Part shown: positions 1 to 64,000 of the stretch, piece by piece
Layout: the number at the start of each line of letters is the position of its first letter
How positions within the stretch are numbered: position 1 is the first letter of the stretch
Source: a virus
IMG/VR virus record: IMGVR_UViG_3300009610_000006
Location: 1-64,000 of that record
DNA length: 64,000 nucleotides
Direction: 5' to 3' (one strand)
Notes under the pieces: model-generated
The model's input: the letters and a program-made list of their open reading frames with translations, nothing else
Databases searched by the model: none
Told to the model about the DNA's origin: nothing
Program-made: the position numbers and the translations under genes

Positions 1-128
1 CTGCACCGGGTACTCTGTGCCTTGTGCTGCCACCCTACCTTCACTGACCAGTGGGGTGGGCAGGAGTGTGGTTGTGGCAAGATCAGCCACGACTAGGCAA
101 TAGGCTAACCAACAAAGGAGAACTAGAC
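1..128. other. Leader region without a gene
   Basis: No convincing coding region is seen here. The stretch contains a short inverted repeat (CCACCC near 31 with GGGTGG near 54) and ends in the ribosome binding site AAAGGAG that serves the gene starting at 129. The window edge falls in this region, so an upstream gene could end just outside. Confidence 0.5.
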
Positions 129-308
129 ATGGGATCGTACAAAGTAGAAGTCATCGCTGACAACAGCGGCAAGTGGGCAGGCAATGGGATGCGGTACAGC
201 ACTGAAGCTGCGGCCAAGGACGCCGGGTCATCACTGGCATGGCGCTGGACAGCAGTGCAACAGTGGCGGGTCGTACCCAGCGACGACGCGCCGAACGACA
301 GCAAGTAG
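129..308 (+). CDS. Small hypothetical phage protein (59 aa), paralogue of the 63213 gene
   Basis: I chose the internal ATG at 129 because AAAGGAG lies 9 bases upstream; the longer frame from 51 has no ribosome binding site. The protein has no membrane segment or known catalytic motif. It resembles the 59-residue product of the gene at 63213: both begin with a short beta-like stretch, carry W-x-G-N-G near residue 17 and end with a W-R-V-V block. The two therefore look like diverged copies at either end of the same rightward early operon. Function unknown. Confidence 0.7.
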   Translation: MGSYKVEVIADNSGKWAGNGMRYSTEAAAKDAGSSLAWRWTAVQQWRVVPSDDAPNDSK

Positions 309-326
309 ACAAGGGAGAACCAATCA

Positions 327-464
327 ATGACAAAACAGAGAACCAATCAACGGGCGTGCAGGGTATGCCGCCGGGGCAAGGCATTGCAAGGCGTGCGGTG
401 CAACGGGTGCCAGGGCAGGCTGGACAAGGCCATCACCAAGGCAATCGAGGCAGTGCGGGGCTGA
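327..464 (+). CDS. Small zinc-ribbon-like protein (45 aa)
   Basis: The short frame begins at ATG 327 behind the phage's recurrent leader GGGAGAACCAATCA and ends at TGA 462-464. The product holds two C-x2-C pairs, at residues 11/14 and 25/28, separated by a basic stretch (R-R-G-K). This is the pattern of a minimal zinc ribbon. A basic N-terminus suggests nucleic-acid binding, but that is inference. It sits 18 bases after the preceding gene in a run of small early genes. Confidence 0.6.
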   Translation: MTKQRTNQRACRVCRRGKALQGVRCNGCQGRLDKAITKAIEAVRG

Positions 465-470
465 CCCATT

Positions 471-701
471 ATGCGACATAACAAAGCAGAGATAAACGCC
501 AAGGGTCTGGCGAACGGTTGGCACGCCCAGCGACTAGCTGCTATGGCTAAACAGACTGGCCGGACTATGGCAGATCTGCACCGTGAACAAATCGCCGGGG
601 CATCGGCGTTCAGTGTACCAGCGGAATGTACCAAGGTGACTGCCACCAAAGTCTTCTATCGCTTCAGCGATGGGTCTGAGACTTACATCCTTACAAACTA
701 G
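471..701 (+). CDS. Hypothetical early protein (76 aa)
   Basis: The gene starts 6 bases after the zinc-ribbon gene, with no clear Shine-Dalgarno sequence, so translational coupling is likely. The first 45 residues are predicted helical (N-A-K-G-L-A-N-G-W-H-A-Q-R-L-A-A-M). The C-terminal part, with a Y-R-F-S-D-G-S-E-T-Y block, looks like a beta hairpin. I do not recognise the family. Confidence 0.55.
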   Translation: MRHNKAEINAKGLANGWHAQRLAAMAKQTGRTMADLHREQIAGASAFSVPAECTKVTATKVFYRFSDGSETYILTN

Positions 702-720
702 TGAAACGGAGAACCAATCA

Positions 721-1101
721 ATGGCTAATCATGACAAGTGGGTCAAGGCAATTGCCGCCTCTGCCCTGACAGAAGAACAGATGGACATCATCGACCGGCT
801 GCAACGTGAGGAACAGCTAGTCAATGCGGCCAAGTCCATGGCCGTGCAGGTAGCCGGGGAGTGCAAGGTACCCGGCTGCACGATTGACCACGCCAAGTTG
901 CCCATATATTGGGTCACGGTCGAGGGCATTGGCCGGGTATACCAGGGCCGCGACTACAACAAGGCACGCTCCATCTACCAGGAGTACTGCTTCAACTCGC
1001 GGCAGGAGACGAGTAACCTTGCGGGGCTGGATGTGACGCTGGTAGGCAATGGCATAGAGATCCTCACCTACTTTGCACCCCGGCCATACAACATGGGATA
1101 G
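721..1101 (+). CDS. Hypothetical early protein (126 aa) with a Cys/His cluster
   Basis: The start at 721 is fixed by GGAGAACCAATCA immediately upstream; the longer frame from 670 overlaps the previous gene and lacks a ribosome binding site. The N-terminal half is helical. A segment near residues 48-58 holds C-K-V-P-G-C-T-I-D-H, which could bind a metal. The C-terminal half is beta-rich. No family recognised. Confidence 0.65.
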   Translation: MANHDKWVKAIAASALTEEQMDIIDRLQREEQLVNAAKSMAVQVAGECKVPGCTIDHAKLPIYWVTVEGIGRVYQGRDYNKARSIYQEYCFNSRQETSNLAGLDVTLVGNGIEILTYFAPRPYNMG

Positions 1102-1128
1102 ACATGCAGTAAACTGAGCAGTCAGTAC

Positions 1129-1161
1129 CTGGATAGTTAGTCACTAACGCTACCTATCCAG
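1129..1161. repeat. Inverted repeat enclosing a copy of the 13-bp palindrome
   Basis: CTGGATAG (1129-1136) and CTATCCAG (1154-1161) are perfect inverted arms on either side of the palindrome at 1136-1148. The arrangement could fold as a hairpin in the mRNA between the genes at 721 and 1183. No T-run follows, so a simple intrinsic terminator is unlikely. Confidence 0.5.
1136..1148. repeat. 13-bp palindrome, centre C
   Basis: GTTAGTCACTAAC in the 81-base gap ahead of the gene at 1183. Confidence 0.95.
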
Positions 1162-1182
1162 TGTGCTGGAGGTTCAGACAAC

Positions 1183-2391
1183 ATGGCAAAACTAACTCAG
1201 TCTGACTTGGTCCATCGGTGGTGTAACCGTGCGGTAACCACTGAAACTGGTGACAAACATGCATCCAACCTATCCACTACTCGCGATGGCAAGGTACTGC
1301 TATACGATGGCTCGGTAGTAGGGGTGCATCTGACTATAGGTGGGGTACTAATCACACTCCACGCCGACGGCATTGATACCCCACGCGGGTCACGGTCCAG
1401 CCCGTACCGGATTGTCAATGAGATCCACCGTGGTATGCCCACTGACCAGCATCATGCAGTGCGTATATCCAAGCACATCATGGGCTACAACATGCAATGG
1501 GTAGACAGGGACGACGACACCGCCACGTTACGTAACCTAGCCGCCCGTTTCACTGCCCACTGGGGCTACTGTGGGCGGGATGACAAGGCGCTGGCACGCA
1601 TGAAGGCACGCCGTCACCGGGCCATGGTCACTCACCAAGCCGAGGTGGAGGAGCGTGCCCAGATACTGGCTAGGCTGGACACGCTGGCTAATGGCACAGT
1701 AGTGGAACTGTCCACCTGTCGTACCGCCTTGCTCGCCAGCAGGTGGACCGACAGCGAGATGGAAGTAGCCAAGGTCTATAGCGATAGATGGGAGGTGATT
1801 GACAATGACCGGGTTGCCAAGCACGGCGCATTCGGGCATGTCTCATGGGAGGAACAGCAGCGGCGGCGCAGGCAACGGGATGCCGAACGGGTGGCACGCG
1901 AGGAGAAAGAGAAGGAACATTGGACACCGGAACGCATTGCCGAACTCATCCAGCAGTGGAAGGCCGGGTCCAACAGTGCCATGCCATACAGTAGTACGGT
2001 GCCACAATGGGTACTCACCCAGGCCAGTGCCACTACCTATCTACGAGTGGTGGGTAACGAGGTCGAGACATCACGTGGCGCACGCATAGGTATCCGGGCA
2101 GCGGCACGGCTGCTGCAAATGTGCGACCGCATCTGGGCCAATGGGGTAGACCTGCTCTACAGCTACGACAACCCTGGCCCACAGATTGGACCGTACCAAT
2201 TGCAACTCATCGACATGGACAAGGTCATCATAGGGTGTCATACTCTACTGCGTACCACCATTGAGGAGTTCAGGCCAGTGTTCATGGAGCACGCACTACG
2301 GCTACGCAAGATGGACGCCAGGGAGAATGACATCCTGGCTGATGAACTGCGGCCCATACTGGATACCACCAGCGGCGCAGTTAGTAACTAA
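1183..2391 (+). CDS. Hypothetical early protein (402 aa)
   Basis: The start ATG follows a weak GGAGG motif. The product has no recognised motif. Its middle (about residues 215-250) is a highly charged predicted coiled coil rich in E, R and K. The N-terminal 130 residues are mixed alpha/beta. It ends in A-V-S-N, with the stop codon supplied by a copy of the 13-bp palindrome. The length and position beside replication genes suggest an early accessory role, but nothing in the sequence shows it. Confidence 0.75.
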   Translation: MAKLTQSDLVHRWCNRAVTTETGDKHASNLSTTRDGKVLLYDGSVVGVHLTIGGVLITLHADGIDTPRGSRSSPYRIVNEIHRGMPTDQHHAVRISKHIMGYNMQWVDRDDDTATLRNLAARFTAHWGYCGRDDKALARMKARRHRAMVTHQAEVEERAQILARLDTLANGTVVELSTCRTALLASRWTDSEMEVAKVYSDRWEVIDNDRVAKHGAFGHVSWEEQQRRRRQRDAERVAREEKEKEHWTPERIAELIQQWKAGSNSAMPYSSTVPQWVLTQASATTYLRVVGNEVETSRGARIGIRAAARLLQMCDRIWANGVDLLYSYDNPGPQIGPYQLQLIDMDKVIIGCHTLLRTTIEEFRPVFMEHALRLRKMDARENDILADELRPILDTTSGAVSN

Positions 2392-2392
2392 C
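2380..2392. repeat. 13-bp palindrome, centre A
   Basis: GTTAGTAACTAAC; it encodes the last residues and the TAA stop of the gene at 1183-2391. Confidence 0.95.
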
Positions 2393-2432
2393 TAACCCTA
2401 GCTATCTAGGTATCACAAGGAGAACAGATCGT

Positions 2433-2780
2433 ATGGAAAAAACAAATCGACGCACCGCAAGTGCAACAATGGCTGACCCCTTGGCCAAGGCGACAGTAGA
2501 CACCGTTGCCAAGGTCATTGCCCCAGACGGCACGATCACCGACGTGGAACCAGTCAACGGCAGTGACTTCAAGATCGGGGAACTGTACACCCATACGAAG
2601 TCCACCATCGTGCAGATGATCGACATGCCGGACGGTAGGTTGATGTGGATGGACGAGGAAGGGAAGATGAATGGCAAGGAGGAGAACCCCACGGCTACTG
2701 CACTGGTGGCCAAGTGGCTACTCCCCGGTGACTACATCGCTGGCCATGCCCTGGTGTGTACGAAACGGATGGTGCGCTAA
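2433..2780 (+). CDS. DUF3846-like protein (115 aa)
   Basis: It starts behind AAGGAGAACAGATCGT. The central and C-terminal region follows the pattern I associate with the phage-borne DUF3846 family: a beta strand, a long helix, then D-E-E-G-K-x-x-G-K-x-x-N-P-x-A-T near residues 74-90 and a final G-D-Y-I-A-G-H-A-L-V strand. DUF3846 proteins have no established biochemical role. The first 25 residues are low-complexity and basic. The assignment comes from pattern memory, not from a search. Confidence 0.6.
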   Translation: MEKTNRRTASATMADPLAKATVDTVAKVIAPDGTITDVEPVNGSDFKIGELYTHTKSTIVQMIDMPDGRLMWMDEEGKMNGKEENPTATALVAKWLLPGDYIAGHALVCTKRMVR

Positions 2781-2784
2781 GTAC

Positions 2785-2813
2785 TTGATTCCAAAGGAGA
2801 TGTATGGTACAAT
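2785..2813 (+). promoter_or_regulatory. Possible sigma70-type promoter
   Basis: TTGATT (2785-2790) and TACAAT (2808-2813) are separated by 17 bases. The same bases hold the ribosome binding site and candidate start of the next gene, so this may be coincidence. If active, the transcript would be almost leaderless for the ATG at 2821. Confidence 0.3.
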
Positions 2814-3279
2814 GATCATCATGAAGAACACTACACCGGGCGTACTGCCCAACTTTTTGGCCGAGCTTGAACTGGTACTGGGCGACAGCCACAACCTGCC
2901 GCTCGACCCTGATTGTACTGGTGGTATCACCCCACTAGGTGACAACGAGAAACTCATAGGCACCGTACCAGAAGGGACGACGCGGGTATTGTATCTGGTA
3001 TCCCGCTACTACGACCTGCTCCATGCCCAGCAGAAGACTGTCTATGAGTTCGCCGCAGACGGCAGCAAAGCCGAGGCCGCTGCTCAGACGTTGGGTACTC
3101 TCACCAAGGAACGTGCCGACACCTACCGTGGTATGTTCTGGGCCAGCGTCCACGACCACTACCCGCCAGCTATAGATTGCAGGGGGCTGTCACTGAGACA
3201 AGGCTGGGCGCTGACCGAGACCCCTGATGAGGACCACGTCGGCGCATTGCTCCTCAACCTGTTGAAAGGAAGGAGGTGA
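2812..3279 (+). CDS. Hypothetical early protein (155 aa)
   Basis: Three in-frame ATGs occur at 2800, 2812 and 2821. I favour 2812 because AAAGGAG (2793-2799) is 12 bases upstream; 2800 touches the ribosome binding site. The longer frame from 2671 lies inside the preceding gene and is not credible. The protein is acidic at its N-terminus (L-A-E-L-E-L-V-L-G-D), helical in the middle and ends in a basic G-R-R. No known family recognised. Confidence 0.6.
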   Translation: MIIMKNTTPGVLPNFLAELELVLGDSHNLPLDPDCTGGITPLGDNEKLIGTVPEGTTRVLYLVSRYYDLLHAQQKTVYEFAADGSKAEAAAQTLGTLTKERADTYRGMFWASVHDHYPPAIDCRGLSLRQGWALTETPDEDHVGALLLNLLKGRR

Positions 3280-3323
3280 GGGTATAGAGGTAAGGACTAC
3301 GCAGTAACAAGCAAGTTCACACC

Positions 3324-3357
3324 GGTGGTACATGTGGGCAACCTCGCATGTACCACC
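3324..3357 (+). other. Strong hairpin in the leader of the helicase gene
   Basis: GGTGGTACATG (3324-3334) pairs perfectly with CATGTACCACC (3347-3357) around a 12-base loop. No T-run follows. It lies in the 110-base gap before the helicase gene and could be a stabiliser or regulatory fold of the mRNA. Confidence 0.6.
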
Positions 3358-3389
3358 ACCATTATGAAACGCAAGGGAGTATATAAGTT

Positions 3390-5222
3390 ATGGCATTGAA
3401 ACTAAACAACAAGAGACAACAACCAATCACAACTGATCGAACGGCTGACCGCTCGGCGGAGCTTGAGGGTCGCGGGACCGACAGCGTATGGCATGAGAAC
3501 ATGCTGGCATCACTGCTGGTGGACATGCACCCATCTATACCCACCATCACCAGTATCCGCTACGTGGCATTCGGCGCAGACGCACGTGACGAGGAACGTG
3601 AGAAGTTGCTCACCCTCATGGACCAGCCACGCCTACAACTCACTGGCCAACAACTCGCAGTACTCCGGGAGTTAGTAACTAACCGCCGCCACATAATGGT
3701 ACGGGCACGGGCAGGGACGGGGAAAACCACACTCATTAACGAGTGCATCGCTTGGCTCGTCCTGCTTGCCAGGGCAATGGGACGTCAAGCCCCCAGCTAT
3801 AGTGCCCTGTCCTACCACCAGCTTGGCATTGAGTTTATGAGAGACAATGGCATCGAGGGCCGGGACATCGGACGCCTCATCGAGCTAGGCAAGTCCAACG
3901 CTGGCGGTATATGGGCCATGCTCGATGCACTGGGTATCAAGGCCAACACCAACGACGACCAACTCACCAAGGCACGGGTACGCAAGATGCGTGTCAACCT
4001 GCGGCGGTTACTCGGGTACTGCAAGAACGAGTGGCGCACCCCCACCGAGGAGAATGTCAAGGCCCTGTGTGACCGGTACGATGTGACACTGGACAACGGC
4101 ACCCTGTCCCAGGTATGCGGGGCATTGGATTACCTGCTGGAGATGTCACTGGATCTACGCAAGTGGGGCATAGGGTTCGATGACCAACTCTGGTGGCAGG
4201 CCGAGACACATGCCGAGTTGACCACTGCACCATCACTCGTATTCGTCGATGAGTACCAGGATACCAACCAACCCCAGGCCGAGATGGTGAGGAAGTTAGT
4301 ACTGGCAGGGGCACGGGTGGTGGTGGTAGGTGACGAGAGACAGGCCATCTTCGGATTCCGTGGCGCAGACACCAAGGCCATGGACAACGGGGAGGTACTG
4401 CTACGTGGCACAGATGACCGGGGCTTGACTGTCCTGCCACTGACACAGACTCGCCGCTGTTCCGAGATGGTGGTGCGGTTGACACAGGCCATCGTGCCAG
4501 ACTTCGAATGCCTGCCCGGTACTGCCAAGGGTGGGCTGGGCGTAGTGCAGGACACTGAGCTAATCGCATGGCTCAAGCCCGGTGACGTGGTGCTCTGCCG
4601 CAACAACGCCGACTTGGTTGCACTAGCATACAGGTTACTGTCTAAGTCCATCCCCTGCATGATCAAGGGCAGGGATATAGGTGACAAGCTGTGCGACTTG
4701 GTTGACGAGGTCAACGGCAAGGACTGGGCCGGGGATGCCTCGTCGTTTGGCCTGTCGCTGCGCGACTGGTACCTAGCCAAGCGCAAGCCACTGCTCATGG
4801 AGGGGGATGATGCCGAGCGTCGGCTGGCCGCATTGCAGGATCAGTTTGACTGTCTCAATGTCCTGGCAATGGAGGGCATGGACGCAGGTAAGATCAAGAA
4901 TACAATACGCCTTGTCTTCGGGGATGGCGCACGCAACGGCAAGGTGACACTAAGTACTGGCCACAAGTTCAAGGGGCTAGAGGTCGAGACCAGTGATAAC
5001 AGACTGGTACTGCTGCGCCCTGATCGCCTGGGTGTCGCTGGCCGCAACGACGAAGACACCATGCAGGAGTCCAACGTCCTCAACGTCATGCTCACCCGTG
5101 CCAAGGGTGGGTTATACTTTGTCCCGTACATTACCAAGAAGGGGCGCGAGGTACAGGTACCCCAGGTACTGGAGTCACGGTGGTTGGAACTAATAGCCGA
5201 GACACTGGAGATAACGCAATGA
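3390..5222 (+). CDS. UvrD/Rep-like superfamily 1 DNA helicase (610 aa)
   Basis: The protein shows the ordered SF1 helicase motifs. Motif I is R-A-G-T-G-K-T-T near residue 107, motif II D-E-Y-Q-D near 287, motif III V-V-G-D-E-R-Q-A-I-F-G-F-R-G near 313-326, motif IV Q-T-R-R-C near 350, motif V S-T-G-H-K-F-K-G-L-E near 523 and motif VI V-M-L-T-R-A-K near 567. It should unwind DNA with ATP during phage replication or repair. An insertion of about 120 residues follows motif I, and the first 90 residues are not helicase-like. A copy of the 13-bp palindrome lies inside the gene just before motif I and encodes L-V-T-N. The last bases overlap the next small gene. Confidence 0.92.
   Translation: MALKLNNKRQQPITTDRTADRSAELEGRGTDSVWHENMLASLLVDMHPSIPTITSIRYVAFGADARDEEREKLLTLMDQPRLQLTGQQLAVLRELVTNRRHIMVRARAGTGKTTLINECIAWLVLLARAMGRQAPSYSALSYHQLGIEFMRDNGIEGRDIGRLIELGKSNAGGIWAMLDALGIKANTNDDQLTKARVRKMRVNLRRLLGYCKNEWRTPTEENVKALCDRYDVTLDNGTLSQVCGALDYLLEMSLDLRKWGIGFDDQLWWQAETHAELTTAPSLVFVDEYQDTNQPQAEMVRKLVLAGARVVVVGDERQAIFGFRGADTKAMDNGEVLLRGTDDRGLTVLPLTQTRRCSEMVVRLTQAIVPDFECLPGTAKGGLGVVQDTELIAWLKPGDVVLCRNNADLVALAYRLLSKSIPCMIKGRDIGDKLCDLVDEVNGKDWAGDASSFGLSLRDWYLAKRKPLLMEGDDAERRLAALQDQFDCLNVLAMEGMDAGKIKNTIRLVFGDGARNGKVTLSTGHKFKGLEVETSDNRLVLLRPDRLGVAGRNDEDTMQESNVLNVMLTRAKGGLYFVPYITKKGREVQVPQVLESRWLELIAETLEITQ
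3671..3683. repeat. 13-bp palindrome, centre A
   Basis: GTTAGTAACTAAC inside the helicase gene, read as L-V-T-N. Confidence 0.95.
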
Positions 5223-5356
5223 CACCACTGCTGGAGATGCTGGAGATCATCTGGCTCTGGTTCCGCATTGCACTGATGCTCATCGTAGCCTTCTTCGCAT
5301 TCAGTGCGGTGGTGATAGCGGTGAGCATGGCGATTATGGTACTGCTACAGAAGTAA
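5219..5356 (+). CDS. Small membrane protein (45 aa)
   Basis: The ATG at 5219 overlaps the helicase stop codon by four bases, a typical coupled start. Residues 10-43 form one long hydrophobic stretch that could span the inner membrane once or as a hairpin. A single Lys ends the protein. No family recognised. Confidence 0.6.
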   Translation: MTPLLEMLEIIWLWFRIALMLIVAFFAFSAVVIAVSMAIMVLLQK

Positions 5357-5370
5357 GGAGAATGGAGCTA

Positions 5371-5754
5371 ATGACATGGCAACGCGCACGCGCGATTAAA
5401 AGAAGTGGGGGCCGGGTCGCCTACCGCATCAAGTTTGGATCACATCGCGACCCGTGGAGTGAGGTCAAGGATGAGATCAAGGGGCCGATGGGGTTTGGAT
5501 CTAATGCCATCCTCATTGGCACCGTGGGCAGAGGCGGGATACTGGTACCCAGGGATGCCGAGTGGATGGAGGTGATCGACATGGCCACCGCACCCGTCGT
5601 CCCAACCGGCGAAGTGTTAGTCACTAACGCCGGTGCCCCCACCCAGGATGAACTGTTCACTGTGGTACGATATGACCCTGATGGGGTACCCGTGATCAAG
5701 CGCGGCAACACTGGTGCTGAGTACCGCCTGTCCAACAAGGAGAACCAATCATGA
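5371..5754 (+). CDS. Hypothetical protein (127 aa)
   Basis: The ATG at 5362 is only one base from the ribosome binding site TAAGGAG, so I prefer the ATG at 5371, ten bases away. The product is beta-rich with G-S-N-A-I-L-I-G-T-V-G-R-G-G-I-L-V-P near residues 45-60. A palindrome copy inside the gene encodes L-V-T-N. The gene ends in A-T-G-A, overlapping the next start. Confidence 0.6.
   Translation: MTWQRARAIKRSGGRVAYRIKFGSHRDPWSEVKDEIKGPMGFGSNAILIGTVGRGGILVPRDAEWMEVIDMATAPVVPTGEVLVTNAGAPTQDELFTVVRYDPDGVPVIKRGNTGAEYRLSNKENQS
5616..5628. repeat. 13-bp palindrome, centre C
   Basis: GTTAGTCACTAAC inside the gene at 5371-5754, read as L-V-T-N. Confidence 0.95.
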
Positions 5755-5927
5755 GATGCGAGAAACGTTACCGCCTGCTCGACGCCAACGCGGAACTCGA
5801 CCGCTGTGACAACCAAGCCACCCACCACTGCGACAACTGCGACCAGCACGTATGCGAAATGTGCGTCGATCTGTGCGCCACCGACGGCGAACCCTGCGAA
5901 GCGGTACTCATTGAAGAACTTGCATAG
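5751..5927 (+). CDS. Cysteine-rich B-box-like zinc protein (58 aa)
   Basis: The ATG at 5751 follows AAGGAGAACCAATC and overlaps the previous stop by four bases. The product has eight Cys and three His: C3, C19, H25, H26, C27, C30, H33, C35, C38, C42 and C49. The block C-D-x7-C-D-N-C-D-Q-H-V-C-E-M-C resembles a B-box or related treble-clef zinc finger. A role in protein or nucleic-acid binding is inferred. Confidence 0.6.
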   Translation: MRCEKRYRLLDANAELDRCDNQATHHCDNCDQHVCEMCVDLCATDGEPCEAVLIEELA

Positions 5928-5950
5928 GGAAATTTATTCTCACATTACAG

Positions 5951-5979
5951 TTGACATGCGGCGTCAATCGTAGTATCAT
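5951..5979 (+). promoter_or_regulatory. Sigma70 promoter with overlapping dyad operator
   Basis: TTGACA (5951-5956), a 17-base spacer and TATCAT (5974-5979) form a good promoter, with A/T-rich AAATTTATTC upstream. The -35 hexamer is embedded in the dyad TTGAC-N7-GTCAA (5951-5967), which recurs at two leftward promoters. It should drive the XRE regulator and the ParB-like gene. Confidence 0.8.
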
Positions 5980-5986
5980 TCAAGTT

Positions 5987-6217
5987 GTGGCGCATCAATT
6001 TGAAACCCTCGCCGCTGAGGTGGGCATCTCAACACGTCACCTCTACCGCATATTGAACGAGGGTAGTAGACCTAGTGTCAATGTACTGGGTCGCCTATCC
6101 GCAGCCATGGGTCTATCCATGGATGAACTACTCGCCGTCATAGACAAGGCGGCAACGACTCAGCTAAGGAAACGCGCCGGTCGAAGTAAGCGTCGTCGGC
6201 GTAAAGTTAGTCACTAA
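5987..6217 (+). CDS. XRE/Cro-type helix-turn-helix regulator (76 aa)
   Basis: The body F-E-T-L-A-A-E-V-G-I-S-T-R-H-L-Y-R-I-L-N-E followed by the L-G-R-L-S-A-A-M-G-L-S-M-D-E-L-L block is the helix-turn-helix and following helices of a Cro/CI-like DNA-binding domain. The tail is very basic (R-K-R-A-G-R-S-K-R-R-R-R-K). The start is uncertain: GTG 5987 lies at the predicted transcription start and would make a leaderless message. A TTG at 5951 would restore helix 1 but overlaps the promoter. The last codons and stop are supplied by a palindrome copy. It is a candidate repressor acting on the dyad at its own promoter. Confidence 0.7.
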   Translation: MAHQFETLAAEVGISTRHLYRILNEGSRPSVNVLGRLSAAMGLSMDELLAVIDKAATTQLRKRAGRSKRRRRKVSH

Positions 6218-6218
6218 C
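6206..6218. repeat. 13-bp palindrome, centre C
   Basis: GTTAGTCACTAAC; it supplies V-S-H-stop of the XRE gene and lies 29 bases before the ParB-like start. Confidence 0.95.
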
Positions 6219-6247
6219 CAATACCAATCAAGGAGATTGTATATCGT

Positions 6248-7483
6248 ATGGCAACCGAACAGACCGCAACCGTTAAGAAGAACGTCACCCCCGCCGCCGT
6301 TGTGGCGAAGGGAACCCGTGTCGATGTCACCGCAACGCCGCTGGTGATTCAATCAGCACAGCAGATCCCCGTCAAGGACTTGGTATTGCTTGACAACCCT
6401 GGCCGCATGGAAGGCGATAACAAACTAGAGATGCTGCGCCACGCCATCGAACAGGCTGGCCAAGTGTTGCAGGCACTGACCATCAGGCCGACAACCGAGG
6501 AAGATGGGGAACATTTCGCGGAAGGTAAGTTTGCAATCGTAGACGGTCGCCGCCGCTTCCGCTGCGCGAAATCACTGGGCTTCAAAACTGTACCCGTCAT
6601 CCTGTGGAACCCCGGCAAGGGCAAGGACCGCATCACCACTGTCCAGGGTGCGATCCTCGCCAACCTCGCCAACCGTAGCCTCACCGCACCCGAGATGCTC
6701 AATGCATTCCTCGCCCTGGCCGACGACCTGGACTGGGATGTGAAGGTACCCAAGGCTGGCGAGAAGGGAGTGGGTGCCTGTGGCAAGGACGTGGAGAAGC
6801 TGGCTCGATACACCGAGACCAGCAAGGCCACCATCTACCGCACCCTCCGCATGGGTCTCCTCGACAAGGACATCCTGAAGAAAGTCCACAACAAAGAAGT
6901 CGGTGCCGATGCCGCCCGTGACATGGGTGGTCTCGCGGCCAGCGGATTCCTCACCGAGGACCAGATCAAGCTGGTATTCGAGGAAGCCTTCGACGCCAAT
7001 GCCAAGAAGAAGATCGACAACAAGCGCGACCCGAATGCGCCAGACACCAGGACGCCTGATCAGATACGCTTGGACAACCTGGAACGTAAGCGCAAGCTGG
7101 CAAAGAAACGCGCGGCCAAGGCCAGCGAGAACGGTGAGGGTGGTGCCGAAGTCGAGGAAGTCGAGGAGGTCATTGCCGTATCCAAGGGTGATCTCAAGAA
7201 GGCAGCGATCAAGCTGGAGAAGGAAGGCAAACTCTCCAGCAAGGCGGCGGCAGCGGTGGCTGAGGCGGCGGGTAAGGGTGCGGGTATCAGCGCCGATGCC
7301 AAGTCCATGACGCTCAAGCTCAAGCACCTGGACGACCTGTGTGAGGAGTTGATCAACGACGAGAATCCTCACATTGCCAAACTTGGGGCCGCAATGTCCA
7401 AGTTCATGGACGGGTCGCTGGTCATGCCCGAAGTGGTCAAGCAGTTCGAGAAGCACTGCCTGCCTGCTGATGACGTGGAATAG
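6248..7483 (+). CDS. ParB/KorB-like DNA-binding protein (411 aa)
   Basis: The N-terminal domain (about residues 35-130) follows the ParB pattern: an I-P-V-K-D-L strand, then V-D-G-R-R-R-F-R-C-A-K-S-L-G-F near residue 98, equivalent to the G-E-R-R-x-R-A-A box. A central helix-turn-helix lies near residues 178-205 (Y-T-E-T-S-K-A-T-I-Y-R-T-L-R), followed by an N-K-E-V-G-A-D-A-A-R segment typical of the ParB/KorB linker helices. The C-terminal third is Lys/Glu/Ala-rich with a helical end (about residues 360-405) that could dimerise. ParB and KorB proteins bind short palindromes and spread or repress. No ParA/IncC partner is seen nearby. It is my leading candidate for the protein that binds the 13-bp palindrome. 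Confidence 0.88.
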   Translation: MATEQTATVKKNVTPAAVVAKGTRVDVTATPLVIQSAQQIPVKDLVLLDNPGRMEGDNKLEMLRHAIEQAGQVLQALTIRPTTEEDGEHFAEGKFAIVDGRRRFRCAKSLGFKTVPVILWNPGKGKDRITTVQGAILANLANRSLTAPEMLNAFLALADDLDWDVKVPKAGEKGVGACGKDVEKLARYTETSKATIYRTLRMGLLDKDILKKVHNKEVGADAARDMGGLAASGFLTEDQIKLVFEEAFDANAKKKIDNKRDPNAPDTRTPDQIRLDNLERKRKLAKKRAAKASENGEGGAEVEEVEEVIAVSKGDLKKAAIKLEKEGKLSSKAAAAVAEAAGKGAGISADAKSMTLKLKHLDDLCEELINDENPHIAKLGAAMSKFMDGSLVMPEVVKQFEKHCLPADDVE

Positions 7484-7502
7484 GCGGCAGTCAACCAGCT
7501 TA

Positions 7503-7585
7503 CCCGCCGTGGCCTAGACAGCGCGGCGGGTTGGACACCGGGGTAGGGTATGGCACAGACGGACAGTGCAGTACCCTGCCCCGGT
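7503..7585 (+). other. Two tandem hairpins after the ParB-like gene
   Basis: CCCGCCG (7503-7509) pairs with CGGCGGG (7524-7530). ACCGGGGTAGGGTA (7537-7550) pairs with TACCCTGCCCCGGT (7572-7585) with one G-T pair. A palindrome copy follows two bases later. There is no T-run, so this looks like a structured intergenic RNA or attenuator rather than a simple terminator. Confidence 0.6.
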
Positions 7586-7586
7586 T

Positions 7587-7599
7587 GTTAGTCACTAAC
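7587..7599. repeat. 13-bp palindrome, centre C
   Basis: GTTAGTCACTAAC between the tandem hairpins and the ribosome binding site of the gene at 7617. Confidence 0.95.
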
Positions 7600-7616
7600 C
7601 AGGAGGAACCAATCAC

Positions 7617-8891
7617 ATGGCATTACGCTTCCGTCCTCATGAATCCCTGTCTCATATCACCAAGGTATTGAGACAGTATCTACACCTGCCTGACCCCCAG
7701 GTACTCTATGTCGTACTCGGCACCGTCGCAGGCAACCACTTGCCCGGTACCCCAGTGTGGACAATGTTAATAGGCGGTCCCTCTGCCGGTGGATCTACAC
7801 TGGTCACATCCCTACTGGGCTACACTGGCGTCGATGACGAGATCCTCGTGGAACCAGTACGCAACACCCACCCCATTGATAGTGTCAAAGGTGCGGCGGC
7901 ATTTCTCTCGGCCTCACCCAAGCGTGACAAGGCACGCGATGCCACAGGTGGGGTATTGCGTGAGATCGGCAACGGTGGGCAAGGCATACTGGTTATGTCT
8001 GACTTCACCAACATCCTCAACCTCCGCAACGAACAGCAAGCCGAAGTCATTGCCTGCCTCCGCATGATCTACGATGGGAAGTTCGTTCGCGCCGTGGGCA
8101 CAGATGGTGCCAAGATCCTCAAGTGGCATGGGAAGGTAGGCTGTATAACCAAATGCACCGGCATCATCGAGTCGCACCACGGTGTCATAGGGGAGATGGG
8201 CCAGCGGTTTATTATGTGGCGGTACGCAACAACGCTGGGCCACAGCGAAAACCTCAAAGCCCTCGCCGTTAAGTCCAAGCGGGAGATGGACATAGACATT
8301 GCCAAGGCAGTGAGTGATCATCTCAATCAAACCCTGGACATTATCGACAAGGGCAATGTGCCGTTCGAACTGGAGGTCTACGAGAACCAGTGGACGAACT
8401 TTGCATCGCAACTCATATGCAGGGCAAGGAGTGTGGTGAAACGTGACAAGTACAAAAGCGACATCATCGAGTTCATCCCCGCACCCGAAGGCCCAATGAG
8501 AGTGGCGGGGGAATTTAAGTCCCTGTTCCTGGGTATGCGGGTCGCCGGTGTCGAGGACCAGGATGCACATAGAGTGTTGTCGTCCATGCTATGGGGCAGT
8601 CTCCCCGCCATACGGGGCAATGTCATGCAGTGCATCATCGCCGCCATGCGTGCCAAGGGGGCACCGTATCACAAGAATAGGTTCACCAATGAGGATATTG
8701 ACGCTGGCGTATTAGCCCGTGCCAAGGTAGATGGGTATCGCATGACCAGCCCCCCAACCATACGTAGGAATATGGAAGACATCGAGCACCTGGGTATTAT
8801 TGAACGGGTCAATGGCATACGCAACAAGCGGGTCGAATGGGTACTCGCCGATGATATCGCAGGACTATGCAGAGAACTGAGAATACTATGA
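7617..8891 (+). CDS. P-loop ATPase-like protein with degenerate Walker A (424 aa)
   Basis: The start follows AGGAGGAACCAATCAC. Near residues 44-58 the protein reads W-T-M-L-I-G-G-P-S-A-G-G-S-T, which has the position and flanking hydrophobicity of a Walker A loop but Gly where the invariant Lys should be. I-L-V-M-S-D-F near residue 125 could be Walker B. A C-terminal region around residues 370-420 resembles a winged helix. Related phage proteins act as primase/helicase-type ATPases. Without the Lys, ATP hydrolysis is doubtful, so a structural or loader role is possible. Confidence 0.6.
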   Translation: MALRFRPHESLSHITKVLRQYLHLPDPQVLYVVLGTVAGNHLPGTPVWTMLIGGPSAGGSTLVTSLLGYTGVDDEILVEPVRNTHPIDSVKGAAAFLSASPKRDKARDATGGVLREIGNGGQGILVMSDFTNILNLRNEQQAEVIACLRMIYDGKFVRAVGTDGAKILKWHGKVGCITKCTGIIESHHGVIGEMGQRFIMWRYATTLGHSENLKALAVKSKREMDIDIAKAVSDHLNQTLDIIDKGNVPFELEVYENQWTNFASQLICRARSVVKRDKYKSDIIEFIPAPEGPMRVAGEFKSLFLGMRVAGVEDQDAHRVLSSMLWGSLPAIRGNVMQCIIAAMRAKGAPYHKNRFTNEDIDAGVLARAKVDGYRMTSPPTIRRNMEDIEHLGIIERVNGIRNKRVEWVLADDIAGLCRELRIL

Positions 8892-8908
8892 AGGAGAACG
8901 AACCAATC

Positions 8909-9637
8909 ATGTCAAAGACAATATCGCAGCATGTCGCCTCATTGGAGGAGGGCTACGCTGAACTGTTACTGGAGAATCGCAAACTCGGCGAGGAGAACCA
9001 GTCACTAACCAAGGCCAACCACGAACTGGAGGATCAACAGGGTATTACGCGGCAGGCATTCCAAAACCTCCTGCATGAAAAGGACACCACCATCGCTGGG
9101 CTAGATGACATTGTCCAGGAGAAGCTAGCGGAGATCAAGTCCTGTCACGACACCATCCGGTCCAGCAACGAGACGATCAAGGCCAGGGATGGGGTCATCA
9201 AGTACAACATGGGCGTGATCGACACGCTGAACGGCAAGATTGTGGAACTGAACATGGCCACACAGGCCAAGGACAAGGCTATCGAGCAACTCAGGGAATG
9301 CAATGCCACCCTTGACCACCGGCTGGAACAGCAGGGTCGCCGCACTGCACCAACGGCTACCAGTGTACGCATCGAGGGGTGGGATAAGCAGGACAACATG
9401 GTGAGGGCGGGTACCTGTGACTGCGACCACCCCGGCCCGTTCGACAGCAACAACCACTGCGTCAAGTGTGGGCGGTACCACGCACCCAACCCTGGCCTCA
9501 AGTTTGGCGAGATCCAACTGGCCAAGCGCATCTACCACAACATCCACTACCCGGCAATACGCGCCCTACTTGGGTACGAGGCGTGCCGGGTACTGGACAT
9601 CGTGCTGGACCTGGACCAGCCGGGGGTTAGTGACTAA
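8909..9637 (+). CDS. Coiled-coil protein with C-terminal zinc finger (242 aa)
   Basis: The start at 8909 uses AAGGAGAACGAACCAATC upstream; in-frame codons from 8867 lie inside the previous gene. Residues 10-150 are a long predicted coiled coil rich in E, K, N and Q. Near residues 170-192 is C-D-C-D-H, then H-C-V-K-C-G-R-Y-H, a likely zinc-binding module. It ends in V-S-D with the stop inside a palindrome copy. Possibly a scaffold for the adjacent helicase; function unknown. Confidence 0.65.
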   Translation: MSKTISQHVASLEEGYAELLLENRKLGEENQSLTKANHELEDQQGITRQAFQNLLHEKDTTIAGLDDIVQEKLAEIKSCHDTIRSSNETIKARDGVIKYNMGVIDTLNGKIVELNMATQAKDKAIEQLRECNATLDHRLEQQGRRTAPTATSVRIEGWDKQDNMVRAGTCDCDHPGPFDSNNHCVKCGRYHAPNPGLKFGEIQLAKRIYHNIHYPAIRALLGYEACRVLDIVLDLDQPGVSD

Positions 9638-9638
9638 C
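9626..9638. repeat. 13-bp palindrome, centre G
   Basis: GTTAGTGACTAAC; it provides the V-S-D-stop of the upstream gene and ends one base before the ATG at 9640. Confidence 0.95.
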
Positions 9639-9639
9639 T

Positions 9640-11271
9640 ATGCCACTCATTGCACCAGCACGGCTGGATCTACCCCAGTTCACCTCCTGGCGTGCCCAAC
9701 AGCCATCTGCGATAATCGAACTCATCGAAGCCCTCACCCCTGTGGAGGATGGGGGTGGGGGCTATGATACTGCGGTACTGCCAGATCAAGCCGGGTTCGG
9801 CAAGAGCGGCGTATACCTGGGGCTATCACAGTTAATGCGCCGCTCCGGTAGCATCCGCCGCACCATCATCACCACCTCGTCCCGTGGCCTACAGGATCAG
9901 GTAGGTCGTGATGCGTCATTCAGTGAGGACCTCAAAGGCCGTGCCAACTATCCCTGCCAATACAAGGGGTCGCGCAAACCCTACCTCACCTGCAAGGATG
10001 GCCCCGACCATGGCTGTACCATCGAGGACAACTGTACCTATGCGACCCGTAAGCGTATCTGCGGCATGGCCCACACGGTAGTCACTAACTACGCCTGCCG
10101 CTTGTCCATGTCCCTGTACCCTAATGCCGTGGGTGTGGGCAACTTCGACCTCAGCGTACTGGACGAGGGCCACTTGGTACCCGACGAGATAACCAGGGCG
10201 ATGGCCGTTGAACTAGATGCCCGTGAACAGGCACGTATCCTCAACGACATCGACGCCCCTACCCCCAAGGCATTGACCAACTGGCGTGACATCGCTGGCA
10301 AGTGGTTACAGTGGTACGCCGCCGAGTACTGCGATGAGGAGGGGGTGGGTAATGCTGGCAATACCGTGGACCGTGCCGACCAGGAGACGCACGATCTACG
10401 CGATAAGGTGGCACGCATTGCCAAGTGCAGTGGTACCGAGAATTGGTTAACGTATCACCGGGATGGAGATGAGACGTTGTACATGGACGTCATATGGCCG
10501 GGGTTATATGCCAAGTCGGCACTCTATCCCACCGGGAAGGTACTGTTAACCAGTGCCACCATCACCGCCAAGTCACTGTCCCAGTTGGGTATACCAGGAG
10601 AGAAGGTCTACTGGCGGCGCACTGGTGGGCAGTTTGACCCGCGACGTTGGCCAGCAGTGTGGATCAAGACGTGCCAAGTGAAGCAGTCAATGCCGCACCA
10701 TGCGAAGACCAAGCTGTTGAATACCATTGACCAGATTATACGTACTCGCGCCGTGGCTGGTGGTCGTAATGGTATCATCATCACGCCCAGCTATGAGTTG
10801 GCCAACTGGATCAAGAAGGAGTCAATGCATGGCCCACGTATTGTCGTGCCTACAACCGCTACAACCCGAATGGAAGTGGATCGGTTCAAACTTCCCGCCA
10901 ACCATAACCGTGGGGTCGTTCTGTGTAGTCCCGCTATCGGCACAGGTTATGACTTCCCAGGGGACACGAGTCGGTGGGTTATTGTTCCTAAAGTGCCGTA
11001 CACGTATCACGGAGATCCACTGACGAAGGCACGGCAGGAACGTGATGGCCGGTACAGTGATGGGCTGGTGGCACAGGAACTTGCCCAGATGGTTAGCCGT
11101 TGTATGCGTGGGCCAGAGGATTGGTGCGAGGTGTTCGTACTGGACGATCTCATCTGGCCATTTCTAAGGAGGAACCAAGACTTGATGGTGGACTGGTTCC
11201 CCCTGTATGACCGGGGATCTATCAAGGGGGTGGACTGGTTGCCCAAACTCATGGAGGTGCCGAGTGTCTAG
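9640..11271 (+). CDS. DinG/XPD-like superfamily 2 helicase with Fe-S-type cysteines (543 aa)
   Basis: Motif I is D-Q-A-G-F-G-K-S near residue 46. Motif Ia lies around T-T-S-S-R-G-L-Q-D-Q. A cysteine cluster spans about residues 105-140 (P-C-Q, T-C-K, G-C-T, N-C-T, I-C-G) where XPD/DinG enzymes hold their 4Fe-4S cluster. Motif II is D-E-G-H near residue 174. A C-terminal Q-M-V-S-R-C-M-R-G-P-E-D block near 486 corresponds to motif VI. It should be an ATP-dependent 5'-3' DNA helicase. There is no Shine-Dalgarno; the start sits one base after a palindrome copy. Confidence 0.85.
   Translation: MPLIAPARLDLPQFTSWRAQQPSAIIELIEALTPVEDGGGGYDTAVLPDQAGFGKSGVYLGLSQLMRRSGSIRRTIITTSSRGLQDQVGRDASFSEDLKGRANYPCQYKGSRKPYLTCKDGPDHGCTIEDNCTYATRKRICGMAHTVVTNYACRLSMSLYPNAVGVGNFDLSVLDEGHLVPDEITRAMAVELDAREQARILNDIDAPTPKALTNWRDIAGKWLQWYAAEYCDEEGVGNAGNTVDRADQETHDLRDKVARIAKCSGTENWLTYHRDGDETLYMDVIWPGLYAKSALYPTGKVLLTSATITAKSLSQLGIPGEKVYWRRTGGQFDPRRWPAVWIKTCQVKQSMPHHAKTKLLNTIDQIIRTRAVAGGRNGIIITPSYELANWIKKESMHGPRIVVPTTATTRMEVDRFKLPANHNRGVVLCSPAIGTGYDFPGDTSRWVIVPKVPYTYHGDPLTKARQERDGRYSDGLVAQELAQMVSRCMRGPEDWCEVFVLDDLIWPFLRRNQDLMVDWFPLYDRGSIKGVDWLPKLMEVPSV
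10077..10089. repeat. Near-copy of the 13-bp palindrome (1 mismatch)
   Basis: GGTAGTCACTAAC inside the DinG-like gene, read as V-V-T-N; the second base differs from the consensus. Confidence 0.6.
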
Positions 11272-11572
11272 CTACATTGCCTACTGGAGGGCGATAAGTA
11301 AACAGGCCGTCCGCATGGGGTACAAGGAACCCATGGTGGTAGGCAAGTCCAGCACCTTCTCGCATAGGGAGGATGCCGAACGCTGGCTCGATGCTAAATG
11401 TAATGAGTACCACACCAACCCGGACCACATCGCCGAGGGCGTGTCGTGCATTGGGCAGATCGTTGCAACCACGGCCCCGCCCGTTATCATACGCCATTGT
11501 CATGTACAAGTACTGGTGGATACCCGGTGCCCGAAGTGCCACACGTTAGTCACTAACCGGCGGGAAACGTAA
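11264..11572 (+). CDS. Hypothetical protein with C-terminal Cys/His motif (102 aa)
   Basis: GTG 11264, six bases after GGAGG, is the likely start and overlaps the helicase stop by eight bases. Residues 77-93 contain H-C-H and C-P-K-C-H, suggesting a bound zinc. A palindrome copy near the end encodes L-V-T-N. The overlap suggests co-translation with the helicase. Confidence 0.55.
   Translation: MSSYIAYWRAISKQAVRMGYKEPMVVGKSSTFSHREDAERWLDAKCNEYHTNPDHIAEGVSCIGQIVATTAPPVIIRHCHVQVLVDTRCPKCHTLVTNRRET
11545..11557. repeat. 13-bp palindrome, centre C
   Basis: GTTAGTCACTAAC inside the gene at 11264-11572, read as L-V-T-N. Confidence 0.95.
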
Positions 11573-11585
11573 CGTAAAATTTCCC

Positions 11586-11614
11586 TTGACACGAACCCAC
11601 TTTTTTAGTATCAT
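11586..11614 (+). promoter_or_regulatory. Sigma70 promoter
   Basis: TTGACA (11586-11591), 17-base spacer, TATCAT (11609-11614), with AAAATTT upstream and TAG just before the -10. It matches the hexamers, spacing and flanks of the promoter at 5951 but lacks the GTCAA half of the dyad, so it is probably under different control. It drives the gene at 11720 through a 100-base leader. Confidence 0.8.
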
Positions 11615-11719
11615 AGTAGAGGTGGCAGTAACTCGCATCTCTATGACAACGCAGGGGTTAGGGGTCACGCCACCCCCCTGTGTGTGGCAATAGGCAATCA
11701 ACTAAGGAGAGTAACTCAA

Positions 11720-12700
11720 ATGGCATTGAAAGCACGTGTAGAAGATCAGGTACTAGGTGGCGGCTATCAAATCACCGCCGATGACACGGTCTACAAACTG
11801 CAAATCGGTGGCGCATTACGCCACTATGAACCCAAGCCGGGTGACAAGAACTTCGACGGCACCCCGGCGCAACCCGCCGACGCCCCGTTCATCTACGTCA
11901 CCGCTACCCCGGTGAATCCGAAGACCCACAAGCCGATCACCGGGGCCGACTCCCAGACCCAGTACTACCGCGCTGGCTGGGACCTGCAATACTTCGTCCC
12001 GGCCAACGTGGTGGATGGCGACCTCGACAAGCTGGCCACCAAGGCCCAGCCCAGCGACAAGGCCCTGGTGGGGTATCGTACTCTCGCCACTCAAAAGGGC
12101 GAGGACACCGGCTTCCTCAAGGGCAGCGAGGCCGGGATGTTAATGGCCGCGATCCAGATGGGCGTTGACTTCAACGTCGATTACCTGGACGAGTTGTCGG
12201 GCATTGTCTGCACGTTCACCCAGGTGGACACGGGCAAGCTGGACAAAAACAAGAAGGCCAAGCTCCTATCGGTGCCCAGTAAAATACTCGCTGGCCCCGG
12301 TGGCGAGTCAGTCAACGGCCAACCCAGCGGCGGCGCAACCGTTGCCGACCTAGTCGAAGAAGAGGAGGTTGCCCCAGTCAAGGCCAAGGTGGCCACCAAG
12401 AAGGCAGCGCCGGTCGAGGTCGAGGAAGAGGTCGAGGCTCCCAAGGCTAAGGCCAAGGCTACGGGTGGCAAGGCCAAGGTCGCGCTCACTGCCGAGGCCA
12501 TTGCTCTCCGTATCGTCGAGGAAACCATCGAGTCCCTGCAAGCCAAGGGCACGGACTTCGATGCCGCGAAGTTGGCCAAGTCCAGCAAACGTAACGCCAC
12601 CATGGACGACCAGCTTGAGGCCAACCCGGACCTCAACGACGACGTCATGGATCTGCTGGCCAACGTGAAGTGGATCACCAAGCAGATGCCCGTCGAGTAG
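11720..12700 (+). CDS. Hypothetical early protein with Lys/Ala/Glu-rich linker (326 aa)
   Basis: The start at 11720 has AAGGAGAG eight bases upstream. Residues 1-200 are a compact beta-rich domain. Residues 210-260 are a low-complexity linker of alternating V-E-E-E and A-K-A-K blocks. The last 60 residues form a small helical domain. Being first behind its own promoter suggests abundant expression. The layout of a globular domain, flexible linker and tail would fit a DNA-binding replication accessory, but no diagnostic motif is visible. Confidence 0.7.
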   Translation: MALKARVEDQVLGGGYQITADDTVYKLQIGGALRHYEPKPGDKNFDGTPAQPADAPFIYVTATPVNPKTHKPITGADSQTQYYRAGWDLQYFVPANVVDGDLDKLATKAQPSDKALVGYRTLATQKGEDTGFLKGSEAGMLMAAIQMGVDFNVDYLDELSGIVCTFTQVDTGKLDKNKKAKLLSVPSKILAGPGGESVNGQPSGGATVADLVEEEEVAPVKAKVATKKAAPVEVEEEVEAPKAKAKATGGKAKVALTAEAIALRIVEETIESLQAKGTDFDAAKLAKSSKRNATMDDQLEANPDLNDDVMDLLANVKWITKQMPVE

Positions 12701-12712
12701 TTAGTCACTAAC
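12700..12712. repeat. 13-bp palindrome, centre C
   Basis: GTTAGTCACTAAC, starting on the last base of the stop codon of the gene at 11720-12700. Confidence 0.95.
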
Positions 12713-12730
12713 AGAAAGCTGAGGGACAGG

Positions 12731-13468
12731 ATGAAAGTAGTACTAGTAGAAACAATACCGACAGTTAACCCTGTCCCTTACTCATACACGCCATACGCCA
12801 TACGCTCTGGGGGGTGGCACATGAAAGCCGTCCTCCAGGCCATTGGCGAACAGGCCGGGGTGCTCGACCCCTGGGAACGCCCCGCCAGTGGGTGGAGCGA
12901 GACCAGCGGCAGTGAGGGCAATGGAGTGGGCGTAACCTGTACCTGGGCCGCGCCCCTCTGGCCACTCATGGGGTTGGCATGGGAGGCAATGATATTACCA
13001 GCAACCGCCCCCGAGGGCCATAGTATACCGGAACAATCATACGAGTTCGACTGCGGGGAAACCGTCTACTTCTCCCCCGACTGGGCCGTCAAGCTGGACG
13101 CATGGCCCAACGAGAGAGGTGACCTCATTGTCCTGCCAAATGGCAAGCGCGTCCCTTGTCTCGATGAGTGTAAATGCACATGGCGCAGTGCGAATAAGTC
13201 AATCGCCGACTGGTGGTTAGCGGTAACCCAGTTGAAATCGTACTGCATGGCAATGGGAGTATTTCGTGGGCGTCTCACCGTGGTCTACGTCAATGGGCAT
13301 TATGAGAAAAATGTCGTAGGGGTCCCGGTATTGAAACGTCACTGGATCGAGTTCGACCGCTCAGACTTCGATATGCAAGAGGAACTAATAAACGGATGGC
13401 TACAAGAACGCGCAACACTACGCAAGGCTTTTCAAGATCATCGGCGGAACAGAGCGATGCGAGGCTAG
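12731..13468 (+). CDS. PD-(D/E)XK nuclease, RecB/Cas4-like (245 aa)
   Basis: The catalytic pattern is visible in the second half: D-E-C-K-C-T near residue 138 gives the E-x-K core, an upstream S-P-D supplies the acidic residue, and Q-L-K-S-Y-C near 163 matches the Q-x-x-x-Y motif of RecB-family exonucleases. A strand V-V-Y-V-N-G-H-Y follows, as in phage exonucleases. It should degrade or trim DNA ends, probably with the adjoining ATPase for recombination. No Fe-S cysteine set is obvious. Confidence 0.75.
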   Translation: MKVVLVETIPTVNPVPYSYTPYAIRSGGWHMKAVLQAIGEQAGVLDPWERPASGWSETSGSEGNGVGVTCTWAAPLWPLMGLAWEAMILPATAPEGHSIPEQSYEFDCGETVYFSPDWAVKLDAWPNERGDLIVLPNGKRVPCLDECKCTWRSANKSIADWWLAVTQLKSYCMAMGVFRGRLTVVYVNGHYEKNVVGVPVLKRHWIEFDRSDFDMQEELINGWLQERATLRKAFQDHRRNRAMRG

Positions 13469-14454
13469 CCGGTTTCTGGGATGACCAGGAGGATATGCCC
13501 AATGAGAAGCCCCGTCTGAAATTAGCCATTGCTGGACTGACCGGCAGTGGCAAGACCCGCATTGCACTCACCGCCGAGGAAGCCATTGGTGCCATACTGG
13601 TGGACCCCAATGGCAGGGATACCGTGATGGCGGCACTGCATGGGCGCGGCGAATGGAAAGGTAAACCCCGCCGCATATTCGTACCCAAGGTGGACCTACG
13701 TGCGCCACTATTCAATCCCATTCGCCTTGGCCAGCTAATCAAGGAGGCCGAGGCCGCTGTGGCACGTGGCGAGAAGGACCCGACCCAGCTAATCCACAAG
13801 GAGCACATGATGCGGGTGCAGTCGGCGATAGGCGAGCTATGCGTGGACGACCGGGTGCGTACCATACTCATCGACGGGGCCAACAAGATCCACCAGTCGG
13901 CGTCATTCGCCGAGCATGGCCGCATCGAGAAGGTCATGCAACGTGAACGTGGTGAGATGAATCGCATACTCACTGACATCATGCAGGCCCCGGACCTCGC
14001 GGGTAAACATACCATCATCACGGCTGAGGCCGGGTCACGTTACGTTGACGTCAGTAGCCGTGGGCGGGACGGGCAATCGCAAACCAAGTCAGTGGAGACC
14101 CAGTTCTTGAAACGTGGCGGCTGGAGTGGACTAGGTGGCACGGTACGGGTCGAGGCGATGTCCATGTTCTGCAACGACAACATGATGGTAGACAGGGCCA
14201 ACTTCATACTAGAGGACCACTTCGACGGCTTCACCACCAGCGGCAGTGAGTTCTGGAAGCGGGTACGTAAGCGCAACCCAAGGTCCGTGGACAGTTGCGT
14301 GGTGGGGGATTTCCTACTCATCCTCCAGCAGTCTAAGGACAACGTCGATCTACTCATAGGTGAGCGGGAATGGTCTGTCTTTGTCAACAAGGAGATTACA
14401 TTCCCGGAACTATATAGGCGGGTATGGGATAGAGAGTTGGCTGACGATGAGTAA
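13396..14454 (+). CDS. AAA_24/Sak4-like recombination ATPase (352 aa)
   Basis: Walker A is I-A-G-L-T-G-S-G-K-T near residue 50. T-I-L-I-D-G-A-N-K near 158 is Walker B. The fold order matches the phage AAA_24 family (RecA-like Sak4 single-strand annealing ATPases). The given start overlaps the nuclease gene by 73 bases; ATG 13495, just behind AGGAGG, is an alternative that would remove a 33-residue low-complexity tail. The tight overlap with the nuclease suggests joint action in recombination. Confidence 0.8.
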   Translation: MATRTRNTTQGFSRSSAEQSDARLAGFWDDQEDMPNEKPRLKLAIAGLTGSGKTRIALTAEEAIGAILVDPNGRDTVMAALHGRGEWKGKPRRIFVPKVDLRAPLFNPIRLGQLIKEAEAAVARGEKDPTQLIHKEHMMRVQSAIGELCVDDRVRTILIDGANKIHQSASFAEHGRIEKVMQRERGEMNRILTDIMQAPDLAGKHTIITAEAGSRYVDVSSRGRDGQSQTKSVETQFLKRGGWSGLGGTVRVEAMSMFCNDNMMVDRANFILEDHFDGFTTSGSEFWKRVRKRNPRSVDSCVVGDFLLILQQSKDNVDLLIGEREWSVFVNKEITFPELYRRVWDRELADDE

Positions 14455-14806
14455 CTTTGCCACAACAGTCATTGACCTGTACAACGGCCCAGCGCAGCCG
14501 ACAGTGGGTCAAATTGCCAAGCAGTTGGGCGTAGGCTACAGTGTCGTCTACCGGGTGCTCAAGATGAAGGGCATCAAACGTCGCCCCAAGGGACCGGCAC
14601 GTATTGGGTTCCTCAAAGGGAGCAAGAGTGACATGGCGTACCAACTGTTAGTCACTAACCACCACTTGAAACCCGGCGATGTGGGGTATATGTCACAGTC
14701 CGACATCGCCGACGCCGTCGGTTGTACGAGAGAGCTAGTCAAAGGAGTATACACCAAGATGAAGGAGAGAGGAATGATCGACGTAACCTGGAGAACCACC
14801 GCATGA
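14447..14806 (+). CDS. DNA-binding protein with two helix-turn-helix segments (119 aa)
   Basis: The ATG at 14447 overlaps the ATPase stop. The first helix-turn-helix is T-V-G-Q-I-A-K-Q-L-G-V-G-Y-S-V-V-Y-R-V-L near residues 18-38. The second is S-Q-S-D-I-A-D-A-V-G-C-T-R-E-L-V near 85-100, winged-helix (MarR/Crp-like) in style. A palindrome copy between them encodes L-V-T-N. It is probably a transcriptional regulator; its target is unknown. Confidence 0.7.
   Translation: MSNFATTVIDLYNGPAQPTVGQIAKQLGVGYSVVYRVLKMKGIKRRPKGPARIGFLKGSKSDMAYQLLVTNHHLKPGDVGYMSQSDIADAVGCTRELVKGVYTKMKERGMIDVTWRTTA
14647..14659. repeat. 13-bp palindrome, centre C
   Basis: GTTAGTCACTAAC inside the gene at 14447-14806, read as L-V-T-N. 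Confidence 0.95.
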
Positions 14807-15291
14807 CCAAGATGGCTGCGTGCCACGTATGCAAGACGATAGTAGCCTGTGTCGAGAAGGAGGGCCAGCTACTATACCGCGACCACCTCGCCCCTAATGA
14901 CGAGGACATGTGCGAGGGGACGTGGGGGGTGGTGGATACAGGCGTGGTAGACCACCAGCCGGTGGAGGCGAAACGTGTCCCGGTTGACTACATCTACCAC
15001 CAGCTTAATTGGGACTTCATCCACGGCATGGCACGCATTGCCGCCTACGCCAGTGTCAAGTACGGCAGTGTCCAACAATACGCCGACTCCCGCCTCGCCG
15101 GTGAGAAGAGTCCTGTCAACCACATGGCGGCGCATCTCAAGCAGTACATCACCGGCGAGAAGCATGACCACTTTCAAACCATGGAGGCGCACCTGTTGGC
15201 CATTGCCTACAACGCCATGATGGAATACTACTACTACCAACGCTACGGACGAGAGGACTACAGACTAAATGTTGACCCAAGGGTTGAATAG
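14803..15291 (+). CDS. Zinc-ribbon-containing hypothetical protein (162 aa)
   Basis: The start overlaps the previous stop as A-T-G-A. The first 45 residues hold C-H-V-C, a later Y-R-D-H and then M-C-E-G, a plausible zinc ribbon. The remainder is helical with H-M-A-A-H-L-K-Q-Y and M-M-E-Y-Y-Y-Y-Q-R-Y blocks; a domain like those of phage dATP/dGTP-type or DUF5664 helical proteins is possible but not proven. Confidence 0.6.
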   Translation: MTKMAACHVCKTIVACVEKEGQLLYRDHLAPNDEDMCEGTWGVVDTGVVDHQPVEAKRVPVDYIYHQLNWDFIHGMARIAAYASVKYGSVQQYADSRLAGEKSPVNHMAAHLKQYITGEKHDHFQTMEAHLLAIAYNAMMEYYYYQRYGREDYRLNVDPRVE

Positions 15292-15715
15292 GCCACTGGC
15301 CGAACGGCTCATCGAAACCCCCGCAGGTATTATACACATGTACACCGTGGAGAAACCCGACCACAGCCTGGAGGTGACCGCGACACTTAAGACCAAGGTC
15401 ACTGTCCACGCCGATGCGCTGCTCATGCATGACAAGATGGGCAGGGAGTTGGTACGCAAGGCCGAGGACACCGCAGTACGCAAGTTGATCTCCACGATAC
15501 TGTTGCCCCCGCCACTGTTGAGCATTGTGCGGGAATTGAATGTGCTGTGCATGGAATGCCTTGTCACCATGCAGGACACCCCACACCTGGAGGATCTCAA
15601 GCTCAAGCGCATGGACCTCACCGACCAGTTGGCCAAGATCCAGGCCATCGTGCGTCAACCATACCTGGAGGGAACCTATGGGCATGACGCTCGACCTGCC
15701 GACGATCAGGGTTGA
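15269..15715 (+). CDS. Hypothetical protein (148 aa)
   Basis: It overlaps the previous gene by 23 bases and the next by 38. The N-terminal third is beta-rich, the rest helical. No motif recognised. The close packing with the ERCC4 nuclease gene suggests a shared recombination or replication context. Confidence 0.6.
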   Translation: MLTQGLNRPLAERLIETPAGIIHMYTVEKPDHSLEVTATLKTKVTVHADALLMHDKMGRELVRKAEDTAVRKLISTILLPPPLLSIVRELNVLCMECLVTMQDTPHLEDLKLKRMDLTDQLAKIQAIVRQPYLEGTYGHDARPADDQG

Positions 15716-16490
15716 CATGCGAGAGGGTAGTAAAACTCTCGTCCCCCTGTTGGAGAACACATGCAATGTCATACAGGTGCCGCAACTCCCAGCGGGGGAC
15801 TTCATGTGGAGGAGTAGGTTACGCGATGGATCAACAGTCAAGACGCTATGTGAATATAAGACCTTCAGTGATTTCCTCACAAGCAAACGGGATGGACGCC
15901 TTCTTGAGCAGGTCGTCGGAATGCTCGAATACGGGGACCGCAATATCCTGCTTATCGAGGGCGACTGGGGACTTGGGCCAAAGGGTCTCGCAGTGGTACG
16001 TGGTAAGCCTTGGACAAAACCAGGGGCGAGGTTCACCACCGAGGGGCGGTACCAAGTGCCCTTGACCGGGACGGCACGGCCACCCACGTTTAGTGAACTG
16101 TCGGGGTTCCTGTGGGAGTTGCAGTATATTGCAGGGTTCCAGGTATGGCGGTCCATGTCCAAGGACGAGAGCGCCGCACTGCTGGCCCAGGCGTGCAGGC
16201 TGGAGTGGAAGTCGTGGAAGGAGCATGACGCACTAGGGGTCGATGGCATAGTGGGGGCCAAGATGGAGAAGGTTACGCCAACCGGTGGCCCACGGTTCAT
16301 GACCCCCGGTAAGTGTTGGCGCATGGCCGCGCAGATCGATGGGCTAGGTAGCTTGGCGAGTTACACAGAGCATGGGTTCGACACGCCATACGAGATGGTC
16401 AACGCCAGCATCGAGTCATGGGAAACGGTACTCCCGGCCAAGCAAAAGTGGAGGGCGCGGGTTATACATAAGTGGTTACGAGAACGGTAG
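15678..16490 (+). CDS. ERCC4-type (XPF/Mus81) nuclease (270 aa)
   Basis: I chose ATG 15678 because GGAGG is six bases upstream; the longer frame runs inside the preceding gene. The first 110 residues are an ERCC4 nuclease domain: I-R-V-D-M-R-E-G-S-K, then L-P-A-G-D-F, C-E-Y-K-T-F-S-D-F-L-T-S (E-x-K-x-x-x-D core), D-G-R-L-L-E-Q-V and L-L-I-E-G. Such enzymes cut branched DNA. The C-terminal 120 residues may hold a helix-hairpin-helix but I cannot confirm it. Confidence 0.8.
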   Translation: MGMTLDLPTIRVDMREGSKTLVPLLENTCNVIQVPQLPAGDFMWRSRLRDGSTVKTLCEYKTFSDFLTSKRDGRLLEQVVGMLEYGDRNILLIEGDWGLGPKGLAVVRGKPWTKPGARFTTEGRYQVPLTGTARPPTFSELSGFLWELQYIAGFQVWRSMSKDESAALLAQACRLEWKSWKEHDALGVDGIVGAKMEKVTPTGGPRFMTPGKCWRMAAQIDGLGSLASYTEHGFDTPYEMVNASIESWETVLPAKQKWRARVIHKWLRER

Positions 16491-16499
16491 ATCTTGAGA

Positions 16500-16629
16500 T
16501 TGCGTACCCAGTGGCGAAACTGGAAGACGCCCGAAACGTAAGGCGGCGGTAGCGAACCGCGAACCCTCTGGTCCTAGGCCCTGCGATACCGGCAGGGGGT
16601 GTGGGTTCAACTCCCACCTGGGTACGCAA
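16500..16629 (+). tRNA. tRNA-Leu-like RNA with enlarged central region
   Basis: TACCCAG (16505-16511) pairs with CTGGGTA (16618-16624) as an acceptor stem, extended to a perfect 12-bp helix by flanking bases. The D arm (GCG at 16514, loop with T-G-G, CGC at 16528) matches tRNA-Leu. The T arm is GTGGG-TTCAACT-CCCAC (16601-16617). A class II-like variable arm is CCCTGC/GCAGGG (16579-16597). Between D arm and variable arm there are 48 bases instead of about 18, with an internal hairpin GCGGT/ACCGC, and I cannot place a normal anticodon arm. It may be a tRNA with an insertion, a decayed tRNA or a tRNA mimic. CCA is not encoded. Confidence 0.5.
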
Positions 16630-16631
16630 AT

Positions 16632-16644
16632 GTTAGTGACTAAC
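16632..16644. repeat. 13-bp palindrome, centre G
   Basis: GTTAGTGACTAAC directly followed by the AAAGGAG ribosome binding site of the gene at 16662. Confidence 0.95.
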
Positions 16645-16661
16645 AAAGGAGAATAACAACT

Positions 16662-17111
16662 ATGGCAACCGCATTGTCACTGGTTCAGCAATTCTATCCC
16701 AATGTCAAGACCCTGACTGATGGGTCCAAGGACATTGAGATCAACGTAGGCGACAAGGACATAGCCAATGCCCAGCGGCGCAAGCACCCCACATGTGCAT
16801 TGGCAGTGGCATGTAAACGTGAGTACCAAGTCAAAGGCATTATCGTTGCACTGTCCGTGGCGTACCTCATCACCAAAGATGACGAGGCCATACGGTACAT
16901 GGTGCCGCAGAGTACCCGTAACGAGATCATCATCTACGACCGCAATGGCGAGTTCGCCCCTGGTTCCTACCACCTCTCCAAGCCGACTGGGTTGGAACGG
17001 CTGGGAAGTAAACCGCACCGCGTCAACCCCAACAAGGGCAGTAATGGCAAGACCAAGGGGCGGTACCGTCACCTGACTGAGAACGTGCGATCATTCCACA
17101 ACCCCGAGTAG
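16662..17111 (+). CDS. Hypothetical protein (149 aa)
   Basis: A good AAAGGAG precedes the start. The N-terminal region carries Q-R-R-K-H-P-T-C-A-L-A-V-A-C-K-R near residues 38-55, and the basic, Gly/Asn/Lys-rich C-terminus (about 115-140) suggests nucleic-acid binding. No family recognised. Confidence 0.65.
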   Translation: MATALSLVQQFYPNVKTLTDGSKDIEINVGDKDIANAQRRKHPTCALAVACKREYQVKGIIVALSVAYLITKDDEAIRYMVPQSTRNEIIIYDRNGEFAPGSYHLSKPTGLERLGSKPHRVNPNKGSNGKTKGRYRHLTENVRSFHNPE

Positions 17112-17120
17112 TGGGCGACA

Positions 17121-17133
17121 GTTAGTCACTAAC
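17121..17133. repeat. 13-bp palindrome, centre C
   Basis: GTTAGTCACTAAC in the gap between the genes at 16662 and 17168. Confidence 0.95.
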
Positions 17134-17137
17134 ACAT

Positions 17138-17151
17138 GTCCCCCTGGGGAC
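17138..17151 (+). repeat. Perfect 14-base palindrome, repeated at 63986
   Basis: GTCCCCCTGGGGAC lies between a 13-bp palindrome copy and the GAAGGAGAACAG ribosome binding site of the next gene. The identical sequence ends the window at 63986-63999. Confidence 0.6.
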
Positions 17152-17167
17152 GAAGGAGAACAGAACA

Positions 17168-17548
17168 ATGACAACAATGACAACGAAACAATTGGTTACC
17201 GCACATAGCCGATGGTTAGAGGTGATGGTGAATGCGAGACGCCTGCTCAGTAAACCGGGCAAGTGGTCCCGCACCACCTTCAACCTGAACAACCGGGGCC
17301 TGCCCTGTGCGATCACAGAGGCGCAACGCTACAGTCTCATTGGCGCCCTGGAGTGGGGCCTCGACGATCCCAATGAGTTATACGCAGTGTGCAGTTACAT
17401 GTGCCGGTCGCTGGGATTGAAAGGTAATCTCCACGACTGGCACCGGCGGCTGGAGGAGGGCGGCGAAACGGTGGTGCTGGCCGACGTACTCAAGCTATTG
17501 AACAAGGCCATCGTGATGACCGAAAGGACGATCATCGACAATGACTGA
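17168..17548 (+). CDS. DUF6197-like hypothetical protein (126 aa)
   Basis: GAAGGAG precedes the start. The pattern of an N-terminal helix pair, a central G-x-P-C-A-I block, S-L-I-G-A-L-E-W-G and a late H-D-W-H-R-R-L-E segment recalls the phage-borne DUF6197 family; this is pattern memory only. Function unknown. Confidence 0.55.
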   Translation: MTTMTTKQLVTAHSRWLEVMVNARRLLSKPGKWSRTTFNLNNRGLPCAITEAQRYSLIGALEWGLDDPNELYAVCSYMCRSLGLKGNLHDWHRRLEEGGETVVLADVLKLLNKAIVMTERTIIDND

Positions 17549-17705
17549 TAACAAGCTGGCCGACAACAAGCTGTTGTGGTACGCCTGGATCAAGGGCCTC
17601 GCCGACATCGTTATCCACCTGCTATGGATCACGGCATTGACCACCTATCTCATGCCCCTGCTGTGGGAAGTACACAAGGCCATCAACATACATGGTGCGA
17701 GGTAA
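17541..17705 (+). CDS. Small membrane protein (54 aa)
   Basis: ATG 17541 overlaps the previous stop by eight bases. A hydrophobic segment, about residues 20-42 (A-D-I-V-I-H-L-L-W-I-T-A-L-T-T-Y-L-M), is one probable transmembrane helix. Its stop TAA shares an A with the ATG of the next gene. Function unknown. Confidence 0.6.
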   Translation: MTDNKLADNKLLWYAWIKGLADIVIHLLWITALTTYLMPLLWEVHKAINIHGAR

Positions 17706-17926
17706 TGGATATGGAACGCAGCAATCAAGACTGGATTAGTAATATGCGCGTGACAGAGGATCTATTTGACGAGCACCACTCTGTCGAGGGGGAGACCGGC
17801 ATCTCCATGGACGTCAACGGCAAGTACTGGTTCTGGGACTACACCGGCGAGGATGGCTACGGGCCGTTCGACACCCTGCCGGAATGCCGCCGGTCCATGG
17901 CCAACTACGACAGTACCATCGAGTAG
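17705..17926 (+). CDS. Hypothetical acidic protein (73 aa)
   Basis: The start forms TAATG with the preceding stop, so re-initiation is likely; codons from 17576 lie in the other gene. The protein is acidic, with a Y-W-F-W-D-Y-T-G-E-D-G-Y aromatic block near residues 41-52. No family recognised. Confidence 0.6.
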   Translation: MDMERSNQDWISNMRVTEDLFDEHHSVEGETGISMDVNGKYWFWDYTGEDGYGPFDTLPECRRSMANYDSTIE

Positions 17927-17929
17927 ACC

Positions 17930-19399
17930 ATGGCGGTAGACTTTTGGCCGTATCTAACCAGGGGGGTGGGCGCACGTTGCAGTCAATGCATCGCTAGCCT
18001 CGACCCCAGCCAGTACAGTCACGTCGTCCCGCCCTGTGGGCCAGCCGATGCAGATGTCGTACTCGTTGGCGAGGCCCCCGGTGGGCAGGAGCGGGACGAG
18101 CCATTCCAGGGGAATGCAGGTATGGAACTAGATAACCACTACCTGCCCCTGGCCAAGTTGACCCGTGACGAGGTATACATCACTAACGTGTGTAAGTGCC
18201 GCCCACCGTCGAACCGCACCCCCAACGTGAAGGAAATAGGTGCGTGCTCGATGCACTTCCTGGCGCGTGAGTTAGACCGCCTGTCACCCAGGTTGGTCGT
18301 ACTTATGGGCGGCACTGCATCTAGTATAGTGGACGGCAACCCCGTAGACCTGGAGAGTGATCATGGGCGGCATTACCACGGGACGATACTGGGCAGGGGG
18401 CCGTATGACATCATGCCCACCTATCACCCGGCACTGGGGTTGCATGTGTCGAATCGTATCGACGCCATCGAGGAGGGGTTTAGCAATGTCGGCAAGTGGT
18501 TGGCCGGTAGGTATAGTGAGCCGGTCGATGAGTGGGCCGGTGAGGAGGAGTATGTATATCTAGAGGATTGGGACGGTGGGCACAAGGGGAATCGCCCGGT
18601 GTTCATCGACAGTGAGAGCGAGTATGGGGCATTGTACTCATGGCAATTCACCCAGGTGCCGGGGGTGGGGGTGATGGTCCAGGAGCATGGGGACTCGACC
18701 CAACGCATTGACAGCAAGAGGAGGTATTTGCAAAGGCTACTCAACGAGTGCAAGGTGCTGGTGATGCAAAATGCTATCGTCGAGGTGGCGGCATTTAGAG
18801 CACTGGGCATACACGTGGACTGGGCCAAGGTAACAGATACAATGCAGATCGCCTACAGGCGTGCGATGTCACAAGGTCTCAAGCCACTGGCACGCAGGCA
18901 TTGCGGCATGAAGATGCAGTCATACATGGAGGTAACCAACCAAGCTAGTAAACGCAAAGTCAAGGAGTGGATAGTGGAGGTAGTTGATCACCTGCCGCAG
19001 TTAGTCACTAACCGGATCAGCGACAAGACCGGCAAGTACTTGAAGCCTAAGAGAAGTGAGAACCCCATGGTGGCAGTACTCGATGGGATACTGCGATCCA
19101 TGACCACGAATCCCAAGTACGACCCATGGAAACGCTGGCGAGAACACAAGGAGGAACTACCGGCGGCAGCGACACAGGCCGCGATAGAGACAAAGAAGAA
19201 GCAATGGTACTGGCGGGAGTGGCTGTTGGATCACGTAGGTAGTGACATGCCACAACGGGGACTGCGACACGTAGACCCAGTGCTCGCCAAATGGTACGCC
19301 TGCCGGGACGCCGACGCAACCTGCCGGGTGTACTACACGATAGGCAAGGACTTAGACAGTCTATGGAAAGTGAGAGAGTATGACTGGAACGCGCGGTAG
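17930..19399 (+). CDS. Uracil-DNA glycosylase (family 4-like) fused to DnaQ-like 3'-5' exonuclease (489 aa)
   Basis: Residues 1-185 match family 4 uracil-DNA glycosylases: Fe-S cysteines C-S-Q-C near 17-20 and C-K-C-R-P-P near 86 with a further Cys near 102, motif G-E-A-P-G-G-Q-E-R near 46 and M-P-T-Y-H-P-A near 161. Residues 220-480 carry exonuclease motifs: I-D-S-E-S (Exo I) near 225, Q-N-A-I-V-E near 280 with T-D-T-M near 302, and a final W-Y-A-C-R-D-A-D (Y-x-x-x-D, Exo III) near 455. The polymerase at 21852 lacks its own exonuclease, so this protein probably supplies proofreading and uracil removal in trans. A palindrome copy inside encodes L-V-T-N. Confidence 0.85.
   Translation: MAVDFWPYLTRGVGARCSQCIASLDPSQYSHVVPPCGPADADVVLVGEAPGGQERDEPFQGNAGMELDNHYLPLAKLTRDEVYITNVCKCRPPSNRTPNVKEIGACSMHFLARELDRLSPRLVVLMGGTASSIVDGNPVDLESDHGRHYHGTILGRGPYDIMPTYHPALGLHVSNRIDAIEEGFSNVGKWLAGRYSEPVDEWAGEEEYVYLEDWDGGHKGNRPVFIDSESEYGALYSWQFTQVPGVGVMVQEHGDSTQRIDSKRRYLQRLLNECKVLVMQNAIVEVAAFRALGIHVDWAKVTDTMQIAYRRAMSQGLKPLARRHCGMKMQSYMEVTNQASKRKVKEWIVEVVDHLPQLVTNRISDKTGKYLKPKRSENPMVAVLDGILRSMTTNPKYDPWKRWREHKEELPAAATQAAIETKKKQWYWREWLLDHVGSDMPQRGLRHVDPVLAKWYACRDADATCRVYYTIGKDLDSLWKVREYDWNAR
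19000..19012. repeat. 13-bp palindrome, centre C
   Basis: GTTAGTCACTAAC inside the glycosylase-exonuclease gene, read as L-V-T-N. Confidence 0.95.
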
Positions 19400-19724
19400 A
19401 TCAATCCGCCAAATGGTGGCCACAGTAAATGCCAGTAGCACCGTACCACCACCATCACCAACACGTAAGGGCCGCCCCATAGGTACACGTCTCGTCCACC
19501 CGGATGACATAGAGATACGCTGGCTATCACTGGAGGTCGCCCAGTTTGCCACCCGTGCAGTGGAACGTATGGGGTCAATAGCGTCACTGTCTCGCCTCAC
19601 ACGGGTACACGTGACCACCATATCTCGAATGCTAGACGGGGAGTTGGTCAACCTGCGGGTCATGGGCCTGATTGCCAACAGGTTGGGGATTAAGTTTAAG
19701 TTAGTAGAAAGCGAGAAACAATGA
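19380..19724 (+). CDS. XRE-type helix-turn-helix protein (114 aa)
   Basis: Residues 55-110 form a Cro/CI-type domain: A-V-E-R-M-G-S-I-A-S-L-S-R-L-T-R-V-H-V-T-T-I-S-R-M-L-D-type helices then N-L-R-V-M-G-L-I-A-N-R-L-G. The N-terminal 50 residues are Pro/Ser/Arg-rich. It overlaps the preceding gene by 20 bases and the next by four. A DNA-binding regulator; possible alternative binder of the dispersed palindrome. Confidence 0.7.
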   Translation: MTGTRGRSIRQMVATVNASSTVPPPSPTRKGRPIGTRLVHPDDIEIRWLSLEVAQFATRAVERMGSIASLSRLTRVHVTTISRMLDGELVNLRVMGLIANRLGIKFKLVESEKQ

Positions 19725-20023
19725 CTGGAACAACCGATGACATAGTAATCACAATGGCCGACATCAAGCAGGCGTCCATCAACCGGGCCGACATGACCAA
19801 GGCCACCTACGTCAAGGTAACCATGGGCCTGGAGTTGTACCTCATGGACGTTATGCTCAGGATGGCGGACTCCAAGAACAAGACCGACCTGTTCGCTGTA
19901 CTGCATACGTTCTTTGAGATAGGGATACAGGCGGGGATAGATGCGGAGCGCAAACGTATCCATGACGCCGTTGCCGCTGCCGACGAGGTAGATGCGGCGG
20001 CGTTTGACGACATGGTAGACTAG
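19721..20023 (+). CDS. Hypothetical helical protein (100 aa)
   Basis: The start overlaps the regulator's stop (A-T-G-A). The protein is mostly helical and acidic at the C-terminus, with a repeated A-D-I/A-D-M pattern near the start. No motif seen. It is probably translated with the upstream regulator. Confidence 0.6.
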   Translation: MTGTTDDIVITMADIKQASINRADMTKATYVKVTMGLELYLMDVMLRMADSKNKTDLFAVLHTFFEIGIQAGIDAERKRIHDAVAAADEVDAAAFDDMVD

Positions 20024-20059
20024 AGTTAAGTAGTTCATTCTAAAGGAGAAACCAATCAC

Positions 20060-20533
20060 ATGGCCAACAAAAAGCCATTCATCACAGAAGAACCTGTCCG
20101 CACCCTGGAGGTACTAGCCCAACCCAAGGTCGCATTAGCCACAGCCAAGGAAATGGAGTCACTCATCCGTGAGCGCCAGGGCTACAAAGCCCAGGAGAAA
20201 GTGGCACTTGGTCTCATTGCCAAGATCAACCCGGTCATCTACTCGCACATGGCACGCATGGAGGATGGGGTCCAGATACACGTCACTGACTCCCGACTAC
20301 CAGAAGGTAAGGTCTGGCGTGCGGTCCTTGGTGGGGCCACTCGTACCACGGTCAACCTCGCCGCGCTCAAGGTGTCCATGTTAGCCCATGGGATACAGCC
20401 TGCCAAGATCGACAACATATTGGATTATGAAGTGCAGGTCGTTGACGAGGAGACAGGTAAGCTGACCCTGACTCAAGTGGTTAAGACGTCTACTAGCGAC
20501 AGTGTCAACATCCGCATGGTCAACGCCGGTTAG
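20060..20533 (+). CDS. Hypothetical protein (157 aa)
   Basis: AAGGAGAAACCAATCAC precedes the start. An N-terminal helical half with K-E-M-E-S-L-I-R-E-R-Q-G-Y-K-A-Q-E-K is followed by a beta-rich half. The stop codon TAG lies within a palindrome copy. No family recognised. Confidence 0.65.
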   Translation: MANKKPFITEEPVRTLEVLAQPKVALATAKEMESLIRERQGYKAQEKVALGLIAKINPVIYSHMARMEDGVQIHVTDSRLPEGKVWRAVLGGATRTTVNLAALKVSMLAHGIQPAKIDNILDYEVQVVDEETGKLTLTQVVKTSTSDSVNIRMVNAG

Positions 20534-20541
20534 TCACTAAC
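20529..20541. repeat. 13-bp palindrome, centre C
   Basis: GTTAGTCACTAAC containing the TAG stop of the gene at 20060-20533. Confidence 0.95.
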
Positions 20542-20588
20542 AGTTCGCTGGATGTACGCCAGCGCGGGGGCGGTGAGATAAGCCATGT

Positions 20589-20617
20589 TAAGGGTGGCCG
20601 TCGTCCCATTACCCTTA
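20589..20617 (+). other. Hairpin in the leader of the 20640 gene
   Basis: TAAGGGT (20589-20595) pairs with ACCCTTA (20611-20617), and flanking GCCAT/ATAGCC bases could extend it. It precedes the ribosome binding site AGGAGAACCAACCAC. Confidence 0.45.
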
Positions 20618-20639
20618 TAGCCATAGGAGAACCAACCAC

Positions 20640-20795
20640 ATGATGGAAAAGATCTATATCTGGGTCGCTTGGCACTTACCACGTACCCTGGTCAAGTGGT
20701 GCGCCGTGCGTGTCGGTGCCCATGCCACAGTCGGCAGGTACAGCGGCCAAGTAGTACCTGACTTGAAATTTATGGATGCATTGGAGAGATGGTAA
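20640..20795 (+). CDS. Small conserved-looking phage protein (51 aa)
   Basis: Two adjacent ATGs (20640, 20643) follow AGGAGAACCAACCAC. The product is W-rich with W-H-L-P-R-T-L-V-K-W-C-A-V-R-V-G-A-H-A-T and a final V-P-D-L-K-F-M-D-A-L-E-R-W. I recall this layout from many phages of unknown function. The stop forms TAATG with the next start. Confidence 0.6.
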   Translation: MMEKIYIWVAWHLPRTLVKWCAVRVGAHATVGRYSGQVVPDLKFMDALERW

Positions 20796-21004
20796 TGGAC
20801 GATAGAGAAATACTCAATCGCATCCGCGAGGCCATCGCCGCCATGGATGGGGTGAATCTGGCGCTGAACACCATGGAACAACGCAAGATCTACCGGCGTA
20901 TCCAGGATGCCAGTGACTCGCTGGTCGAGGTGCGCGAGGAACTGCAAGTCCGCATTACAGTACAGGCCAACGCACGCAAGGCTATCGAAAGGATGTCCCA
21001 ATGA
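20795..21004 (+). CDS. Hypothetical helical protein (69 aa)
   Basis: The start at 20795 shares bases with the previous stop. The whole protein is predicted helical with heptad-like spacing and could form a coiled coil. It overlaps the next gene by four bases. The trio 20640-21210 looks like one translational unit. Confidence 0.55.
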   Translation: MDDREILNRIREAIAAMDGVNLALNTMEQRKIYRRIQDASDSLVEVREELQVRITVQANARKAIERMSQ

Positions 21005-21210
21005 AACCCACCCCCTGGCTAGCTGTGATCACCGTCATCTCCTGGGTCCTGCTACTCATGGCCATCTCCACCAACGCCGTCCAAACCGCACGCCTCAACC
21101 GCCTGGAGGAAGGTCTCAAGGCCGTGGCTGAAGACATGGTCAAGCTGGATGTGGCGCTCCAGACCATCAATGCCCGTATTACCAAGATGCAAGGAGGTGA
21201 GAGACTATGA
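21001..21210 (+). CDS. Small membrane-anchored coiled-coil protein (69 aa)
   Basis: Residues 7-26 are a transmembrane helix (W-L-A-V-I-T-V-I-S-W-V-L-L-L-M). The rest is a soluble coiled coil (L-N-R-L-E-E-G-L-K-A-V-A-E-D-M). This resembles Rz-like inner-membrane spanins in outline, but the early position and the lack of an outer partner make that unlikely. Confidence 0.6.
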   Translation: MKPTPWLAVITVISWVLLLMAISTNAVQTARLNRLEEGLKAVAEDMVKLDVALQTINARITKMQGGERL

Positions 21211-21761
21211 CACCAGCAGAAAAAGCCCACTTGGCCCAGGTTGCGGCATATGGGGTCAAGCCAACCAATGCACTATTCCCTGTGATAGGCGACATGTTCA
21301 ACGCCCACTGGGAACGCTGTGATGCACTACTAGTCACCACCAATGCCCACAAGCGCACAGATCAAAGCATCGTCATGGGCAGGGGTGCGGCGAAACAACT
21401 GGCATTGAAGATTGACGGTATAGATGTCGATCTCGGTCGCCAGATAGAGCACTTGAAACCCTATGGCATAGTGTGGTCGAAGTTCGAGATCGAGGACGGC
21501 GACTGGGTCGTGCCCAACATTGGGGCATTCCAGGTGAAGCGGTCATTCAAGGACAAGGCATCACTGGATCTCATTGAACGTAGCTGCGTCATGCTCGACC
21601 GCTGGTGCCGCGCCCACCCCAAGGCCAAGGTGCGCCTCAACTATCCTGGCATTGGCAACGGGGGTCTCAGTGAAGATGAGGTGCGCCCAATACTAGAGGA
21701 GTGCTTGAACATGAAACAGGTCTCTATCTGGAAATGCCCAGTGGTGGAAGTTAGTGACTAA
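21207..21761 (+). CDS. Macro-domain (ADP-ribose-binding-like) protein (184 aa)
   Basis: The macro-domain pattern is visible: A-L-L-V-T-T-N-A-H near residues 46-54, M-G-R-G-A-A-K near 66, and a C-terminal L-N-Y-P-G-I-G-N-G-G-L-S near 148-160, the ligand loop of phage macro-domain proteins. It may bind or hydrolyse ADP-ribose derivatives and so counter ADP-ribosylation or NAD-based defence; that is inference. It ends V-S-D with the stop inside a palindrome copy. Confidence 0.75.
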   Translation: MTPAEKAHLAQVAAYGVKPTNALFPVIGDMFNAHWERCDALLVTTNAHKRTDQSIVMGRGAAKQLALKIDGIDVDLGRQIEHLKPYGIVWSKFEIEDGDWVVPNIGAFQVKRSFKDKASLDLIERSCVMLDRWCRAHPKAKVRLNYPGIGNGGLSEDEVRPILEECLNMKQVSIWKCPVVEVSD

Positions 21762-21762
21762 C
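21750..21762. repeat. 13-bp palindrome, centre G
   Basis: GTTAGTGACTAAC; it gives the V-S-D-stop of the macro-domain gene and directly abuts ATG 21763. Confidence 0.95.
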
Positions 21763-21849
21763 ATGGACATCTCTATCCCCTACCTCACTGGCGTATTCAT
21801 CCTGGGCTTCATCCTGGGGTTCATCATTGGCCGGGAGTGGCGCGACTAG
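21763..21849 (+). CDS. Possible 28-residue membrane peptide
   Basis: An ATG directly after a palindrome copy opens 28 codons encoding a hydrophobic G-V-F-I-L-G-F-I-L-G-F-I-I-G segment with a charged R-E-W-R-D end. There is no Shine-Dalgarno. The frame stops two bases before the polymerase ATG, which supports coupling. Uncertain because of its size. Confidence 0.4.
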   Translation: MDISIPYLTGVFILGFILGFIIGREWRD

Positions 21850-21851
21850 TT

Positions 21852-23360
21852 ATGTATATCCCATCGCGAGTCCGCCACCCCAGCTTTGCCAACACCCAGG
21901 CGCTCGACCGTCTCCCTATGCCCACAATCGAAGACATGATGCGCCTGGGGGTGGCAATTGATGTCCCCTACCTTAGCACATTAGCTGAGGAAATGCGTGA
22001 TACTATGGAGGATCTCTCGGCTAGGGTCCGGCGACGGGTTCCGCACGACAAGCTAGCAGAGTTTCTCGGCAACGACGTTGATGACACCGGCGACGATGCT
22101 GAGACTGCGGGGGAGGTGAGTAACGAGTCGGTATCGGTAGCCAGCCGGTTCAAGGTCACCTCCCCCGAACAGGTGGCATGGTTTCTATTCGACACCCTAG
22201 GCATAGGCAGGGGTAAGGAGTTAGTCACTACCCCGGATGGGTCACGCATATCCACAGGTAAGAAACAATTAGAAGCACTCAAGGCCGAGCATGAAGCGAT
22301 TCAGGAGATACTAGCTTTCAGGGAAGTTCATAAGCTATACACCACCTATGTCCTCAAACTTCCGCGGATCGCCCGACACCATCCTAAAGGCCGTCATTGT
22401 CCTGTATGCGGTCATACTCATCGTGAGTCTAGTAATAGAGTTCACTCGACCATAGTAGCGACACGCACCGACACTGGTAGACTAGCTGGACGTCGCCCCA
22501 ACCTGATGAACATCCCCATTAGATCCCCCATGGGGGCAAGAGTGCGTGCGGCGTTTGTGCCCAGCTACGGCATGTCCATGGTGGGCGCAGACTATAGCCA
22601 AATAGAACTACGTATCCTCGCCAGCGAGTCTGCCGACCCGTTCATGATGCAGTGCTTCATAGATGGCCGCGACATACATGCGGAGTCCACCCTTGAAGCG
22701 ATGGGCATTCGAGACAAGGTGGCCTTCGACCCGAAGTCCAAGGCCATCTACGCCATTACCCCTGGTGCCACTATCCCCACCATACAGGAGTTCATGACGA
22801 TGCGTGCCGGGATGAAGAACGCCAACTTCGGCATCGTCTACGGCATCACCTGGATGGGGTTGCAGGCCCAGCTTGTCCTCATTGGCATCTACTGGTCTAA
22901 GGAGCAGACCATCGCGTTCATCGAGGAAACATGGCACAAAGTGTTCGCCGCCATCCGGCCCTACATGCGGGAGCAGGAGTATCGCGCGCGTAAGTACGGC
23001 TTCACCTGGGACTTGATGGGTAGTGTGCGGTACATCCATGGTATACGCAGTGCTGTGAAACGAGTAGTAGCCGAGAGCGTCAGGCAGGCGGGTAATATGC
23101 CGATTCAATCTGCCGGTTCCGCATTCCTCAAGATTGCCATGTGGACGTTGCGCGGGGTCTACGAACGGTTCCGCGATGACGGGTACGAGGTGAATTTTCT
23201 GATGCCGGTTCATGACGAGATTGTATCAGAGTGCGATACAGCTATAGCCGAGGAGTTGAAGGCCGCAACCGTGGAGTGTATGGCCAGGGTCAACGACTAC
23301 ACCCAGTTACTCGTCCCGGTCGCCGCTGAGGGCAAGGTGACCAGCCGGTGGACGAAGTAG
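21852..23360 (+). CDS. Family A DNA polymerase, polymerase domain only (502 aa)
   Basis: Polymerase motifs are clear: D-T-G-R-L near residue 205, motif A G-A-D-Y-S-Q-I-E-L-R near 245, motif B K-N-A-N-F-G-I-V-Y-G near 322 and motif C V-H-D-E-I near 452. A finger insertion with a C-P-V-C-G-H-T-H zinc-like pair lies near residue 180. There is no 3'-5' exonuclease domain; that activity is on the separate glycosylase fusion. I chose ATG 21852; GTG 21837 is an alternative adding five residues. It should replicate the phage genome. Confidence 0.9.
   Translation: MYIPSRVRHPSFANTQALDRLPMPTIEDMMRLGVAIDVPYLSTLAEEMRDTMEDLSARVRRRVPHDKLAEFLGNDVDDTGDDAETAGEVSNESVSVASRFKVTSPEQVAWFLFDTLGIGRGKELVTTPDGSRISTGKKQLEALKAEHEAIQEILAFREVHKLYTTYVLKLPRIARHHPKGRHCPVCGHTHRESSNRVHSTIVATRTDTGRLAGRRPNLMNIPIRSPMGARVRAAFVPSYGMSMVGADYSQIELRILASESADPFMMQCFIDGRDIHAESTLEAMGIRDKVAFDPKSKAIYAITPGATIPTIQEFMTMRAGMKNANFGIVYGITWMGLQAQLVLIGIYWSKEQTIAFIEETWHKVFAAIRPYMREQEYRARKYGFTWDLMGSVRYIHGIRSAVKRVVAESVRQAGNMPIQSAGSAFLKIAMWTLRGVYERFRDDGYEVNFLMPVHDEIVSECDTAIAEELKAATVECMARVNDYTQLLVPVAAEGKVTSRWTK
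22220..22232. repeat. Near-copy of the 13-bp palindrome (1 mismatch)
   Basis: GTTAGTCACTACC inside the polymerase gene, read as L-V-T-T. Confidence 0.55.
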
Positions 23361-23362
23361 CA

Positions 23363-23375
23363 GTTAGTAACTAAC
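23363..23375. repeat. 13-bp palindrome, centre A
   Basis: GTTAGTAACTAAC between the polymerase stop and the terminator, at the convergent junction. Confidence 0.95.
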
Positions 23376-23430
23376 AAAAAGGGCGGCTGGGCAAGTGGGC
23401 AATATGAGGGAAACCACCAGCCAGCCGCCC
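23376..23430 (-). terminator. Intrinsic terminator of the leftward operon
   Basis: Read leftward, GGGCGGCTGG (23430-23421) pairs with CCAGCCGCCC (23390-23381) and is followed by TTTTT (23380-23376). It closes transcription of the structural genes before they meet the rightward polymerase gene. No T-run exists for the rightward direction. Confidence 0.8.
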
Positions 23431-23505
23431 GTGGCGTAGTTGTTAAGAATCACCCTGGAGAGGTGACCACCCCATGTGGGGTGAACGTGATGAGATTGGT
23501 CTATA

Positions 23506-24201
23506 CTACACTACTCGGCGGCGTTTGGCAAGGTAGAGGCCAATGAGACCAACACCCAGCATCGCATATGTCGCAGGCTCGGGCACCACCTCGCACTCCG
23601 CGCCCACGCAAAACGGGTCCACCCCAGGTCCAGCATAGAACTGGTCAATGAGGGAAATGGTTGCGTAGCCAAGTCCTTCACTATCACTACCAACTAGAAA
23701 TATATCCTTGGTGATCTTCAGGTTGGTATATGCACCGTCGAGGAGGGCGACATCCTGGAGCGGTCCACTCGGCGCATCGACCTGTGCCTGCCCCGCAATA
23801 TGGAGGAACGGCACCGTGGCAATAATAGTCTCCACCACCTGGGCAAAGGACTGGTCACCGACTACCGCCCCGTTAAACAGCAACCCCACCCCGCCGATAG
23901 CCAGCGTTGACTGGAGGTTGTACGAGATGAGGAAGTCGGCACTGGCGAAACCCCCGTTACTAAGGGCGGTGAAGCCTCCCGCGAAGTGGATCTTATTCCC
24001 CACCAGCGTGACATCAATGCCAGACGCATCCAGGGGGGCACATACGCCAATCCCGCCACAGGTGCGCGTGAACTCAAAGTCGTCGAGCGTGATGTTGGCA
24101 TTCGACAACGACCCCCCGGCGACGAGAGTAGACAGCAGGGTCGCTCCCAGGTTGACACTGGCTAGTACCAGCATCGAAAATACAAGCATGATTCGTTTCA
24201 T
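23506..24201 (-). CDS. PEP-CTERM-sorted exported protein (231 aa)
   Basis: The second ATG (24201) has AAGGG six bases upstream. An N-terminal signal peptide (K-R-I-M-L-V-F-S-M-L-V-L-A-S-V) is followed by a beta-rich ectodomain with two Cys pairs. The end is V-P-E-P-A-T-Y-A-M-L-G-V-G-L-I-G-L-Y-L-A-K-R-R-R, a complete PEP-CTERM signal (V-P-E-P, transmembrane helix, Arg cluster) recognised by exosortase in some Gram-negative bacteria. The phage therefore appears to place a protein on the host envelope using host sorting, perhaps for superinfection exclusion or host-like display. It is the last gene of the leftward operon. Confidence 0.88.
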   Translation of the reverse strand: MKRIMLVFSMLVLASVNLGATLLSTLVAGGSLSNANITLDDFEFTRTCGGIGVCAPLDASGIDVTLVGNKIHFAGGFTALSNGGFASADFLISYNLQSTLAIGGVGLLFNGAVVGDQSFAQVVETIIATVPFLHIAGQAQVDAPSGPLQDVALLDGAYTNLKITKDIFLVGSDSEGLGYATISLIDQFYAGPGVDPFCVGAECEVVPEPATYAMLGVGLIGLYLAKRRRVV

Positions 24202-24216
24202 GTGCATCCCTTCTTA

Positions 24217-24260
24217 CCGCTGGCAGGGATGTAGAACGTTCAGTATCTCCCGGCCAGCGG
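24217..24260 (-). other. Hairpin in the leader of the PEP-CTERM gene
   Basis: CCGCTGGC (24217-24224) pairs with GCCAGCGG (24253-24260), with inner AGGGA/TCTCCC pairing. It lies between the giant gene and the PEP-CTERM gene and may modulate its expression. Confidence 0.5.
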
Positions 24261-24281
24261 TCCATCAACTATACCACAGCG

Positions 24282-24294
24282 GTTAGTCACTAAC
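24282..24294. repeat. 13-bp palindrome, centre C
   Basis: GTTAGTCACTAAC between the PEP-CTERM gene and the end of the giant gene. Confidence 0.95.
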
Positions 24295-24300
24295 CCTCGC

Positions 24301-27300
24301 CTACCGGTACGCCGCCTCGACCTGCGCCATAACCCCCTGCCAGTAGTTGACACGCTCATCGGGATCAAGTTTCCCACTCGCACTCGACTGTGTACTCAGC
24401 CAATGACTCGCCGCATCCATGCGCTCCTTGATCACTTCCTTCCTGGTCGCCGGGTCAAGCGTGGCATAGTCCGGGTCATCCAATAGCGACTGCAAGTGAG
24501 CACTGTACATTACGCCCTTGACCTTCTGCCGCAATGCCAACACCTCCTGGGTATCGCCCTCCTGGATAGTCACTGGCGGCACGCTGGTACGATTCTGCCG
24601 CAGCATCTCCTCCTGGGCAGGGCTAAGTTGACCAGCCAGTTCCTTATACGTCTCGTCCTGCTGCCGCCGCACGTCGTCCCTATCCAGCGTATCCAGCCTG
24701 CCGCCGCGCCCCGCTAGAAACCTGTTCTCCAACCCGGTGGCGAACGACAACCCACCCGGCTTCCCACTAGGTTCCCGCCCAAATAGTTGCCCCACTCCCT
24801 GCACAGCATAGTCTGCGACATTCAATCCCAGCGGTATGCCCTGTCCGCCTAGTGACGTAATTGCCCCCTGGAGGTATGCTGGCGATCCGCCCCCGGCCCG
24901 TGCCAATGCCGTCACTGCCCTGCTCGTATCCTTGTCCACCTGATACTCAGACGGTAACTTCTCCAGGTCCTTGCGTACAAATGGCCGTCCGCTAAACTGG
25001 TGTACCCCACTAGTAATGTCTGTAACTGCCTTGAATACCTGCGGCGCAACCTTGTTCCCCACCCCGGTCAGCACATCCAGCGGACCCTCCACCTTGGGCA
25101 GTAGCTTGTGGTCGTACTCGGGGCCAAGCTGGGGAGTGAAGTCGTTGGCCTTGGTGTCAAACCCCATTTGTTGCGCGATGCTATTGAACGTATCAGGCGC
25201 ATACCGCCACGCCTGCTCTATAGCGTAACGTGTCGCCCGTACCAGTGGCGAATACTGCCCGGGTATGGGCCACTTGAGCATCTGCCGCGACCCATTCTCG
25301 TCCACCACCCCCGGTCTCACCACACTCCAGTTGTCGTCCAGGTTGTGCTCCTGGGCGTCGAGGTAAGCCTCCTGTCTATCCTTGTTGGACAGGTTGTAGA
25401 TAGTGGTAGCAATAGTTGGCATCACGACATAGGACGCCACACGCAGTGCAAACTGTTCTGGATTCGTGCGTGCCGCTTCCACTGAGGATGCAATGTTCTG
25501 TATCCCGGCATTGAGATACGGGGTCACCGCATTCCAGTTCTGCATCTCACTGCCGCTTTGCCTGTAGTTGGCCATCTGGTTACGGGCCGCATCCAGCCCA
25601 GCAATGTTAGCCTGTTGCCTACTCATCCCCTTAGCCAATGCTTGGTCGCGCACCGTAGTGTATACGCGCAGTCGTCCCATTAGCTCGGTCTTAGCCGCCA
25701 TGTCCTCGACAGCGGCAATGAACTGCGATCCCGCCGCCCTCTTGTTCTCCCACGCATACTTGGCGATAGCCTTGGTCTTAGCCTTGGCACCCTCGCGGGA
25801 CCGGGCCACCTCCCATTTGATTTGAGGCAGTGGGTTATCCCGGTACGCCTCAATGCTGGTGAACGCGCCACCGTGGGAGCGCAACTCAGCGAGGTCAGCG
25901 GAGTGCTTGCCTACCGTATCCTTGACCACATCCCACGTCGCACTGAGCGGCTTCTTGTACAGGGTGCTAAACCCAGTGTTCATCACATTAGTCCCAATGT
26001 CCATGGCGAGGTTGCCCATTTGGAATAATGGGTTGGCCGCGCCTGTCGCAGTGCCACGCAGTACCCGGGCAAATCCCCGCGCAAACTCCAGCAGGCCCCC
26101 CATTTGATTAGGCTTGAGATTGCGTGCGGCGGCGGCGATAAGGGGATCGACCTTGAGGGTAACTGGTTCGCCATTCTCCAGGAACGTAATGCTATTGGTC
26201 TCGTCCAGCTTGTTCTTGCCAGTATACTTACCCGCCTTGACATCCTCGGGCTTGACCCGTTCAATAAACCCCTCCCACCCCTGGTACTCCTTGGAGACGC
26301 GGTACAGTTCCTTGCCTACAGTGTTACGCCTCGCTTCCTTGGTGTTGTGGAACGTCTTGGTGACCAGCGACTTCCACATGTCCTCGATAGGCGCATCACT
26401 ATCGCCACCAAGTATACGTACACTACGCTGTTGGGCGAGATGCCCAGTGGGTTGACTACTACCCCACTCCACGTTGCTGTTGATGTCGTCCATGATGCGG
26501 CCAACAGGTACATAGTCGGGGTACATGCGAACGAGGGTATCCCGCAACTCTGGCCGCAGCCGCCCATCGGCAACAGACTCGTCTAGCATTGACCTAAAGT
26601 ATGCCTGTATATCGTCCACTATCGGCTGGTGATATTTCTTCCCCTGCGTAATCTCCCTCTCCAGCGTCTCCAGTGGCCGCTTGTAATGCTCACCCACGGC
26701 ACCCGTCGCCAGCCCCTCCCGGTACTTGGTCATGCCCAGTATCGCCATATGGTTGTTACGCATCATGCGTGCATTGACGTCACCAGCGTCGGCGGCTTTG
26801 TCAATGGCAGCATAGGTGTCGCCACTGGGTTTCGCGGTCACTGCCCCAGCCTTCTCCTCGTCAACTAGGCGTTTCCATTCCTTCTTGCCCTGCGTGTTGA
26901 TCTCTACTTGTCTCTCCTGCAATGCCTGGGCATAGATGCCAGCGTGCTCCATCTTGGTCTGCGCGTCATTGCCATCGAGACCCTTGAGGTGCTTGTTGAT
27001 AATCCCTTTGATCACACCCCGGGTACGGGTCTCGGCTTCTTCATTAGCCGCAGTGGAGTCATCGAATATCACCCGCGCCTTGTCCCCCGGTAATGGCGTC
27101 TCCCCGGTCTTCTTGGCAATGCGGTTCTGGATCGTCTGCACGGCCCGTGTCGTAGATACCCGCCGCGACACAAACTTATCCAGGGCCGCTTGATTGAATA
27201 CCCGCTTCGCCCAGCTTTGTTTCCCCGCTTTTGCCGCCGCCTCACGCTCTGCGACAGATGCACCCATGACGCGGTTGTATTCTGCGTCAGTCGCCCACGG

Positions 27301-30300
27301 GGAGTTGGACGGTCGCGGTATGGGTCGCCCATTGGCATCAGTGGGGGTATTGAGATGGTCCCAGAGTTTGCGTGCCTGCTCACTGGCGTATTGCGACCCC
27401 AGGAATCCCATTGAATGTGGGCTGGCATCGCTGGATTCAAGGGCACCTAGACTAAACCCCTGCTTGCCCCGGTTAGTGACTAACTCACCCTCCCCCTCAC
27501 CTTTACGCGCCCTCAACGGCGACTCTACTGGGGCGGGGGTTCCTGGGGCAATGTCTCCCCCTGCGGGGCGTCCAGGTCCTGGCCCTCCTTCCCCCACGAC
27601 TGGAGTAGACTCTGGCGGAACGCCTCGTCCGGGTCCTCCCCTAGCAGCCTTGCCTTTTCTGCCGCCAGTTGCGCCCGGTTGAAGTTGTTGATCGCCTCCT
27701 CGTCCCACCCCGGCGGGGCCGACATCACCCGGGGGCTGCGTGGTGCGCTGGGCTGCGAGGGCTGCGGTTGCGTCTGCTTCCTTGGCGGCGAGGGCCGCAG
27801 ACTCCCTGGCCTCTGCTGCGGTTGCGACTTCGGCGGCTGATTTGCCACGTTGGAATACCTCCCTTGTATCCGGTTTCAGTAGGGTGAACTCGTTGATGGC
27901 AGTAGTCCCACCGGCACTTTCTATAGCGTCCCGGTACATTTCCACCAGTGTCAGGTTCTGCCGTATGGACAGCTTGAGATCCCTGTTGGACATGGCCTTG
28001 GCGGTGATCTCATCAAATGCGTCACTATCGGTATAGCCGGGGTCGAGGTTCTTCCTGGCCGCTTGATACTCCGGGGAGCTGGTGATCGTCTTGACATCAT
28101 CCGGGTTGATCTTGACCTTGTTCTGGCCCCCGTGCGCCCACTCCTCGTAGACGGTGTCACGTAGCCCCTTGAATACCTTCCCTTCCTTGGCCACTGCGAG
28201 TTTCAGCGACTCGCCATGGCCAATCGTATCCCACGCATCGGCGATGCTTGTCGCAAAATCCACCACTGCGTTCTTGGCCTTGGGGGACAGGCCATTCATC
28301 ATGTGGAACCGTTCCATCAGCCGGTCCTGGATCATGTCGCGGCCATGGGGCTTGATGTTGGCACCATGCGTGGTGGAGTCTATCATATTGCCGCCGAACA
28401 GGGAGTCAATCACATCCATAGCCTCCCGGTTCACATACAGGGTATTGGTGTGGCCAGGACGTTTCTTGAACTGCGTCTTGACATCTTGCAGCACCTCATC
28501 AGTAAACTGTAGTGTCTCCTCGGGGTTGAGCATCGGCCCATTCCGGCCACCGTTGATGCCAAGTGGGTCGAGTGGGTCCCAGCCTGATTTCTTGGCCCTG
28601 GCCTGGGATGCCTTGGCAAGCCGCTCGGCCTCCGCGAGTAGTTGCTGCAACTCGGCGAGTAACGCCTGGGACTCGGGGTCGCGCAGTGCCGCAAGTTGAT
28701 TGGCCACATCGTAGGCGTTGGTCAGGGTGGAGTTGCGCTGTACGACATCGCCATCACCGCTAGCGTCTACTTTTTTTTTTACCTGTCCGCCTTTGCCCAC
28801 CAGCATGGATGGGGTTTTAGTGGGGGGAACAAAGTTGGGGTCGGCGAACTTGGCCTTGGTACGTTCAGCGAGGAGACGGCGGCGTCGCTCGGCACCCCCC
28901 ACTGGGGCATTGGCGGTCTCAGTATCACCCTGTGGCCGGTCAATGTCCTCGATAATCATGCCCTCTGGGGTAGTGGGCGCAGGCCGGTTAGTCACTAACC
29001 CAATATCCCGTGGGTCTACTGGGGTCTCGCCTACCCCGGGCGCGGCCTCACGTCCACCCGTCAAGTCCAGCATCTCCTGCTGTTGCGTGGGCGAGAGGGT
29101 GCCATCAACCGGGGCTAGTGGTGGCGGTGGTTCCATCGCACCCCTACCAGTCACACGGGGCGCAGGCTGTGGGCCAAATGGCTGTGGCTCTGCACCCACG
29201 GGACGAGGCAATGGTGATGCCGCCCCATATGGCAAATCCGGTGTGGTTGGCCGCAGCGACATAGGCAACCCAGTACCAGTGCGGGGAGCTAATGGTGGCC
29301 AGGGACTGGGCGGGACGGCACGGCCAAATGGACTGTCGGGCGTGGGCAACCCCGTGGGCAATGGTGCTGGTGGCGCTGGTGGGGCTTCCCGCAGGTTGGG
29401 CGGCAGTGGCGGTGCCGGGGTCGTGCCGGGGGGTACACCGGGTGGTACATACCCAGTATCACTCCCCGCTGGCCCCCGCTGGCCAAGGTTGCCGGTCCCG
29501 ATCTCCATGCTGGGTACTGCCCCTACATCTGCTGGGCTACCCAACATGCCAACACGCGGCGGCGGCTGGTAGAAGCTGGCAATATCAACTGGTTGCCCGG
29601 GACGGGGCCGGTCCTTGTCGCGGTAGAAGTCGTTGGTCAGCGTCCCCGGCCCACCACCCTGATCCACTGGCGGACGTGGTGTCCCGGGGAAGAAGCCCCC
29701 CATTAGATCCGGTGCCGGTCGTGCCGGTGCTGGCGTGGCGGTCTCGAACCCGCCGATGAGATCCGCTGGCAGCGGTGCCGGTGTAGTACCCGGGGTCGGC
29801 CCCGGTGCAGGTTCTGGACCAACCAGTGGCCCCCGTGGTGGCGGGAGCGTCCCTGTCTCGATACCCGGTACCGGCCCCGTGCCGTAATCTGGCGGCGGTG
29901 GCCACACGCCTGGGGCTGGGCCAGTTTCTGGTATCGGTGGGCCGAGTGGACGGCCAAGCGGCGGCACCGCACCAGTGGTCACATCGGGGGGAGTGGTCCC
30001 AAGTGCCGCACCCATGTCGGCGGCTGGACGGGGCGTGGCAATCCCCGGCATGACTCCCTGTGGGCCTTTGGGCTGGACAATATCCTGCATACCGAATGCC
30101 GCTGGCTTGGGTACCGTATCGGTCATGGTTGCGGCGTCTGGGCGGCTGGGGGCACCACCAGCGTGGCCAGTGGCCGGTGCGGGGCCAGCGGGGCCAGGGG
30201 TGGCGAGTCCGGCGGCAGTGGCGGCAGCAGTGGGTCCGGCACCCGGTCCAGGCTGTGCCATCGGTGGCTTGCCATGCATGAGTGTCGCCAGGAGCCATTG

Positions 30301-31185
30301 AATACCCGCGCCCTGGACCTCCTGCCCGGGGGCGGCACCAATGTAGCCGAGACCAGCTTGTACTGCACTGTTGATGAGACGCCGATCAACAAGTTTACCG
30401 GCGACCGCATCGCTGAGTACGCCAATGACGCCCTGCACCCCGGTCTCTGCCAATGCGCCCCGCTGCCCCTTGACCCGCTCCTCCTCGGGGGTGAGCCATG
30501 TACGGGCACCTTCGGCCAAGCCCTGTGCCGTACCACTAGTCAACGCCCGGGTAAGCAACTTCGCGGGTGCGACTATCTTTTGGGCGGCACCCACCGCGCC
30601 TAGTCCAGGGATCGCACCAGGGGCGATACTACCTGCTAATTCTGCTGCCTGGGTACCGAACGTAGGATTATTGGGGTCGCCACCAGATGCCCATTGACCA
30701 GCGGCTTTCAAGGCAGGGCCAACGACACGGTCAGTGCGATCCCCACCAACCACGCCAGCGGCTTTGGCATAGGCTTCGTTGCCCAGGTTGGCCAGATCGC
30801 CCACGCCTTTGAGTGCGCCACCAACGACGCCACGGGCAGTTTCAATTGGCGAATCCACCAGGGAGTACTTGAGGCGGTCAAGGTAATCGTTGACGCCACC
30901 GGGCAACCACGACCCGCCAGCTTCACGCCCTGCCCGTACTAGGTCCTGTCCCGGGATGGGAGTGACGGCGGCGGCAGGTGGCGGCGGGATCATTGCCGCT
31001 GGTCCACCCCGTCCCATGATGGATCTCTCTGCGGCCTCGCCGGGAGTGACGACTTCTCCAAATGACTTGGGGTCGAACTGCTTGGCGTTAGTGACTAACT
31101 CCGCATCGGTGAAGTCCTTTAGATCCCCATTGACGTCGGCCTTGCGTAGCCGTGTGATCAAGTTCTCGTAGGTTTCCGCTGGCAT
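24301..31185 (-). CDS. Giant polyvalent internal/ejected virion protein (2294 aa)
   Basis: The protein has a glycine-rich amphipathic N-terminal part (about 60-280, A-G-S-I-A-P-G-A-I-P-G-L-G), a Pro/Gly-rich unstructured stretch (about 280-760), a helical middle, a second Pro/Gly linker (about 1170-1290) and a helical C-terminal half. Around residues 1700-1900 the helical region with K-T-E-L-M-G-R and N-Y-R-Q-S-G resembles large polyvalent protein-associated domains (LPD38-like). Such proteins ride in virions and enter the cell with DNA. Three palindrome copies encode L-V-T-N. A run of ten A's on the coding strand near codon 802 may cause slippage. Start ATG abuts the previous stop. Confidence 0.75.
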   Translation of the reverse strand: MPAETYENLITRLRKADVNGDLKDFTDAELVTNAKQFDPKSFGEVVTPGEAAERSIMGRGGPAAMIPPPPAAAVTPIPGQDLVRAGREAGGSWLPGGVNDYLDRLKYSLVDSPIETARGVVGGALKGVGDLANLGNEAYAKAAGVVGGDRTDRVVGPALKAAGQWASGGDPNNPTFGTQAAELAGSIAPGAIPGLGAVGAAQKIVAPAKLLTRALTSGTAQGLAEGARTWLTPEEERVKGQRGALAETGVQGVIGVLSDAVAGKLVDRRLINSAVQAGLGYIGAAPGQEVQGAGIQWLLATLMHGKPPMAQPGPGAGPTAAATAAGLATPGPAGPAPATGHAGGAPSRPDAATMTDTVPKPAAFGMQDIVQPKGPQGVMPGIATPRPAADMGAALGTTPPDVTTGAVPPLGRPLGPPIPETGPAPGVWPPPPDYGTGPVPGIETGTLPPPRGPLVGPEPAPGPTPGTTPAPLPADLIGGFETATPAPARPAPDLMGGFFPGTPRPPVDQGGGPGTLTNDFYRDKDRPRPGQPVDIASFYQPPPRVGMLGSPADVGAVPSMEIGTGNLGQRGPAGSDTGYVPPGVPPGTTPAPPLPPNLREAPPAPPAPLPTGLPTPDSPFGRAVPPSPWPPLAPRTGTGLPMSLRPTTPDLPYGAASPLPRPVGAEPQPFGPQPAPRVTGRGAMEPPPPLAPVDGTLSPTQQQEMLDLTGGREAAPGVGETPVDPRDIGLVTNRPAPTTPEGMIIEDIDRPQGDTETANAPVGGAERRRRLLAERTKAKFADPNFVPPTKTPSMLVGKGGQVKKKVDASGDGDVVQRNSTLTNAYDVANQLAALRDPESQALLAELQQLLAEAERLAKASQARAKKSGWDPLDPLGINGGRNGPMLNPEETLQFTDEVLQDVKTQFKKRPGHTNTLYVNREAMDVIDSLFGGNMIDSTTHGANIKPHGRDMIQDRLMERFHMMNGLSPKAKNAVVDFATSIADAWDTIGHGESLKLAVAKEGKVFKGLRDTVYEEWAHGGQNKVKINPDDVKTITSSPEYQAARKNLDPGYTDSDAFDEITAKAMSNRDLKLSIRQNLTLVEMYRDAIESAGGTTAINEFTLLKPDTREVFQRGKSAAEVATAAEARESAALAAKEADATAALAAQRTTQPPGDVGPAGVGRGGDQQLQPGATGGRKGKAARGGPGRGVPPESTPVVGEGGPGPGRPAGGDIAPGTPAPVESPLRARKGEGEGELVTNRGKQGFSLGALESSDASPHSMGFLGSQYASEQARKLWDHLNTPTDANGRPIPRPSNSPWATDAEYNRVMGASVAEREAAAKAGKQSWAKRVFNQAALDKFVSRRVSTTRAVQTIQNRIAKKTGETPLPGDKARVIFDDSTAANEEAETRTRGVIKGIINKHLKGLDGNDAQTKMEHAGIYAQALQERQVEINTQGKKEWKRLVDEEKAGAVTAKPSGDTYAAIDKAADAGDVNARMMRNNHMAILGMTKYREGLATGAVGEHYKRPLETLEREITQGKKYHQPIVDDIQAYFRSMLDESVADGRLRPELRDTLVRMYPDYVPVGRIMDDINSNVEWGSSQPTGHLAQQRSVRILGGDSDAPIEDMWKSLVTKTFHNTKEARRNTVGKELYRVSKEYQGWEGFIERVKPEDVKAGKYTGKNKLDETNSITFLENGEPVTLKVDPLIAAAARNLKPNQMGGLLEFARGFARVLRGTATGAANPLFQMGNLAMDIGTNVMNTGFSTLYKKPLSATWDVVKDTVGKHSADLAELRSHGGAFTSIEAYRDNPLPQIKWEVARSREGAKAKTKAIAKYAWENKRAAGSQFIAAVEDMAAKTELMGRLRVYTTVRDQALAKGMSRQQANIAGLDAARNQMANYRQSGSEMQNWNAVTPYLNAGIQNIASSVEAARTNPEQFALRVASYVVMPTIATTIYNLSNKDRQEAYLDAQEHNLDDNWSVVRPGVVDENGSRQMLKWPIPGQYSPLVRATRYAIEQAWRYAPDTFNSIAQQMGFDTKANDFTPQLGPEYDHKLLPKVEGPLDVLTGVGNKVAPQVFKAVTDITSGVHQFSGRPFVRKDLEKLPSEYQVDKDTSRAVTALARAGGGSPAYLQGAITSLGGQGIPLGLNVADYAVQGVGQLFGREPSGKPGGLSFATGLENRFLAGRGGRLDTLDRDDVRRQQDETYKELAGQLSPAQEEMLRQNRTSVPPVTIQEGDTQEVLALRQKVKGVMYSAHLQSLLDDPDYATLDPATRKEVIKERMDAASHWLSTQSSASGKLDPDERVNYWQGVMAQVEAAYR
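27472..27484. repeat. 13-bp palindrome, centre G
   Basis: GTTAGTGACTAAC inside the giant gene, read as L-V-T-N on the coding strand. Confidence 0.95.
28771..28780 (-). other. A10 homopolymer (possible slippage site)
   Basis: The coding strand reads GTA-AAA-AAA-AAA-GTA. Losing one A gives an immediate TAG; gaining one gives TAG four codons on. Polymerase slippage would produce an N-terminal product of about 805 residues. Confidence 0.55.
28987..28999. repeat. 13-bp palindrome, centre C
   Basis: GTTAGTCACTAAC inside the giant gene, read as L-V-T-N. Confidence 0.95.
31087..31099. repeat. 13-bp palindrome, centre G
   Basis: GTTAGTGACTAAC near the start of the giant gene, read as L-V-T-N. Confidence 0.95.
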
Positions 31186-33183
31186 TTAGTTCCACCCGCC
31201 CTTCTGTGACTTCGCCTTCAACGCCGCCTCTTTGCGTTCCTTCACCATCTTGGCCATGGACTGCACTGCTGCTGCTGCCGCCGGGTCTAGCTTCGCCGCC
31301 TCTTCTTCCTTCTTCTTATTCGCCGCCCCGGTCCTGTCCTTTATGCTGTCGAGCTTCGGCGGTCCACTCGTCTTCCTGGCCTGATTCTGCTCCTGCCATG
31401 CCTGCATCAGGCTGTTCTGCCAGTCCACATCACGCACTTGTGTATACCCGGTCTTGTCCAATTCGCCGTTCATCGCGGCGGCAATGTACTTCTGGTAATC
31501 GACGACGCCGTCCTTGCCCGTGAACTGCCTGACGTGCCTCTGGGTGAGTTCGGAGATACCCTTCCCTTTGACGGTCTCGCCCAGCGGCATTTGCAATACG
31601 GTCTGCTGCGGCGGGGTGACCCTCTGGGCAAGGTTACCAGCTTCGAGTAATTGCTTGGTCTGCCTTGCACGTTCAGCCGGGTCCTCTATGTTACCTATCC
31701 GCCACGCCTGGGCAAGTGCGCCAGTGCCACCCATAACCTTGGGGTCCATGTTGTTCATGGCACGCCACGCCGCTGTTGACTGCTCTGCGGTGAGTGGGCC
31801 ACCGTTTAACTGCTCGTAGATGTACATGGCGCGCACATTGGCGTTGATCTTGGTCTCGGCGGCGTCTGGCGCGTATGTCTTGGCAGTCGTCTCAACCTTG
31901 ATGGGCAGGCCCGTGCGTGGGTCGCGCCGTACTATGGTCGTGCCCTCCGGGGCGTTATGCAATGCGGTGCGCTTGTCCCAGTCTTCGGTTGCGGCCCGTT
32001 GGACAGCAGCCTCAGCAGTTTTTAGTGACGCCGGGCCGGTGAACTCCAGCATGTTACGGGAAGCAGCCTGCAAGTTGCCGCCCTGGCTGTATTCCTTGTA
32101 GCCCTCACCGTATTTTTTGTATATATCAGCCTCTGTGTCCGCGCCCTTGCGTGCCGCCTCTTCCTGTGCAGCAAGTTGACCAAGTACCGACGTCGCATAG
32201 TTGGCCCGGGTAGCCCGGTCCTGGTCCTTGATGCCCTGGTAGGCGACGTTGCCTTGAGCAAATGCGCGTGCCGCATCCTTGAAATCATTACCTGTCCCCG
32301 GTTGCGAGGCAGAGGCAAAGGCGGCGGCGATCATGTTCGACATCTTCTCAGACCGTGACATGCCCGGGTAGGGGCGTAGCTTTTGATACAGTGCGACACG
32401 ATCCTGTGGCGGTTGCAGCCGCCGTGCCGGGGCCGGTGGAACAGTGGAGGGTAACGCTGGTGTACGTAAGGCTGGCACAATGGAACCCAGTGCGCCTGTG
32501 GGGGACGTAAGTTGGCCGCTGGACTTGGGGATGGCCATGGGTGGACCGGCGGGAGTGGCAGGCGGTGCGGGGGTTGGCGTAGTATCTGGTACCCCTAGTG
32601 GCCCACCCATGTAGATGCCCTCATCTTTACCGGCACCGGCGGGGGGTGGCCTATTGATGCCCTCGTCCCTGCCCTTGTCCTGGGCCTCGCGGTAAATGCC
32701 TGGGTCAACGTTGGACTGGGACCTAGCCTGTTGATCACTCACTAAGGTCTTGGGTGGGGTGGCATTGGGGGTCCCGCCCCAGCCGCCCATGGGATCGGGG
32801 GTGCCATCGGCAGTGGTGGATGTTGCGCCCCCCTGCACCTCCCCGCCCCAGCCGCCGTACTTCTCGACGAATGACGGTGGCACTTGCGAGGCCCCGGGGG
32901 AGTTAGGACCCATCTCGCTGGCTAGCTTGGCCGCAGCATCGCCACCACCAGCGGTACCGGGTGAGCCTACTGGGGATACTGCTGGTGTTGGTGCCGCCGC
33001 TGGTGTCGCTGGGGTCGCCCCATTACCATATCCACTGTAGTCGATGTTCTGGCCAAAGCCACCCGGGTAAGTGGGATCGTCGCTGTTGACAAACATCTGC
33101 GGGTAGAGTTGGCGCATCTTAAACGCCTTCTCGTCATCCGATAATACGCCGTAGGTGCGTGGATCAATAAATGATGTTGCCAT
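31186..33183 (-). CDS. Virion-associated protein with Pro/Gly-rich N-terminal half (665 aa)
   Basis: Residues 50-260 are low-complexity, rich in P, G, A and T. Residues 270-660 are helical, with A-A-A-F-A-S-A-S-Q-P-G-T-G-N-D near 280. The stop codon directly precedes the giant gene's ATG, so the two are co-translated. The composition and place between fibre and giant-protein genes suggest an internal virion or ejection protein. No enzymatic motif seen. Confidence 0.65.
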   Translation of the reverse strand: MATSFIDPRTYGVLSDDEKAFKMRQLYPQMFVNSDDPTYPGGFGQNIDYSGYGNGATPATPAAAPTPAVSPVGSPGTAGGGDAAAKLASEMGPNSPGASQVPPSFVEKYGGWGGEVQGGATSTTADGTPDPMGGWGGTPNATPPKTLVSDQQARSQSNVDPGIYREAQDKGRDEGINRPPPAGAGKDEGIYMGGPLGVPDTTPTPAPPATPAGPPMAIPKSSGQLTSPTGALGSIVPALRTPALPSTVPPAPARRLQPPQDRVALYQKLRPYPGMSRSEKMSNMIAAAFASASQPGTGNDFKDAARAFAQGNVAYQGIKDQDRATRANYATSVLGQLAAQEEAARKGADTEADIYKKYGEGYKEYSQGGNLQAASRNMLEFTGPASLKTAEAAVQRAATEDWDKRTALHNAPEGTTIVRRDPRTGLPIKVETTAKTYAPDAAETKINANVRAMYIYEQLNGGPLTAEQSTAAWRAMNNMDPKVMGGTGALAQAWRIGNIEDPAERARQTKQLLEAGNLAQRVTPPQQTVLQMPLGETVKGKGISELTQRHVRQFTGKDGVVDYQKYIAAAMNGELDKTGYTQVRDVDWQNSLMQAWQEQNQARKTSGPPKLDSIKDRTGAANKKKEEEAAKLDPAAAAAVQSMAKMVKERKEAALKAKSQKGGWN

Positions 33184-33211
33184 GGCGAATGTTCCTCGAT
33201 TATATACCCGG

Positions 33212-33224
33212 GTTAGTGACTAAC
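33212..33224. repeat. 13-bp palindrome, centre G
   Basis: GTTAGTGACTAAC between the genes at 31186-33183 and 33228-34850. Confidence 0.95.
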
Positions 33225-33227
33225 TGC

Positions 33228-34850
33228 CTAGTTATTCCCATATTCGCCCGTACCTTCCGGGTCGTCGGACGGCATCTTGGTACTGGGAGCACCGCCACCG
33301 CCGCCGCTGCGACCGGCGAAGTAGTCGGTGGCTGCGCGGCCCCCAATGGCGGCGAGACTGCTTACTAAGCTGGAGAATCCCCCACCGGCAGCATTGGCGC
33401 GTGCAGCATTAGCGTTATAACCCTGTGACGCCTGTTGACCGAAGCCACCAGCGGCCACGAAATCGCGGTAGGCGCGGTCATATTCACTACTCGCCGCCGC
33501 ACCCTCAGCAGCAGTGCCCCTGTCCTTACGCGCCAGATCCGCGGTAGTGAACCCCATACCCAGGTTATACTGGCGTTCACGCAACTGGTTGCCATACTCG
33601 CGATCTTCGTTGCGCCGGTCGGCGAGGCCAGCGGCAATGGCGAGATCCGCGCGGCTGTTGGTTAACTTGTCGGTGGCGGCGGCAATGCGACCGGCATAGA
33701 CCTTGTTGGACTCGTCCTGGTAGCGGTAGGTATTGTTGAGGTTGAGACCGGTAGTACGTATGTCTTCGTTGATACGGCGCGTTGCCGCAGTGTCTACAGT
33801 GTCTCTGTCGATAGCACCGCGATCCAATATGAGACCCCGCCGTATTGCCTCATCTGCCGTAGACAGGTTGATGTCCTTGCCCATCTCGTCGCGGCTAATG
33901 CTCAGGCCGGTGTCGAGAACTTTCCCGCCAATGCCAAGCCGGGTATCCAGTACCTTGTTACTAATGCCAAGCCTGCCCTGTGCGAGTTTCTCGGCATCGA
34001 GGGATAGGGCATCATCCACGGCACGTGACCTGCTTGCCTCCACCCGGGACTGCATGGCATTGTAGGTTGGGTCGGTGTCGCCCAGCCCCGCACGCCTTGC
34101 TCTAAATGCCGCTGCCGCCGCCGCTGGGGCGAATGCTCTACCTGTACGCGCACTGGTGGCATCGGGATTGAATGCCTTATCTAGGGCCGCATTGGCATCT
34201 ACCTTGTACTCACCCTCCAGGGCGCGGGTGGCGTCGGTCTCAAACTTATTAAGCTGGCCGCGCTGCTCCGTGAAGCCAGCACCCATGCGGGTACGAAGTT
34301 CCCCATAGAGCTTGTCGTGGATGGCGGTGGCGGCGTCAAACGTAGACCCCGTCATCTCCAGGATCTTCTTCTCTACGTCGTTGATCTCGCCCACGATGCG
34401 GCCATTGGCGTCGCGGATGAGACCTTCGGCGGCATCAAATGTGGCACCCGCGCCAATGCCCATCTGGTCGAGAATTGCACTTACATCGCCCCAGGTGGTC
34501 TCCGCATTAGGCCCATTGCGGAACCGCTCGTCTAATACCTTGGTCTCCTGTTTGCGTGCGTCCTCCTGGCCTTCGTCACGGATGACGGTGCTCCCCCGGC
34601 CCATGATTTCCTCGGGACTGCCAAACCCCTGCTCCTGCATTTCTTGGACCTTGCCCACGTAGTGGTTCCAATAGATATCTGCATGGTCCTTGGTGAGGTT
34701 GGCATCCTGGAGGAGATCCTTCATTACTTGGAAGAAGTAATCGGGCATTGCCTCGGCTTTTTTGGTCTCGGCATTCTTGCCCGAGCCAAATATCTTGAAG
34801 AGGATGGGAACTACAGTGGAGATCAATGCGGGTATCGCGGCAGCAGCCAT
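33228..34850 (-). CDS. Helical internal virion protein candidate (540 aa)
   Basis: An N-terminal hydrophobic segment (A-A-A-A-I-P-A-L-I-S-T-V-V-P-I-L-F-K-I-F) is followed by about 450 residues of predicted helix with short repeats such as K-V-L-D-T-R-L-G-I-G-G-K-V-L-D-T-G-L near 295-315. The C-terminus is Gly/Ser-rich. This architecture fits the DNA-ejection proteins of podoviruses. No lysozyme or transglycosylase motif was found. Confidence 0.6.
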   Translation of the reverse strand: MAAAAIPALISTVVPILFKIFGSGKNAETKKAEAMPDYFFQVMKDLLQDANLTKDHADIYWNHYVGKVQEMQEQGFGSPEEIMGRGSTVIRDEGQEDARKQETKVLDERFRNGPNAETTWGDVSAILDQMGIGAGATFDAAEGLIRDANGRIVGEINDVEKKILEMTGSTFDAATAIHDKLYGELRTRMGAGFTEQRGQLNKFETDATRALEGEYKVDANAALDKAFNPDATSARTGRAFAPAAAAAAFRARRAGLGDTDPTYNAMQSRVEASRSRAVDDALSLDAEKLAQGRLGISNKVLDTRLGIGGKVLDTGLSISRDEMGKDINLSTADEAIRRGLILDRGAIDRDTVDTAATRRINEDIRTTGLNLNNTYRYQDESNKVYAGRIAAATDKLTNSRADLAIAAGLADRRNEDREYGNQLRERQYNLGMGFTTADLARKDRGTAAEGAAASSEYDRAYRDFVAAGGFGQQASQGYNANAARANAAGGGFSSLVSSLAAIGGRAATDYFAGRSGGGGGAPSTKMPSDDPEGTGEYGNN

Positions 34851-34924
34851 GGGGGTGATGGACTCCTAGGTGACAATTGTACACCCTTGACGGGTGGCGG
34901 TTGGGGTACGGGGGTTTACCCCCG

Positions 34925-34937
34925 GTTAGTGACTAAC
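34925..34937. repeat. 13-bp palindrome, centre G
   Basis: GTTAGTGACTAAC between the genes at 33228-34850 and 34948-35337. Confidence 0.95.
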
Positions 34938-34947
34938 TACGGTAATG

Positions 34948-35337
34948 TTACTGCGGTGGTGCCTGTTTCGCCTTGGCCGCAGCTTCAGCGTCGAGGGCCT
35001 TACGATCCACCCACAGGCCCTTGTCGATGTCTATCTCGTAGTCGTTACTCAGCTTGTACTCCCGGCGTTTGGCCTCGATGAAGCGACCATAGTCCTCAAG
35101 TTTGGCACGCTGTTCTGTCTCAAGCTGGGTCTTGCGATTCTCGTACTCAGTCTTGAGTCTATGAATCATGTTCTCCACTGCGCGTGCATTGTTGATCAGT
35201 TGCAGGTTCTTCAGCTGGTCATCCTTGGAGACCTCGATAGGCTTACTGGTTGTCTCGGCCTTGGCATTGAGTGCCGTGGGCACCTGGGCGAGGACGACGT
35301 GGGCCAGGACAATGAGTAGGAATGTGATGCGGATCAT
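34948..35337 (-). CDS. Exported helical protein (129 aa)
   Basis: AAGGAGAACAGAAACGA precedes the start. A signal peptide (M-I-R-I-T-F-L-L-I-V-L-A-H-V-V-L-A-Q) is followed by a charged coiled coil (about residues 38-95). No lipobox Cys is present, so it is not a lipoprotein spanin. It could be a periplasmic chaperone-like or spanin-like factor; undecided. Confidence 0.65.
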   Translation of the reverse strand: MIRITFLLIVLAHVVLAQVPTALNAKAETTSKPIEVSKDDQLKNLQLINNARAVENMIHRLKTEYENRKTQLETEQRAKLEDYGRFIEAKRREYKLSNDYEIDIDKGLWVDRKALDAEAAAKAKQAPPQ

Positions 35338-35355
35338 TCGTTTCTGTTCTCCTTA

Positions 35356-35368
35356 GTTAGTTACTAAC
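35356..35368. repeat. 13-bp palindrome, centre T
   Basis: GTTAGTTACTAAC containing the stop of the fibre gene at 35364 and lying just upstream of the next gene's ribosome binding site. Confidence 0.95.
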
Positions 35369-38225
35369 AGTTCGAGTTAATCAATACCCCAAGTTGGAAC
35401 TGCAAAAAGCACCCGCTGTTATTCATGTAAGCGGTCCTGGACATGCCCACCGATCCATTGGCGGTGATGCCGTTGCTGAAGTCCACAGTGTTCACATAGA
35501 CGGTTCTAAACCGGGCACTGGACTGCCCCATGTCGTGGCTGTTGCCGATATCAGGGCGGAACGGCGACTCGATGTTGAAGTTCGACCCGGACTCGGCCTT
35601 GATAGCCGTAAGGTATGCCTTGCCGCTAAGGTGTATGTCCTTCCATGTGCCAGACGATGTCGATCCCAAGTCATAGGTGCCACCAGTCGATGGGTTGATC
35701 TGCCGCATGGTAGATGTCCCATTGACAGTGAGAGTATTTACGGTGAGCGCCGAGACCGAGAAATTCGTGGTGTCCAGGTTGCTGGTATACACATAGTTCC
35801 ACCGCACGCTGGATGCGCCTAGGTTATACGTGGAGGTTGCCGCCGGTATGAAGTGCCCATAGGAGAGTATTTGCCCACTACCGCTTATACCGGATATGCC
35901 GTTCGTTTGCACCCCCATCGCATACACTTGGTACCAACGCTGGGACGCATTGCCGATGGTGAGGTTGGCATTGTTGTCCGCTGAGGGGAGTAGAGCACCA
36001 TATGAGTCGATGGTGGTACCTGTCTTGGGCCGTATGGTCGCCGCGTACATGTTGGTGACATGCGACTGCGACCAGTACCTATCCGGTGATGCCGACCCCA
36101 GGTTATAGGTGTTGGCGGCACTTGGTACGAAGTTCAAACTAATGGTGGCGATGTTGGATGCGGTGCCCAGGAAGCGCCGTTCCATTCGCAGGTACTCGGT
36201 GCCAGCGTTGTCGCGAAATGCCATGGATATGGTTTGTGTGGCGGGGTTGCCCGTCTGTGCCATAATGTCCTGCATCACGCCGCCAAGGGCGTCCTCGAAC
36301 ACGAACTTCGCCCCGGTGCGTACATCATCGGTGCGGGTCAATGGGCGCACATAGCCGAGGGTGGGTTCGCGCATCCAGTAGGATTGGCCGGGACAGCTAC
36401 CGGTACATACGATGTTGGTTACGTTCAAGTTGCCCACGGTTGCGGTACCGTATGCATCAATGTCTTTCACCCACAGTTTCAACCAGCGTAGACTATCCGC
36501 ATTCCCCAGTGACCATGTGTCGGTCGCGCTTGGGTTCCAGTTCGCATAGGCACTGATGTTATTGGGAATCGCCGACTTGGGCCGCACTGACGCGGTGTAC
36601 ATGTTGGTCACATACGACTGCGACCACCAGCCAGTAGCGGTGTCGCCCCCAATGAAATAGGTATTCGCCGCCGATGGCAGGATGGACATTTCAAAGGTAG
36701 CCTTGTTGGAGGTGGTGCCCAGGAACTGGCGCTCCAGTCTCAACATCTGACCGCCGCCCATATCGCGGAATGCCATAGCGATAGTGGATGTCGCCGGGTT
36801 GCCCACCTCCGCTCTTATGTCCATGGTCACTACGCCGAATTGTGGTTCTTCGAATACAAACTTGGCCCTGGTCCGCACATCGTCGGTGACCACCCCTGGC
36901 CGCACCCATCCCGCAGTGGCGTCGCGGTACCAATGGCCGCAGTTACCAGTGCAATCAAGATCCTTGACAAACAGGGTCTTCCATCTAAAATCGGTCTCCC
37001 CCAGGCTCCACGTATCACTCGCTGACGGGTCCCAGTTGCCAAATGACCGCACACGGCTGAGGGCATCGGCGGCAGGGCGGATAGTGGCCGCGTACATGTT
37101 GGTGACGTATGACGCAGACCAGTAGCGATCCGCTGGCGAGGCCGAGCCTAGTGTGTAGGTGTTCTTGGCCTTGGGTATGAAGTGCATATCCATGGTGGCG
37201 GTGTTGGATGTGGTGCCCAGGAATTGGCGTTCCATCCGCAGCATCTCCGCACCGGCCATGTCACGAAACGCCATAGAGATTGTGCTGGTGGCGGGATTCC
37301 CAACCTGTGCCAGTATATCCATGGTGACAACGCCGAACTGGGGTTCTTCGAATACGAACTTAGCCCGTGTACGCACATCATCAGTAGCGGTCATTGGTCT
37401 AACGTAGCCAGCGGTGCTATCGCGGAACCAATACCCACCGCCAGCGGGACAGCCGGTGCCGTCACAGTCGAAGTCATGCACCCAGATTTTGGGCACTCGA
37501 ATAGTGGACGAGCCAAGGTGGCCGTTGTCGATGTAGACGTTATCGTTGATGATCAGCTTGTTATACGGCACCCCGGCGGCGTCGTTAGTTTGGAATGCCA
37601 TCGTGCCAATAGAGGTGGGGGTATTGGTGGTGCGGATGACCTTGACACCGAAGACTGGGAAGACACTGCCACCAATTAGTGCTGAGTACTCCTCGCTTGA
37701 CACGTAGTCGTTGACCAGGACGTTTTCTGGGGCGAGTACAGTGCCACGACTGCGTATCACACGCCAACCCACACGGTCACCCTGGTTAGGGGAGTAGACG
37801 GTACTGTTATGGTTATTGGATGCGCCATCCTGTACCGCACTTATCCAGTCCTGCCCCTCCCCGGCACATGCCCCGAAGTACAGGGCATAGTCGTAGATGT
37901 TGTCACTCATGGCCGCGCCGGTGCCGCGCTTGAGGCAGTTGTCCTGCGAACCGGGGCCTTCAGGGAAGCGCATACGGTAGGAGTTGACTAATGTCTGCGG
38001 GGCGCGTAGGCCAACGAACTTGTCATTGGATGAGCGGATAGAGTTGAATCGAAATTCCCCCGTATCGCCCCCAAGTGAGATAGCACTGGGCAACATCTCC
38101 ACCGGCCCCTGCCACGAGTACTGGATTGTCCCTTGGGCGGCGAGGGAGTTAGTCACTAACAGGGCGAGTACTACGGGTACTACTATGGCGTAGGCATGTA
38201 GCCGCGATACGATAGCATTGTCCAT
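35364..38225 (-). CDS. Fibre-like repeat protein with an N-terminal signal peptide (953 aa)
   Basis: Three tandem repeats of about 170 residues carry the same core: T-D-D-V-R-T, A-K-F-V-F-E, G-N-P-A-T, M-A-F-R-D, R-F-L-G-T and N-T-Y-x-L-G then Y-W-S-x-S-Y-V-T-N-M-Y. The C-terminal third has shorter L-G-S/R-W-x-x-V-Y fibre-type repeats. This is tail-fibre or tailspike architecture. Unusually, the N-terminus is a clean export signal (V-V-P-V-V-L-A-L-L-V-T-N-S-L-A-A-Q), partly encoded by a palindrome copy. It could be an exported surface protein rather than, or as well as, a virion fibre. It overlaps the upstream gene by 43 bases. Confidence 0.7.
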   Translation of the reverse strand: MDNAIVSRLHAYAIVVPVVLALLVTNSLAAQGTIQYSWQGPVEMLPSAISLGGDTGEFRFNSIRSSNDKFVGLRAPQTLVNSYRMRFPEGPGSQDNCLKRGTGAAMSDNIYDYALYFGACAGEGQDWISAVQDGASNNHNSTVYSPNQGDRVGWRVIRSRGTVLAPENVLVNDYVSSEEYSALIGGSVFPVFGVKVIRTTNTPTSIGTMAFQTNDAAGVPYNKLIINDNVYIDNGHLGSSTIRVPKIWVHDFDCDGTGCPAGGGYWFRDSTAGYVRPMTATDDVRTRAKFVFEEPQFGVVTMDILAQVGNPATSTISMAFRDMAGAEMLRMERQFLGTTSNTATMDMHFIPKAKNTYTLGSASPADRYWSASYVTNMYAATIRPAADALSRVRSFGNWDPSASDTWSLGETDFRWKTLFVKDLDCTGNCGHWYRDATAGWVRPGVVTDDVRTRAKFVFEEPQFGVVTMDIRAEVGNPATSTIAMAFRDMGGGQMLRLERQFLGTTSNKATFEMSILPSAANTYFIGGDTATGWWSQSYVTNMYTASVRPKSAIPNNISAYANWNPSATDTWSLGNADSLRWLKLWVKDIDAYGTATVGNLNVTNIVCTGSCPGQSYWMREPTLGYVRPLTRTDDVRTGAKFVFEDALGGVMQDIMAQTGNPATQTISMAFRDNAGTEYLRMERRFLGTASNIATISLNFVPSAANTYNLGSASPDRYWSQSHVTNMYAATIRPKTGTTIDSYGALLPSADNNANLTIGNASQRWYQVYAMGVQTNGISGISGSGQILSYGHFIPAATSTYNLGASSVRWNYVYTSNLDTTNFSVSALTVNTLTVNGTSTMRQINPSTGGTYDLGSTSSGTWKDIHLSGKAYLTAIKAESGSNFNIESPFRPDIGNSHDMGQSSARFRTVYVNTVDFSNGITANGSVGMSRTAYMNNSGCFLQFQLGVLINSNC
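38148..38160. repeat. 13-bp palindrome, centre C
   Basis: GTTAGTCACTAAC encoding L-V-T-N in the signal peptide of the fibre-like protein. Confidence 0.95.
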
Positions 38226-38848
38226 CTTCCACCTATGGCTGTAAAAAAGAATAGATTCCGGGCGAGAGCCTTGTCGTTGATTGTAACAGGCGTGTCTTTA
38301 TCAAACATCCCGCCCCAGTCTACTTCTTTGGGTATGTTGTTGTTGGGCATGAGGATATCGACAGTGAGGAATAGGCCGTCTTTGGCAGGCGCGGCGTATT
38401 CGACAAGGGTGGCACCGGCACCAGTGAGGGTAAGTTGGTAGACAAAGCCAAACCCCAGTACCCCGGTCCCGGGACCACCAGTGCCATCGTCGGCTTTCTT
38501 TAACTCGCCCTTCATGGCGACACGGTGGGATTCCGCCCCAGTAGTGCCGTTATAGGTCGAGACAAATACACTATCGCCAGTGAGGCCGTCGTTGATGTAC
38601 AGCTGGTCGAATGATACTTGCCGTACTAGTTTGTTATCGGCGTCACCTGGAGCATAGACCCGGTAATGGGTGTACTTACCGCCATCGGTTGCATGTGGAG
38701 GTAGCCAACTTAAAATGGTGCCATTGGCCATTACTTCACGCGGTTCACTGGGAGCAATGCGGGAGAGACGCGAGGCACGGTCGAGTTCGGCAAGATGGCG
38801 CTCCACCTCACCGCGTGTGCTGCGTCTATACCCACGCTCAATGGCCAT
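38183..38848 (-). CDS. Structural protein candidate (221 aa)
   Basis: The N-terminus is helical and basic. From residue 45 it is beta-rich with S-W-L-P-P-H-A-T-D-G-G-K-Y-T-H-Y-R-V-Y-A-P-G, resembling a fibronectin III-like or carbohydrate-binding strand pattern. No Shine-Dalgarno is present; the palindrome ends one base before the ATG. Probably part of the tail fibre assembly. Confidence 0.6.
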   Translation of the reverse strand: MAIERGYRRSTRGEVERHLAELDRASRLSRIAPSEPREVMANGTILSWLPPHATDGGKYTHYRVYAPGDADNKLVRQVSFDQLYINDGLTGDSVFVSTYNGTTGAESHRVAMKGELKKADDGTGGPGTGVLGFGFVYQLTLTGAGATLVEYAAPAKDGLFLTVDILMPNNNIPKEVDWGGMFDKDTPVTINDKALARNLFFFTAIGGRWTMLSYRGYMPTP

Positions 38849-38849
38849 T

Positions 38850-38862
38850 GTTAGTAACTAAC
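38850..38862. repeat. 13-bp palindrome, centre A
   Basis: GTTAGTAACTAAC squeezed between the stop of the holin candidate and the ATG at 38848. Confidence 0.95.
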
Positions 38863-39065
38863 TACGGGCGGTGGGGGAGGATACTGCCGCCGCCGCCGAC
38901 ACCAAGCTGGCGTGAGAGGAATAGCAGGATGACGATTAGTAATATCCCGCCCACGATCCACCGTATAGGTTGGGGTATGTTGTAGGTGATGCACACCCAG
39001 TTGAGGCCATACGCGACCACGCAGAACAGGATGATGTAGACGATGAGCATTATTAGCTGGTCCAT
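38862..39065 (-). CDS. Holin candidate, two membrane segments (67 aa)
   Basis: Two hydrophobic helices (about residues 4-20 and 35-51) are separated by a short polar turn with P-Q-P-I-R-W, and a Gly-rich basic tail follows (G-G-G-G-S-I-L-P-H-R-P). Size and topology fit class II holins, but no endolysin was found beside it. Its start overlaps the stop of the upstream tail gene (TAATG). Confidence 0.55.
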   Translation of the reverse strand: MDQLIMLIVYIILFCVVAYGLNWVCITYNIPQPIRWIVGGILLIVILLFLSRQLGVGGGGSILPHRP

Positions 39066-41155
39066 TACTGTAACCTGATCCTTCCTTTGGTTAGCACAAA
39101 GCCGATCTTGCCTACGATACCCACCATGGTTTTGGCCAGTGACATCCGCGCATACTGGTACATAGTTGGGTAGTAGGTTTCATTGGCGTCCGCGACGAGA
39201 CGTATACGTAGTTTCAATGTACACACCGTGCCAAGCAGGGCCTTGCCAATCGCAACCATGTAGTTGGCCGCAGAGAATATGGCACTAGTAAGTACATTGG
39301 GTATGCCAGTATTGGGCAATGGTTCCTCGTGGTCGCGCCACGCACTGATGGTGAGGTTGGCGTTACGCACATCGCCATGGACGTGTGTCTCCGCAATGTT
39401 ACCAATAGATCCCGGTTCACCAAAGTCTATCCAGTGCGATTCGTACTCCCCGGTGCGGCGTTGTGACACTGCAATAAAGTCCCCGCCTACCGTGTCGTCC
39501 TTGACTAGCTCTCTACCTAGTGAGTCGTCATACTGCCCAGCTTGGGTGAATAGATCCCGGTTGCCCAGCATGTGGTACCGCTTCATTGCTTGGTCCATCA
39601 GGGTCTTGCCAGACGTGAAGTCGCCATCGGCGCTGTAGCCTTGACCAGTAATGAAATCATGTACCCACAGGGTATTGTCAGTGAAGTACAACTCATAGCG
39701 GTCAATCATGTTCGGCGGGTCAAAGGTATGGGTGGCGAACCGTGATACCTTGCCCCGCAGCTTATCCTGGTATGGGCGCGAGAGAATGTCGATATTGCCA
39801 CCCTCGCCGAGTGCGACTATCTCACCATTTTGGGTTTCCCATATTGACCCATGCGGGGTTCTCTCACAGTAGGTGTAGGTGTTGCGTATGCCGTACCGCC
39901 CGGGTATCTCGGTGAAACTGTGGCGTTCGTCAATGTCTTCGAAGACGATGAAGTTGGTGGTCTCAGTGACTACGTGCAATGACTTCCCCTCTGGCGACCG
40001 TGCGCCCCATATGGGCTGTTCGGCATTGGGGGTGGCACGAAAGTTATCCAGTGGCCATGCGTGCTCAGGGGCACCCAGGAAGAAGGTTTCACTTACGTCA
40101 GATGCCGCCGCGCTCCACACTATGCCCGATAGGTAATGTGTCGGCGACATGTATGAGAAGTCTGGTTGCGTTGGCGACAGCCCTGCACCCGGCATTAGTG
40201 CCCCGTATATGCGCCCTTCGACGGGGGCAATCCACCGCATGGGCCGTGGGGGAAAGTTGTCTACGGGGGCCTCCTTGAATACATCCAGCACGTAGTTGGG
40301 TATGGTGATGGTCGTTGCGGTAATGTCGGCAGTGATGGGCCGGGTCGGGTCGGCGGGGTCCATCATGAGGTAGCCGACCTCGGCGTTCTGTAGATCCACG
40401 GTGGCATAAAACACATACTTCTGCCGCCCCTGCTCATAGGGGCCGTGGTTCTTCATGAGTATGTTGTTAAGCTGGTCGAAGCGTACACCGACATTAGTGC
40501 CTGCGGTGACGACGCCAGCTTTGATCACATTGGAGAAGTGGTAGGACCTGTCGTTGTGTATGCCGACGTAGTAAGTGATCTCATTGAGTATCGTCATCGT
40601 CCCGGCAGTGGACGTCACATACGGGTGTGGGCCAAGGAATGGGACGTAACAGTCGAGGCCAACGTACATTAACTGGTTGACATCGGCAAGCCAGATGCTA
40701 AGTGCGGGATATGAGCCAGAGCCTATGATGGGTTCGCGTAACCCCATCCCGTTGTACATGACGATGCCTTCATTGGTATTACACACCGGCGCAGGGCGAG
40801 TGAGGCAGTAGGAACCCCCATAGGTGGTGGGAATGGTGAGGATCTTCGCCCCGTCCCAACTGCCTAGGTACAATGACCACCACTCCATGAGGTTGCCGGT
40901 GATCTTGAGCCGTATTTGGTTGAGGTAACCGGCGTAGAGTGGGTCGCGGTACTCGTGGAATTGCTTCCACAGGCCGCTGGCAAATGAGGCACGCCATTTA
41001 CGGCCACCAAATAGCCGTAACCACAGTGACCCATCAGTGCTGGGCATGACGCGAAAGTTATGGCAATGCACGGCGGCAGGGGGCGGAGCACTGGGATTCA
41101 CCTGGGTCACTACGCCCATGAGCGGGATATAAGCGGGAGGTTTGGAGTCAGCCAT
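39065..41155 (-). CDS. Tail tube/nozzle-like protein (696 aa)
   Basis: A long, beta-rich, aromatic protein without repeats or signal peptide, with N-terminal N-F-R-V-M-P-S-T-D-G-S-L-W-L-R-L-F-G-G-R. In podoviruses a protein of this size and composition (tail tubular protein B/nozzle) lies near the adaptor gene, as here. The assignment rests on position and composition. No Shine-Dalgarno; a palindrome copy lies four bases upstream of the ATG. Confidence 0.6.
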   Translation of the reverse strand: MADSKPPAYIPLMGVVTQVNPSAPPPAAVHCHNFRVMPSTDGSLWLRLFGGRKWRASFASGLWKQFHEYRDPLYAGYLNQIRLKITGNLMEWWSLYLGSWDGAKILTIPTTYGGSYCLTRPAPVCNTNEGIVMYNGMGLREPIIGSGSYPALSIWLADVNQLMYVGLDCYVPFLGPHPYVTSTAGTMTILNEITYYVGIHNDRSYHFSNVIKAGVVTAGTNVGVRFDQLNNILMKNHGPYEQGRQKYVFYATVDLQNAEVGYLMMDPADPTRPITADITATTITIPNYVLDVFKEAPVDNFPPRPMRWIAPVEGRIYGALMPGAGLSPTQPDFSYMSPTHYLSGIVWSAAASDVSETFFLGAPEHAWPLDNFRATPNAEQPIWGARSPEGKSLHVVTETTNFIVFEDIDERHSFTEIPGRYGIRNTYTYCERTPHGSIWETQNGEIVALGEGGNIDILSRPYQDKLRGKVSRFATHTFDPPNMIDRYELYFTDNTLWVHDFITGQGYSADGDFTSGKTLMDQAMKRYHMLGNRDLFTQAGQYDDSLGRELVKDDTVGGDFIAVSQRRTGEYESHWIDFGEPGSIGNIAETHVHGDVRNANLTISAWRDHEEPLPNTGIPNVLTSAIFSAANYMVAIGKALLGTVCTLKLRIRLVADANETYYPTMYQYARMSLAKTMVGIVGKIGFVLTKGRIRLQ

Positions 41156-41159
41156 GGCG

Positions 41160-41172
41160 GTTAGTGACTAAC
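41160..41172. repeat. 13-bp palindrome, centre G
   Basis: GTTAGTGACTAAC touching the stop of the gene at 41172-41927 and lying four bases from the ATG at 41155. Confidence 0.95.
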
Positions 41173-41927
41173 TAGCGTGAGTTCACCATGTGATGGCCGC
41201 TGGGTGATGCCGCCATGATTGGATTCAATGTCTCCAGTGCGCCCAGGAAACGTTTCATCTGCCGGTCAAAGCGACTATCCTGGTTACCCGCCTCGCGATC
41301 CCCAAAGATGTACGCACGGTGGAGCAGTGCGAGTACAGGTATAAGCTGGTTGGGAATGTAGAGAGATAGGTTAGTGTCGCTCCATACGCCTAGTGGGTGC
41401 GCGGGTATAGGGGGACGTTGCACGTACTTGAGGCGTAGAGTGAGACCATCCGTCGCGGGGCAGTTGAGAACTATAACCTTGTAATCCCCCTCACTGTCGT
41501 CCCCGGGTGGCAGTTCCGGTATAAGCGCGGCGGCAATGCGATACGTGGACGGGTAGCCATTCGCAGGCTTGGGGTAGTCGGCGTGGTCGTTCCATTCTGT
41601 CACTGCACCAATGGCGGGAATGTCGTTATTGGGCGTGATCTCATACCCGGCCCAGTTGATGTTATTGCCAAGCAGTGGCGCACCTGTAATAAATGCACCA
41701 TGCGTTTCTATAGTCAGCACATCCTGTGGCAGGACAATGCGGTTGTCACCAGCGGGGATCGGGATACTAAATGCAGTGGTATTAAAGTAGCCCTTGCCGT
41801 GCCGGTTGTAGACTTCATTGCAAAAATGCGGCAGGACTATGTACCAAAACTGCCAATCATGGGGGTAGCCGCCAACGGCGGATTCGTCATAGTTAACGAG
41901 GAATCTCCAATAGGCGCTATATAGCAT
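41172..41927 (-). CDS. Head-tail adaptor/tail tubular protein A-like (251 aa)
   Basis: GGGAGG precedes the start. The N-terminal half has W-Q-F-W-Y-I-V-L-P-H-F-C-N-E-V-Y-N-R-H and then F-S-I-P-I-P-A-G-D-N-R-I-V-L-P, resembling a wall or adaptor protein that follows a helix-strand order. The C-terminal helices hold a G-D-R-E-A-G-N-Q-D motif, seen in TTA-like adaptors (size-matched). Placement upstream of the nozzle gene supports it. Confidence 0.55.
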   Translation of the reverse strand: MLYSAYWRFLVNYDESAVGGYPHDWQFWYIVLPHFCNEVYNRHGKGYFNTTAFSIPIPAGDNRIVLPQDVLTIETHGAFITGAPLLGNNINWAGYEITPNNDIPAIGAVTEWNDHADYPKPANGYPSTYRIAAALIPELPPGDDSEGDYKVIVLNCPATDGLTLRLKYVQRPPIPAHPLGVWSDTNLSLYIPNQLIPVLALLHRAYIFGDREAGNQDSRFDRQMKRFLGALETLNPIMAASPSGHHMVNSR

Positions 41928-41989
41928 GGCGGCTACCTCCCTGTCGTGGCGTTGTGTCGGCCTGCCGACCTGTTGACTTAGTTATTGTA

Positions 41990-42724
41990 CTACTTGCGTC
42001 TCCTCGCCTTGCGTGCCTCCTCCAGCATTACATCGTCATCGGGTTGGGCAGGCTTGAGGAACTTGGCGGTGGCTTCGTCGGTGGGTTCGGCGGTGGCATC
42101 ACCTAGAGCGTCGCCGCTGGCCATGGCGTCGAGGTCGATGTCGGGGTCAACGGCGAGTTCGTCACTGGGAGTAGTCACGGCCTTGTCGGCAGAGAGCTTG
42201 GCCACGATGGCACGTAGGCGATTGAGTTCGGCTTCCTGCGCGTTGAGGCGGCTTTTCTGTTCACGTATCAATGGGTTGAGTGTTGACGTGGTTTCATTGA
42301 CGATGCGATCAGCCGTCCGCTGGGCGTGCGTCTTGGTGGCCTCGACCATTTCTTCGGCAACGAGTATACTTGCCACACCACCTTCGGCGATCTCGGCGTC
42401 GCGGGAGTCGTTGATAGCCTTGATCCACAGGGGATTATTGGTACGCAGCACACCGAGTGACACATTCTGCCCGGGGGCAATGGTCTTGGGCACCGTGGAG
42501 AAGCGCATCTGCACAGTGATGATGGCGTCCTTGTTGCCGCTCACGGGCTTGGGATTGACAAAGTGTACCTGCTTGGTGAGACCGGGGTACGTCAGGCAAT
42601 AGTACTCCCTGATGGGCAGGCCCGGGCGGTGGATCATGGGGTCGCCCATGGAGAGCAGTGATAGGCCATTACTGGGGTCGGCGAGGTATTCGGCCACGAC
42701 GTTATCGGGGATAGTTGCGGTCAT
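41990..42724 (-). CDS. Structural protein with coiled-coil C-terminal half (244 aa)
   Basis: AAAGGA precedes the start. Residues 1-105 are a compact domain; residues 135-185 form a coiled coil (L-N-A-Q-E-A-E-L-N-R-L-R-A-I-V); the end is acidic then basic (R-K-A-R-R-R-K). It follows the capsid gene and may be a head-completion or minor capsid protein. Family not recognised. Confidence 0.6.
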   Translation of the reverse strand: MTATIPDNVVAEYLADPSNGLSLLSMGDPMIHRPGLPIREYYCLTYPGLTKQVHFVNPKPVSGNKDAIITVQMRFSTVPKTIAPGQNVSLGVLRTNNPLWIKAINDSRDAEIAEGGVASILVAEEMVEATKTHAQRTADRIVNETTSTLNPLIREQKSRLNAQEAELNRLRAIVAKLSADKAVTTPSDELAVDPDIDLDAMASGDALGDATAEPTDEATAKFLKPAQPDDDVMLEEARKARRRK

Positions 42725-42749
42725 GCGGTGTGGTTTCCTTTGCGGTGAA

Positions 42750-42762
42750 GTTAGTGACTAAC
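42750..42762. repeat. 13-bp palindrome, centre G
   Basis: GTTAGTGACTAAC in the gap between the capsid gene and the gene at 41990-42724. Confidence 0.95.
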
Positions 42763-42786
42763 AGGTGGTGCGGTGCTGTCAACGGT

Positions 42787-42821
42787 GGGGGCAGGCGGCA
42801 CCGCATATACCACCTGCCCCC
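42787..42821 (-). other. GC-rich hairpin after the capsid gene
   Basis: GGGGGCAGG (42787-42795) pairs with CCTGCCCCC (42813-42821). No T-run follows leftward, so it may stabilise the abundant capsid mRNA or attenuate read-through rather than terminate. Confidence 0.5.
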
Positions 42822-42886
42822 GCTCAACCCAGGCTGGGGAGAACAGAACCATGTTGTCCAGCCCTGGCGAGTTGTTGGACTACTGG

Positions 42887-44125
42887 CTACCAGGGTGCCG
42901 TGTAGTCGGTGACATTTTGCAGGACCCCGTGCTTCTTTTCGTGACGCACCTTGAGTCCGCAAATCATACGGGTCTGGTCAACAATGCGACCGGCCCCATC
43001 TTTGATGACATCTTCCAGGACAGTGGGTTCACCATAGGAGAAGCCATTCCCCTGGAGGAAGACGATTTCGACATTGGCGAAGTCCACGGCAAAGGCAATG
43101 TGACCAAAGCCGCGAGTCTGCCCAGTGAGGGTTTCGAGCGTCTTGTCGTGGATGAGGCGCAAGTCGCCAAAGCCGGTCTGCACCATGCGCGTCTTGATGC
43201 CAAACATCTTTTCAGTGGGTCCAACCATCATAAACTGGTGCTGCCAAGCGTTGATGGCATTGATGACCATGGCGGGACAAATGAGGCCGAGTTCACTGCC
43301 GCTGTCGTGGTATTGGAATACCCGCTCGACGAAGCCGAGAAAGCCCTTGTACGTGAGTAGTCCACCAGCATCGACGACATTGGTGACTATTTCACTACGC
43401 AACCCAGCCATGGTCCGCATCTCGCCGTTGACGTCATTGAGGTCCTGCGATGCCTTGCCCCAATAGGCGGTGCGGTTGTAGTCCAGCTTCATCTCGTTCA
43501 TCATCTTGGACTGGAGTTCATCCCGTAGTCCTTGAGGAGATGCATACTGTTGAGATGCCGCCTGTTCCAAGGTAATGCGCTTGGTCTTGCCGAAGTGCTG
43601 CATGTAGGTCTGCTTGGTCATCGCGATAGTGGACTTGCTATCGGGAGCGGCGGCACCTTCGTTGAGTGCTGGGCCGTTGATGGATAGGGCAGAACCAGAG
43701 GCAATTGCTGCGCCCACTGTACCCGCAAATGCACGGGTGACAGTGATGATGTTGGTCACCGGGTTGTTGGCAGTGACACGGACGAGTTCGCCCATGGCCA
43801 CGGTGGCATTGGCAGGCGGGAAGTACAGGACATCACCGGGGACGACAGGTTTAGAGTCAACGAGGGTGATCGAGGTTGCCACGCCATCGGCTACGGCAGC
43901 GGCGGTAATCACCCACTGGGTCATCCAGTCATCCTCTTTCCACTCGATGAGGGTGCTGGACTGGCCCTTTTTTCTGGACTTTTTCAACCCCTCCACGAGG
44001 AGCGTGGTCAGTGGGGCGATGTCGGGGCGGATCAACATCGCGTCAACGCCGACGACCCGGACGTTATCGGTCGCGGCAAACATCTGTTGGGTATGGCGAT
44101 TACCCAGTGCGTATGAGATAGGCAT
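42887..44125 (-). CDS. Major capsid protein, SU10-like (412 aa)
   Basis: The pattern fits SU10-family (DUF5309-type) HK97-fold capsids: Q-T-Y-M-Q-H-F-G-K-T-K-R-I-T near residues 190-203, then D-E-L-Q-S-K-M-M-N-E-M-K-L-D-Y-N-R-T-A, N-G-E-M-R-T-M-A-G-L, a central domain and a C-terminal M-I-C-G-L-K-V-R-H-E-K. The charged scaffold-like gene lies directly upstream, as is typical. The start has AGGAG eleven bases upstream. A T-N tetrapeptide at S-E-I-V-T-N is not a palindrome copy. Confidence 0.8.
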   Translation of the reverse strand: MPISYALGNRHTQQMFAATDNVRVVGVDAMLIRPDIAPLTTLLVEGLKKSRKKGQSSTLIEWKEDDWMTQWVITAAAVADGVATSITLVDSKPVVPGDVLYFPPANATVAMGELVRVTANNPVTNIITVTRAFAGTVGAAIASGSALSINGPALNEGAAAPDSKSTIAMTKQTYMQHFGKTKRITLEQAASQQYASPQGLRDELQSKMMNEMKLDYNRTAYWGKASQDLNDVNGEMRTMAGLRSEIVTNVVDAGGLLTYKGFLGFVERVFQYHDSGSELGLICPAMVINAINAWQHQFMMVGPTEKMFGIKTRMVQTGFGDLRLIHDKTLETLTGQTRGFGHIAFAVDFANVEIVFLQGNGFSYGEPTVLEDVIKDGAGRIVDQTRMICGLKVRHEKKHGVLQNVTDYTAPW

Positions 44126-44195
44126 GGCGGTGAGGACTCCTGTTGGGTAACTGAGTTGATAGTCGGGCTAGTACACCACTCGCCATGCGGTAGCG

Positions 44196-44208
44196 GTTAG
44201 TGACTAAC
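44196..44208. repeat. 13-bp palindrome, centre G
   Basis: GTTAGTGACTAAC containing the stop of the scaffold gene. Confidence 0.95.
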
Positions 44209-45472
44209 CAAAGATGCTGGTCGATTTGTTGGCGGCAATGCGGAGGCGCTCGGCGTCCGGGTTGGCGAACCGACGTTGACCATTAGTGGAGGTAGTGGCA
44301 CCACCCCCTGCTGCACCGGCGGCACGTTTGGCAAGAATAGATGCGGCTGCGGCCTTGGCGGCGCTGGACACTGTGGTACCCCGCTTCACTAGTGCTGCTG
44401 CGGCCTTCACCTTGGCCACCCGGCCCTGTGCATTCGCATTGGCCTTGGCTGTTCGAGGCGCTAGGTCATGGGCGAGACGGATGCGATCAATCTCGTGCAA
44501 TACGGCGCGTCGGTCGGCTGGGAGATCGGCATATTCCGGGTTCTCACTCAACCGGTTCACCCTGGCTACAATGGCTGGATTAGACCTAAGTAGAGCCTGA
44601 TACGTGGAACTGCCATCCTTGGTGGGCTTGACAAATTCGGCGATGTCAGGGTCTGTTTTTTCCAGCTTGGCAAGCTGTACTATAGCAGAACGTTCGGCGG
44701 CTTGTCTACTGCGGAATTGCGTGGCACTCTTGTTGAGGTTGTCGAATTGGTCCAGCTTAGGTGCAACATCAGCGAGTAACTGCTCTTTGAGGTAGTTGAG
44801 TACCACGGGGGACTTGAGATTGAAGACAAGGTCTTTGGCAAACTCGTAGCGGCGGTGTTCCCGTAGTTCTTCAAATGCTCTACGGCGCTGTGGCTCAGAT
44901 AAACGCTGGTCCATGGAGTCGCTGTAGAGTTGGGCCTCCGCGGTGTAGTGCAATGCGGGATCTAGCACTATGGGGTCGGCATCACGGGCATCGGCAGGTG
45001 GGCGAGTAGCTGGGGGCGGGGTACGGGTGGTTGCGGGAGTTTCACTAGCCTTGGCACGGGCAGTGCGGACTTCACGTTCGATCTCGGTGAGAGACTCTTC
45101 AGCAGTGGCGGTAGTGGTTGGGGTAGCCTCGCTCTCCGCTAGGGTGGCGATTACTTCCTCGATGATGGACGCCTGCTTGGGGGTGAGGTTCTCGACGTCG
45201 TAGCCCAGTTCGCCGGCGATGGCGGCGCGATGGTCGGCGTCAGGGGCAGCAGTACGGGATGGCTTGGGTGCGGCAGGCTTGGCCTCGCCCTCGTCGTCTA
45301 CCTGCTCGTCATCCTCTACTGGCTCTACTGGGTTGCCGTCCTCGTCTAATGCGTCTGGGTTACTGGACTCCTCGGTGGCATCCTCCATAATGTTGGGCTG
45401 GTCACTGCCTATGGATTTGATTTCGTCCATGGTGGTGGTGCCGGTGGGGTCGCCGAATGTTTGCATTGCCAT
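44204..45472 (-). CDS. Scaffolding protein candidate (422 aa)
   Basis: The N-terminal 120 residues are acidic and disordered (D-E-D-G-N-P-V-E-P-V-E-D-D-E). The middle is helical and charged, and the C-terminus is basic (A-K-A-A-A-A-L-V-K-R and a final N-G-Q-R-R-F-A-N-P-D). Acidic-to-basic helical proteins immediately upstream of the capsid gene usually act as scaffolds. AAAGGAGAACAGAAACCAC precedes the start. Confidence 0.65.
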   Translation of the reverse strand: MAMQTFGDPTGTTTMDEIKSIGSDQPNIMEDATEESSNPDALDEDGNPVEPVEDDEQVDDEGEAKPAAPKPSRTAAPDADHRAAIAGELGYDVENLTPKQASIIEEVIATLAESEATPTTTATAEESLTEIEREVRTARAKASETPATTRTPPPATRPPADARDADPIVLDPALHYTAEAQLYSDSMDQRLSEPQRRRAFEELREHRRYEFAKDLVFNLKSPVVLNYLKEQLLADVAPKLDQFDNLNKSATQFRSRQAAERSAIVQLAKLEKTDPDIAEFVKPTKDGSSTYQALLRSNPAIVARVNRLSENPEYADLPADRRAVLHEIDRIRLAHDLAPRTAKANANAQGRVAKVKAAAALVKRGTTVSSAAKAAAASILAKRAAGAAGGGATTSTNGQRRFANPDAERLRIAANKSTSIFG

Positions 45473-45491
45473 GTGGTTTCTGTTCTCCTTT

Positions 45492-45504
45492 GTTAGTCAC
45501 TAAC
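45492..45504. repeat. 13-bp palindrome, centre C
   Basis: GTTAGTCACTAAC directly upstream (leftward sense) of the AAGGAG of the scaffold gene. Confidence 0.95.
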
Positions 45505-45524
45505 AGTCGTTTACTGTAACACGT

Positions 45525-45914
45525 TTAGATAAATGCCGACGCACTACGTATAGCCAGTTCCTGGGTCATGTACATCTCCAGGGATTCTAATAAGCTGTCT
45601 AGCATATTGAGTTGCGCGGCAGCTAGAGTGGCCTTGGTAAGGTTGCCAGCAGTGGCGGCGGTGGCCATCTCCTGGATAGCACTACCGCGCCTATCCGCAA
45701 TGTAGTCTTCCAGCATCGGCCTACATAAGCGGTACACCTCCATGACTTGCCTGCTGTCCTTCCAGTTCCGGGGCGGCTGTTCCTGGAACACTAGTGGCGG
45801 GTACCCCATTGGCATTTCCGGTGGCACCCCCGGCTGGAACAGGGGAAGTTGGGTTGGTGTTGGCTGGGCCGATCCCTGGTCCAGGTTGGTTGGGTGCAGC
45901 GTTTGCTTGTCCAT
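45525..45914 (-). CDS. Hypothetical protein overlapping the portal gene (129 aa)
   Basis: The start at 45914 has AAAGGAGG eight bases upstream. The first 65 codons lie in another frame inside the 3' end of the portal gene, a 194-base overlap. The N-terminal part is Pro/Gln-rich; from residue 60 it is helical with W-K-D-S-R-Q-V-M-E-V-Y-R-L-C-R-P. Function unknown; perhaps a head-assembly factor. Confidence 0.6.
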   Translation of the reverse strand: MDKQTLHPTNLDQGSAQPTPTQLPLFQPGVPPEMPMGYPPLVFQEQPPRNWKDSRQVMEVYRLCRPMLEDYIADRRGSAIQEMATAATAGNLTKATLAAAQLNMLDSLLESLEMYMTQELAIRSASAFI

Positions 45915-48069
45915 TCGGTGGGCCTCCTTTGCCCTGTAGTGCTCCCTTGAGAGCTTCCATGGGATTGGCTTGAGCATTGGCTTCAGGACTACCGGGTGGC
46001 GGTGGGGGTATCATAATGCGGCTAATGTCCTTGCCCTTACCCATGGCTTTGAGTACGTCTTTGATGCACTCGTCGATGTGCATCTTGTCCGGGTTTTCTT
46101 TTGCCAGCCCGTATATTAGATTCGCCTCGTTGACCTTGTTCTGCTTGGCATCAGGGAATATAGAGGTCGAGTCGATGATAATTTCGCCATCATCCTCGTA
46201 GTCTTCCGGTTCCATGGTCACCATTGACTCGTCAACTTCCTGCAACTTCGCCGACTGCCCACTGAGCATGTGATACTGCCCTAGATCCAGTGCCAAGTCC
46301 TCATTGAGTTCACTGCGTAACAACTCGCGCATCATCTCGCAGTCTTCACCGATTTTCTGGACAAACATGGACGTGGTCTGGCCAGAGAGTATCGCGGTGT
46401 TACGGTCCATGATCTTGGCACCAGTGGCAGTGTTGTTCTGACCAGGAGTAAGTTCCGCCATGTTGCCAAGGTTGGAGTCGCCGGTGGTGGATTGGATGAG
46501 TTTCATCGCCGATTCGTCACTGTTCATGGACGATAGGGCACTGGCAATAGCAGGGCCAGACTGTTCGAAACCAAACGACTTCCCCCCGCCCCGGGTGTAG
46601 ACGACCCGGAAACCAGACGTATTACGGGTAAAGAACTCGGGGTTGGACCAGAGGGCTGCATCATCGGTCCATAGGAGGGGTCTACTAATGGCGTCAATGA
46701 GATCGTGGCGTTGAAAGAAACTTTGGGCATACATGTCGGCGAGGGAGACGATGTGATGGGCCGGGGATTCACCGATGCCGCCCAGGATGGACTCTACGAT
46801 GCGTAGTTCTGTACGGGCAACTTTACCATCACCTATTAGAAACGGGTAGTAGAAGTGGCCCAGCCAGATGTTGCCGCATTTATACTCAACGGTTGCGTCC
46901 TCGCCGCCACGGCCTGGGTATTCGATTTTATGCACGCCCCAGCGTACCTCCATGTCGTCGGCGTAGGTGCCCTCGTTGGACGGGTTGTTGGAGGTGGAGC
47001 GTTTGATGAGATTGTACAGGTTGCCGCGCAGGCGCTCAGATTGGGAGCCAATTGCACGCACGTCGCCGTGTGGCTTCTCATCCATGACACGTTGTATACG
47101 GGTGCCTAGCTCCGGGTCGTAGTTGCCATCGGGGAGCTTGTGTCTCTCGTAGAGTTCTTGGAACCACTCGATGCCGACACGCATGTACTCGCCTACGTAG
47201 GCACAGGTCGCAAGGGTGTCGAACTCCGGTTCGGGGAATATGTCACCGGGGAACGTGTACTTGACGCTTGGGCCAACGTAGCCACGTTCGTCATAGATGA
47301 GACGTAATCGCCCCTTATGCCCATACTGCTGAGCCAATACCGGGATGGCTTGCAATGATGCATCATCCATGGCTTCCTCATCATTGGGGTCGATACCGGC
47401 GGCAGTGACAATGTCTTCGATGATGGTGGCTAGCTGCGGCTTGTACGTCTCCAGTACAGCGGTGATCATGTCGTCGGTCATGCGCTCGGGACGGACTAGG
47501 CGTACACGTTTAATTGTCGTGTCGTCCCAGCCCCAGCTATTGGGACCCCAGCCGGTGATCCAGGTAGACGTCAATGTCTTGTTCACTACCCGGGACTTAC
47601 GTTGCGCCTTGTCGTAGAAGTACATGTACGACGCAGAGAGGCGGTCGGCGCGTGCCGGGTCATGGGATCTGCACGTAATGATGGGGACATTGGCGTTGAC
47701 CCGGGCGACCACACGCTGGCAGGCATTCCACAGCACGGGCAGGCCATCAGTGCGATCCTGGCGCTGGACGCGATTAGAGGCAGCGCGTAGAATGGCGACA
47801 CTATCACTGGCAAATGCCCCATCCAATGTCCCCGGCGCAGCCATGGTTGGGTCGTTGAGCACGATGGGCTTGCGAAAGCCACTATATGATTCCCAGGTGC
47901 GCTCCCATACGGGCCAGAAGTTGTTCTCCAGCCAGTTCTCACTGCGACGTATGCGGTCGTCCATGTTACGGGCGCGGTCGTCGTCGTGGTCACCTTGGGA
48001 GAAGTCTACATTGCCGCTGGGTATATATGGGCCACCCCCGGCGACGTCGATGCGATCTTGTTCGGTCAT
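45721..48069 (-). CDS. Portal protein (782 aa)
   Basis: A large portal-type protein lies directly after the terminase, with AAGGAG five bases upstream of its ATG. The central part contains F-P-G-D-I-F-P-E-P-E-F-D-T-L-A near residue 270 and T-P-G-Q-N-N-T-A-T-G-A near 540, as in large podovirus portals. The last 80 residues are a Pro/Gly/Asn-rich tail that overlaps the following gene. It should form the dodecameric DNA gate. Confidence 0.78.
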   Translation of the reverse strand: MTEQDRIDVAGGGPYIPSGNVDFSQGDHDDDRARNMDDRIRRSENWLENNFWPVWERTWESYSGFRKPIVLNDPTMAAPGTLDGAFASDSVAILRAASNRVQRQDRTDGLPVLWNACQRVVARVNANVPIITCRSHDPARADRLSASYMYFYDKAQRKSRVVNKTLTSTWITGWGPNSWGWDDTTIKRVRLVRPERMTDDMITAVLETYKPQLATIIEDIVTAAGIDPNDEEAMDDASLQAIPVLAQQYGHKGRLRLIYDERGYVGPSVKYTFPGDIFPEPEFDTLATCAYVGEYMRVGIEWFQELYERHKLPDGNYDPELGTRIQRVMDEKPHGDVRAIGSQSERLRGNLYNLIKRSTSNNPSNEGTYADDMEVRWGVHKIEYPGRGGEDATVEYKCGNIWLGHFYYPFLIGDGKVARTELRIVESILGGIGESPAHHIVSLADMYAQSFFQRHDLIDAISRPLLWTDDAALWSNPEFFTRNTSGFRVVYTRGGGKSFGFEQSGPAIASALSSMNSDESAMKLIQSTTGDSNLGNMAELTPGQNNTATGAKIMDRNTAILSGQTTSMFVQKIGEDCEMMRELLRSELNEDLALDLGQYHMLSGQSAKLQEVDESMVTMEPEDYEDDGEIIIDSTSIFPDAKQNKVNEANLIYGLAKENPDKMHIDECIKDVLKAMGKGKDISRIMIPPPPPGSPEANAQANPMEALKGALQGKGGPPNGQANAAPNQPGPGIGPANTNPTSPVPAGGATGNANGVPATSVPGTAAPELEGQQASHGGVPLM

Positions 48070-48080
48070 GGCGACTCCTT

Positions 48081-48093
48081 GTTAGTGACTAAC
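48081..48093. repeat. 13-bp palindrome, centre G
   Basis: GTTAGTGACTAAC containing the terminase stop and lying ahead of the portal ribosome binding site. Confidence 0.95.
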
Positions 48094-49917
48094 TTGCAAT
48101 ACTTGCGGCGAGGAGAACTGGTTGGAGATGAGGTAACGGTTCGATGCCATCATCTCGGTGTAGAATATGTTACCACTTAGTAGATAGCGGCAGTTGTCCA
48201 GCATGTGGGTGCGGAACTGCGATACACGCTGGTTGAGGTCCTTGGCGAGTGACGTCGATGTGGTCGCATAGCGGTGATTGCGAAATTCAGCACGCAACTC
48301 AAGTAGGGATTCTGCGATAAATAGGCGTGGCCTAGTAGTATTACGCCAGGGCTTGGGTTCCAGTAGCTCGTCGATTTTGTCATTACCAACCGCATGTGAT
48401 TTACGTGGATCTTGGCAATATATCCCATACTTGCGGTACTCGTCATAGATGAAGAGATCTGGTGTCCCTTCCCCACTAATGCGAAACCCCTTGCCTGCCT
48501 GATCCATAAGACGAGATACGATGCGTTCGCCACCATCGCGATGAGTGTACTGGTACATTTCATAGGGGGTACCCGGGTTGGTGGCAACGATTTCATTGCC
48601 CTCGACAAAGGCTATGTACTCGGCGTAGGTACGCACGGTGTAACGGTTACACTCATCCTCGTCACGGAGCCTTCTACCAGTACCATAAACATTCGACGGC
48701 CAGGACTCTCGATAGAAATAGAAGTCGTACTCGCGAGTAACGAGCATCCAAAGGGCAGCGTGCTCGGTACGTGGATGAGGATCAATGGACATAAAGAGAC
48801 AGCCGTGCTCGGGTATGGATTTATCGGGGATGACATGGATGGCCTCACTGTATTTGGGGTGAACTAATGCGCCGCCTAGAGCTTCGGCGTCAATCTCCAT
48901 CTCGCGCTTCCACATGGGCGATCCCATGCCGCCGAAGACCTTGGCGACACGTTTGAGTTTCGCGGGGTCCCGCATGGATGGGTCGCAACTGTAGTGGACG
49001 CGAATGAACACCCAGCCCTGTGGGGAGAGGTGCTTGGTTAGGCCGGGTATTGGGCCGGTGACATCATTGCTCATCCCCGGGGTGGGTACCAGTAGTCCAG
49101 ATAGTCCAACTTGTGCAAGACTGCCATGGTCGAAAAGGTGAGTGTAGGAGTACGAGTCCTGGTGGAGGAGGGGGTTGTACGACCACGGGATCTGCTTGCA
49201 TTCCTTCCAGATTTCGTTCAGGGGGCCGGGTTTGGCTGTGGCGATGAGCCATATAAACGGTGTCTTGGCGGCGAGAGCATTGGTAACGCATTCGAGTAAC
49301 TCGTCCTCCAGGGATGCTTCGTCAAAGATGTAGATGGTGCCGTGCTCGAAGCGGATCTTGTCACTGCCAGAGGCAAAGGCGGCGGCACTGGAGCCGTTGG
49401 GGAGATTGCATTCGGCATAGGACTGGCTGAATAGATCCAACGTCAGGTCGCCCAGCCATTTACCCTTTAGCCTGTCAGTGCTGTTCATCAACAGGACCTT
49501 GATCTTCTCGATGATCTTGGCGGCGCGTGGCTGGTCGGCGGATTGCACAATGACACGGGTGTCGGGTTGCGTGGCCATCATGTGGGCGGCTAGACCAGCG
49601 GCAGTCCATGACATCATTAGGGTGCGGGACTTGTATGTGGCGTGGATGAGGGACTCGCCCTTGGGTGGCCGCACCATCATGTCGGCGGCGATGTAGTCGA
49701 AGTAGGGGGAGAGCGGGAAGGGCTTGCGGCTGTTGGCATCCTGCTCGTCTACGGTGCGGGTGCCATTGCGGAGCCAGAACATGGCCGACTTTGGGGTGTT
49801 GATATTGGACTCGCGGAAGATTAGCTCGTCGGTGAGTTCGGCGATGTCGGCGGCGAGTTTGACATTAGCTAAGTTGGGGAGCGGGGTGAATTGTGGGGTG
49901 GTGGTAGTGGTGGCCAT
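48082..49917 (-). CDS. Terminase large subunit (611 aa)
   Basis: An ATPase core is visible: a Walker A-like A-T-Y-K-S-R-T near residue 93, Walker B T-I-Y-I-F-D-E-A-S near 195 and a coupling segment W-L-I-A-T-A near 224. The nuclease domain starts at F-M-S-I-D-P-H-P near 372 and includes Y-D-F-Y-F-Y-R-E. The Walker A is non-classical (K-S-R instead of G-K-T), as seen in other terminases. It packages DNA through the portal. No Shine-Dalgarno; a palindrome copy is four bases upstream. Confidence 0.82.
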   Translation of the reverse strand: MATTTTTPQFTPLPNLANVKLAADIAELTDELIFRESNINTPKSAMFWLRNGTRTVDEQDANSRKPFPLSPYFDYIAADMMVRPPKGESLIHATYKSRTLMMSWTAAGLAAHMMATQPDTRVIVQSADQPRAAKIIEKIKVLLMNSTDRLKGKWLGDLTLDLFSQSYAECNLPNGSSAAAFASGSDKIRFEHGTIYIFDEASLEDELLECVTNALAAKTPFIWLIATAKPGPLNEIWKECKQIPWSYNPLLHQDSYSYTHLFDHGSLAQVGLSGLLVPTPGMSNDVTGPIPGLTKHLSPQGWVFIRVHYSCDPSMRDPAKLKRVAKVFGGMGSPMWKREMEIDAEALGGALVHPKYSEAIHVIPDKSIPEHGCLFMSIDPHPRTEHAALWMLVTREYDFYFYRESWPSNVYGTGRRLRDEDECNRYTVRTYAEYIAFVEGNEIVATNPGTPYEMYQYTHRDGGERIVSRLMDQAGKGFRISGEGTPDLFIYDEYRKYGIYCQDPRKSHAVGNDKIDELLEPKPWRNTTRPRLFIAESLLELRAEFRNHRYATTSTSLAKDLNQRVSQFRTHMLDNCRYLLSGNIFYTEMMASNRYLISNQFSSPQVLQVSH

Positions 49918-49921
49918 TGCG

Positions 49922-49934
49922 GTTAGTCACTAAC
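49922..49934. repeat. 13-bp palindrome, centre C
   Basis: GTTAGTCACTAAC; it holds the stop of the gene at 49923-50579 and lies four bases before the terminase ATG. Confidence 0.95.
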
Positions 49935-50579
49935 TGGGGGTGAAACGTCAATTATACCTTTGACCCCAGAGGCACGGAGTGTACCCCCGGCCTGTTGCAC
50001 CAGTTCTACGAGACGTAGGCGCAACTCATCGGTGGACAGTGCGGCCAACTTATCACCTATCTCATGCTCGACAATGGCCTTGCTGGGATGATTCGCCCCT
50101 AAGGTGTCGAGGAGTTTGGCCGCTGCCGTAATGCGGGTACGGTGATCTGGAGTAAAGTGAGCGTTACCTTCCCGGTCGTATGTGACACGCTCCGCATTCA
50201 TCCCATCATCTATCACGGCGAAGGCTTTGGCAATGCGTACACCTACTAGTGCCGCCGCCTCCTGGGCTTTAACATACATGGCGCGTTCCATGGTGGCGCG
50301 TGCAATGAGTTGGCCACGACGTATGCGACTACGTATGTAATTGGATAGTTCAATCTCGGGGATGGCGAAGCGGATGGCGACCGCAGCAATGTATTCGTCG
50401 ATGTTGTCAGACGTTGGGGGATACGCTGCGGTGAAGTCGTCAACGAGACGTGCCCATGGTGGGACAAAGGGAACAGGTTGCCCAGGAGGGATGCTGTCGG
50501 CAGTATGGTCGATACCGTTGACGGCAGTGGCCGTGGCGTTCCCGTTCCCCTGTCTATTATTGCGTAGGTTGAGAGCCAT
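49923..50579 (-). CDS. Small terminase subunit candidate (218 aa)
   Basis: Directly upstream of the large subunit. It has a disordered N-terminus, a helical segment with S-N-Y-I-R-S-R-I-R-R-G near residue 85 that could be a DNA-binding helix-turn-helix, and a helical central oligomerisation part. The role is inferred from position. The start is the ATG at 50579; no clear ribosome binding site. Confidence 0.55.
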   Translation of the reverse strand: MALNLRNNRQGNGNATATAVNGIDHTADSIPPGQPVPFVPPWARLVDDFTAAYPPTSDNIDEYIAAVAIRFAIPEIELSNYIRSRIRRGQLIARATMERAMYVKAQEAAALVGVRIAKAFAVIDDGMNAERVTYDREGNAHFTPDHRTRITAAAKLLDTLGANHPSKAIVEHEIGDKLAALSTDELRLRLVELVQQAGGTLRASGVKGIIDVSPPVSD

Positions 50580-50598
50580 ACGCAAGTATCATATCAAG

Positions 50599-50611
50599 GT
50601 TAGTCACTAAC
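50599..50611. repeat. 13-bp palindrome, centre C
   Basis: GTTAGTCACTAAC between the small terminase candidate and the gene at 50611-51045. Confidence 0.95.
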
Positions 50612-51045
50612 TAGGCGGCGTCGGGCTTACCGAAGACAAGCTCCTGGTGAACCGTCATGCGGGGACCGAGTTCCACTTCGCCGGTACCCACATCGTACAT
50701 GTACGTCCGCCCATAGAGGTCAGGGCCTTGCTTGTAGGCGACGTGAGTGGGAGTGATGGCTTCGATCTCGCAGTACTCGTACATGCCCCCGCAGGATTCC
50801 ATGTTGCCATTTCCCTTAGACTTTGGCTTCTTGGCCTTGGCGCGGGACTCTTCCATTAGTGCTTCGTGAACCTTCTCGGTCTTGGTCGCAAGATTCTCCT
50901 TGTCCGTGATGCGAACATTGGAGGCATTGGACGTAGACGCACGCTTGGCCTCCTTGCGCTCGGCACTGTACTTCTCGGCCTTGGTGCCGGTGGGCTTCAG
51001 GCCGAGGTATAGCGTGCGCTCGTTCATGTCCATCGTGCTGGGCAT
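50611..51045 (-). CDS. Hypothetical basic protein (144 aa)
   Basis: GAGGAG precedes the start, and a promoter lies just upstream. The first 75 residues are lysine-rich and helical; a later part has C-G-G-M-Y-E-Y-C-E and a beta-rich end. First gene behind the 51092 promoter, so it may be an abundant early-late protein. No family recognised. Confidence 0.6.
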   Translation of the reverse strand: MPSTMDMNERTLYLGLKPTGTKAEKYSAERKEAKRASTSNASNVRITDKENLATKTEKVHEALMEESRAKAKKPKSKGNGNMESCGGMYEYCEIEAITPTHVAYKQGPDLYGRTYMYDVGTGEVELGPRMTVHQELVFGKPDAA

Positions 51046-51067
51046 GGGTGGTACTCCTCTAGGCTGT

Positions 51068-51097
51068 AGAGTACACGATAGTGACGCCGTATGTCAA
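51068..51097 (-). promoter_or_regulatory. Leftward promoter with dyad operator
   Basis: Leftward TTGACA (51097-51092), 18-base spacer and TACTCT (51073-51068). The dyad GTGAC-N7-GTCAA (51081-51097, + strand) covers the -35, and the inner bases C-G-G-C-G-T-C-A match those at 5951. It should drive terminase and downstream structural genes. Confidence 0.65.
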
Positions 51098-51135
51098 TGG
51101 GAAAATGAGTGTCGGCGTATTGTAACGTTACTGTT

Positions 51136-51495
51136 TTACTGGTGGTTAGTGACTAACTCCATAGCGGGACGGGCCAGCTGGGACACTAGGCTGGACAGCC
51201 ATTCGGCGTCGATGACCCGCACTGGGGCCGCTGATTCTATTGCAGTTGAGAGGCATTTGGCCTCCTCGTTTTCCAGGTCGATGTCCCGTGTGCCAAAGGT
51301 TGCGAATGGCAGCTTCCACCCATATTGCTGGCCAGCGGTGGTGAACTCGCTGTCGATCTGCTCCTGGTCAGTGAGACGTATTTTCTCGATGACACGTAAA
51401 TATACACTCGCCTCCTTGAGGTTGGCGGCTTGGTGGTTTCCTAGCATGTTCCACAGCATGACACGCTGGTAGTAGGGTAGGGTGAGGGATTGCAT
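51136..51495 (-). CDS. Hypothetical structural-region protein (119 aa)
   Basis: I take ATG 51495 as start; GTG 51525 would add ten residues and overlap the previous gene. No good ribosome binding site is seen for either. The protein is helical with L-P-Y-Y-Q-R-V-M-L-W-N-M-L-G-N-H at the start and D-L-E-N-E-E-A-K-C-L in the middle. Its C-terminus, E-L-V-T-N-H-Q, is encoded by a palindrome copy. Function unknown. Confidence 0.6.
   Translation of the reverse strand: MQSLTLPYYQRVMLWNMLGNHQAANLKEASVYLRVIEKIRLTDQEQIDSEFTTAGQQYGWKLPFATFGTRDIDLENEEAKCLSTAIESAAPVRVIDAEWLSSLVSQLARPAMELVTNHQ
51145..51157. repeat. 13-bp palindrome, centre G
   Basis: GTTAGTGACTAAC at the 3' end of the gene at 51136-51495, read as L-V-T-N. 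Confidence 0.95.
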
Positions 51496-51502
51496 AGGAT
51501 AT

Positions 51503-51790
51503 TTATAGTAACTTATTGACGACACCTTCTACGGCGGCTTGCAATGCCGCGTCTGTGACACTCGCCCCATCCTGCTGCACTGCGGGGTCCATGACGGTGG
51601 GTGGTTGGATCTGCGCGGCTACCATTGCCGGGTTCTGCATCGCTTGCGTTGCCCAGCGTTCGCGTGTGTTATGCGCTGGCACGCTCGATGCCTCTATCAT
51701 GATGCTGTCGGCGTATTTGAGGACGGCCACCTGGACACGGCCCCGAAAGGTCTGGTCGGTCATGAGTGTGGCTGATTCTGTGTAAGTCAT
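51503..51790 (-). CDS. Hypothetical small structural-region protein (95 aa)
   Basis: AAAGAGG lies five bases before the start. The N-terminal 60 residues are helical with F-R-G-R-V-Q-V-A-V-L-K-Y-A-D-S-I-M-I-E and R-E-R-W-A-T-Q-A, resembling small phage proteins near fibre genes. The family role is unknown. Confidence 0.6.
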   Translation of the reverse strand: MTYTESATLMTDQTFRGRVQVAVLKYADSIMIEASSVPAHNTRERWATQAMQNPAMVAAQIQPPTVMDPAVQQDGASVTDAALQAAVEGVVNKLL

Positions 51791-51802
51791 TTGAACCTCT
51801 TT

Positions 51803-54800
51803 CTATGAACATAAGAACGCGGCCTGTCTTATCACTTGGGTATCGGTTCTTTTAATGTAGAAATACAAGTAACTGTTCGTATGATTATAGTAGATCATCA
51901 TTGTCCCAAGCGGCATATTCGCGGTGTCTGCTCCACCGGGTGCCGAATTCCCCATGACGATATTGCCCCCTGACGGGTTCAGGTACAACGTACCTACTCC
52001 AGCGGCGTGCCATGCCTGGATGGAGCCTCCGTAGAACCCGCCAGCGTAGGAGGAGTAGCCCATTGCCATTCCGTAGCCGGGGTTGGCGGAACCCTCGCAG
52101 ATGAGCACCTGTTGCTGGGCTTTGGTGAAGTTGGTGGGGTTTGCGGTCGGGACGATTGTGAGCAGGTTGGGGGGATTGACCCAGGTGGGCTGGGTGGGAA
52201 GCATCGCGCCGATGTTGCCGATGGCTACGTTGCCGCCAAGCGGGTTGATGAACATGGGGCCGGGGGCGGGGCCTACGTTTTGGATTACGCCTGACCAGAC
52301 GGCGTTGATGTAGCAGAAGCCGAGTCCCATGCCGTATGCGCCGTTGTTGGATGACTCGCCAATGCGGACCTGTAGACCGGCGGCGGCAAAACCGGTGATC
52401 GTACCGGGAGCAATGATCGAGAGAGTTTGATAGGGTGCGCTCATTTGACCAATGCCAACCTGACCGCTTGCGTTTATGGTCATGCCAATAGGACCGCCGC
52501 CCGATCTCAATTGGAGACCGGCAGCGATGGAGCTTATCTCCCAATGGTAGGAGTTATCCGGGGGACGGAGCATGATGGCGTTCCCGCCGCGTATCTCCAT
52601 AGGTCCGCCAGAGAGAGTGAGCTTAGAGGATGGCGTATCCGGGCCAATACCGACTGTTTGAGTCGCCGATATGAGCATGGCCTGAACATTGCCTGTATAG
52701 AACTGCAACGGGTGAGCGGTCGCGGTTCCAACGGCACAAGTGGCGTTGCAGTTGAACCGGAAGTCCACGCCGGGGACAGTCATCCGCATGAGGTAACCGG
52801 CGATATCTAATGTCACGCCAGCCGCGCATCTCATCGCAACACCGACACCACCGTCAGGTGTGATGCTCATCCGCTCGATTGGGGCATCTCTGTATGTGCC
52901 GAAGGCAAGACCGCCATAGCCTGACGCATCGCTGAATGATTCGACGTAAGGGCAGAGTTGCGGATTAGAGACAAATCCGTTGTGCGGCCCAAGCCGAAGC
53001 CTCATGCTATTGCCTGCCCCGGCTCCGATGCTGTTGATAAACGTTGCGGTCGCGGTTACCGTCGCGCCGCTCACCATCAGGAAATGCTCATTAACTGAGG
53101 ACGCATTGATCGAGATGATGCGCGGATTGAGCAGGTTTTTTTGATTGCCGTCGATGTCGGTCGCCCACGGTGTCTGGGAGCCGCCGGTACTAAGTGGCAC
53201 ACCGTTGACTAAGTACTGGCCGGTGACGTTGCAGTTACCCACGATGTCGAGCGCATGGCCGGGGGCAGTTGTGCCGATGCCTACGCCAGCAACGACACCG
53301 GAGCCGCCAAATGGCATCAGGTTAATAGTCGTGGCAGTAAGTGTGATGGGAGCAAAGGCACTCTGGGCAGAGGTTACGCCTTCCAGGATTGGGCCGAGCA
53401 GGCCGGGAGGGAAGCCAAATGACACTGGGTCGCCCCGGATGATGAGCACACGGTCAGTGGCCGCTTCGACAGTGAAACGTCCAGAGGTAACATTGGTGGT
53501 GCCAATGCCCACGTTGCCACCGCTGGGGCAGAGGTGGATGTTGCCGAAGCCGCTGCCGTTCCAGTGCAGGATGCGACCGGCGGCTGCGTTCGACTGGAAC
53601 GCCATGAATTGCGTCGTACTCGCACCGGAGACTAAGATTGCGTCGGAATCATCAGTCCCCTTCATTACATGGAGTTTTGCGCCCGGAGCAGCGATGCCGA
53701 TTCCCACGTCTCCCGCCGCCGTGATCCGCATCCGTTCCAATTGGTCGGTCCAGAGTGTCAACGGATGGAAGCTCATGCATCCAACCCGCCCGTACCCGCT
53801 ACTGTGGGCGGCGTATTCCAGGATGACTGTGTCGGCGACTGACCAGATTTGACCGGCCACTTGCAGGGCAACCTGTGGGCTGGCTACCTGGATGCCTATG
53901 GCAGCGACACTGTAGAGGATTTTACTGTTGCCGTGGATGTCCTGTGCCCACGGGGTTTGGGGTTGGCCGCTGGTGAGTGGCACGCCGTTGACACGGTAGA
54001 CTCCAGTGATGTCGATGTCGCCACTGACCTCCAGTTTGTAAGTGGCGGGAGTTTTGCCGATGCCTACGAGGCCAGCCGCAGTGATGCGGACACGTTCGGC
54101 TGGGGTAGAGCCGGTTTGCAGGGATAGATAAGTGTTGCTGGATAGTGCAACTGAGGTGCTACCCGCAGTTATGTTGCCACGGGCCGCGCCTGCCGCCTGG
54201 AAGTAGATGGCAGTGCTGCCAGCGGCCCCCGTAGTGTCGATGAATAGAAACGTACTGGAGGTCGGGCCTTTGAACCTGACGTCGCCACGGACTTCAAGTT
54301 GTTCACTAAACGGAGTGCAGGCAATGCCTACCTTGCCATCTTCCTTCACCCGCATACGTTCGACTTCCTGGGTCGCAAAGATGATGGGAGTAGCCGACTG
54401 GGTGTAGAAGGACAGGACGTCGCGGAGGCCCACGGTGGCGAGTGCAGAGCCGCCGAAGATGAGACCGCCTAAGTGGCCAAGGTCGTTGCCAATGATGATG
54501 CTGCCAGCACCGGTCGTGGCCGAGTCGAAGTGGCGGAAACCGGCGACACCGGCACCAGCGGTTTGCACGTAGACGGCAGCAATAACCGGGTTCGCCCCCG
54601 CACCGACACCGATACCCTTGACTCCACCGAGATTGAAGTTAGCCGCCCAGATATCCTGCGTCCAGGGGGTTTGGCCAGCGCCGGTGATGGTGACAGTGGT
54701 ACGGTTGTTGGCGGCGTCGTCGGTGGCGGTGACACCCACGCCAATAAAGTTGAGAGCAGTACGGGCAGTGAGAGGCGTGCCTTCGTCCTGGATTACGTGT

Positions 54801-56581
54801 CCACCAGTGGCACCGGGAATAGTGACGTCAATGCTGCCGTTGGGGTCGTTGACAGACAGGGAGACGCCAGCGCCGACGAAGTTGAGATAGGTCTTCTGCG
54901 GGTAGCCGATCCCTTCATCCATGGTGTTGACAGGCCCGGAGAGACCTTGGATGCCCTGGATACCTTGTGGACCAGTGGGGCCGGGTATACCTTGGGGGCC
55001 AATGGGACCGGTTGCGCCGATGGGGCCTTGCTCACCTTGGGGGCCGGTGACGTTACCGGCGTCGATCCAGGTGCCGGATGCGGCGTCCCATACCCATAAG
55101 TGGCCGGTGTCTTCGGCGACCCATGCGTCACCGGGGGAACCGGTGGGGGGTAGTTGGCCAGCGTTATCGACGGTGCCCTGGATGTTGAGACCTTCGCCTT
55201 GGGGACCTTGTGGGCCAACGGGGCCGGTGTTGCCAATGGGGCCTTGGGGACCGGTGTCGCCTTTGACGCCTTGGGGGCCTTGTACACCTTGGGGTCCAGT
55301 GGCACCGGTTTCGCCCATGGGGCCAGCGGGGCCGATGTTGCCGGTTGGGCCAGTGGGACCCATGGGGCCTTGGACACCCTGGACGCCTTGTGGACCGGTG
55401 GGACCGGGGACGCCTTGGATACCCTGTGGGCCAGCGGGTCCCATGCTGCCTTGGGGCAATACCTGGATGGAGAGTTGGGTATTGTGCGGGAAGGAGAGTC
55501 CACTGATGCAGGTCGCGGGGACGGTGAACCAGCCGGGGTTGACGATGACGGGAGAAGTTAGTGACCAACTTTGGGCAGATGCGGCGTTGTAACGGTCCAC
55601 GATGAGGAACTCGTCACCGGGGGACATGAGTTGGAAGTAGGTGAGTACATCGTAGCCGTCGCTGGTGAGGAGGTCGATGTAGAGCTGAGTGGATAGTGGC
55701 TGGTTGGCAACGTTGTAGCGGATGTAACCCGGGCCGGGGTCAGATGGGATGACGGTGTTGGCGTCTACTCTATAATGAAACGTCGAGGTCGATTCGCCAG
55801 GGGTGCCAGTATCGCCCTTGACGCCTTGGGCACCAGTGGGGCCGACGACACCTTGGGGGCCGGTGGGGCCTTGGGGGCCGGGGTCGCCTTGATCGCCCTT
55901 TTCACCTTCGAGACCGGGTAGACCTGGGAGACCTTGTACGCCGTTGGTGCCGGGAGGGCCTGCGGGACCAACTGGGCCAACTTCGCCGGGTACGCCGGGG
56001 GGTCCCTGGATCAGGCCGCTGTCTACCCAGGATTGAGTGTCCTCGTCCCAGACCCAGAGGTGGCCGGTGTTTTCCACTACCCAGGCGTCACCGGGGTCGC
56101 CAGTGGGAGGTAGGTCACCAACAGTGTCCACTGCTCCATTGATGGCAATGCCGGTGCCTGGGGGACCTTGGGGGCCGGGGGGTCCCTGTGGGCCGACGTC
56201 GCCTTCACTGGATGCGAGTGGCGTAAGGACTTGAAATGATGGCGTCCAGGGGTAGTAGGCGGCTTGGACGTATTGATGAAGGGCAATGTCACCAACCTCT
56301 AGGGGGACCTCGATGGTGCCACCTTCGGCCTTTGTCAATGGGATGGGACCGAGGTTATTGAGGTTGATGGTGACGGGGCCGGTGTTGGGTCCACTTGCGT
56401 AGAAGCCTATTTGTATGTACGGGAGTTTGTCGGTGAGTTGGTCATAGGAGGAGAGGGCTGGGGAGGGGATGCCAGTGATTACGTCGGTGCCGACAGGCGT
56501 GAATACGATGACCTCCTGGGGCCGGGACGGGTATTCGACACTGGTGGTTTCGATAGAACGTTCGTCTAAAGTGGGTGTCAT
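51803..56581 (-). CDS. Collagen-like tail fibre (1592 aa)
   Basis: Residues about 130-280 and 385-560 are collagen-like G-x-y triplets ([17 protein letters not shown]), with two near-identical G-x-V-D-x-x-G-x-L-P-P-T-G-x-P-G-D-A-W-V insertions. From 700 on there are multiple V-G-I-G-x-x-P/L-x-V-x-G modules typical of phage tail-fibre shafts. It is probably the receptor-binding fibre. GGAGAG lies upstream of the ATG. Confidence 0.85.
55557..55569. repeat. Near-copy of the 13-bp palindrome (1 mismatch)
   Basis: GTTAGTGACCAAC; the coding strand reads TGG where the consensus would put a TAG stop in this frame. Confidence 0.6.
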
Positions 56582-56597
56582 GGTGGCCTCTCCTGTG

Positions 56598-56610
56598 GTT
56601 AGTCACTAAC
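56598..56610. repeat. 13-bp palindrome, centre C
   Basis: GTTAGTCACTAAC upstream of the collagen-like fibre gene. Confidence 0.95.
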
Positions 56611-56628
56611 AAAGTGGAGTATACCAAT

Positions 56629-56669
56629 AAAAAGAGGGCGTGTAGGAAATCTAACAAACCTACACGCCC
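56629..56669 (-). terminator. Intrinsic terminator between leftward genes
   Basis: Leftward, GGGCGTGTAGG (56669-56659) pairs with CCTACACGCCC (56646-56636) and is followed by TC and TTTTT (56633-56629). It separates the 56701 gene from the collagen-like fibre gene. Confidence 0.78.
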
Positions 56670-56700
56670 CAAGGTGAATGAACGATTGACTAGGGATGGA

Positions 56701-57462
56701 CTATCTGTTTTTCCTGGCGTAGAGAGACGTGCCCACAGTGGACTTGGGTGCGGCATGGGCAGGGGCGGACTGCGCCTGGGCGTCTCCAGCCGGGGGGAGG
56801 TGAGTAGAGGTGTTGACGACTAGGGACAGGGTGCCGTCACCGCCAGTGAGTGAGCCACCGGTTTGGGTAAGGGTAATCGGCATATCGGCCTGGAGAGTGA
56901 TACCGGGGAGTGCAGTGAAGGTCACGTCGCCAGATGCGCCGCCAGTGATGGCAGTGACAGGGACGTCGTTGGATACTACCGTGCCGCCGCATTTGATTTG
57001 CAGACTACCTGCCCCGGTATAGGGGGTAGTGCCAAAAGTGTACGCACCAGTTGCGCCCAGGAACTCCAGGGATGCGCCAGCGGGGACGGGGACGAGGAGT
57101 TTGGGGGTGGTGGACAGGCCCATGATGTCGCTGGACGAGATGGCGACAGTTGTGTCTACCGGGGTTTCGCCACCGGGGGGAGTGACCGGGGGTACGGGTT
57201 CCAGTTGATCCTTGGGGTCGAACATGGTGGAGATCGTGCGACCAGGGGATGATGTGTCCTGGGTGATCATTACGGGCGGCGTCTCGCCTTCCTTGGGGGC
57301 CGGGATGGAGAATGGGTCGTCATCGTCGCCGGTACGCACACCGGGAAATGGGGCGAGTTTGGTTGGGGCCGGGGTGGCGGCACGGGGCCGGTTGATGTCG
57401 ATGTCGGGGTTGGGGTTGATGGCCGTGGTGGCCGGTTCGTGCAATGAGGATCTGGTTGACAT
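56701..57462 (-). CDS. Structural/decoration protein candidate (253 aa)
   Basis: TAGGAG precedes the start. The N-terminal 110 residues are disordered and Pro/Thr-rich; residues 115-225 form a beta-rich, Ig-like domain with repeated T-A-L-P-G-I-T-L and T-L-T-Q-T-G-G-S strands. The tail is Ala/Pro-rich and basic at the end. Separated from the fibre gene by a terminator, so it may be made in its own amount. Confidence 0.55.
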   Translation of the reverse strand: MSTRSSLHEPATTAINPNPDIDINRPRAATPAPTKLAPFPGVRTGDDDDPFSIPAPKEGETPPVMITQDTSSPGRTISTMFDPKDQLEPVPPVTPPGGETPVDTTVAISSSDIMGLSTTPKLLVPVPAGASLEFLGATGAYTFGTTPYTGAGSLQIKCGGTVVSNDVPVTAITGGASGDVTFTALPGITLQADMPITLTQTGGSLTGGDGTLSLVVNTSTHLPPAGDAQAQSAPAHAAPKSTVGTSLYARKNR

Positions 57463-57501
57463 GGGAAGTCGCTCCTAGGGAGTACTATACACTATTGGGG
57501 G

Positions 57502-57699
57502 TCACTGGGGGTCCTGGTAGAGCTTGGCGCGGACGGCGGCGTCCTTGGATTCCAACAACTTGCGTAGGGCTACGGTGCGTTCCGGGTTGCGGGGGAGAGT
57601 GGACACAATGGTTTCAGCGAGTTGGCCGAATGGGGCGCTGACCAGTTGCAGGTGCGGGGGGAGATGCTCGTAGGCGAAGAACTGCATGATGGGTTCCAT
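57502..57699 (-). CDS. Small phage protein with a DUF7681-like outline (65 aa)
   Basis: The start overlaps the previous stop (TAATG). The product F-F-x-Y-E-H-L-P-P-H-L-Q-x-V-S then L-P-R-N-P-E-R-T-V-A-L-R-K-L-L-E-S-K-D-A-A-V-R is one I recall from many phages. Its layout resembles the hairpin domain of DUF7681 proteins, some of which (Acb2-like) bind cyclic nucleotides. No cyclic-nucleotide binding is claimed here. Confidence 0.6.
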   Translation of the reverse strand: MEPIMQFFAYEHLPPHLQLVSAPFGQLAETIVSTLPRNPERTVALRKLLESKDAAVRAKLYQDPQ

Positions 57700-58187
57700 T
57701 AGAATGAGAACCCCGCTTGGCGCAATTCGGCACTGCGTTGGTCATAGGCGGCGGCTTCACCGTCTTTGTCCAGGTCAAATGCCCACCAGCCTGCACTGTA
57801 GATTTCATAGATGTCGGCACCGTTCCAGGCGATGAGCCAGTATTGGAGTTGGGTGACATAGCCTTCGGGTGTCGGGGCGTAGACGTCGAATTGCAGGGTC
57901 GGCCACATTTCGCGTGCCCAGGCGAGAACGTCGTTGGCAGTGTTATACGTGGGGTAATCTACTGGGTTTAATGGGTAGACGGGGGTTTCGAAGCCGTAGC
58001 CCGGGTTCACAGACCAGGGACGCTCGTATGTCGATGGGCCGACTTCACTGCGGTCATGAATGTAGTACATCCGCTTGGTGACTGGGCTATACAGGTACCC
58101 CTTCATGCCACGGACGAGGAGCTTGGACAGGTCTATAGTGGTAGGTGGGGTGGTGGTAATGGCGGTGCCGGGGTCAGTGGTAGACAT
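57699..58187 (-). CDS. Hypothetical protein (162 aa), first gene of the 58-kb operon
   Basis: AAGGAGAACCATTCACA precedes the start; the leader from the promoter at 58352 is about 130 bases. The protein is aromatic and beta-rich with Y-L-Y-S-P-V-T-K-R-M-Y-Y-I-H near residue 32 and W-L-I-A-W-N-G-A-D near 120. Function unknown; probably a minor virion component. Confidence 0.6.
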   Translation of the reverse strand: MSTTDPGTAITTTPPTTIDLSKLLVRGMKGYLYSPVTKRMYYIHDRSEVGPSTYERPWSVNPGYGFETPVYPLNPVDYPTYNTANDVLAWAREMWPTLQFDVYAPTPEGYVTQLQYWLIAWNGADIYEIYSAGWWAFDLDKDGEAAAYDQRSAELRQAGFSF

Positions 58188-58205
58188 TGTGAATGGTTCT
58201 CCTTA

Positions 58206-58218
58206 GTTAGTAACTAAC
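58206..58218. repeat. 13-bp palindrome, centre A
   Basis: GTTAGTAACTAAC immediately upstream of the AAGGAG serving the gene at 57699-58187. Confidence 0.95.
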
Positions 58219-58327
58219 CAGACGTGCCAGTGAGGGTGAGAACCAATCACTGAACTAACCCCCACTGGGCACTCCTGGCTCGTATGGCATCAACTAGACT
58301 CAGACTGGAACACTACAGCTAGATACT

Positions 58328-58357
58328 AGTATACCACCTGTTGACGTGTCATGTCAA
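58328..58357 (-). promoter_or_regulatory. Strong leftward promoter with dyad operator
   Basis: Leftward TTGACA (58357-58352), an 18-base spacer and TATACT (58333-58328). The dyad TTGAC-N7-GTCAA (58341-58357) covers the -35. It is the best promoter seen for the structural genes starting at 58187. Confidence 0.8.
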
Positions 58358-58410
58358 GTAACCACTAGGTATAGGGGTGTTGCGTCATTATGTATATGTG
58401 TGACACACAG

Positions 58411-59298
58411 CTAGGCGAGTTTGGCACCGAATTTGACGTCAATACGCTCCTTGACCTTGGCTAATGCGGCAGTGAGGGGAATGTATTCGCCATTGGATGG
58501 GTCGCGCCACATGCCGCCGAGACCGGCTTTCCACCCCGCTTGGTACATGACGACCCGCCAGTCGATGAGGCGATTCATAGATAGGTAGGTGGTTAGGTCA
58601 TGGATCGTGGTCATGAGTGGCAATGACGGCCCCTTAAAGCTGGGGATGAGGCCAGTAGTCATGAGGCGGGTGGCCGCGTTGTCGCTGATACCTAATGTAA
58701 TGGCTACGGCGTCGGCATCGAGGAAGACCGCATTGAATACATCGCTTAGTCCACCCTTGGTCGGCATATCATACCAGTCGATAGGCAAGTCGTGCTTGGT
58801 GGCCAGCCGATGGCGGAATTGTACGGCTTGACTATAGCGGCACATTTGAGCAAAGTACTTGCGCCAGCTTGGTGGCAGGGGTTCCACTGGAGGTAGAGGC
58901 CGCACTGCCGCAGCCAACACTGGCGCACTAGATAGTATCTCATCACGGGTGAGGCCGATGTCGTCGCGAATGGAGGATGGGATCTTGTACCGGCGAGATA
59001 AGGTGCGTGCCTTGGCAGCGGCGGCGGCGCGGTCGCGGTTGGATTTGTCTGGGGCGGTGGCCTCTGCGGCCATGATTTGCTCACGTAATGTGGCGAGGCG
59101 GCGGTCACGACTCTTGCGGTCACTGTCGGTCTTGGCGTCGATGGGTCCAACAGTGGGGTTGGGGTTAGCTGGGGACGGGTATGGGACGCGCTCTTTTAAT
59201 TTACGCCTTGGCAACGTGGGCCTCCATGGAGATGTGGATGGTGGCATTGATGGCGGCGGCGAGGGAGACAATGGTGGCAAGGTTGACGATCTTGCCAC
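58411..59298 (-). CDS. Hypothetical regulator-cluster protein (295 aa)
   Basis: The start is uncertain; GTG 59298 overlaps the small XRE gene by 98 bases and gives a Pro/Ser-rich N-terminus that may be spurious. From about residue 50 the protein is basic and helical, with R-K-S-R-D-R-R-L-A-T-L-R-E-Q-I near 62. The C-terminal half has F-L-D-A-D-A-V-A-I-T-L-G-I-S-D-N-A-A-T-R-type helix-turn-helix spacing near 195. It lies upstream of the 58352 promoter and may control it. Confidence 0.5.
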   Translation of the reverse strand: MARSSTLPPLSPSPPPSMPPSTSPWRPTLPRRKLKERVPYPSPANPNPTVGPIDAKTDSDRKSRDRRLATLREQIMAAEATAPDKSNRDRAAAAAKARTLSRRYKIPSSIRDDIGLTRDEILSSAPVLAAAVRPLPPVEPLPPSWRKYFAQMCRYSQAVQFRHRLATKHDLPIDWYDMPTKGGLSDVFNAVFLDADAVAITLGISDNAATRLMTTGLIPSFKGPSLPLMTTIHDLTTYLSMNRLIDWRVVMYQAGWKAGLGGMWRDPSNGEYIPLTAALAKVKERIDVKFGAKLA

Positions 59299-59404
59299 GG
59301 GTGGCCATGTGGCGAATGGTTTGGACGTTTACGCCACTACGTTTAGACAAGATGGCTATCGAGCGGTTCGGCATGTGATCTAAGCAGGTATTGGCGATGA
59401 TCAT
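59201..59404 (-). CDS. Small XRE-type DNA-binding protein (67 aa)
   Basis: The domain is N-R-S-I-A-I-L-S-K-R-S-G-V-N-V-Q-T-I-R-H-M then L-A-T-I-V-S-L-A-A-A-I-N-A, a Cro/CI helix-turn-helix. ATG 59404 gives a domain-only protein overlapping the 59343 gene by 62 bases; ATG 59626 (behind AGGAG) would give 141 residues and a 284-base overlap. The candidate repressor lies in a cluster of overlapping genes. Confidence 0.55.
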   Translation of the reverse strand: MIIANTCLDHMPNRSIAILSKRSGVNVQTIRHMATRGKIVNLATIVSLAAAINATIHISMEAHVAKA

Positions 59405-60350
59405 AATCTCGGCGCGCAACGAGGTACCGGTACCTGACGAAGTGCCGGTGGGTGGCAAGCTGGAGTGCGGTAGAGATGGACTTGAGTGACTGCGTATCAC
59501 GGGCGGTGCCATCCCAGTATGGATGGGTGATAGTGGCATTGCCCCCCGGGTCTGGTTCTGGTGTAGTTGCTGGGACAGGGACGCCACTGTCTGACGGAGT
59601 CGAGTATCGGCCTGGGTGTTTTTCATTTGCGGTGAATATCTCCTTATATAGGGTAGTAATGGCGCGGCGGTTACCGGCGAACTCCACGGCCATGGTGCGG
59701 TGGGCGAGGATGGCTTCGCGTGCGTTGAGACTGTAGAGGGACTTCCATCGGCTGGCGAGACCGTGGGCAGTGGCGAGGTCGATGGGGACGCCGGTGCCGT
59801 AGGTGATGAATAGCTGGGGTACATAATGGCCACGGCGTAAATGCACACCTCTGTTGGTGACTAACTTGTCAATGTACGTCCAGGCCCACTGGGTGTAGCA
59901 GTGCAGGGATTTCAATAATGATCGTATACGTGCAATGTCGAGTAATGTCAGCGTATAGGCGTGGCGTGGATGAATACCTAGTCCCAGTGCCAGCATGAAT
60001 AGCGCATTGCACTGGACGTTGTGATAATTGTTGGTTCGGTCGATGGTGGCCAGGGAATGTTCCAGCCGTGCTCGTGACGCTGGGGAGATTTGCAATACTG
60101 GCGTTGGGTCTGTCGCAAATTCCCACAGGTCGGCGAATTGCGAGTTGGTAACTAACCCCCGCCATTTTAGCCACGGAGTGAAATTCCTCACCATTTGGCG
60201 TAGGAGGCGCTGATCTCGTATGGGTAGCCTCCCGCACGCGGCAAGTAGATTTTCGTGCGTGTAGGCCCCGCCAAGGGCCAAGAACAGCCTATCAGGGGTA
60301 AATGACTGGGTGCCTTTTGACAAAAGTTCGAGATGGGACGGTTTTGGCAT
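59343..60350 (-). CDS. Hypothetical protein (335 aa), two degenerate palindromes inside
   Basis: The protein is helical and basic, with M-L-A-L-G-L-G-I-H-P-R-H-A-Y-T near 125 and a C-terminal H-F-V-R-Y-R-Y-L-V-A-R-R-D-Y-D-H-R. It contains two L-V-T-N tetrapeptides encoded by palindromes with one synonymous change (ACC for ACT). It overlaps the small XRE gene. No enzymatic motif seen. Leftmost known start of this cluster; promoter not identified. Confidence 0.6.
   Translation of the reverse strand: MPKPSHLELLSKGTQSFTPDRLFLALGGAYTHENLLAACGRLPIRDQRLLRQMVRNFTPWLKWRGLVTNSQFADLWEFATDPTPVLQISPASRARLEHSLATIDRTNNYHNVQCNALFMLALGLGIHPRHAYTLTLLDIARIRSLLKSLHCYTQWAWTYIDKLVTNRGVHLRRGHYVPQLFITYGTGVPIDLATAHGLASRWKSLYSLNAREAILAHRTMAVEFAGNRRAITTLYKEIFTANEKHPGRYSTPSDSGVPVPATTPEPDPGGNATITHPYWDGTARDTQSLKSISTALQLATHRHFVRYRYLVARRDYDHRQYLLRSHAEPLDSHLV
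59853..59865. repeat. Near-copy of the 13-bp palindrome (1 mismatch)
   Basis: GTTGGTGACTAAC; the coding strand still encodes L-V-T-N with ACC for Thr. Confidence 0.6.
60144..60156. repeat. Near-copy of the 13-bp palindrome (1 mismatch)
   Basis: GTTGGTAACTAAC; the coding strand still encodes L-V-T-N with ACC for Thr. Confidence 0.6.
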
Positions 60351-60513
60351 TTTGGATTCCCGGAAAAGTACAGTATATAGACTACTTTTTGCAATTCATA
60401 AAGAGTACTTTGAAATGTAAAGTGAGGGCAAACCGAGAAATGAAAAGTGGGGGCAATCGACTCTCCATATGGTGTATATCTCCGAAAATGGTAGTAAAAG
60501 TGGAGGTAAGTGC

Positions 60514-60609
60514 ATGAAAATGCAAGGGTTATGGGTGAATTGTCTCATTATCGGTCCTCCAGGACGTGAATTTCCAGGACCCCCCGTGGGGGAGTACGTG
60601 CCTGCTTAG
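60514..60609 (+). CDS. Possible 31-residue peptide
   Basis: ATG 60514 follows GGAGG by seven bases, an excellent start signal in otherwise non-coding DNA. The frame contains G-P-P-G-R-E-F-P-G-P-P-V-G. A CCCCC-CGT-GGGGG hairpin near 60588-60600 lies in it. It may instead be a regulatory leader. Low confidence. Confidence 0.25.
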   Translation: MKMQGLWVNCLIIGPPGREFPGPPVGEYVPA

Positions 60610-60639
60610 TAAAAACGCTGTAATCGAGCCATTTTGCCA

Positions 60640-60652
60640 GTTAGTCACTAAC
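60640..60652. repeat. 13-bp palindrome, centre C
   Basis: GTTAGTCACTAAC, 18 bases from the next copy at 60671 and close to the small leftward gene. Confidence 0.95.
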
Positions 60653-60670
60653 TTTTACCTGTAAATCCCG

Positions 60671-60683
60671 GTTAGTGACTAAC
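60671..60683. repeat. 13-bp palindrome, centre G
   Basis: GTTAGTGACTAAC containing the stop of the 59-residue leftward gene at 60679. Confidence 0.95.
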
Positions 60684-60858
60684 TATCGGCTAGAATCTCG
60701 CGCATTCTGGCCACTATCTCGTTAGGATACCCATCACCAATGCCGTAGCCGGGGTCATTTTCTATATATTCCTTAATAATCGCCTCCAGTATGCGGATAC
60801 GCTGGTCGCGCAGTGCGATTTCCATGCTTTTTACACGACATTTCTCACATTTCGCCAT
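60679..60858 (-). CDS. Small leftward protein with C-x2-C (59 aa)
   Basis: The rightmost gene of the leftward half. AAAGGG lies seven bases before the ATG at 60858. The product begins M-A-K-C-E-K-C-R-V-K, then a charged helix (A-L-R-D-Q-R-I-R-I-L-E-A-I-I-K-E-Y). The CxxC and helix resemble small zinc-binding phage proteins. Palindrome copies lie at both ends of the gene. Confidence 0.55.
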   Translation of the reverse strand: MAKCEKCRVKSMEIALRDQRIRILEAIIKEYIENDPGYGIGDGYPNEIVARMREILADS

Positions 60859-60874
60859 TTATTCGCCCTTTCCA

Positions 60875-60887
60875 GTTAGTGACTAAC
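60875..60887. repeat. 13-bp palindrome, centre G
   Basis: GTTAGTGACTAAC upstream of the 59-residue leftward gene. Confidence 0.95.
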
Positions 60888-61020
60888 TGTTTATTTCTAG
60901 TATAGCATATTATTTTATGCCCCAATAGTTCAAAAATTGGTCGTATTCTGGGTACACCATGGGACCCATCCGCCCGCCCCCTGGCCCCGCGCGGGTGGTA
61001 CGTGTCATTGTCTTACCTCG
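60888..61020. other. Non-coding stretch before the iteron-like block
   Basis: An AT-rich segment (TTTATTTCTAGTATAGCATATTATTTTATG near 60889-60918) is followed by a GC-rich C-G-C-C-C-G-C-C-C-C-C-T stretch. The AT-rich part could be a DNA unwinding element for the repeats that follow. No gene seen. Confidence 0.45.
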
Positions 61021-61110
61021 CGTGTCTCGCGTGGTACGTACCACGTAGCACGTACCTCGCGTACCACGTGTCTATCACTACGTACCTCGCGTACCACGTA
61101 CCTCGCGTGG
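61021..61110. repeat. Iteron-like repeats with a 30-bp period
   Basis: CGTACCTCGCGTACCACGT occurs at 61051-61069 and 61081-61099, exactly 30 bases apart. A related unit occupies 61021-61050 and contains the perfect palindrome GTGGTACGTACCAC (61031-61044). A truncated fourth unit overlaps at 61097. The block has features of a replication-origin iteron array or multi-site operator. Confidence 0.65.
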
Positions 61111-61243
61111 CTTACCAATGGTATTGCGGCCGCGTTTGTATCCTTTATATAGCACACAAAAATAACAAGACGCCGCGTTCAATCTAGCCCTAGCTGGTCC
61201 GCCACGAGTACAGCGGATGTAAGGAAAACAGCCATTCTTGCAA

Positions 61244-61256
61244 GTTAGTGACTAAC
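61244..61256. repeat. 13-bp palindrome, centre G
   Basis: GTTAGTGACTAAC in the gene-poor control region. Confidence 0.95.
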
Positions 61257-61292
61257 TCGATTCCTGCTATCTATATGATTCTAAAGAGAAAA

Positions 61293-61321
61293 AGGCAAAC
61301 TGCAAACGCTATCATTTGCCT
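61293..61321. terminator. Possible terminator hairpin
   Basis: AGGCAAA (61293-61299) pairs with TTTGCCT (61315-61321), followed by GTTTT rightward and preceded by AAAA (TTTT leftward). It could stop transcription leaving the region in either direction. The 15-base loop makes it weak. Confidence 0.4.
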
Positions 61322-61371
61322 GTTTTGGCCTAGCTGGAAGGCGGTATCTGAAACGAGACGCCACGTTGACA

Positions 61372-61384
61372 GTTAGTGACTAAC
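61372..61384. repeat. 13-bp palindrome, centre G
   Basis: GTTAGTGACTAAC upstream of the RNA-like stretch. Confidence 0.95.
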
Positions 61385-61700
61385 TCTTTTAGATCCAATA
61401 AAATGGGGTAGGTGAATCGTTTTTCCCTGAAAATCTTACCATGTAATCGCAGTAAAAATCAGGTAAATAGTACATCTTTTACCAGTCATTTGTGCCGTCT
61501 CGGCATGGTTGCTTTGTCGCATAAAGTACACATCCTCATGATTCTATTGAGTCTGGCAAGGCAAATTTGAGTTTGGCCATGACCTTGCATTAGTAGCAGT
61601 GTCCGCAAGTACCCAAGAGCGAAACGAAAGCTCACGAGCGAGAAAAGCGGAGATTACCTCAGTTATTTGACATATTCGGCATCGCAAGCATGAATCCAAT

Positions 61701-61753
61701 CGGCGGGTAGTCATCCCCAGAACCGAAGGAGTAAGACGGCGGGTAGTCATCCC
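61701..61753. repeat. 17-base direct repeat, two copies
   Basis: CGGCGGGTAGTCATCCC at 61701-61717 and 61737-61753, start to start 36 bases. Within the RNA-like region. Confidence 0.8.
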
Positions 61754-62170
61754 TGTGTCGGTCTAGTTAGGTCATGTCGGCCACCTTGAAGGGCGCGATG
61801 CTTAAGAGCGAGTACGGAACACGGTCACGCGGACTGTCGGATGATAGTCTATCGACGCGAGACTCGCATAAGGTTAACGGACATAAGTTAGTTGCTACAC
61901 GTGTATCTTGGAAGAAAGACCGTCGGCAAGGTGGAGAATCCCTTGATCGGTCCCCTAGTGAGTAGCCATGGACTAAGTAAATCTCAACTCCATGGTGTCG
62001 CGATGGCGGTAAGATGCGCGAGCGATCACCCTAACAATTCCAGCGTGGGTATTGACCACTGGTAGGCGTAGCGATGCTTAAACGAACGGTCCCCAGTAAA
62101 ACACAATAGCGGTCTAGGGTACAGGCAGACTGTAGCCCATGATTCGCAACATAGATACGACCGACAGACA

Positions 62171-62183
62171 GTTAGTCACTAAC
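62171..62183. repeat. 13-bp palindrome, centre C
   Basis: GTTAGTCACTAAC near the end of the RNA-like region. Confidence 0.95.
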
Positions 62184-62248
62184 GAACAGAACGCGATAGC
62201 TCCATCGAGAGCTGCGTCCCTGCGACGGTGGCGGACTGGACTGTCGGT

Positions 62249-62297
62249 ACGGCTATGGCGATAGATAGAGGAGAACTGTATCTACCGCCATAGCCGT
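62249..62297 (+). other. Long hairpin upstream of the 62338 gene
   Basis: ACGGCTATGGCGATAGATA (62249-62267) pairs with TATCTACCGCCATAGCCGT (62279-62297) with one mismatch around an 11-base loop containing GGAG. No T-run follows. It may end the RNA-like region or regulate the next gene. Confidence 0.65.
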
Positions 62298-62337
62298 CCT
62301 GGTATACAGGGAATGAGCTATATGGAGAACTAATCAC

Positions 62338-62748
62338 ATGGCTATCAACACGACCGTTAAGAACATGATCAATGGCAAGGCGATTGCGACAGTACCGACT
62401 GCTGTCCCGTCTTTCGACATCTCGGCAATCGTTGCCGCTGCCGTGGCCGATGCGCTGGCCAAGATCACGGCACCCAAGCCCGTGGTCGATAACTCGGCCA
62501 CCATCGCCGAAATCGCCCGTCTCAAGGCAGAGAATGCCAAACTGTCTGCTGCCAAACCCGTCGTCAAGGTCAAGCGTCCGTTGGTTTTCAAGGTGTCCGA
62601 GAAGCGCGCTATGTCCATCTACAATCTCGGCGCTCGGTTTCCCGTCACGCTGTACAAAGAGCAGATGCTCACTCTCCTCGATGCCGAGAAGGAGATCCGC
62701 GCCTTTATCAAGGCGAACGACTCGGCGCTGGCCAGCAAAGGCGAGTAG
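62338..62748 (+). CDS. Hypothetical protein (136 aa)
   Basis: TGGAGAACTAATCAC precedes the start. The N-terminal half is hydrophobic/Ala-rich with repeated V-A-A-A-V-A-D-A-L-A, followed by a heptad-like A-R-L-K-A-E-N-A-K-L coiled coil and a charged C-terminal helix. It looks like an oligomeric adaptor; family not recognised. First gene after the control region. Confidence 0.65.
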   Translation: MAINTTVKNMINGKAIATVPTAVPSFDISAIVAAAVADALAKITAPKPVVDNSATIAEIARLKAENAKLSAAKPVVKVKRPLVFKVSEKRAMSIYNLGARFPVTLYKEQMLTLLDAEKEIRAFIKANDSALASKGE

Positions 62749-62773
62749 TACCGCCAGTACCGTCTAGCGGCAT

Positions 62774-62845
62774 GGGGTGTGCCGACAAACACCCCCACGA
62801 ATAGGCTATCCACGGGAGAGTTGTCTCTCGGGGGTGGCCTATTCG
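62774..62845 (+). other. Tandem hairpins between the 62338 and 62887 genes
   Basis: GGGGTGT (62774-62780) pairs with ACACCCC (62789-62795), then CGAATAGGC (62798-62806) pairs with GCCTATTCG (62837-62845), with CGGGAGA/TCTCTCG nested inside. No T-run. A structured leader, perhaps an attenuator or riboregulator. Confidence 0.55.
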
Positions 62846-62886
62846 CGTCTCGGATGTCTAGTCCGTCGCGACAGGAGTATTACCGC

Positions 62887-63126
62887 ATGAAGTATAGCCA
62901 GCGTTTTTTCGTGATGGGCAAGGGCACGTTCCCCATGGACATGCTCCGCTACGACGGGTGTTTCCCCGCTAGCCAGGATGCCGTCGTCGCGCTGGACTCG
63001 ACAGTACCGGGCAACCGCTCGATCCAGATGCGGCGATACGTGTCCGACAAGGCTGCCGTGCCAACCACTGGCCGATGGGCTAGCTTTGGCTGGACCGTCT
63101 CGAACGTCTCGACCGTCAAGCTCTAG
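62887..63126 (+). CDS. Hypothetical phage protein (79 aa)
   Basis: ATG 62887 has AGGAG nine bases upstream; earlier codons run through the tandem hairpins and are not credible. The product is beta-rich, with R-F-F-V-M-G-K-G-T-F-P-M-D-M-L-R-Y-D at the start and W-T-V-S-N-V at the end. No catalytic motif; function unknown. Confidence 0.65.
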   Translation: MKYSQRFFVMGKGTFPMDMLRYDGCFPASQDAVVALDSTVPGNRSIQMRRYVSDKAAVPTTGRWASFGWTVSNVSTVKL

Positions 63127-63212
63127 GGGACTGCTAAAGGGTACGGCATCTACGGGTGCTGTGCTACTTGGTTGGCCACAAGCTAACACATAACGCAAGG
63201 AGAATCAATCAC

Positions 63213-63392
63213 ATGGACCGTTTCATCGTTCAGTTCAAATCCGCCAATGTACCCTACTGGTCAGGGAATGGCCCACTTCACCACAGCCTAGCCAAGGCGC
63301 AGCGTGAGGCGCGGCGTCTCGACGGGCTAGGCGTATCGTGGCGGGTCGTGAACACTCAGTCACGGCAAGTGCTGTTATCCCAAGTGCATTAA
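63213..63392 (+). CDS. Small hypothetical protein (59 aa), paralogue of the 129 gene
   Basis: AAGGAGAATCAATCAC precedes the ATG. The W-S-G-N-G block and the late W-R-V-V match the product of the gene at 129. A rightward copy at each edge of the window suggests tandem or dispersed duplication in one early operon. Function unknown. Confidence 0.7.
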   Translation: MDRFIVQFKSANVPYWSGNGPLHHSLAKAQREARRLDGLGVSWRVVNTQSRQVLLSQVH

Positions 63393-63442
63393 CCTTGGGC
63401 AGCTATGGGCAGGGCGGCAATGTCGCACTGGCCCATTAGCTG

Positions 63443-63455
63443 GTTAGTTACTAAC
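63443..63455. repeat. 13-bp palindrome, centre T
   Basis: GTTAGTTACTAAC upstream of the ribosome binding site of the gene at 63479. Confidence 0.95.
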
Positions 63456-63478
63456 CATGCGGAAGGAGAATCAATCGT

Positions 63479-63751
63479 ATGACTATACAACAAGCCGCGC
63501 AACGGGCACTCGATGTCCAGGATGCGTGCAACCTATCGGGCGTGGCCTACACGTTCAGCTTGGTTATGGACGCCGTATGCGACGATGTCCATGCCCGGCA
63601 GCTTGGTACCAAGGCCAAGAACACTCACCCTGTGGTGACCATGTTCCTGCTCAAGATGGCCGAGTTGAATGGCTGCGGGTCCACACTGGACGCCAGCTAT
63701 GGGCCAGCGGAAGCAGCGTGCAAGGCTATCGTCGCAGGGGAGGCCAGCTAG
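63479..63751 (+). CDS. Hypothetical helical protein (90 aa)
   Basis: AAGGAGAATCAATCGT precedes the start. The protein is helical with four Cys (residues 17, 33, 66 and 81) and H-P-V-V-T-M-F-L-L-K-M-A-E-L near 50. The layout recalls small DUF6908-like phage proteins, but this is uncertain. Confidence 0.65.
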   Translation: MTIQQAAQRALDVQDACNLSGVAYTFSLVMDAVCDDVHARQLGTKAKNTHPVVTMFLLKMAELNGCGSTLDASYGPAEAACKAIVAGEAS

Positions 63752-63753
63752 TC

Positions 63754-63984
63754 ATGGTGCAAATCGTACCCATCGACGTCAAGCGGTTGAGCATACGGGA
63801 GATAGACCTGGAGATCCACACGATCATGCAGGTCTACAGCTATCTGCCGCTGCCCAAGTTCATCGAGTGTGCCAAGCGGATAGACACCCTGCGTAAACAG
63901 CGGGATGAGCTATTCACCGCACGCTACGAGACACGCCTGGAGATGCGCCGCTCACAGGCTGACCACATGCTCGACGGCGACTAA
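63754..63984 (+). CDS. Hypothetical coiled-coil protein (76 aa)
   Basis: ATG 63754 lies two bases after the preceding stop. The longer frame from 63457 overlaps that gene and has no ribosome binding site. The product is helical and charged: I-R-E-I-D-L-E-I-H-T, R-I-D-T-L-R-K-Q-R-D-E-L and R-L-E-M-R-R-S-Q. Function unknown. Confidence 0.6.
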   Translation: MVQIVPIDVKRLSIREIDLEIHTIMQVYSYLPLPKFIECAKRIDTLRKQRDELFTARYETRLEMRRSQADHMLDGD

Positions 63985-63985
63985 C

Positions 63986-63999
63986 GTCCCCCTGGGGAC
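63986..63999. repeat. Second copy of the 14-base palindrome
   Basis: GTCCCCCTGGGGAC, identical to 17138-17151, directly after the last gene at the window edge. Confidence 0.6.
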
Positions 64000-64000
64000 A

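Follow-up and report, generated by a model that had tools for sequence, protein, structure and literature searches.

The locus and its gene context

Does the stretch from 61540 to 62330 of this viral DNA, which an earlier note had described as gene-free and rich in helices, specify a large phage RNA, and what would such an RNA do? The window, i.e. the whole stretch of DNA analysed here, comprises 64,000 of the 65,851 bases of a single IMG/VR virus record. The absence of genes was borne out; indeed, open reading frames reach 41-68 aa at most and none exceeds 68 aa on either strand. The stretch belongs to an intergenic gap that extends from 60350, the start of a leftward gene, to 62338, where the next real gene begins, and that holds one small leftward ORF (60679-60858). 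The rightward genes run from 62338 to the window end and then from 1 to about 24,300, and they encode helicases (UvrD-type and Helicase_C_2-type), a UDG/DNA polymerase pair and a ParB_N protein. Among the leftward genes, which occupy 24,301-60,350, are one for a terminase-like protein and one with a major-head-protein match. Since divergent modules lie on both sides, the stretch lies in the control region between them, and the structured RNA proposed below is placed by comparison on the plus strand, between leftward structural genes and rightward replication genes.

The rightward module opens with a gene (Table 1) for a protein whose predicted structure is too poor for a structure search (mean pLDDT of 59). 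Its C-terminal domain (SVYGLGRFPVTLYKEQ) recurs in G028, a virus contig that is unrelated in other respects (L005:4911-5150). Elsewhere in the window, the DNA polymerase (phrog_17) is apparently split into two ORFs about 2.4 kb apart (17930-19399 and 21837-23360), the first of which carries a uracil-DNA glycosylase domain match, and a 1592-aa protein with collagen-like repeats is encoded among the structural genes (51803-56581).

Several sequence elements of the control region and of the window at large were noted in passing. A perfect 13-bp palindrome, GTTAGTNACTAAC, is present in 42 copies in the window, at gene starts and inside genes (for example at 60874-60888, 61243-61257 and 62170-62184); when up to two mismatches were allowed, the 15-mer gave 47 matches for 0.05 expected. 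Among the relatives, 27 copies are found in G004 and 39 in G005, and the palindrome is absent from the unrelated G028. It may be an operator or stoperator, or the binding site of the phage's ParB_N protein (411 aa, 6248-7483), which is a candidate reader of the palindromes. A leftward promoter-like block (60850-60985, minus strand) is conserved in all four lineages compared below, with an extended -10 motif at 60907 on the minus strand (TGCTATACT, or TGGTATAAT in G004) kept in each of them, a covarying inverted repeat GCATA/TATGC (CCATA/TATGG) and the upstream motifs GGGTCCCAT and GAGACCAA; the conserved extended -10 suggests that bacterial-type promoters are used in the control region. Iteron-like repeats, CGTACCACGTACCTCGCGT, lie at 61014-61117, and the equivalent position in G005 is taken by other tandem repeats, GGAGCCGGGAGC, so this is possibly a replication origin.

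Compensatory changes in related viruses

Syntenic loci were found in G004 and G011 via the protein of the downstream gene at 62338, and polymerase and terminase searches yielded 27 related virus records, most of which are fragments that do not reach the RNA region. Three records of the same virus family, G005, G016 and G020, are mutually identical at the RNA region and were counted as one lineage. The comparison thus comprises four distinct sequences (the window, G004, G011 and G005), that is four independent lineages of which three are fairly close, aligned by sequence. The same intergenic region is found at the same place in the three other lineages; the window shares about 70-73% identity with G004 and G011, and it can be aligned with G005 in blocks only, above all at 62029-62069. 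No relative, and hence no host, was found among prokaryote genomes in the terminase search, and blastn of the window, G004 and G005 versions against 50,697 phages gave a 32-nt chance match at most. In motif scans, viral contigs outside this virus family gave no match apart from a chance one inside a coding gene of contig L066. Nine matches in a motif scan of prokaryote genomes were likewise judged to be chance: they lack the flanking conserved bases, and each overlaps a reading frame of at least about 160 codons, most of more than 340.

The RNAalifold consensus of the window, G004 and G011 contains 181 pairs, 27 of which are changed on both sides, a number matched by none of 500 partner shuffles (slid controls, 1-5). 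In the fitted structure, 94.4% of the cells are paired, compared with 32-41% when the partners were slid by 1-3 columns. Because this structure is fitted to the very alignment on which it is scored, the columns were also shuffled and refolded. With this control, the region 61660-62337 gave a z-score of -9.3 on the plus strand and -3.3 on the minus strand, with 21 double-changed pairs versus 9.8±3.2 in the shuffles (maximum of 16 in 40 shuffles), and 61660-61860 gave 13 double-changed pairs for a null maximum of 7. The comparative check proposed by the earlier note thus yielded compensatory changes far above those of column-shuffled alignments. The large structured RNA that the note had proposed is supported over about 680 nt, with the plus strand favoured; its first part is not, since 61540-61620 has no structural support and windows from 61460 to 61660/61760 gave no covariation signal. 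The 5' limit is uncertain (61600-61660), and the supported element would extend from about 61620/61660 to 62310. From these alignments, it is the predicted fold and not the sequence that is conserved across the related phages.

Folding energy gave a more local signal. The 798-nt piece as a whole beats its shuffles (z of -3.4), as does its reverse complement, and in a scan the excess stability was limited to about 62100-62300, where z fell as low as -9.7. In the window, the sequence before 62150 does not outperform its shuffles (z of +0.67); in the relatives the same part is only modestly better than shuffles (-2.3 in G004, -1.1 in G011 and -2.0 in G005). Upstream of 62100, the case for an RNA, made from aligned sequences, is carried by covariation and not by folding energy.

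Domains of the predicted RNA

Table 1. Predicted elements of the RNA and features of the adjoining gene, in window coordinates.
Feature	Position	Strand	Remarks
Whole structured RNA element, about 650-700 nt	61620-62310	+	RNAalifold consensus of 3 lineages; column-shuffle control
Variable 5' part, purine-rich hairpin loops, weakly supported helices	61629-61669	+	Helices 1-2, 80-81% of cells paired
Domain closed by 61678-61685/61795-61802 and 61688-61693/61772-61777	61678-61802	+	7 of 14 pairs double-changed, 100% paired
17-base direct repeat CGGCGGGTAGTCATCCC	61701-61753	+	2 exact copies (61701, 61737), 36 nt apart
Hairpin ACTGTCG/TGATAGT on stem 61824-61832/61849-61856, then GCG/CGC hairpin	61824-61867	+	Helices 10-12
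Second large domain, closed by 61895-61902/62043-62050, containing stem 61958-61972/61989-62001	61895-62050	+	
Most conserved block, CCTAACAATTCCAGCGTGGGTATTGACCACTGGTAGGCGT	62029-62069	+	98% identity over 41 nt in G005
Helix X (62160-62167/62241-62248 and inward) enclosing hairpin Y (62198-62202/62209-62213)	62160-62248	+	Pairs in 4 of 4 lineages
Copy of the genome-wide palindrome GTTAGTNACTAAC	62170-62184	.	Within helix X in 4 of 4 lineages
Hairpin Z, about 20 bp	62249-62297	+	12 lower pairs kept in 4 lineages; one GC to AU double change
Hairpin W, CCTG/CAGG (CCAG/CTGG in G005)	62298-62310	+	UA to AU double change
Shine-Dalgarno-like GGAGAA	62324-62329	+	Read from sequence; kept in G004 and G011
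First gene of the rightward module, 136 aa	62338-62748	+	Orthologues at the same place in G004, G011 and G005

At the 5' part, the relatives carry differing purine-loop or GAAA-capped hairpins: the sequence of 61629-61669 is replaced in G004, and GAAA-capped hairpins are found instead in G005. The outer closing helix of the first domain (61678-61685/61795-61802) is the best single case of covariation in the alignment, reading GGCATCGC/GCGATGCT in the window, GACGTATC/GGTACGTT in G004 and ATCGTATC/GATACGAT in G011. Helices 10-12 are 90-100% paired with three double-changed pairs, and helices 14 and 16 of the second large domain (CTACACGT/GCGTGGGT and CGATACGT/GCGTATTG) show four in all. Around the most conserved block, G005 no longer aligns, and the core of the block is present twice in G005.

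Two repeats that had attracted attention in the window were rejected as defining features because the relatives do not keep them. The 17-base direct repeat is exact in the window, where each copy is able to form a GGG/CCC mini-stem, but as an exact repeat it is not conserved in G004 or G011. The recurring GCGATGCTTAA does occur twice, at 61795-61805 and 62071-62081, but it is not a conserved repeat: its first copy reads GGTACGTTTAG in G004 and GATACGATCAT in G011, as this copy forms one side of a helix whose changes are compensatory.

The 3' domain (62160-62310) retains its fold throughout the four lineages. All 159 of its 159 cells are paired, and its double-changed pairs (5 versus 1.8 expected) are distributed over X, Y, Z and W, with CG to AU and UG to AU in helix X and GC to AU in hairpin Y. 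Of the perfect stems previously pointed out, the long one at 62249-62297 (hairpin Z) is real. A covariance model of the 3' domain recovered a single complete copy, on the plus strand and at this position, in each of G000, G004, G005, G016, G020 and G011, and gave no match in G028 despite the shared protein domain.

A proposed long 5' leader of the replication operon

We looked at the relation of the element to the gene that follows it. In all four lineages, 26-28 nt separate the end of hairpin W from the start codon of the first replication-module gene, and no plus-strand terminator-like site is present in 61510-62800; the element thus lies directly upstream of a conserved gene, on the same strand and with no terminator between. 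The constant spacing and the lack of a terminator are most simply explained by a very long structured 5' leader. We therefore favour, at about even chances, a conserved structured plus-strand RNA that precedes the replication/early operon as its 5' leader and acts in cis. The RNA would be transcribed rightward at the head of this operon, and its fold would govern the next action of the polymerase or the ribosome. It might let the polymerase transcribe the long rightward operon processively, by antitermination, or it might set mRNA stability and translation via the terminal hairpins X, Z and W. Hairpin Z resembles the T7-type RNase III hairpins in being a long, nearly perfect stem just before the ribosome binding site, and differs from them in forming only the 3' terminus of a much larger conserved structure; as modelled, it is a possible RNase III-type processing site at which the transcript could plausibly be cut.

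Some observations argue against a leader. No convincing rightward promoter was found, and in the window the upstream three quarters of the element fold no better than shuffled sequence. The lambdoid put/nut leaders would be comparable as structured RNAs that act in cis at the start of an early operon, but they are much smaller: the antitermination leaders of HK022, the put sites, are about 70 nt, a length that the 650-700 nt of the present element far exceeds. In addition, the linkage between RNA and gene may reflect overall synteny alone, three of the four independent lineages being fairly close.

Known RNA families and other readings

GOLLD and ROOL are phage RNAs that are often found near tRNA islands. 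Rfam 15, which includes GOLLD, ROOL and HEARO, gave no family match at the gathering threshold, and no tmRNA was found with a covariance model or ARAGORN. As anticipated in the earlier note, no specific match to GOLLD, ROOL or HEARO appeared when their covariance models were run, even at E up to 10 on 721 nt. The hits on hairpin Z at relaxed thresholds (microRNA-type, and one viral D-RNA) were discarded as chance matches to a single nearly perfect hairpin. ARAGORN found no tRNA in the 64-kb window. The likeness to these families is confined to size, phage origin and the pattern of a conserved 3' and a variable 5' region, and does not extend to a covariance-model match or to tRNAs. With GOLLD, many members of which exceed 800 nt, the element shares a phage setting, a length of hundreds of nucleotides and this 3'/5' pattern (PMC12286853); it differs by the lack of any sequence or covariance-model match and of tRNAs in the window, and by the gene that follows directly without a terminator. 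With ROOL it shares the phage setting, an elaborate fold and about equal length (659 nt for ROOL env-120, PMC12286853), and it differs by the lack of a covariance-model match and of a tRNA island and by the single genomic setting in which it was observed. Given the outcome of the covariance-model test and the tRNA neighbourhood, we did not file the RNA as a member of GOLLD or ROOL.

The same comparison bears on a free-standing RNA comparable to GOLLD and ROOL, which would be transcribed as such or cut at hairpin Z into an abundant, stable molecule acting in trans or in an RNA-only particle. Its size, phage setting, 3'/5' pattern and extensive multi-domain fold are in line with this reading, while the 3' end that adjoins a gene without a terminator, the missing tRNAs and the lack of an Rfam match speak against it. 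We regard it as the main rival of the leader, though rather unlikely. In its stronger form, which is put forward as an unlikely conjecture, the RNA would represent a novel class of ornate phage RNA with several domains and no kinship to GOLLD or ROOL, made from the early control region of an uncultivated phage family, free-standing and possibly forming an RNA-only assembly.

The inverted repeats could instead act in double-stranded DNA, as a replication origin or a cruciform. Indeed, the element sits in a divergent control region near the iteron-like repeats and carries one copy of the genome-wide palindrome. However, the energy z-score favours the plus strand in all windows tested from 61660 onwards, and since G-U pairs count solely on the strand that is RNA, several one-sided changes in helix X that are kept as G-U only on the plus strand point in the same direction; both observations favour a plus-strand RNA over a DNA cruciform. 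The 3' domain is significant on the minus strand as well because its long stems are self-complementary on both strands. Moreover, a helix that closes more than 100 nt (61678-61802) is not cruciform-like, and a DNA element is thus improbable.

A known type of ribozyme or intron (group I, group II or RNase P) too diverged for Rfam would agree with the large multi-domain fold, but it is highly improbable: none of these types was matched at E up to 10 on the 721 nt, the three relatives gave nothing but one chance hit at E up to 1, no gene is interrupted and inspection by eye revealed no catalytic core. The stretch could also be a decayed gene, the alternative named in the earlier note, or a functionless spacer whose stems arose by chance. 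Although in keeping with the unremarkable folding energy upstream of 62100, this reading is very improbable, as the compensatory changes far exceed those of shuffled alignments, the 41-nt block retains 98% identity amid sequence that can no longer be aligned, and the relatives keep base pairs and not a reading frame.

Taken together, the alignments and searches indicate that the gene-free stretch looks like a new large phage RNA that no catalogued family matched. To our knowledge, large structured RNAs of bacteria and phages are few, and the most familiar of them, GOLLD, ROOL and OLE, are still without a clear function. A further RNA family that covaries strongly, has a fixed position heading the replication module and contains a core of 41 nt that is sharply conserved would be a testable case. 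If the RNA is a cis-acting leader, its size is very large and unusual for a phage; otherwise, it would be another phage RNA of the ornate kind.
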